From positions 1 to 20,627 of the IMG/VR virus record IMGVR_UViG_3300030047_000141: a stretch of DNA of 20,627 bases; one strand, given 5' to 3'. The notes beneath the pieces were generated by a model that saw nothing but the letters and a program-made list of their open reading frames with translations, searched no databases and had not been told where the DNA came from. Shown one piece after another: positions 1 through 20,627 of this stretch (positions within the stretch are counted from its first letter, which is position 1; every line of letters begins with the position of its first letter). The DNA is from a virus. Both the position numbers and the translations under genes were made by a program.

Positions 1-54
1 ATTTCGACCCAAGCTGACAATCACATCGTGATAAAATTAAGGAGAGCGATATGA
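1..54 (+). CDS. possible 3' end of an upstream gene (partial)
   Basis: Frame 1 is open from the window edge to TGA at 52-54 and would encode a tail ending ...HIVIKLRRAI. Its stop would overlap the ATG of the next gene as ATGA, the same junction used at six other gene boundaries in this window. The other two frames stop earlier within the first 31 bases, so a gene ending there cannot be excluded. The fragment is too short to name. Confidence 0.3.
   Translation: MSTQADNHIVIKLRRAI
39..44 (+). promoter_or_regulatory. ribosome binding site of the SLOG gene
   Basis: AAGGAG lies 6 bases before the ATG at 51, close to ideal spacing, and fixes that start. Confidence 0.75.
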
Positions 55-530
55 GTCGTGCTATTGTCGCCGGCGGGAGGAATTTCTGCTGGTCGTTCGC
101 GCAAAACAGGCTATATCTTCCCGATAATGAAATAAGAAAACACGCTGAATGGTACTTGACTATCATGTTCGCAAAACACCAGGTTGATTTCGTGCTTTGC
201 GGCGGCGCGCCCGGTGCAGACGCTCTCGGGCTCGAATTTGCAAAGTCGCATGGCATTCACGGCATGATATATCAGGCGAAGTGGTCGGACCTTACCGTCG
301 AAGGTGCGGTTATAAAAACACGCCGAAATACCGGTGAAAAATATAATTCTGTTGCCGGTCCGCAGCGAAACGAGAGAATGGCACAAAACGCTGACATTTG
401 TATTCTGTTTCCTGGTGGTTCCGGAACCGAAGATATGGAACGCCGATCGGTCGCGCACGGATTGATAGTCGAGAAATACAAAGAACCGGTTGAAATGGAG
501 GGCATACCAAGTGATAACTTACCGTATTAG
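51..530 (+). CDS. SLOG-superfamily (DUF2493/YspA-like) protein
   Basis: This 159-residue protein has the signature of the DUF2493 branch of the SLOG Rossmann-like fold, a family that binds nucleotide-derived ligands and is common in phages. Seen in order: a first strand with IVAGGRNF (residues 5-12), the phosphate-binding GGAPGADALGLEFA loop and helix (51-64), an aromatic step QAKW (75-78), AGPQRNERM (102-110), and ADICILFPGGSGTEDM (114-129), which is the family's 'AD..I.FPGG.GT.DM' motif. An insert around 80-101 is longer than usual. All hallmark glycines are present, so ligand binding is probably intact. The family can sense nucleotide signals or process nucleotide metabolites, and its role in phages is unproven. 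The gene overlaps the next by 20 bases, indicating co-translation. Family assignment is confident; function is open. Confidence 0.85.
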   Translation: MSRAIVAGGRNFCWSFAQNRLYLPDNEIRKHAEWYLTIMFAKHQVDFVLCGGAPGADALGLEFAKSHGIHGMIYQAKWSDLTVEGAVIKTRRNTGEKYNSVAGPQRNERMAQNADICILFPGGSGTEDMERRSVAHGLIVEKYKEPVEMEGIPSDNLPY

Positions 531-1020
531 TTTTAGTGGATGGCGAGACTTTGCGTTCAAGCTTCTTGTGGTATGTATAATTACTGCGTTAATTTTTTAC
601 CTCAGAATAAAGACTCCGTTCGATCATTCATATCCTTACAACGTGCGAGAAAAAACACTTTCGATATACGAGCAGGCCGAGTTGTCAACCGGAGCGCCGG
701 CGCATTTCCTGAAGGGAATCGCTCATGCTGAATCGTCCGAAGGTCGCAAGATGAATCATCCGAATAAAGACGATATAGGGATGTTCGGTCTTCATGAAAC
801 AAAAGAGATTCACGCATACAGGGCTCGTTTGTTTGGTGAGTACGATGCAGCAGACCCGCACGACTCGGCATACGTTACCGGAATGCTTTTCATGACGAGC
901 CTAGAATCAACAAAATCAGAAGCAATCGCAATTTGTTCACATCATCAGGGGCCGAAAGGAGTTCTGCGTGACGGACTTGATGAAAAATATCTCAATATGG
1001 TCATAAGGGGCATGGAATGA
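511..1020 (+). CDS. membrane-anchored lytic transglycosylase/lysozyme-like protein
   Basis: GTG at 511 is the preferred start: GGAGG(G) at 497-502 sits 8 bases before it. An upstream in-frame TTG at 490 has no such site. The product is 169 residues. Residues 14-31 (FAFKLLVVCIITALIFYL) form one membrane helix with basic residues on either side. The rest resembles an SLT/lysozyme-type fold: FLKGIAHAESSEG (66-78) carries the usual catalytic glutamate (E74) in an 'IAxxESS' context, DIGMFGLHE (88-96) resembles the 'GxxGLMQ' loop, and AICSHHQGPKG (140-150) resembles the late 'A..YN.G' helix. It would cut peptidoglycan, either for lysis or for local wall remodelling. The membrane anchor suggests a signal-anchor endolysin released or activated at the membrane. 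The distance from the tail genes argues against a tail-tip enzyme. Fold is likely; exact activity unproven. Confidence 0.65.
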   Translation: MITYRISFSGWRDFAFKLLVVCIITALIFYLRIKTPFDHSYPYNVREKTLSIYEQAELSTGAPAHFLKGIAHAESSEGRKMNHPNKDDIGMFGLHETKEIHAYRARLFGEYDAADPHDSAYVTGMLFMTSLESTKSEAIAICSHHQGPKGVLRDGLDEKYLNMVIRGME

Positions 1021-1601
1021 ACGGAAAAGCATACGCAAACAGGAAGCCGGCCGAAGAAAGGCCCGAGAGCGACAATTACCCAACCCCGATTCCGCTTATT
1101 CATCAACTTCTCGGTCGCGGAATACTGAGCGTTAGGACGCGCTATGACGACCCCGGATGCGGAGACGGGCAGTTAGTGAGAACGGTAAACGCAATGGGAT
1201 ACCATTGTACGGGTGATGATATTCGCATGACCGGTGTCGACTTTCTCACTGACAACAGAAAGCGCGAAGCGATTCTAACAAACGCGCCATTCTCTATTTA
1301 TGACGAATTCATACTTCATGCGAAGGAGGTGGCTCCGATTGTAATAAGTATCGGAAAAACAAATTTCCTCGGATCGCATTCAAGGACCACGAACGGACTA
1401 TGGAAAAACCTGAAGGCTGTCTATGTTTTTGATCGTCAGGTTGACTATCGCACTCCGCTCGGAAGCATGGAGCTATATGTAGGAAATCTGATTACCGGAT
1501 GGTTTGTTTGGGATCGTTCATGGCACAAGGACTATGCCATGATGCGAACAATTAATATCCAGAAGTACTGCACTCTCGGTGCATTTAAGGAGTCAGTATG
1601 A
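1017..1601 (+). CDS. DNA methyltransferase-like protein with altered motif IV
   Basis: The 194-residue protein resembles phage S-adenosylmethionine-dependent methyltransferase-like proteins. It has YPTP..LIHQLL (21-32), a motif I equivalent DPGCGDG (45-51) for SAM, a following GDD (66-68), GVDFL (73-77), and NAPF (89-92) where DNA amino-methyltransferases carry (D/N)PP(F/Y/W). After this come DEFILHAKE (96-104), an R-x-x-x-Y segment (DRQVDYRT, 139-146) and a C-terminal GWFVWDRSW (161-169), all typical of this phage family. The first catalytic-loop proline is alanine, so activity may be altered or lost. The start overlaps the preceding stop as ATGA. Probable roles are modification of phage DNA to evade restriction, or a non-catalytic DNA/SAM-binding role. 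Confidence 0.7.
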   Translation: MNGKAYANRKPAEERPESDNYPTPIPLIHQLLGRGILSVRTRYDDPGCGDGQLVRTVNAMGYHCTGDDIRMTGVDFLTDNRKREAILTNAPFSIYDEFILHAKEVAPIVISIGKTNFLGSHSRTTNGLWKNLKAVYVFDRQVDYRTPLGSMELYVGNLITGWFVWDRSWHKDYAMMRTINIQKYCTLGAFKESV

Positions 1602-1726
1602 TCGCATTATTCATTCCTGTATTCGTTCTTTTCTGCATCGGTGCTGCAGGATACTTTTCCTACTATCTCTGCCGCGAGTTTTTCAAATGGATCGTTTCCG
1701 TATTCAAAAGCGATGGTAGTGATTGA
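1598..1726 (+). CDS. 42-residue single-pass membrane peptide
   Basis: ATG at 1598 overlaps the methyltransferase-like stop (ATGA), and AAGGAG at 1587-1592 is 5 bases upstream, so translation is well supported despite the small size. The product begins MIALFIPVFVLFCIGAAGYF, a hydrophobic stretch covering about residues 2-25, followed by a short basic/aromatic tail ending KSDGSD. One membrane helix with N-out, C-in topology is expected. Small membrane peptides near phage lysozyme genes may be holins, antiholins or lysis regulators. Here the lysozyme-like gene is two genes upstream, so this is only a suggestion. Its stop codon TGA lies inside the -35 box of the promoter for the next gene. Confidence 0.7.
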   Translation: MIALFIPVFVLFCIGAAGYFSYYLCREFFKWIVSVFKSDGSD

Positions 1727-1751
1727 CATCGGGAATTTCAGGGTGTATTAT
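1723..1751 (+). promoter_or_regulatory. sigma70-type promoter for a leaderless transcript
   Basis: A perfect -35 TTGACA (1723-1728) is followed after exactly 17 bases by TATTAT (1746-1751, 5 of 6 to TATAAT). Six bases separate the -10 from the A of ATG at 1758, so the predicted transcription start is that A itself. The TGA of the preceding gene (1724-1726) is embedded in the -35. No ribosome binding site would be on such an RNA. Confidence 0.7.
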
Positions 1752-1757
1752 CCATGA

Positions 1758-2039
1758 ATGATAAGGTTGACAACATACCAAAGAAAGGTAATGGATTACA
1801 TCCTGTATCTTCATTCTCATGAGGAATATATAACCTTCACGAAAATAGGCAGGCATTTTGGCATGTCGCTACAGGCCGCGAAGTTTTGCTGCCAAGACCT
1901 CATGATGAAGGGATACATAGAACTCAAGCCGTACGAGGTAGCAAAGAAAGGACATATAGGCAGGTGGGAGTTCATCTTAAAAGAAAAATCACTCGCCGTT
2001 GATTTTATGAATAAGGTTTTGTCGGAGGATTCAAAATGA
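1758..2039 (+). CDS. winged-helix DNA-binding protein
   Basis: The 93-residue product opens with LTTYQRKVMDYI (4-15), resembling the first helix of the LexA/MarR-like winged helix ('LTxxQxxVLxxI'). A helix-turn-helix follows (ITFTKIGRHFGMSLQAAKFC, 25-44), then a wing-entry motif (LMMKGYIEL, 48-56) and a two-strand wing. It lacks the LexA peptidase domain, so it is probably a small regulator. The start at 1758 is chosen because helix 1 needs it; the in-frame ATG at 1791 would remove that helix. There is no ribosome binding site, and the strong promoter just upstream places +1 on this ATG, implying a leaderless mRNA. It may regulate late promoters, perhaps the second promoter at 4134; that is inference. 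Confidence 0.7.
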   Translation: MIRLTTYQRKVMDYILYLHSHEEYITFTKIGRHFGMSLQAAKFCCQDLMMKGYIELKPYEVAKKGHIGRWEFILKEKSLAVDFMNKVLSEDSK

Positions 2040-2533
2040 TTCTTGATTTAAATGTAGCAGAAAAAGACCGATTGCTCCGACTCGCGAGTCTGGGTCTCCA
2101 GAGGTGTGAAAAACCACTTGCCAGCGATTCAAGATTGCTTAAAAAGATATCTAGGTCTATGACCAGGATAAATCCGCGTTCTGCAAAGAATAAGGGCGCA
2201 TCTTGGCAGAAAGAAATGTGCGAAATGATTTCTCGCATAACTGGGATACCGTTCGATCAATCGAGCGATTCTTGCGATATTCACTCACGCGAAATGGGTC
2301 TATCCGGAGCGGACATAATCGTTCGCGGAAAGGCCCGTATGCTTTTCCCGTTCGATCCGGAGTGCAAGAACTGCAATTCACTCTCTCTCCCGGAGTGGGT
2401 TCGTCAAGCGAAGGCGAATGCAAAATCAGGAAACTGGATCTTGTTTGTAAAGTCGCCGAAACTTGAAGAAAATATTGCAATCTTGAGCGTAACTCAATTC
2501 GAGCGCATCGCGGCGACGGTCGCAGAAATATAA
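2036..2533 (+). CDS. PD-(D/E)XK nuclease-like protein
   Basis: The 165-residue protein starts at an ATGA overlap with a strong GGAGG (2024-2028) 7 bases upstream. Residues 46-140 resemble a phage nuclease-like family: NPRSAKNKGASWQKEM (46-61) supplies the first helix with E60, SGADII (90-95) gives the acidic D93, and ECKN (109-112) gives the E-x-K pair of a PD-(D/E)XK active site. LSLPEWVRQAKAN (116-128) and WILFVKS (134-140) complete the core helix and strand. The likely job is cutting branched or double-stranded DNA, for example debranching DNA before packaging as Holliday-junction resolvases do, or use as a homing/restriction-like nuclease. Its place just upstream of the packaging genes fits a maturation role. 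Substrate not determinable. Confidence 0.65.
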   Translation: MILDLNVAEKDRLLRLASLGLQRCEKPLASDSRLLKKISRSMTRINPRSAKNKGASWQKEMCEMISRITGIPFDQSSDSCDIHSREMGLSGADIIVRGKARMLFPFDPECKNCNSLSLPEWVRQAKANAKSGNWILFVKSPKLEENIAILSVTQFERIAATVAEI

Positions 2534-2543
2534 AGGAGTCATT

Positions 2544-2780
2544 ATGGTATCAAATGCTATTGTCGGGAAAAAGGTATGGTTTGTCAGGATGTCCACTGAC
2601 TCGATCGTTTCTGGTACTGTGATTGGAATAGGCCCCGCAACTGATGGGCGCGTTGTTTATATAATCAGGCCGACGTTCGGGAAGAAGAACACCAGAAGGC
2701 TCAGTGAGTTCGTCTGGCCATCTTCAAGAGAGGCTCGTGATTTTTATTCTACCTGGAAGACGCAGGCCATTCCAGAATGA
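2544..2780 (+). CDS. small hypothetical protein, beta-rich
   Basis: The ATG at 2544 has AAAGGAG about 5-6 bases upstream. The 78-residue product alternates short hydrophobic strands and glycines (IVGKKVWFVRMSTDSIVSG, VIGIGPATDGRVVYIIRPTFG), which suggests a small SH3-like or OB-like barrel, followed by a basic/tryptophan-rich C-terminal segment. No signal peptide or membrane helix is visible. I do not recognise the family. Its stop overlaps the next start as ATGA, so it is co-translated with the following unknown gene. Confidence 0.65.
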   Translation: MVSNAIVGKKVWFVRMSTDSIVSGTVIGIGPATDGRVVYIIRPTFGKKNTRRLSEFVWPSSREARDFYSTWKTQAIPE

Positions 2781-3196
2781 TAAGCAGAGAACTCTTAATT
2801 ATCGGCGGGGCTGGAGAGATCGTTTCGCTTGATGGCCAAACGGAAGAAATATGGTCGCTTAATGCTTGTCCAGTGCCGTTTTCGGATCGAGTATATGAAT
2901 TCCACGAATCGAAAAGGAAGAGTCCGGATTTATACTTTTGGAGGAATATCCCGAAGGACAAGATTCTATCTCTCAACCTTCCGCTCGGAAATTCTATCTG
3001 CATAATGCTTTGCAATGCGATAGTAGAATGCCGATTTGATAGCATTCAGGTGCTTGCCTCTCCGCTTATCGTTGGTCCTGAATATACCAGAGAGCGACCA
3101 GCACTCGCCTGCTGTGTTTGGTACGCGAATAATATAGCAAAAATCCCGACCTTTTGGGCCGGAGGAATAGATTTCAACAAGGTGTATGAACTATGA
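2777..3196 (+). CDS. phage protein of unknown function with EIWSLN...RVYEFH motif
   Basis: The 139-residue protein begins with a Rossmann-like first strand and glycine loop, LLIIGGAGEI (6-15), followed by EEIWSLNACP (23-32) and DRVYEFHES (37-45). This arrangement ('IxIxGxA...EIWGLN...DRxFExH') recurs in a widespread family of phage proteins of unknown function. I recall the pattern but cannot search for it. Middle and C-terminal parts contain further strands (SICIMLCNAIVE, IQVLASPLIVGP) and the segment ALACCVWYANN. No ribosome binding site is clear; the ATGA overlap suggests coupling to the preceding gene. Nucleotide or nucleotide-sugar binding is plausible from the first loop but not shown. 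Confidence 0.6.
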   Translation: MISRELLIIGGAGEIVSLDGQTEEIWSLNACPVPFSDRVYEFHESKRKSPDLYFWRNIPKDKILSLNLPLGNSICIMLCNAIVECRFDSIQVLASPLIVGPEYTRERPALACCVWYANNIAKIPTFWAGGIDFNKVYEL

Positions 3197-4137
3197 CATT
3201 AAACCCAGGACTGAAGAAATTTATAGACATCGCCGGAGTTGCCGTCGCGCTCATTGCTGACTTAACCATAATTCCGATCTGTATGTTTACCATAGCGCCT
3301 GACGCGCTGACCAAGACGGCGTTTATCATGATCGGGGTTGTGATTGTCCTATTTGTGTTCAGGTCTTGGTCAACCGGATGGGTTGTGTTGTGGCTCGTAT
3401 TCGCTTCGCTTGTATTCTTTTTTGATTATTCTTTCGCTCTTGCAACGATGAAAAACAAAGACGCATTGGTTGCTGCTGAAAAGAATATAGAGCTTCTTGT
3501 TAAAAACGACGAAACAATAAAAAGCCTTAATATTGATATTGCCTCGCAGAAAGAAACGGTAAAGTCGTATGTTCTCGATTACCAACGGCCGCACGTCAGG
3601 GCAACCCTCGACCAGATATTCTTTAACCAGCAGGCGGCGCAAGCAAAGGTTGACGAATATGAAAAAAAGAGAGATGCACGAAAAAGTGAAATATCAGGCA
3701 CTGTTGCATCAAAAGTGAAAATGTCATCAGACGATGTTTTTGAAGCAATTCCTCAGGCGATAAGTGATAGGCGGTATATGCAACTTATTGTATTTTTCAT
3801 ACTTTTTGTAGGTCTTCAGGCGATAACGGTCACAAGTATAGAGCCGGACGAAAAGAAAAATAAACGCAAGTCGGTAGAAACTCAAATAAAAGAAGTAATA
3901 AAAGAGGTTCCGGTTGAGGTCGTCAAAGAGGTAATAAAGGAGATCGATCGTCCTATTCCTGAATTTATAGAGAACAAGGACGATCTTGTGGCTGTTACAA
4001 ATTGGAAGGACCTGTGGCGTAAAAACGCAACATCAAGGAAAAGCCAGTCGGCCCTAGATATGATTGATACGATAGATCGCATTCTTGATGGTCGTAAAAA
4101 ATATATTACCGAACTTAACAACAAGAACAATACTTGA
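3193..4137 (+). CDS. multi-pass membrane protein with coiled coils
   Basis: The 314-residue protein has an N-terminal cluster of about three membrane helices (residues 11-34, 42-57, 62-84), a charged helical region likely to be coiled coil (about 88-170), a fourth membrane helix (196-214), and a C-terminal charged region. The latter includes a repetitive KEVIKEVPVEVVKEVIKE segment (233-250) and another helix. With four helices both coiled domains would lie on the same side, most likely the cytoplasm given their lysine-rich flanks. The start overlaps the previous stop (ATGA), with AAGGTG at 3179-3184 as a weak ribosome binding site. I do not recognise a family. Position just before the terminase operon is unusual for a membrane protein of this size. 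Superinfection exclusion or a membrane-associated assembly role are only guesses. Its TGA lies inside the next promoter's -35. Confidence 0.7.
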   Translation: MTLNPGLKKFIDIAGVAVALIADLTIIPICMFTIAPDALTKTAFIMIGVVIVLFVFRSWSTGWVVLWLVFASLVFFFDYSFALATMKNKDALVAAEKNIELLVKNDETIKSLNIDIASQKETVKSYVLDYQRPHVRATLDQIFFNQQAAQAKVDEYEKKRDARKSEISGTVASKVKMSSDDVFEAIPQAISDRRYMQLIVFFILFVGLQAITVTSIEPDEKKNKRKSVETQIKEVIKEVPVEVVKEVIKEIDRPIPEFIENKDDLVAVTNWKDLWRKNATSRKSQSALDMIDTIDRILDGRKKYITELNNKNNT

Positions 4138-4161
4138 CAATTTGTCATTCTTTCTGATAAT
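4134..4161 (+). promoter_or_regulatory. sigma70-type promoter of the packaging operon, leaderless
   Basis: A perfect -35 TTGACA (4134-4139) is followed by GATAAT (4156-4161, 5 of 6 to consensus) at 16-base spacing; ATAATA at 17 is the alternative. Six bases separate it from the ATG at 4168, so the predicted +1 is that A. The TGA of the preceding gene (4135-4137) sits inside the -35, exactly as at 1723. Confidence 0.7.
4135..4147 (+). promoter_or_regulatory. 13-bp palindrome overlapping the -35 (candidate operator)
   Basis: TGACAA-T-TTGTCA is a perfect inverted repeat centred on 4141 that covers most of the -35 box and the first bases of the spacer. A repressor bound here would block RNA polymerase. 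The winged-helix protein at 1758 is the only clear regulator candidate in the window. The upstream promoter at 1723 lacks a matching repeat. Confidence 0.45.
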
Positions 4162-4167
4162 AGGTGT

Positions 4168-4530
4168 ATGGCAAACCCACCAGCACTCGGAAAGAAAGAA
4201 ACTCAATACCTCACTACTGCAATATATAAAGCCGGAGACCTCGTCGAGCGATTCGTCAACGAAGAAGGCGTCCCTGTCGAAATGGCCCGTCGTCAAATTC
4301 TCGAAGAGCTTATCTGGCGAGAGGCTATGCCGCTCAATAAAGAAACCGGAATGTTCGAACTTGGTTCATGGAAGGCTATTGATATAATCAGAGAGAGTGA
4401 GCCGAAAAACGAAGACGGCGGAAGCAATGCGCTCGAAACCCTACTGCTAAAGCTGGCGGAAAAAGTAGAATCATCAAAACAAAACAAAAACCTCATAGCG
4501 CCGAACGACGGAGAAACGCATGACGATTGA
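4168..4530 (+). CDS. putative terminase small subunit
   Basis: This 120-residue, mostly helical protein lies directly before the large terminase and overlaps it by 11 bases, the usual place for the small subunit that recognises viral DNA and loads the motor. Residues 8-55 (GKKETQYLTTAIYKAGDLVE... through RRQILEELIWREAMPL) could form the helical DNA-binding part. A second helix around 86-103 (ALETLLLKLAEKVESSK) may drive oligomerisation, and the tail is acidic and polar. No family motif is diagnostic, so the call rests on position and size. The only purine-rich stretch before the ATG (AGGTG) is 2 bases away, too close to work. With the promoter geometry this predicts a leaderless message. Confidence 0.55.
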   Translation: MANPPALGKKETQYLTTAIYKAGDLVERFVNEEGVPVEMARRQILEELIWREAMPLNKETGMFELGSWKAIDIIRESEPKNEDGGSNALETLLLKLAEKVESSKQNKNLIAPNDGETHDD

Positions 4531-6010
4531 AGACCTTCGTGAGTATTACTTTGACAAGGCGTATGAATTCGTTTGCGACATTGTGTTCATGGGGACCGAA
4601 ATAACTGAAAGGAATGGACCCTCCCAGCAACAAAAACTCGTGCTTGACGCCTGCTCGTTGTCTGCAAGAGACAGGAAGCCGGTTTCGTGTAAATCTGCTC
4701 ACGGAACAGGGAAAACTTGCCTCGCAGCTTGGGTTGTGTACTGGTTTCTTTTTACCCATCCATACAGTAAAGTTGGCGCAACCGCTCCGACCGAAAGACA
4801 GTTGAAAAATGGGTTATGGGGAGAATTGAGTAAATGGATTCAGCGATCCGATGCACTCAAAAGTTTTTTTGTATGGAAGTCAGAGAAGATTGAAGTAAAA
4901 GGGAAGGGAATATCGTGGTCTGCAGAACTCCGGACATCATACAGGCCTGAAAACCTTGCAGGTCTTCACGGAGAAAATGGATGCCTCATAATTGTTGACG
5001 AAGCTTCGGGAATTCTTGACGATGCTATATGGGATACACTATCAGGCGCAATGTCTGATATAGGTTCATTTATGCTCATGATTGGAAACCCAACACAGGT
5101 TCGCGGTAACTTCCATCGATCTTTTACCAGCAAGAACAGCAACGCTCGATGTTTGACGCTTTCAGCATTGACAAAAGGGTATCGCGGAGATCCTGGGTTC
5201 CCGAAAGAGATCGCCGACAAATACGGAGTAGATTCGGACCAGTATCGCGTTCGTGTACTCGGTGAATTCCCGATCGATTCGCCAACCGCCTTCATAAAAC
5301 TCAGGGCACTTCAGGATTGTTATGGCAGGCCTTACGAGCAGGCATTCTTCCCGATAATCGCCGTAGACCCAGCCGATGCTGGAAATGACGCAACAGAAAT
5401 TGTAGCCGGCAACGGATATCGAGTATTCTACAAGAGGACAATCGAAGGATCAACCGACGGTGCAATAAACGGACAGGCGGTGCTCATGATGATCCACAAG
5501 ATGCGCGACAACTGCAAAGATATGGGCTTTCATCCAGACGTTACGATAAAAGTTGTATTCGACCGTACTGGAATTGGTGCAGGAATGCAAACATATCTCC
5601 AAGGGTTCCAGGTTTCTGAGAATTTCAAACTCATTCCCGTACACGGTGCAGAGTCCGGAAACGCCGAATACGAAGACATGTCCGACCTTCTTTGGGGTAA
5701 CATGAAAGCGCTTCTCTATCTATTATCGATTCCTCACTACAATGAAGGACCGAAGGCCGAAGGAGAAGGATTTGACGTTGCGTATTTTGAAGAACTCGAA
5801 GACCAGATATGCGGAAGAAATTACGAAGTGCTTGAATCGAACAACAAGATAAAACTCGAATCAAAGGCAGCGTTGAAACGCCGAGGCAAGGGATCTCCAA
5901 ACAAAGGCGATGCACTTTCCTTGTACCTTTTCCCGTTCCTTCGCAACGGCATTGACAAGCGTTCTAATTCTGGTCAAAATTATTCAGCTCGGGTAAATCT
6001 TGGCGATTAA
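4520..6010 (+). CDS. terL: terminase large subunit
   Basis: The 496-residue motor packages DNA into the prohead by ATP hydrolysis and cuts it with a C-terminal nuclease. In the ATPase half: Walker A SAHGTGKT (59-66, K65/T66), an aromatic/basic ATAPTERQ segment (87-94), Walker B LIIVDEAS (156-163, D160 with catalytic E161), and the coupling motif IGNPTQ (188-193). In the nuclease half the RNase H-like acidic residues are D283 (AVDPADAGND, 281-290), D348 (VVFDRTGIGAG, 345-355) and D464 (NKGDALSLYL, 461-470). All key residues are present and the length is normal. GGAGAAACGC precedes the ATG. The gene overlaps the putative small subunit and is followed after 9 bases by the portal. Confidence 0.95.
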   Translation: MTIEDLREYYFDKAYEFVCDIVFMGTEITERNGPSQQQKLVLDACSLSARDRKPVSCKSAHGTGKTCLAAWVVYWFLFTHPYSKVGATAPTERQLKNGLWGELSKWIQRSDALKSFFVWKSEKIEVKGKGISWSAELRTSYRPENLAGLHGENGCLIIVDEASGILDDAIWDTLSGAMSDIGSFMLMIGNPTQVRGNFHRSFTSKNSNARCLTLSALTKGYRGDPGFPKEIADKYGVDSDQYRVRVLGEFPIDSPTAFIKLRALQDCYGRPYEQAFFPIIAVDPADAGNDATEIVAGNGYRVFYKRTIEGSTDGAINGQAVLMMIHKMRDNCKDMGFHPDVTIKVVFDRTGIGAGMQTYLQGFQVSENFKLIPVHGAESGNAEYEDMSDLLWGNMKALLYLLSIPHYNEGPKAEGEGFDVAYFEELEDQICGRNYEVLESNNKIKLESKAALKRRGKGSPNKGDALSLYLFPFLRNGIDKRSNSGQNYSARVNLGD

Positions 6011-6019
6011 GGGGTTTTT

Positions 6020-7489
6020 ATGAATATAATTCCAGCTTTTTTGAGGGGATCACATAAAACAAGCGGGATGACTCAAAATAATCGCTGGCTTGTTTCTGAT
6101 ATAGATTTAACAATGGTCGAACGAGTCGATGCAAAACTTGCTCGGGATATCTGGCATAACACTGCAAAATCCTACAAGCTTTCAGCTTCCGTAGTGATCT
6201 GCGCGATTAAAGCCGTTATTGATTATGTTGGTTCTCCGACTGTTAAGCTTTCTGGTCCGGTGAAGCAGCAGAAGATTATCCAGAAGCATATACGAGCCCA
6301 AAGGAAAACGGCTCACCGGAAAATGTTTTCTGAGGGAAACGAGTACATCTGGGCAAATTATAATTCCGAAAAAGGAGACCTTGAGTATATTTATTTCGGT
6401 ATGGATGATGTTGAAACTCCATATCTCGACATCGACACAAAAGAACTTAAGGCTATTTCGTTCAAACAAAAGATTCAATTCTTTGACCAGTACGGAAATA
6501 GCGCCTCGACAACTCGCCGCATTTATTTTGATGAAAATAAAATTGTTACTGAATATATTAACTCTGTGCCTCCAGGAAAGAAATCAAAGTCGACATATAC
6601 GCATAATTACGGAATGCTTCCGATAATTTGGGGTTCATACGGGAAGGGCGATGATGAAATTCAGGGACACGGAATGATTGAGCCGGTCGAGCCGTACCTC
6701 GCAAACATGCATACCATCATGGAGAATCGCATAATCGAAGACAAGCGTTCGTCTCGAAAAAAATACCTCATTAAAGGCGATGACCCCGATACGTGGCTTG
6801 AAAAAACATGCAGGATCAACGGAGTAACCGCAGGCGGCGGGGTTCCGCTCGAAGATCTAGATATATTTTTCAATACGGTTTCAACTTCGGGAAAAGAAGA
6901 AGGTGTTTCGTATCTTAATCCTGGACAGACCGCCACCGACTCTATTCAGATACTAAAATTACTTTTCATGAATCTTATCGAAACACTCCGTATTCCCGAG
7001 TTTGTGTTCCCGCCGAAACTTGGCGCATCGTTCGCGTCTGCTCAAATTCAAGTACCAACATTCATTCAGCTTATCCAGGAAGACCAAGAAAGCCTTTCTT
7101 CGTTCTGGGAGAAGTGGGTTGAAATTTCAGCAATGGTTCTTTCCAGGGCGACGAATTCGCAGCCAGTTTTCTTGGCTGGAGATGTAACCTGGAAGCGTAT
7201 CGACCTCGACTCTGCTGAACTTCGAGCGAAAATCGTCAATTACATGATGTCGTCTATGAAGATTGCAAAAGACGAAGGCTTGATGAATGACAAAGAAATC
7301 CGCGCCTATATCGATTCGTATATGAACCAACTCCAGGATTATGACGAATGGGAGAAAGGCCGTGAAAAACTACTGAAAGACCTTGAAGGCGTAAAAAAAG
7401 CCTTCGGCGCTTCGGCGAAATCGGCAACGGACAATAAACAAGAAGGAGATTTATTAATTGAGAACGAAAACAGAAATAAAGATCAGTAG
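6020..7489 (+). CDS. portal protein
   Basis: The 489-residue protein follows the large terminase directly, at the normal size for siphovirus portals, which form the dodecameric ring at one head vertex through which DNA enters. Characteristic parts: an N-terminal helical region with AKSYKLSASVVICAIKAVID (49-68), a clip/stem region around residues 215-250 (GMIEPVEPYLANMHTIMENR then basic RSSRKKYL), and the crown side with RIPEFVFPPKLGASFASAQ (about 323-341) followed by long helices ('FIQLIQEDQESLSSFWEKW'). The tail is lysine/glutamate rich. AAGGGG precedes the ATG by about 5 bases. The end overlaps the next gene by 32 bases. Assignment by position plus portal-like sequence pattern. Confidence 0.88.
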   Translation: MNIIPAFLRGSHKTSGMTQNNRWLVSDIDLTMVERVDAKLARDIWHNTAKSYKLSASVVICAIKAVIDYVGSPTVKLSGPVKQQKIIQKHIRAQRKTAHRKMFSEGNEYIWANYNSEKGDLEYIYFGMDDVETPYLDIDTKELKAISFKQKIQFFDQYGNSASTTRRIYFDENKIVTEYINSVPPGKKSKSTYTHNYGMLPIIWGSYGKGDDEIQGHGMIEPVEPYLANMHTIMENRIIEDKRSSRKKYLIKGDDPDTWLEKTCRINGVTAGGGVPLEDLDIFFNTVSTSGKEEGVSYLNPGQTATDSIQILKLLFMNLIETLRIPEFVFPPKLGASFASAQIQVPTFIQLIQEDQESLSSFWEKWVEISAMVLSRATNSQPVFLAGDVTWKRIDLDSAELRAKIVNYMMSSMKIAKDEGLMNDKEIRAYIDSYMNQLQDYDEWEKGREKLLKDLEGVKKAFGASAKSATDNKQEGDLLIENENRNKDQ

Positions 7490-7865
7490 GATGATGTTTG
7501 CGATTCATCTGGCGTCACTTTTTGCTATGTGCTTACTCGCCGGCGGATCTTTCGTGTTGTTCGTAGTATCTTATTATAACTTTGGAATTATTATTTCGTA
7601 TCTTTCGGTTATTTCGTGCTGCATTTTTTTCGTGCTGATTATGAATGAATTCAAACGGTACAAGGATCGCGCCATGCTTTTTCCAAGCCTGTACACTGCA
7701 ATAAAGTATTCAGATTACGAGTCTTTTATTGACGTTGTAAAGGATGCTCGGTCATCTTTTTACGGAAGATTGGCGGTATTTTTTATATTCAGTTCACTGA
7801 AAAAGAAAGAAGAATACCGAACAATGAAGAAAAAGATACGGCTGTCGTTACTTGACAAGAAGTGA
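7458..7865 (+). CDS. two-helix membrane protein between portal and head protease
   Basis: The TTG at 7458 has AAGGAG (7443-7448) 9 bases upstream and is preferred over the ATGs at 7491/7494, which have only a weak purine tract. The 135-residue product has two membrane helices (about 12-37 and 41-63), a basic loop (EFKRYKDRAM), an amphipathic or weakly hydrophobic segment YGRLAVFFIFSSL (101-113), and a strongly basic C-terminus (KKKEEYRTMKKKIRLSLLDKK). It overlaps the portal gene by 32 bases, so it is translated from the same mRNA. No family is recognised. A membrane protein here is unusual; a holin-like or membrane-linked assembly role is possible but unproven. Its last codons contain the -35 of the next promoter. 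Confidence 0.65.
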   Translation: MRTKTEIKISRMMFAIHLASLFAMCLLAGGSFVLFVVSYYNFGIIISYLSVISCCIFFVLIMNEFKRYKDRAMLFPSLYTAIKYSDYESFIDVVKDARSSFYGRLAVFFIFSSLKKKEEYRTMKKKIRLSLLDKK

Positions 7866-7880
7866 AGTTGATGTTTTAAC
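7852..7880 (+). promoter_or_regulatory. possible promoter of the head-shell genes
   Basis: TTGACA (7852-7857) inside the end of the membrane-protein gene is followed after 17 bases by TTTAAC (7875-7880, 4 of 6), preceded by TG-T as in an extended -10. Predicted start is about 7887, at the ribosome binding site of the protease-scaffold gene. Many coding regions contain TTGACA, so this is weaker than the other two promoters. Confidence 0.4.
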
Positions 7881-7897
7881 TGAACGAGGAGATGCAT

Positions 7898-9022
7898 ATG
7901 AAGGATAAAAATGTTCGGTGCGGGATACTCACGGCTCAATATGCGGAAGCTCCGAAGACAGAAATCGGCTCAGATGTAATAAACAGCGTTCCGCTTTCTG
8001 CATCGAACAAAAAAGCATTCGACATTCTTTCGTCAGGAGACGGTTCGCCGTTCGAGTTCGTTCAGGAAGTAAAATTCGGCGACAAGTATCCGGCAACCGA
8101 CGGGACCATATTCGACAAATCCTATGCGGATTCCTATTCAGAGAAGGCGAATAGTGTTCCGATACCCGGATCTGCCTACGGACATACGGCGCTTCATGTT
8201 GAAAAAGAACGCGTGCGCAATCATGTATATGTAACTGCGGCGAAAGTGGTATCAGAAGATACCATGCTTTTACGACATTATGTATCAAACAAGATGGACA
8301 AGAACGACTACGACTCGCTTGTTTCGGAGATAAAAGCAGGGCTTATTTCTACCTCCTTGTTCGGGCTCTACAAATACAAGACTGCGGCAGGCAAAGACGG
8401 AACGCAAGTCGTTCATGCTATAAAGTCTGTCGGAAAAGAACGGAATGATCTGGTTGAATGGGACCAGACAGGAATGGCTTCAAAGATGATCGCGACTTCA
8501 CAGAAGGACGTGATCGATGAATATAATGAAGGAGATACACCAATGGACCTCAATTACGATGAACTTATTGCCGCACTGAAAGATACGATGACGAAAAATC
8601 GTACCGATCACGTTGCGGTAATGAAGGATCTCGGGCTGAACATTGAAGTGTTGACCGCCGCGCATAAAGCCGACCTCGCCGTTCTTGGCAAGGTCCGCCA
8701 GATTGCTGCCGGTGGTGATGTCGAACAGATTGTTACTGACGCCGTTGCGGCCCAGGGCAATTCGTTTGCTACGCTTCGTGATGCGGCAATCGAGAAAGAA
8801 TTCGGCCATGATCCCGAACTCAAGAAATCTGTTTCCGGGCTTTTCGGAATCAAGGTTGGATCACAGAAAGATATCGCCGGCGAGATCGATCGCCTGAAGG
8901 GTCTTGACGCAATCAAGATCATTGCTGCGAAGAACGCAGACGGACGCCAGCATGTTGCTGGCGGCGGAACCACCAAAGGAAAGGGCATCCAGATCGGAAG
9001 CAATTTCAAGGAGAGTAAATAA
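7898..9022 (+). CDS. capsid maturation protease-scaffold polyprotein
   Basis: AGGAG at 7887-7891 abuts an ATG at 7892 but is 6 bases from the ATG at 7898, so 7898 is preferred (374 residues). The N-terminal half looks like a prohead protease: SVPIPGSAYGHTALH (86-100) offers the family's histidine (H96 or H100), VYVTAAKVVSE (110-120) resembles its 'GxV' strand, and IKAGLISTSLFGLYKYK (145-161) its serine strand (S151/S153). ERNDLVEWDQTGM (181-193) is a typical end to such domains. From residue 216 the protein becomes helical and charged (MDLNYDELIAALKDTM onward), as expected for scaffold. The order protease-scaffold, decoration, capsid equals the lambda C/Nu3-D-E order. The exact protease clan and catalytic triad are not certain. 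Confidence 0.75.
   Translation: MKDKNVRCGILTAQYAEAPKTEIGSDVINSVPLSASNKKAFDILSSGDGSPFEFVQEVKFGDKYPATDGTIFDKSYADSYSEKANSVPIPGSAYGHTALHVEKERVRNHVYVTAAKVVSEDTMLLRHYVSNKMDKNDYDSLVSEIKAGLISTSLFGLYKYKTAAGKDGTQVVHAIKSVGKERNDLVEWDQTGMASKMIATSQKDVIDEYNEGDTPMDLNYDELIAALKDTMTKNRTDHVAVMKDLGLNIEVLTAAHKADLAVLGKVRQIAAGGDVEQIVTDAVAAQGNSFATLRDAAIEKEFGHDPELKKSVSGLFGIKVGSQKDIAGEIDRLKGLDAIKIIAAKNADGRQHVAGGGTTKGKGIQIGSNFKESK
8529..8534 (+). promoter_or_regulatory. internal ribosome binding site for free scaffold
   Basis: AAGGAG lies 8 bases before an in-frame ATG at 8543 inside the protease-scaffold gene, as good a site as those of real gene starts in this window. Confidence 0.7.
8543..9022 (+). CDS. nested scaffolding protein (internal in-frame start)
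   Basis: The in-frame ATG at 8543 with AAGGAG 8 bases upstream should give a separate 159-residue protein identical to residues 216-374 of the larger product. It begins MDLNYDELIAALKDTMTKN and is dominated by helices (AAHKADLAVLGKVRQIAAGG, ATLRDAAIEKEFGHDPELKK, DIAGEIDRLKGLDAIKIIAA), with a glycine/lysine-rich basic C-terminus (GGGTTKGKGIQIGSNFKESK) suited to binding capsid protein. This copies the lambda arrangement in which scaffold Nu3 is made from inside protease gene C: many scaffold copies and few protease-tethered ones. The start falls exactly at the predicted domain border, which supports it. Confidence 0.7.
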   Translation: MDLNYDELIAALKDTMTKNRTDHVAVMKDLGLNIEVLTAAHKADLAVLGKVRQIAAGGDVEQIVTDAVAAQGNSFATLRDAAIEKEFGHDPELKKSVSGLFGIKVGSQKDIAGEIDRLKGLDAIKIIAAKNADGRQHVAGGGTTKGKGIQIGSNFKESK

Positions 9023-9499
9023 ATGGCAAGACTGAGAAAGAAAGTCAATCCGTCACAGCTCCCGCTGTCGACTCGGCTTGCGTCAAAAGCCCTTTTCGAC
9101 GGGATCAAGACTGACGATTTTATTGTCAATACCGGAGACGGGTATACCGGTGGTATTGTTCGCAAGCAGCCGTACGTCGCGATGGATAACCCCGGCGATC
9201 CGTACCCTGCCGCCTATCGCGTAACTCTTGACGGACATACCGGTGACGTTATCGAGTTCTGCAAGATGTCGGACGCTTCCCGCATCGAGATCGGAACCGG
9301 AACGTTCGCGGTTGGTTCTGTCGTGTATGGAACCATCGGCGCAGATCTCAAGATTGTCATCACGGATGTGAAAACTACCGGAAAGGCAATTCTCGGAACC
9401 GTCGACGCTCCGCTTATCACGGACAGCGATGGAAACAAGTTCGTTTGGGTTCGCCTGAACAAGTCGGGAGCGAACGCATTCGCCCTCGCTTCGACCTAA
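9023..9499 (+). CDS. head decoration (capsid-stabilising) protein
   Basis: The 158-residue protein sits between scaffold and major capsid genes, the place of lambda gpD. AAGGAG is 9 bases before the ATG, and the preceding stop directly abuts the start. The sequence is beta-rich, with TGTFAVGSVVYGTIGADLKI (92-111) followed by 'GKAILGTVDAPLITDSDGNKFVWVRLN', resembling decoration proteins in which a 'GkaiGvv' strand precedes the last strand. No membrane helix or catalytic motif is visible. Codon use shifts to C- and G-ending codons, as in the capsid and tube genes, which fits high expression. It would bind the expanded shell and lock it. Another structural head role is possible. Confidence 0.7.
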   Translation: MARLRKKVNPSQLPLSTRLASKALFDGIKTDDFIVNTGDGYTGGIVRKQPYVAMDNPGDPYPAAYRVTLDGHTGDVIEFCKMSDASRIEIGTGTFAVGSVVYGTIGADLKIVITDVKTTGKAILGTVDAPLITDSDGNKFVWVRLNKSGANAFALAST

Positions 9500-9515
9500 A
9501 AAGGATGGTGGTTAA

Positions 9516-10646
9516 ATGAAATATACAGACAAACACGGCATCGCCATTACCGCTCAGGGAGAACGAAACGGTAATGTCGAGGAAGAAATCCGGATTGTTG
9601 ACTCAATCCAGGAGATCAACGGGTCCCGCCAGATGGCGGCAAAATCCGGCGATCTTGACTTCGTTGGCGACCAGATTCGCCTTTCCGGACAGGCTGAAAC
9701 CCTTCCCGGTGATATTTACGACAACCTGTCGACGCTCGAGACTCGTTGGCGTCCATTTGTCATCGACTTCACTCGCACCCTTGCCGGACGTGAGAAGGTC
9801 TATCAGGCGATCTATGAGACTATTTCGTCTCCCGATCTCGATGAAACAATGCCGATTCGCGACTTTACCAACAATCAGTCAATGGCTTATTGCGAGTGGC
9901 ACGACGGCGAATCGGTGTACACCACGAATTTCAAAGACGAAGTCCTGAAGGACACAGTTTCTCTGAAGTTCTTCGCCGGTGCGATCCAGAAGACACTCCG
10001 CAACAAGCTTTTCAACAAGCTGTATCTCCAGCAGACCGAAGCTCGAGCGCAGGCTCAGGGTTACATCGATCTTTGCAACCATCTGTACATGCACCCGATC
10101 ATCGCTGCTTCGTACACCGGAAAGCATGTTGAAGTTTCCATGCTCAAGAAACGATCAACGAACTCTTGGTGGGAGAACAACTGGCAGATCATGAAGCTCG
10201 CGAAGAATATGTACTTCACCGCGAAGGATTCATACGACCAGTATCTCAGCCTGCCGATACTCGTCATGAACAAGAAGACGTACATGACTTCGTTCCAGGA
10301 TACGCTCGACGCGATCAACATCGCCGACAGCAAACGGTACGACTCGATGCGCAACTGGTGGGGCGGAATCGTCATCTATGATGGCGCTACTGTGACCATC
10401 AGCGGCAGGAAGGTTTCATATCCCGGCCCTGCTGACGGTCGCGTTATCATGGTTTCTCCGAAGGACGGGTTCAAGGAACTTATCAAGCAGCCGCTCACGA
10501 TGGTAACGAAGCCTGGAACCGAACTCGAACTCGAGCGCGATATCTGGTGGGATTGCCGTGGAATTATCAGTCAGCCGACTGATTACTGCTACGACTTCAA
10601 CCTCGTCGCGGTTGACGATACGTCAGACGGCCTCAAGTCAACGTAA
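9516..10646 (+). CDS. major capsid protein
   Basis: The 376-residue protein is at the expected place and size for a HK97-fold shell protein, after protease/scaffold and decoration genes and before the connectors. The N-terminal 40-60 residues are acidic and charged (ERNGNVEEEIRIVDSIQEI). The middle has the mixed helix/strand pattern of the P domain, with an aromatic segment NSWWENNWQIMKLAKNMYF (216-234) and DALDAIN-like helices. The C-terminal strands include GRVIMVSPKDGFKEL and ELELERDIWWDCRGII. Codon choice is strongly biased: I count only 1 ATA among 28 isoleucine codons, against 12 of 19 in the distal tail gene. AAGGA/GGTGG precede the ATG. An intrinsic terminator follows 16 bases after the stop. 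Fold assignment is by context and pattern. Confidence 0.85.
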   Translation: MKYTDKHGIAITAQGERNGNVEEEIRIVDSIQEINGSRQMAAKSGDLDFVGDQIRLSGQAETLPGDIYDNLSTLETRWRPFVIDFTRTLAGREKVYQAIYETISSPDLDETMPIRDFTNNQSMAYCEWHDGESVYTTNFKDEVLKDTVSLKFFAGAIQKTLRNKLFNKLYLQQTEARAQAQGYIDLCNHLYMHPIIAASYTGKHVEVSMLKKRSTNSWWENNWQIMKLAKNMYFTAKDSYDQYLSLPILVMNKKTYMTSFQDTLDAINIADSKRYDSMRNWWGGIVIYDGATVTISGRKVSYPGPADGRVIMVSPKDGFKELIKQPLTMVTKPGTELELERDIWWDCRGIISQPTDYCYDFNLVAVDDTSDGLKST

Positions 10647-10661
10647 TCGTTGTAATCGTTG
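10644..10661 (+). repeat. tandem 9-bp direct repeat at the capsid stop codon
   Basis: TAATCGTTG occurs twice head to tail. The first copy contains the capsid TAA stop. The second copy ends just before the terminator stem. It is probably a small slippage duplication. Confidence 0.8.
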
Positions 10662-10662
10662 C

Positions 10663-10690
10663 AGCCGGAGCACTCGCTCCGGCTTTTCTT
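10663..10690 (+). terminator. intrinsic terminator after the major capsid gene
   Basis: A perfect 9-bp GC-rich stem AGCCGGAGC/GCTCCGGCT with a 4-base ACTC loop (10663-10684) is followed by TTTCTT. The next gene's ribosome binding site begins 2 bases later. No promoter is evident before the next gene, so it probably works as a partial terminator that lowers expression of the connector and tail genes relative to capsid. Confidence 0.8.
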
Positions 10691-10703
10691 CAAGGAGTTT
10701 TAT

Positions 10704-11075
10704 GTGTCTGATTCCATAACAAGAATTTCAAATCTCATTGGAGACCCCGAACGCAAAAGATTTTCCGCAGTAACCGTTGCCGGGGCATACGAAGCCGCGC
10801 AACGTCGGTACAACAGCGAAGATAATCAATGCTACTCGGCAGCAGCCGAACTTCTTGCTATTGACATGCAAAGACTCATTGAAGAAAACCAGATTAGAAA
10901 GGATGGGACAGGCGTTGAATCGTCAGAGTTTCAGGATCTATCCGCTATTATATCAGCAAGGAAGGCACAAATAGCCTACCTGAACGGATCGATAGTTTCA
11001 GAAAAACGCATAGGGTCAATCGGTAGCTTTGCTGTTGGAGCGCGGAAGACGATTCTTCCAGGAATAAACGACTGA
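10704..11075 (+). CDS. head-tail connector/adaptor candidate
   Basis: GTG at 10704 is the start: AAGGAG (10692-10697) is 6 bases upstream. The ATG at 10702 overlaps it in another frame and encodes only five residues before a stop. An upstream in-frame ATG at 10659 would read through the terminator stem and is rejected. The product has 123 residues and is mostly helical (AVTVAGAYEAAQRRYNSEDN, CYSAAAELLAIDMQRLIEEN, SAIISARKAQIAYLNGSIV). First position after the capsid gene, with this size and helical content, fits the adaptor ring that binds beneath the portal (HK97 gp6/SPP1 gp15 type). No diagnostic motif is present. Confidence 0.5.
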   Translation: MSDSITRISNLIGDPERKRFSAVTVAGAYEAAQRRYNSEDNQCYSAAAELLAIDMQRLIEENQIRKDGTGVESSEFQDLSAIISARKAQIAYLNGSIVSEKRIGSIGSFAVGARKTILPGIND

Positions 11076-11491
11076 TGCGCTACCTTTCGGCCCTTATCGA
11101 GCAAAAACGAAGAGCAGAAAAAGAAAAAATCCAGATCGATCCGTTTGTCCCATACCCGCTTCTTCGGCAGTTTTACACACTCGATGATTCTGGATCAATG
11201 GTAAAAAACGGAGATCCGGTATCAATCCCGACATTCACAAATCCTGTCAGGGTTTTTGAAAACATAAAAGTAGAGACAATCGAAAATGATTCTACCGGAA
11301 TTCCGGTCAACGAAACAAAAACATTTATTATTGCCGAGTATACTGAAAACATCGTATACGGACTTATCTTTGAATATCACGGAAGAAAATACATGACACT
11401 CGAGCCGGTTTGGATTATACAATACGGCGGGAAAATAGCGAGAAGGGCAGAGCTTCTTGACCAAACATCGGAGATAATCTATGCCGGTTAA
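11075..11491 (+). CDS. head closure/stopper candidate
   Basis: The ATG at 11075 overlaps the preceding TGA (TGATG) and has only a weak CAGGA upstream, so translation is probably coupled. The 138-residue product has a basic helical N-terminus (LIEQKRRAEKEKIQ) and then many beta strands (DPVSIPTFTNPVRVFENIKV, TKTFIIAEYTENIVYGLIFE, KYMTLEPVWIIQYGGK). Second place in the connector series and beta-barrel-like content fit the stopper that holds DNA in the filled head (SPP1 gp16 type). This is inferred from order and length; no family is recognised directly. Confidence 0.45.
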   Translation: MRYLSALIEQKRRAEKEKIQIDPFVPYPLLRQFYTLDDSGSMVKNGDPVSIPTFTNPVRVFENIKVETIENDSTGIPVNETKTFIIAEYTENIVYGLIFEYHGRKYMTLEPVWIIQYGGKIARRAELLDQTSEIIYAG

Positions 11492-11930
11492 GGTTTCAAA
11501 AAATACTGTTTTCTCCGGAATGGATACCCTCGGGTATAGTTTGGTTGAATCCGTAAAAGAAGCTATGTCGGCAACGACGATAGAAACGGCGTCTGAAATA
11601 AAATCCAGACAACGCTCGAATGAATTCTGGGACAATCAGTCAGGAAATGCTATTGACTCAATAGCTGGAGAAGTTGATGATTCATCAAGCCTGATATCAG
11701 GGGCCGTAGGGTTTGAGAATGGAAGACCGAACGAAAAAGATGCTCCAGACTACTACAGTGGTCGCGACCATGAGTATGCAAAATACATAGCCGACCGCGC
11801 TCAACTCAGTTTCGTCGGGTCCATACAGGCAGCTTTGGTAAGAAACTGGAATAGCGCAATCAGAAACGTCGGAAGCAGCATTGACATACATTCAAAGAAA
11901 AGAGCGCATTATACGAAAGGAGAATCTTGA
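11481..11930 (+). CDS. HK97 gp10-like neck/tail-completion candidate
   Basis: The 149-residue product follows the pattern of HK97 gp10-type proteins: an N-terminal helix (TLGYSLVESVKEAMSATTIE), a 'SGNAIDSIAGEVDD' segment in place of the usual 'TGxLxxSI', a strand SSLISGAVGFENG (69-81), then a tyrosine-containing EYAKYIADRAQLS (98-110) like 'YAxYVExGT', and a long C-terminal helix. These proteins sit at the head-tail junction. The gene overlaps the previous one by 11 bases, with CGGAG upstream of the ATG, and its TGA overlaps the next start region. Confidence 0.55.
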   Translation: MPVKVSKNTVFSGMDTLGYSLVESVKEAMSATTIETASEIKSRQRSNEFWDNQSGNAIDSIAGEVDDSSSLISGAVGFENGRPNEKDAPDYYSGRDHEYAKYIADRAQLSFVGSIQAALVRNWNSAIRNVGSSIDIHSKKRAHYTKGES

Positions 11931-11932
11931 CA

Positions 11933-12376
11933 ATGAGCATAGCTGCAAAGTTTTCGTTGCGAAATATCATACTCGGAATGGCTTCGGAGATATCGCTAAA
12001 AACAAATATTTCATGCTTCATTGATGTGTCTACCGACACGAAAGCATCCACTGATTGTAACTTTGTCGGAGTGTACCAGCTTGAAGATATTCAAACCGGC
12101 GCTTCTGGACATGCGTTCGATGTATTTGTTATTCGTTATTTCTACTCAGCAACTGTAGTTTTCACCGAAATGGATGCTGAAGTTGCATTCGGAAGACTCG
12201 CTTCGGTATTTAAGAAGAAGGTAGAAGGAGCTGAGTACGTTCACGCCGGGATAACGTATTACGACGACTTTGAATATATAAGCGGAAGCGAAAACAAGGC
12301 CGGTAGACAAACTTCTGGAAGTAAGTTACCTTTTAAGCAGTTTACGGTGTATTCACCGAAAACAAATATATTGTAA
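11933..12376 (+). CDS. tail terminator/completion candidate
   Basis: Two in-frame starts compete: TTG at 11927 and ATG at 11933. AAAGGAG (11916-11922) is 4 bases from TTG and 10 from ATG, neither ideal. ATG is chosen for the codon (147 residues; TTG adds two). The product has a helix-strand-strand mix: ASEISLKTNISCFIDVSTD, HAFDVFVIRYFYSATVVFTE, then helix EVAFGRLASVFKKKVEGAEY, and ends KQFTVYSPKTNIL. The last small gene before the tube protein is the usual place of the hexameric tail terminator (lambda gpU type), which caps the tube at full length. The call is positional. Confidence 0.45.
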   Translation: MSIAAKFSLRNIILGMASEISLKTNISCFIDVSTDTKASTDCNFVGVYQLEDIQTGASGHAFDVFVIRYFYSATVVFTEMDAEVAFGRLASVFKKKVEGAEYVHAGITYYDDFEYISGSENKAGRQTSGSKLPFKQFTVYSPKTNIL

Positions 12377-12386
12377 GGAGAAAATT

Positions 12387-13439
12387 ATGCCAGCATCAGT
12401 ATCAAAAGATAAAGTATACTCGCAGTATGCGCTCAAATTTGCGGGGTATGCTCGACTGAATCCGAACGGAAATATTCCGCTCGCGTATCCGATTACTCTC
12501 AAGCTCGATAACGGCGAGGGCGGCTATACTTCGGTCGTCGCGCCTGCCGGCCTGTTTGGAAAGACCGGAACCGTCAACATGTCGGCGTTCGTAACGTCCG
12601 GGCACATCCGTTTGGTTTTTCACTTCAACGGAAAGCAAGATGAAATCGCCATCCCGTGCATTGCTGGAGATTTTGTCGCTCCTTCAGCGGCAACCCAGTC
12701 AGAAATTTCGACGTTGCTCAACAAGTCGACAACCGGAATAGGCGTAGTCGGAAACTTCCCCAATATCGGATATGCATTCACCGCTTCTGTCGAGTCTGCA
12801 ACCGGACGCCTGAAAGTTGTTGGTGCATCAACCGGACCGACCACCCCGCACTGGTTCTTCAGGATTGACGAAGCATACGACGCTGGTACCGGCGTGATCG
12901 AGCCCGACTCTGCCGCTGCCGCTCTCGGACTCAATCGTGCGTACAGCATGCCGCTTGAGAATCTTTCTTCTCTTACCGCAAGCCAGGACGTAACCGATGC
13001 CCAGACGAAGGAAAATACCGACGCCGAATCGACCGTGACAACCGTTACCGTCGCGCAGGAGTCAACCGGTTATACTCTTTCGCTCGAGAGTTCTTCGGCG
13101 AACCCGTTCTACAAGAAAGCTCTTGCTGGCGGGTACGTTGATGAAGCGACCGGACAGTACACCCCGCGCCCTGCCGGTGTTGATTCACCGCGCTTTGCGT
13201 TGTTCTGTGTTTCGAGAAATTACGACGAAGGATCAAGCTCTCTTACCGGACAGCGCGATTTCTCCGTTACGATTTTCCCGGACAACACCGCAATCCTGAA
13301 CAACAACGACAAGAACAGTCAGGATTTCAACCATCCGACGTTCGACATCACGGCTACTGACGGCGCTTTCGTGCCGGCCGGAACCGAGCTGTTCTACCTC
13401 GCCGAAGAGATCGCGCTCATGGAGGCGACGCTCGCATGA
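12387..13439 (+). CDS. major tail tube protein
   Basis: The 350-residue, beta-rich, threonine/serine/alanine-rich protein lies between the tail-completion candidate and the tail chaperone, where siphoviruses encode the tube subunit. AAGGAG is 6 bases before the ATG. The N-terminal part includes YPITLKLDNGEGGYTSVVAP (about 34-53). A low-complexity acidic/threonine linker (TASQDVTDAQTKENTDAEST, about 197-216) may join the tube core to an extra outer domain; 350 residues is large for a tube protein, which supports added domains. C-terminal SPRFALFCVSRNYDEGSSSL (266-285) and DFSVTIFPDNTAIL look like core strands. Codon bias matches the capsid gene, fitting a many-copy protein. The stop overlaps the chaperone start (ATGA). 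Confidence 0.75.
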   Translation: MPASVSKDKVYSQYALKFAGYARLNPNGNIPLAYPITLKLDNGEGGYTSVVAPAGLFGKTGTVNMSAFVTSGHIRLVFHFNGKQDEIAIPCIAGDFVAPSAATQSEISTLLNKSTTGIGVVGNFPNIGYAFTASVESATGRLKVVGASTGPTTPHWFFRIDEAYDAGTGVIEPDSAAAALGLNRAYSMPLENLSSLTASQDVTDAQTKENTDAESTVTTVTVAQESTGYTLSLESSSANPFYKKALAGGYVDEATGQYTPRPAGVDSPRFALFCVSRNYDEGSSSLTGQRDFSVTIFPDNTAILNNNDKNSQDFNHPTFDITATDGAFVPAGTELFYLAEEIALMEATLA

Positions 13440-14035
13440 TAACACAGCTTGTCGCGGGACTTGTTCTCGCGGCAAGCCTCTTGTTTTTTATAACAGGGGC
13501 TTGCCTTTTCCTAAAATCAAAAAAGAATAAAGTTCAGTCCGGCGTTGATGTCGGTGAGTTTATTTCAGCACAATACATGTACGACGACGTTCCGTTCAGC
13601 GCTGGCATTTCTAAAAAAATGCTCATGAGGCGTCTCGACATGCGCGACCTTGCAAGTCTCGGTGACGTTCCGAATTGGCTCATGATGATGCTGAATGGCG
13701 ACGTGAAAGACATCGAAGAGGCAAAGAAAGCGCTCGAGAAGAAAACGGAAAAAGAGCTTTTCGAGGAAACGAAAAAATACTACGACATGCTGCAAGAGAT
13801 GGCGGAACGTACATTCGTTAGGTGGCCCGAATACGTTTCCGAATGGAAGAAGGTCGATCCCGAGTATACTGGTAAATTCAGGAAAGAAACACTCGATTAC
13901 GTTTTCGCGAAGCAGATGGAGCCTGCAAAAAAAATCATTAAAAAAAAAGTTTGTTATCAAATATTGCAATCATTAGCGAAGGGCGCTGTAAGCCATCAGA
14001 CTACTTCGCAGGCGAGCGAGAAAAAGGATTCCTGA
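13436..14035 (+). CDS. tail assembly chaperone, unshifted product (gpG-like), membrane-anchored
   Basis: Genes between tube and tape measure in long-tailed phages encode the chaperone that coats the tape measure. This 199-residue product has the expected helical, charged body (LMRRLDMRDLASLGDVPNWL, EEAKKALEKKTEKELFEETK) and a frameshift site near its end. Unusually, its first 26 residues form a clear membrane helix (LVAGLVLAASLLFFITGACLFL) followed by KSKKNK, which would hold the chaperone body on the cytoplasmic side. The TGAC before C23 is not a good lipobox. GGAGG (13421-13425) is 10 bases before the ATG, which overlaps the tube stop. A later start would remove the helix, but none has a clear ribosome binding site. 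Confidence 0.65.
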   Translation: MITQLVAGLVLAASLLFFITGACLFLKSKKNKVQSGVDVGEFISAQYMYDDVPFSAGISKKMLMRRLDMRDLASLGDVPNWLMMMLNGDVKDIEEAKKALEKKTEKELFEETKKYYDMLQEMAERTFVRWPEYVSEWKKVDPEYTGKFRKETLDYVFAKQMEPAKKIIKKKVCYQILQSLAKGAVSHQTTSQASEKKDS

Positions 14036-14190
14036 GTCCTGTTGACTGTTTTTTCATAGACCAGTATTGTGCTATTGAGTTATCGAACATGAAACAAAAG
14101 CAGATCGATGACGCAAAAAGCGGGAAGTCAACCGGCGGAGAAACTGAAAAACCAAAGGAATTTAAAACCCGCAAAGCGACGGTAAGTTAA
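13436..14190 (+). CDS. tail assembly chaperone, -1 frameshift product (gpGT-like)
   Basis: A second frame is open from 13942 to TAA at 14188-14190 and has no credible start of its own: the TTG at 13951 has no ribosome binding site. A -1 slip at A-AAA-AAA (13942-13948) joins codons 13436-13948 (171 residues) to the -1 frame, giving about 251 residues that end in a region with SPVDCFFIDQYCAIELSNMK and a basic, soluble tail. This is the standard gpG/gpGT arrangement: the extension binds the tube protein while the common part binds the tape measure. The shifted frame ends one base before the tape measure ATG. Confidence 0.75.
13942..13948 (+). other. -1 ribosomal frameshift slippery site
   Basis: In the zero frame the heptamer reads A AAA AAA followed by GTT. 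It lies in a run of nine A (13940-13948). Slippage by one base back gives AGT and enters the downstream frame. An earlier A run (13927-13934) also has a slippery heptamer, but a slip there meets TAA at 13939-13941, so only this site is productive. A possible stimulatory stem GCGAAG (13976-13981)/CTTCGC (14004-14009) with an inner GGC/GCC lies 27 bases downstream, farther than usual. Confidence 0.75.
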
Positions 14191-14191
14191 T

Positions 14192-17100
14192 ATGGGTCTT
14201 CTTGGTGATTGGATAGCGCAGATACTTGTTGATACATCGAAAATCGGACCGTCTCTTTCTTCAGCGAAGAGCGAATGGTCTGATTATTATTCATACATTC
14301 AAAAGCGCGACGAAGAAACAACAAAATATGTAAAAAAATCTCTCGTTGATATCGGAAAAGCCGATACGACCTCCAGACAAGAAGCGCTGGATTCCTATAA
14401 AAATCTCACGACTGAAGAAAAGAAACTCGTCGATACGCGGGTAAAATCATATAACACAGCATCGATAGCAATCGACCAAAACAAACGAAAGCTCGAAGAT
14501 CTCAGACTGCAGGTACTGAAATACGCATCAATCGCAATATCGGTGCCGATAACATTCCTGTTCGACAAAGGACTGAAAGAATACCTCGAATTCACACAGC
14601 AGATGCAAAACATAAAAGCAGTCGTTGGCGCAACGAGCGTTGAATTACAAATGCTTGCAAATACCGCGGTTTCAATGTCTGAAAAGTTTTCTTCTTCTCC
14701 GATCGGCATTGCGAAAGCCATGTTCGATCTCGGACAGGCTGGACTCGACGCAAACGAAATATATAAACAGATCGGGCCGGTAATGACGCTCGCCGCAGCG
14801 GGAATGAAGGATGTTTCATTTACGGCAGAAATGGTTGTTACGACGTTGAAATCATTTCAACTCTCAAGCGAGTCGGCGTCAACGGTTGCGGACATATTCG
14901 CTTCGTCAAACGCCAAGTCTGTTTCGTCACTCGATAAGTTGTCCGCGTCTTTGAAATATACCGCAGGGCTTTGGTCATCGATGGGATGGAGTCTTGAAGA
15001 ATTGGTTGGTACGCTCGATACGCTCTATGATACCGGTGTTCGTGGCGAGAAAGCAGGACGATTGCTTGCTTCTGCAATAAACGGACTTCAGCGTCCGTCG
15101 AGAAGCGCGTCAACCGCGATTGAAAATCTTCTCGGATACACGTCGGCTCTCGATCCGGCATTCAATAACATTGGGCAGATAATCGGGAAGCTTGCGGCGG
15201 CGCACGCAACCACGCAGGATGTCGTCAAGATATTTGGAAAAGAGTCTGCTGAAGTGATTAATAGGCTTGTTCAAAACTATGGTGTGCTCGACGACAACGT
15301 GAAAGAGGTTACTGGAAACATGGGAGAATCTGCACGTCAGGCAGCAATCCAGATGGATAACCTGAACGGAAAGATGAATATAATGAAGAACACCTTCTCG
15401 AACGTAACAAAGTCGTTCGCGTCGACCCTTGACCCCGCGCTCAAAGGTGTAGTCGTTTCAATAACTTCTGTTATGCAGGTTTTTGAAAAAGCACCAACGC
15501 CAATCAAGGCCTTGCTCGTATCGCTTCTCGGTGTTGCTGCGGTAATGCTGCCTCTTTCTGCTGGGATACTTTCGGTTAAATCATCACTCATTGCATTGTC
15601 AGCACAGCTAGCCGTCGCCGGAACAACTATTGCAGCCACACTCGCTCCGGTTCTTGTTGTAGCCGCTGCTGTTTCCGGATTGTCGGCAATATACATAATG
15701 GTAAAAAAGAACCAGCAGGACTGGATTGATACCGTCGACTCCGGAGTTGCGTCGTTGTCAAAGCAAGGAAAGTCAATCGACGCAATGGTTGATGACCTTG
15801 GAAGGCTTGGCGACTCGATAGAAGACCAAAAAAAATCAAAAGCAATTCTTGAAGAACTCGCCGCAGTATTCCCGAGATTGAGAGAACAGTTAAATAAAAA
15901 CGCAGGTGATACCGCGTCAGCCATGAGAATTCTTAGACAGGAATATGCAAATCTTAAACAAATAGAAGCAGATAGGGATAAATCAACACTTGGGTCCGGA
16001 ACGTCATACCTTGAAAGACAACTCGCAGAACAGAAGCTTTCTGTAGATCAGTTGAGTTCAAAATATGCAGATCTTACGTCGCAAGTTTCTATGTTTAAGA
16101 TGGTCCAGGGTAGCATAAAAGGCACTGAATTCTCTGGCCTAAAATCAATGCAGCAGTTTTCTGATTATGTTTCTGATTCGCAAGGAAATTTAGGAAAAAT
16201 AATGGCTCTTCTTCCCGAGGGAGATCCTATACTTCGCGATTGGGTTATGCAACTCGCATATACGAACGGACAATTAAACTCTGCGAAACTTTCTCTAAAA
16301 GGAATGCAGAATTTTGCAAAAAGCCTCGGATCTGATTCTGCAAATGCAAAACTCAAGATTTCGACTAAGCTCGTCGAACAAATTGCATCTCTCACCGAAG
16401 ACATGACGAATAAGGTGTGGTCGCTTAAATATGACCTGCAACTTGCAAACAAGCAAGCAACTGCAACTGATGTTGCGAATGCTATCGGAGAAGTTTTCGA
16501 TGGAGCGATAAGAAACCTTACGCTCGACAACAAAATAGACATGAAGTCGCTCGGACTTATGAGCGACGACGGATCGTTTACTCAATACTATAAAGACCTT
16601 ATCGCGCAGATGGGAAAAGACACGACCGAAGGAATGGCAAAAAACGGCGCAAACTGGGCCACCGTTATGATGAACACCTTCGACGCAAACGTAAAGGACA
16701 ACACGTCATTCGACACGTTAAAGGAAATGCTCGACGGGTTGTCGAAATATCAGGCGATGAAGATTGACATCGGAATAGAGACCGATCCGAATAAAATATC
16801 AGACCTCAATAAAAATCTCGCAGAAATGGATAAAACATTCGGTGGCGTTGCTGCAACGTCAGAAAAAGGACTTACCGCAAACCAGATTGCCATCAGAAAA
16901 ATAGTACAAGCATACCTCGCATGGGGCGTCTCTATGTCTGATAACTTCGGGAAGCAAACGAAAGGCGCAAAAGAAACGCTCGATTGGTGGGAACAGATTA
17001 TCCAGAAAACCGTCGACGCCGAGAGACAGTTAAAGGGATACACCGACGCATCTGATTCATCGAAAAACATAACATCTCTCAATGAAAAAGTAAGAACCCT

Positions 17101-19513
17101 CGCAACGTTATCCGGTACCGCAAGGACTGAAGTACAGGCTATGGCCGATAGACTAAAGTCTGCGTTTGAACAGAACCCCGAGTTGAAATCGATTTCCGAT
17201 ATTGTAACGATGGGCAACGTCGCAGAGCTTACGAAAAACCAACTCGACGGCATCGCTATCGCTCTTGCAAAGGCGTTCGGGTTTCCGGTTAATGTTCAAG
17301 AATATAAAAATCAGCTTGCTGTTTTTACTTCGACAAGAAAAACGACCGTGTCACTACAATCTGCTACTGAAAATGGGTCTGTCGCGTGGATGATTTATCA
17401 GAAGCAGATCGAGTCTGTTGACAAAGCAATGCTTGAACTCGCCGGAAACGCAGGAGCAATATCTGACTTCTCGTTCAAGGCCGGACAATTCACACAGAGC
17501 GCCAATGAAAGAATAAAAGGCCTTAACGAAGTATCCGATGCTTATAAAAACCTTTCCACAGGTACCGTTGAGTCAATTAGATACATTGTCGATAACATAG
17601 ACCCAGAGTCGGGTCTTGCAGAATTTGATAGCGCAATAAAACCTAAAAATATACTATCCGCAATAAAAGCGGCAGACGAACTCGCCGCATCAGAGGAAGC
17701 ATTAAAACAAAAGACAAAAGAAAACACAAAAGCCCGAAATGATGGAACTATGTCGGAAGAGGAGTACGCTAAGGCGGCTGCCGAAGTAGACAAAACAACA
17801 GACGAACTGAATATAAAGAAAACACTAAACATGCAATTCACTGTTTCGTCAATTCAGGTATTTCTTTCAGATATTAATTCTGTAATCGATTCGGTCGGTA
17901 ACCTGGTAGACGTACTCAAGGATGCCGATTCTACTACCGGAGATAAGCTATCCGCCATCGGAGATTCTATTATGTCTCTTGGTTCGGTGATAGCAATATT
18001 CAACGTATCGGCAGGGGGGATAGTCGCAATTATAGGATTGATCGCCAAGGGCCTTGCCGGACTCTCTGATATAATAAACTCTTCGACGGATGCCGTCACA
18101 GAAGAGACGAGTCAGTTCGCAAATGCCATTGCGGACGCAAAGAGATCCGCAGAAGAGTCGATGCAAGACTCTCTTACTAATGTCGGACAATCGCTTGGTC
18201 AATATATCGCAGACGGATTTTCCGAAGGGCTATCTCTGTCACAAGATGATATGGCTGAAAAGTTTGCAGAATATATGTACAATATGATTTCAACTGCTCT
18301 TATAACCGCATCTGGATTTGAAGATAAAGTTGCTTCCATCGCTGAAAAACTTTGGGCTGCATTATCTCCGGGATCTGCCGAGGCAGCAACGCTGCAAAAA
18401 CAGATAGAAACGTTATTTGATACAATGGGAACATCGGATACGGCTGGATTGCAGACATTGGTTACTGCTGCAGACCAGGCAGAGAAAAACATGGTTGCTG
18501 CATTGAAGAAAATGCAGGAAACGCAACCTAATATGGGGTTATTTGGAATAACAAATGCTTCAGAAGTAAACTCCGCAGTTGACGCTTATACCAAAGCGAT
18601 TGAAGCTTTTGAAGAAGCAAAAAAGGCCTTAAGCCTAAAAACCGGAAAGACCATAAACGACGAAGATATAGCATCTATTCAATCCATGATCGATCAGGTT
18701 AATACACTGCAAGCAAAAATTGCAACACTGAACACCGGGATAACAAACGAGAACGGTCTTACCGATTCTGGAGCATTAGACGAACTTAATACGGCGACTG
18801 CAGAATATTCAGCCCTACTCGCGCAGCTTTCGAAAGCATTAGGAATAACAACAACCGCTGAGGAAGCAACAAAAACCGCATTCTCCAGTATGAGTGATAC
18901 TATTACATCTGCGCTCGCGGACGCCGCTCTAACTGGATCTTATTCTGACTTCAAGCAGGCTGTATATAAAGCGATCGTATCAAATATAACGAGTGCCGTA
19001 ATTTCTGCAGGCGGAATAACCAGTAAGATACAATCGCTTGTCTCTGGAATAATAAATGCCGGAACCGGATTTTCATCAGCCGATGCCCAGTCGTTATTGG
19101 CTGAAATTCGATCCGTCTGGACCGATGTAACCGACGAAAACACACCGCTCGGATCTGTTATGATGTCTCTCCGGGATGCCCTGTCTCAGTTCGGCCTTCT
19201 TGATGTAAGCGTTAATCCCGGAACGGTTGTTTCAGCGATACCATCTGATGTTCGCGACGATCTTATTACGGCGATAAAAGGAACGATGGATACTCTTTCA
19301 CAGGCAATAGCCGAAGCAGGATTGAATAGTACAATAAATACCGTTAATATAACCACGGCATATATTACTGCAATGTCGGCAACGGAAATTACGATAGCGC
19401 AGGCGAATATGTCGGTTTCCGGTGGTCTTGTTATGCAGGTGCAGACTGGATCAACTCTCGAATCATGGCTTGAGTCATGGATGGACGCTTACATAAAAAA
19501 GAGTGGTATCTAA
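14192..19513 (+). CDS. tail tape measure protein (TP901 family)
   Basis: The 1773-residue protein sets tail length. At roughly 0.15 nm per residue it predicts a tail near 265 nm. The N-terminal 125 residues are charged helices. Residues about 130-320 match the TP901-type domain: FTQQMQNIKAVVGATSVELQ, then FDLGQAGLDANEIYKQIGPV, LWSSMGWSLEELVGTLDTLY and VRGEKAGRLLASAINGLQ. Hydrophobic stretches follow at about 435-505 (ALLVSLLGVAAVMLPLSAGI and ATLAPVLVVAAAVSGLSAIY) and about 1252-1294 (SLGSVIAIFNVSAGGIVAII). These are usual in tape measures and may insert into the host membrane at infection. The remainder is long helix/coiled coil. No peptidase or lysozyme domain is recognised. Upstream sequence has no good ribosome binding site, so start is probably coupled to the frameshift reading frame ending at 14190. 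Confidence 0.93.
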   Translation: MGLLGDWIAQILVDTSKIGPSLSSAKSEWSDYYSYIQKRDEETTKYVKKSLVDIGKADTTSRQEALDSYKNLTTEEKKLVDTRVKSYNTASIAIDQNKRKLEDLRLQVLKYASIAISVPITFLFDKGLKEYLEFTQQMQNIKAVVGATSVELQMLANTAVSMSEKFSSSPIGIAKAMFDLGQAGLDANEIYKQIGPVMTLAAAGMKDVSFTAEMVVTTLKSFQLSSESASTVADIFASSNAKSVSSLDKLSASLKYTAGLWSSMGWSLEELVGTLDTLYDTGVRGEKAGRLLASAINGLQRPSRSASTAIENLLGYTSALDPAFNNIGQIIGKLAAAHATTQDVVKIFGKESAEVINRLVQNYGVLDDNVKEVTGNMGESARQAAIQMDNLNGKMNIMKNTFSNVTKSFASTLDPALKGVVVSITSVMQVFEKAPTPIKALLVSLLGVAAVMLPLSAGILSVKSSLIALSAQLAVAGTTIAATLAPVLVVAAAVSGLSAIYIMVKKNQQDWIDTVDSGVASLSKQGKSIDAMVDDLGRLGDSIEDQKKSKAILEELAAVFPRLREQLNKNAGDTASAMRILRQEYANLKQIEADRDKSTLGSGTSYLERQLAEQKLSVDQLSSKYADLTSQVSMFKMVQGSIKGTEFSGLKSMQQFSDYVSDSQGNLGKIMALLPEGDPILRDWVMQLAYTNGQLNSAKLSLKGMQNFAKSLGSDSANAKLKISTKLVEQIASLTEDMTNKVWSLKYDLQLANKQATATDVANAIGEVFDGAIRNLTLDNKIDMKSLGLMSDDGSFTQYYKDLIAQMGKDTTEGMAKNGANWATVMMNTFDANVKDNTSFDTLKEMLDGLSKYQAMKIDIGIETDPNKISDLNKNLAEMDKTFGGVAATSEKGLTANQIAIRKIVQAYLAWGVSMSDNFGKQTKGAKETLDWWEQIIQKTVDAERQLKGYTDASDSSKNITSLNEKVRTLATLSGTARTEVQAMADRLKSAFEQNPELKSISDIVTMGNVAELTKNQLDGIAIALAKAFGFPVNVQEYKNQLAVFTSTRKTTVSLQSATENGSVAWMIYQKQIESVDKAMLELAGNAGAISDFSFKAGQFTQSANERIKGLNEVSDAYKNLSTGTVESIRYIVDNIDPESGLAEFDSAIKPKNILSAIKAADELAASEEALKQKTKENTKARNDGTMSEEEYAKAAAEVDKTTDELNIKKTLNMQFTVSSIQVFLSDINSVIDSVGNLVDVLKDADSTTGDKLSAIGDSIMSLGSVIAIFNVSAGGIVAIIGLIAKGLAGLSDIINSSTDAVTEETSQFANAIADAKRSAEESMQDSLTNVGQSLGQYIADGFSEGLSLSQDDMAEKFAEYMYNMISTALITASGFEDKVASIAEKLWAALSPGSAEAATLQKQIETLFDTMGTSDTAGLQTLVTAADQAEKNMVAALKKMQETQPNMGLFGITNASEVNSAVDAYTKAIEAFEEAKKALSLKTGKTINDEDIASIQSMIDQVNTLQAKIATLNTGITNENGLTDSGALDELNTATAEYSALLAQLSKALGITTTAEEATKTAFSSMSDTITSALADAALTGSYSDFKQAVYKAIVSNITSAVISAGGITSKIQSLVSGIINAGTGFSSADAQSLLAEIRSVWTDVTDENTPLGSVMMSLRDALSQFGLLDVSVNPGTVVSAIPSDVRDDLITAIKGTMDTLSQAIAEAGLNSTINTVNITTAYITAMSATEITIAQANMSVSGGLVMQVQTGSTLESWLESWMDAYIKKSGI

Positions 19514-20308
19514 ATGAAGGTTTCAAAAGATCGCTCGACATGGATTACGCTCGGAGACTGGTACGATGCTAGTCGTTCTATATTCGCAATGAATTCTGAC
19601 GTATTCAAATTTAACGATACGTATAAAACAATAAGCGGGTCTGGCTACAGAAAGAAAAGCAACGACCAGCTTCCGGAGTCTCGGGTCGTAAACGTTTCCG
19701 GGCTAATACTTGCCGACAACATCGAAACAGTCCGGTTGCGCGAAAGGGAAATACGATCAAAACTTGTCGGTGCAGAGCTGTATTTCTTAGACGAATTTTA
19801 CAATATGGTTGTATTCGGGTCGGTACCAAATATAAACACAACTCCCGATCGCGGAGAGGTAAATGGAAGATCGTCTTTGGTTAACTTCAACATAAACGCA
19901 CTCGACCCGTATTGGGAAACACTCGAAAGGATAGTACATTCGTTTTCATCAGATGCGTATCTTGAAATTGATTACGATACCGAATACGCAGTAGAAACAA
20001 ACTACACAATAAAATTCACCTGCAAGTCTGCAAACACTCACGCAACTGAACTTGTTCCCGGTCTGATAAAGTTCGTATCTTCAAAAACAATAGGTTATGG
20101 TGATGTTCTTTCGTTTTCTACCGAGAACACCGGATACCTTGCAACCTGGAAAGTTGGCGGATCAACAACAAGCATCCTTTCGAGTATGACCGATGATTTT
20201 TTCAAGAAGCAACTCGTCTTGACACCGGGAATAAATGGAATTACTATCAACTCGTCGATTGAGGATTATTTCGACGTTGAAGTTTCTTTTTACGGGAGAT
20301 CAATATAA
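19514..20308 (+). CDS. distal tail protein (Dit-like)
   Basis: The ATG follows the tape measure stop with no gap. The 264-residue, beta-rich product is the right size and place for the distal tail hub (SPP1 gp19.1/Dit-like), a ring that ends the tube and carries the tip. Sequence points: TWITLGDWYDASRSIFAMNS near the start, PESRVVNVSGLILADNIETV (54-73), then LREREIRSKLVGAELYF (74-90), which resembles the 'l...l...L.....L.f.d' helix-strand of Dit N-terminal domains, and NINALDPYWET (126-136), like the 'DPyw' end of that domain. A second beta domain follows and includes TGYLATWKVGGS (206-217). Codon use is ATA-rich (12 of 19 isoleucines), unlike the capsid. Confidence 0.7.
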   Translation: MKVSKDRSTWITLGDWYDASRSIFAMNSDVFKFNDTYKTISGSGYRKKSNDQLPESRVVNVSGLILADNIETVRLREREIRSKLVGAELYFLDEFYNMVVFGSVPNINTTPDRGEVNGRSSLVNFNINALDPYWETLERIVHSFSSDAYLEIDYDTEYAVETNYTIKFTCKSANTHATELVPGLIKFVSSKTIGYGDVLSFSTENTGYLATWKVGGSTTSILSSMTDDFFKKQLVLTPGINGITINSSIEDYFDVEVSFYGRSI

Positions 20309-20627
20309 TGAATGAAATGAAGCCGCTTTTGTATGCCATAGACTCCTTCGTTCCACAGGTCGCCCCGGTAATGTCAATATCGGCGGCTGATGGTTTATAT
20401 GATAAGTTTTATTCTCCGATCGAAGAATATGACCCGCTCTCTGAAACCGAAGTAGAAGAGCCAATGCTCACCGAAATGAACGACGCTTGCTCTTATATGG
20501 TCGAGTGTTTTTCATTCGGACAGAAATGCCTTGTTGGCGACTACCTGAAGGATCTTTTCATGTACCGACTTTTGTGTGTATGCGGAAAGCAACTCGCAAC
20601 GGGGTCGACCGGTAACGTAACCACAAA
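20308..20627 (+). CDS. tail-tip region protein, N-terminal part (cut by window end)
   Basis: The frame is open from ATG at 20308 (overlapping the preceding TAA as TAATG) to the window edge, at least 106 codons. GGGAG (20294-20298) is 9 bases upstream. The visible part begins MNEMKPLLYAIDSFVPQVAP and includes an acidic segment (EEYDPLSETEVEEPMLTEMN) and several cysteines (DACSYMVECFSF, KCLVGDY, LLCVCGKQ). No membrane helix is visible. Its place after the distal tail gene suggests a baseplate or tail-tip component. I do not recognise the family. Confidence 0.6.
   Translation, partial: MNEMKPLLYAIDSFVPQVAPVMSISAADGLYDKFYSPIEEYDPLSETEVEEPMLTEMNDACSYMVECFSFGQKCLVGDYLKDLFMYRLLCVCGKQLATGSTGNVTT

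Follow-up and report, generated by a model that had tools for sequence, protein, structure and literature searches.

Promoters placed six bases before start codons predict leaderless mRNAs for a winged-helix gene and the packaging block of a virus

Can a phage whose genes mostly carry strong Shine-Dalgarno (SD) sequences begin some of its mRNAs at the start codon itself? Leaderless phage mRNAs are already known (lambda cI, PY54), the most familiar of them belonging to a small number of lysogeny regulators. The question arises here from two sites in a 20,627-nucleotide stretch of viral DNA (IMG/VR record IMGVR_UViG_3300030047_000141), called the window hereafter, by which we mean the whole stretch that was analyzed. 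An earlier note, made from the sequence, had described the same layout at positions 1723 and 4134: a TTGACA that holds the stop codon of the preceding gene, a spacer of 17 or 16 bases, a -10 box with 5 of 6 consensus bases, six further bases, and an ATG. Direct reading and a scan of the window both recover this layout, and we refer to the two places as sites A and B (Table 1).

Table 1. Features at and around sites A and B, in window coordinates.
Feature	Position	Strand	Remarks
42-aa ORF	1598..1726	+	ATGA overlap with preceding methyltransferase-like gene; TGA stop (1724-1726) inside promoter A -35
-35 box TTGACA of promoter A	1723..1728	+	Holds stop codon of the 42-aa ORF; direct reading and scan
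-10 box TATTAT (5/6) of promoter A	1746..1751	+	17-base spacer; first T 12 bases before ATG 1758
93-aa winged-helix (wHTH) protein, weakly LexA-DNA-binding-domain-like	1758..2039	+	Start codon is the predicted transcript 5' end
314-aa membrane-type protein	3193..4137	+	TGA stop (4135-4137) inside promoter B -35
-35 box TTGACA of promoter B	4134..4139	+	Holds stop codon of ORF 3193-4137; direct reading and scan
-10 box GATAAT (5/6) of promoter B	4156..4161	+	16-base spacer; first base 12 bases before ATG 4168
Putative small terminase TerS, 120 aa	4168..4530	+	Directly 5' of TerL; similar to L004/L011 counterpart; predicted leaderless start A4168
Large terminase TerL	4520..6010	+	11-base overlap with terS; SD-led (CGGAGA, spacing 5)
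Portal protein	6020..7489	+	SD-led

Two promoter-sized gaps

The six bases that separate the -10 box from the ATG are CCATGA at site A and AGGTGT at site B. Measured from the end of the ORF in front to the ATG, the gaps are 31 and 30 bases, matching the figure of about 30 given before. The difference between the box-to-box sequences, also reported there, is borne out: the two spacers are not the same and the likeness does not extend beyond the boxes, which rules out the simple duplication of one promoter. Both sites satisfy the criteria of sigma70-type promoters (TTGACA, a spacer of 16-18 bases, a TATAAT-like hexamer), and the scan found them to be the only ones in the window with 11 of 12 consensus bases. 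When the layout is counted as TTGACA-(16-18)-NATNAT-(4-8)-ATG, it occurs twice in the window, against 0.02 expected per window from dinucleotide shuffles of the same DNA. By a weighted promoter score, sites A and B rank first and third, and the second site is intragenic. Site A outscores almost every shuffle (sites that reach its score average 0.075 per shuffle). The score of site B alone is not exceptional, with 1.3 sites expected per shuffle, and the window shows no excess of promoter-like sites overall (25 found vs 28.7 expected).

SD pairing energies of most window genes lie between -6.6 and -9.8 kcal/mol. The best pairing of the wHTH gene reaches -4.1 kcal/mol, through a weak AGGGTG 10 nt before ATG 1758, while the AGGTG in front of terS stands merely 1 nt from its ATG and leaves -1.8 kcal/mol at usable spacing. 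The earlier statement that neither gene has a usable ribosome binding site is therefore nearly right. Among the window genes examined, these two combine a weak SD with a start clear of the gene in front. The genes starting at 2777, 3193, and 11075 have weak SDs too, but they overlap the preceding stop and can therefore be translationally coupled.

Homology speaks for both start codons. The wHTH protein aligns from residue 1 with its homologue in the relative L004 and with Pfam LexA_DNA_bind; the Pfam match has 17.4 bits, under the cut-off of 23.7, and with 93 aa the protein is too short to fit a LexA peptidase domain. For TerS, the proteins of the window and of L004 share the beginning MAN... 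A later SD-led start was rejected for wHTH, TerS, and two genes of relatives described below (the G003 TerS and the G001 methylase), because none of the in-frame starts near their N termini bears an SD. The putative terS gene has the same position, directly upstream of TerL, in the relatives L004, L011, and L012. The putative TerS protein itself (4168-4530) has no Pfam or PHROG match and its structure model is poor (pLDDT 48.7). Family searches gave no convincing match for the 42-aa ORF (1598-1726).

Relatives and a second phage group

In the nearest relatives of the window, L004 and L011, whose TerL is 62-64% identical, terS still has a promoter in front of it, but with a leader and an SD added. 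The L004 homologue of the wHTH gene has an SD and lacks a promoter. The earlier note had counted such leaders and ribosome binding sites in relatives against its proposal, and in these three cases the objection holds. Because of them, we conclude from the comparison that the arrangement at the window's exact sites is gained and lost rather than conserved. In L012/G003 (TerL 42% identical), terS has the leaderless layout again, and a promoter precedes the gene before TerL in all four members of the lineage. The 314-aa membrane-type gene has counterparts in L004 and L011 that are encoded on the other strand and diverge from terS. The same leaderless layout was found in the relative G001 before a methylase-like gene at 14855(-). 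Two other candidates were dropped: the divergent promoter of L004, G001 37616(-), appears leaderless by naive ORF calling, but an SD-led start follows deeper inside (TAAGGA ahead of an ATG), and the divergent membrane gene of L011 has an SD-led start at codon 18 (CGGAGA). Scans of genome contigs for a host or a prophage copy returned no relative.

Through TerL we found a second group of 19 distinct contigs, outside the window's lineage. Taking d as the number of bases between the end of the -10 box and the start codon, 18 of the 19 have d = 5-8 before the putative terS start, and d is exactly 6 in 12. These 18 also have a -35 of the TTGAC(A/T/G) type, and their gene before TerL lacks an SD. 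SD pairing at the putative terS ranges from 0 to about -3, except in L078/L080, the exception of the group, where there is a leader with an SD. Pairwise identity is 91% in the -35 box, 34% in the spacer, and 35% in the 40 nt upstream. Of 15 sites with d = 6, 12 have a T directly ahead of the start (T-1/A+1, initiator-like). In the whole contigs of the second group (G004-G010), a strong SD precedes 72-87% of the genes that encode 100 aa or more; the only plausible gene start with the layout is that of the gene before TerL, and the remaining strong promoters have SD leaders. The TerS candidate of the second group has only weak fold matches. Some are to annotated TerS proteins and to those of the phBC6A51 type, and E is above 0.001 in every case. 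No relatives of either TerS were found among deposited phages, and database phages with a TerL about 30-36% identical have no strong promoter at d = 5-8.

The layout looks real and selected rather than due to chance, because at least 18 other phages of diverged sequence have it too, at the gene just upstream of TerL. Two features had been singled out earlier for comparison among relatives. The short distance from -10 box to ATG is found in the second group and in L012/G003, but not at terS of L004 and L011 or at the wHTH gene of L004. The overlap between stop codon and -35 box is recurrent without being universal: G001 has four more cases, three with a good -10 and one whose -10 is weak, and the second group has 6 in 19. 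Since it is not universal, and some promoters with the overlap have ordinary SD leaders, the overlap is separable from leaderlessness. We read it as a repeated packing economy, neither required for leaderless starts nor specific to them.

Predicted leaderless expression and its alternatives

We consider it probable that promoters A and B are of the sigma70/sigmaA type and that the wHTH and terS-terL-portal mRNAs are leaderless, from 1758 and 4168. The prediction is well supported for the packaging block; for the wHTH gene it is drawn from one sequence. We infer the use of both promoters, a +1 at the A, and leaderless translation from what is observed, namely the sequence and spacing of the sites, the recurrence of this spacing in diverged phages, and the lack of a usable SD. 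The host polymerase would begin at the A of the start codon or no more than one base away (at site A, +1 could be A1758 or, alternatively, A1757), giving one mRNA for wHTH and another for terS, terL, portal, and the genes that follow. A ribosome, typically a 70S, would bind the 5'-terminal AUG of the first cistron directly, and the following cistrons would be read through their own SDs or by coupling. Efficient translation of terS would then probably be limited to mRNAs started at the terS promoter, read-through mRNA being a poor template.

The control mode for late genes that the earlier note suggested goes further than the sequence does: a sigma70-type promoter can be read by the host polymerase at any time. 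More speculatively, the arrangement might act as an interlock, in which TerS is made only from own-promoter mRNA, packaging is switched by promoter firing together with the state of ribosomes and initiation factors in the host cell, and selection holds the -10-to-ATG distance near 6 as the DNA around it diverges. We regard this extension as doubtful.

Alternatively, the promoters may be real and transcription may start a few bases off, or read-through mRNA may be translated by coupling or re-initiation over the gap of ~30 bases, so that the mRNA would have a short leader or a leader without SD. Read-through is likely, given that the genes in the left part of the window are all co-directional and tightly packed, and the choice of start by sigma70 varies by 1-2 nt. 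The weak SD-like bases before 1758 and 4168 and the second-group members with d of 5, 7, or 8 point the same way. However, the spacing in the second group stays near 6 despite diverged DNA between the boxes, which counts against coupling since coupling would not constrain the -10-to-ATG distance. Besides, several second-group members and L012 lack a long open frame ending in register at the promoter. This alternative is, in our view, unlikely.

It is very improbable that the boxes before terS are a packaging recognition site (cos/pac-like) instead of a promoter. Many phages do have such sites within terS or next to it, but the boxes fit the sigma70 consensus with spacing of 16-18, the same boxes precede unrelated SD-leadered genes in the same genomes, and site A is not near the terminase. 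Least credible of all is that promoter-like hexamers without promoter activity fell by chance into AT-rich gaps before ATGs, as the ordinary number of promoter-like sites and the score of site B would allow, given that the joint layout far exceeds the shuffles and that a promoter before the gene preceding TerL is kept across the window's lineage, and its position in nearly all of the second group.

If the leaderless reading is true, a leaderless head of the packaging block recurs in two otherwise SD-dependent phage groups. These would provide a natural comparative system for why a phage drops the leader for one gene, and the -10-to-AUG distance could be studied as a selected trait. For annotation, it would mean that SD-based gene finders may misplace leaderless starts.

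Comparison with known leaderless systems

The literature searched did not contain a leaderless small terminase or a recurrently leaderless terS. The mRNAs of PY54 cI and cro are leaderless by RACE, and the same is stated for the lambda prophage repressor (PMC4488713). As in lambda cI (from PRM) and PY54 cI/cro, the promoter here abuts the gene and the mRNA would begin with AUG, the 5' ends of our case being predicted ones. However, the genes in lambda and PY54 are regulators of the lysogeny switch, whereas here they are a LexA-like wHTH gene and the terminase block. Predicted leaderless promoters have also been described in Cluster O mycobacteriophages, one of them, PL2, driving a leftward gene inside the structural operon (PMC4351075). 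Those phages differ in having mycobacterial hosts, in which leaderless mRNAs are common (PMC4633059, by its title); the phages studied here otherwise use strong SDs, and what recurs in them is the leaderless gene in front of TerL. Finally, in the TA-led leaderless genes of bacteria, known in Actinobacteria and Deinococcus-Thermus, a TANNNT lies some 12 bp upstream of the start codon (Zheng et al. 2011, PMC3160421; PMC12340547). The sites described here likewise lack a usable SD, and the -10 box, counted from its first base, stands 12 bases before the start codon at both window sites (1746 to 1758 and 4156 to 4168, GATAAT not being strictly TANNNT) and in 12 of the 19 second-group promoters. 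They differ from TA-led genes in having a near-perfect full -35 box and in being a rare exception within SD-using genomes.

Predicted promoters abutting two start codons

Sequence reading and scanning gave, at both sites, exactly the layout claimed in the earlier note: TTGACA at 1723, a 17-base spacer, TATTAT and 6 bases to ATG 1758 (site A), and TTGACA at 4134, a 16-base spacer, GATAAT and 6 bases to ATG 4168 (site B), each -35 box including the TGA stop of the ORF upstream. Across the window, a 20.6-kb viral contig from an IMG/VR virus record, these were the only sites matching the promoter consensus at 11 of 12 positions, and the two occurrences of the layout compare with an expected 0.02. 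Gene calls and promoter scores in this analysis come from a crude gene caller and a crude promoter matrix built from general knowledge. Most other genes have strong Shine-Dalgarno (SD) sequences, as had been noticed. Each of the weak-SD genes at 2777, 3193 and 11075 overlaps the stop of the gene before it and could be translationally coupled; unlike these, the winged-helix (wHTH) and putative small terminase (TerS) genes show no such overlap. We agree that each gap is economically a promoter. In the gap behind a third TTGACA, at 7852, the -10 is poor; for the gene listed as starting at 7892, ATG 7898 with GAGGAG ahead of it is the likelier start.

For the two proteins, alignment with the counterparts in the related phage L004 begins at residue 1, which supports both start codons. 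Neither family match nor fold identifies the product of 4168-4530 as TerS; the name rests on its position before the large terminase (TerL) gene and on similarity to the same gene in relatives. Portal, capsid and tail genes follow, including a 1773-aa tape measure. Directly past the capsid-like gene, a GC-rich hairpin, AGCCGGAGCACTCGCTCCGGCT, with T-rich DNA behind it, is a possible terminator or attenuator within the structural block.

Coordinates of features in the window and in related phages
Feature	Location	Description	Basis
wHTH	window 1758-2039	93-aa winged-helix protein	resembles LexA DNA-binding domain, score below Pfam cut-off
Putative TerS	window 4168-4530	gene directly before TerL	position; similarity to same gene in relatives
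TerL	window 4520-6010	terminase large subunit	PHROG
Capsid-like gene	window 9516-10646		
Hairpin	window 10663-10684		
TTGACA with poor -10	window 7852-7898		
Membrane-type gene before terS	window 3193-4137	co-directional	
Membrane-type gene, inverted	L004 4474-5385 (-)	divergent from terS	
Membrane-type gene, inverted	L011 2265-3449 (-)	divergent from terS	
Promoter of methylase-like gene	G001 14855-14890 (-), IMGVR_UViG_3300012931_000003	TTGACA-17-TAAACT-6-ATG	
Second-group promoter regions, examples	L066:2460-2510; L082:2465-2510		

Relatives and the stop codon inside the -35

Two loci are the same virus from other samples: L002 (100% identity over 9.9 kb) matches the window exactly at both sites, and L003 (99.9% over 8.4 kb), which covers only site B, does so there. 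In L004 (57-kb contig G001; TerL 64%) the terS promoter, TTGACG-17-TATCAT, is followed by a leader with AAAGGA, and in L011 (TerL 63%) TTGACC-17-TATAAA is followed by a leader with AGGAG. In L012 (contig G003; TerL about 42-43%), TTGACAATTTG...TACTAT lies 7 bases from the ATG, without an SD. The packaging-block promoter is thus present in 4/4 phages of the lineage and the leaderless form in 2/4. The wHTH homologue of L004 lies elsewhere, SD-led and without a promoter. Leaders with ribosome binding sites, named in the earlier note as evidence against its proposal, therefore argue against conservation at terS (L004, L011) and at wHTH (L004), but not against the window itself; the leaderless wHTH start is predicted from one sequence, the window's. 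The membrane-type gene before terS has the opposite orientation in L004 and L011, a local flip beside the retained promoter.

A methylase-like gene of G001 (185 aa; MKILVACEESQAV...), also without an SD, is a further leaderless candidate. In many G001 promoters the -35 box is extended to form TTGACAAT(A/T), which may reflect a preference of host or phage that goes past the hexamer.

The -35 TGA also terminates long open frames in G001, at 11734(-), 13353(-) and 27318(-), and a -35/stop overlap with a weak -10 follows the gene ending at 14298. At 27318 the promoter is strong (TTGACA-17-TAGTAT), its TGA is the stop of an HTH-like frame of 88 codons, and no gene start was called shortly downstream; the promoters at 11734, 13353 and after 14298 precede ordinary SD leaders about 17 bases past the -10. 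For this reason the overlap is a compact-packing habit independent of leaderlessness. A stop overlapped by an exact TTGACA is found in 8/163 lineage genes versus 6/763 genes from other phage loci (an approximate comparison, as two of the genes were added by hand; Fisher p = 0.0009).

A second phage group

While examining control loci, we found that distant phages (TerL about 24-37% identical to the window's) have the same layout, with the same distance, at the gene just before TerL. With this gene as seed (alignment A13), 22 loci (IMG/VR contigs L066-L087) came out of the last viral scan, 21 covering the promoter region; merging two identical pairs left 19 distinct regions. The leaderless-type layout is present in 18: the -10 ends 6 bases from the start in 12, two regions have a distance of 7, one has 8 and three have 5 (for L081 and L084, counted to an in-frame ATG slightly upstream of the homology-matched start). 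The exception, L078/L080, has a leader with GAAGGAGA; elsewhere the SD pairing energy lies between 0 and about -3 kcal/mol. The -35 is TTGACA, TTGACT or TTGACG, and in 6/19 its TGA is the stop of an open frame longer than 50 codons.

Since members are not independent, the argument rests on sequence divergence rather than on a binomial figure, which treats them as if they were. Among nine members of identical geometry, pairwise identity is 91% in the -35 versus 34% in the spacer and 35% in the upstream 40 bases, so the promoter's position is kept while sequence drifts. In the long contigs, the gene preceding TerL is the only one with this layout at a plausible start. Most of the other strong promoters are followed by an SD leader some 20-46 bases long, and a strong SD precedes 72-87% of the genes that encode 100 aa or more.

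Predicted initiation and known cases

Transcription by sigma70 polymerase usually begins about 7 bases past the -10, which at sites A and B would be the A of the ATG. A T before the start is common at initiators; it directly precedes the start in 12 of the 15 sites with a 6-base distance. The mRNAs would then be leaderless and read through direct ribosome binding, and, one step further, terS might not be translated from read-through mRNA. A distance of 12 bases from the first -10 base to the start, as at sites A and B, is the signature published for leaderless genes of bacteria (PMC3160421).

In PY54, the cI and cro mRNAs were established as leaderless by RACE (PMC4488713), and in Cluster O mycobacteriophages leaderless mRNAs were predicted, one of them serving a structural-operon gene (PMC4351075). 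Searches of open-access papers, which leave out most subscription journals, gave no account of a small-terminase gene that is recurrently leaderless. Leaderless phage mRNAs being already known, their predicted recurrence at the putative small-terminase gene would extend a known kind of expression, not introduce a new mechanism.
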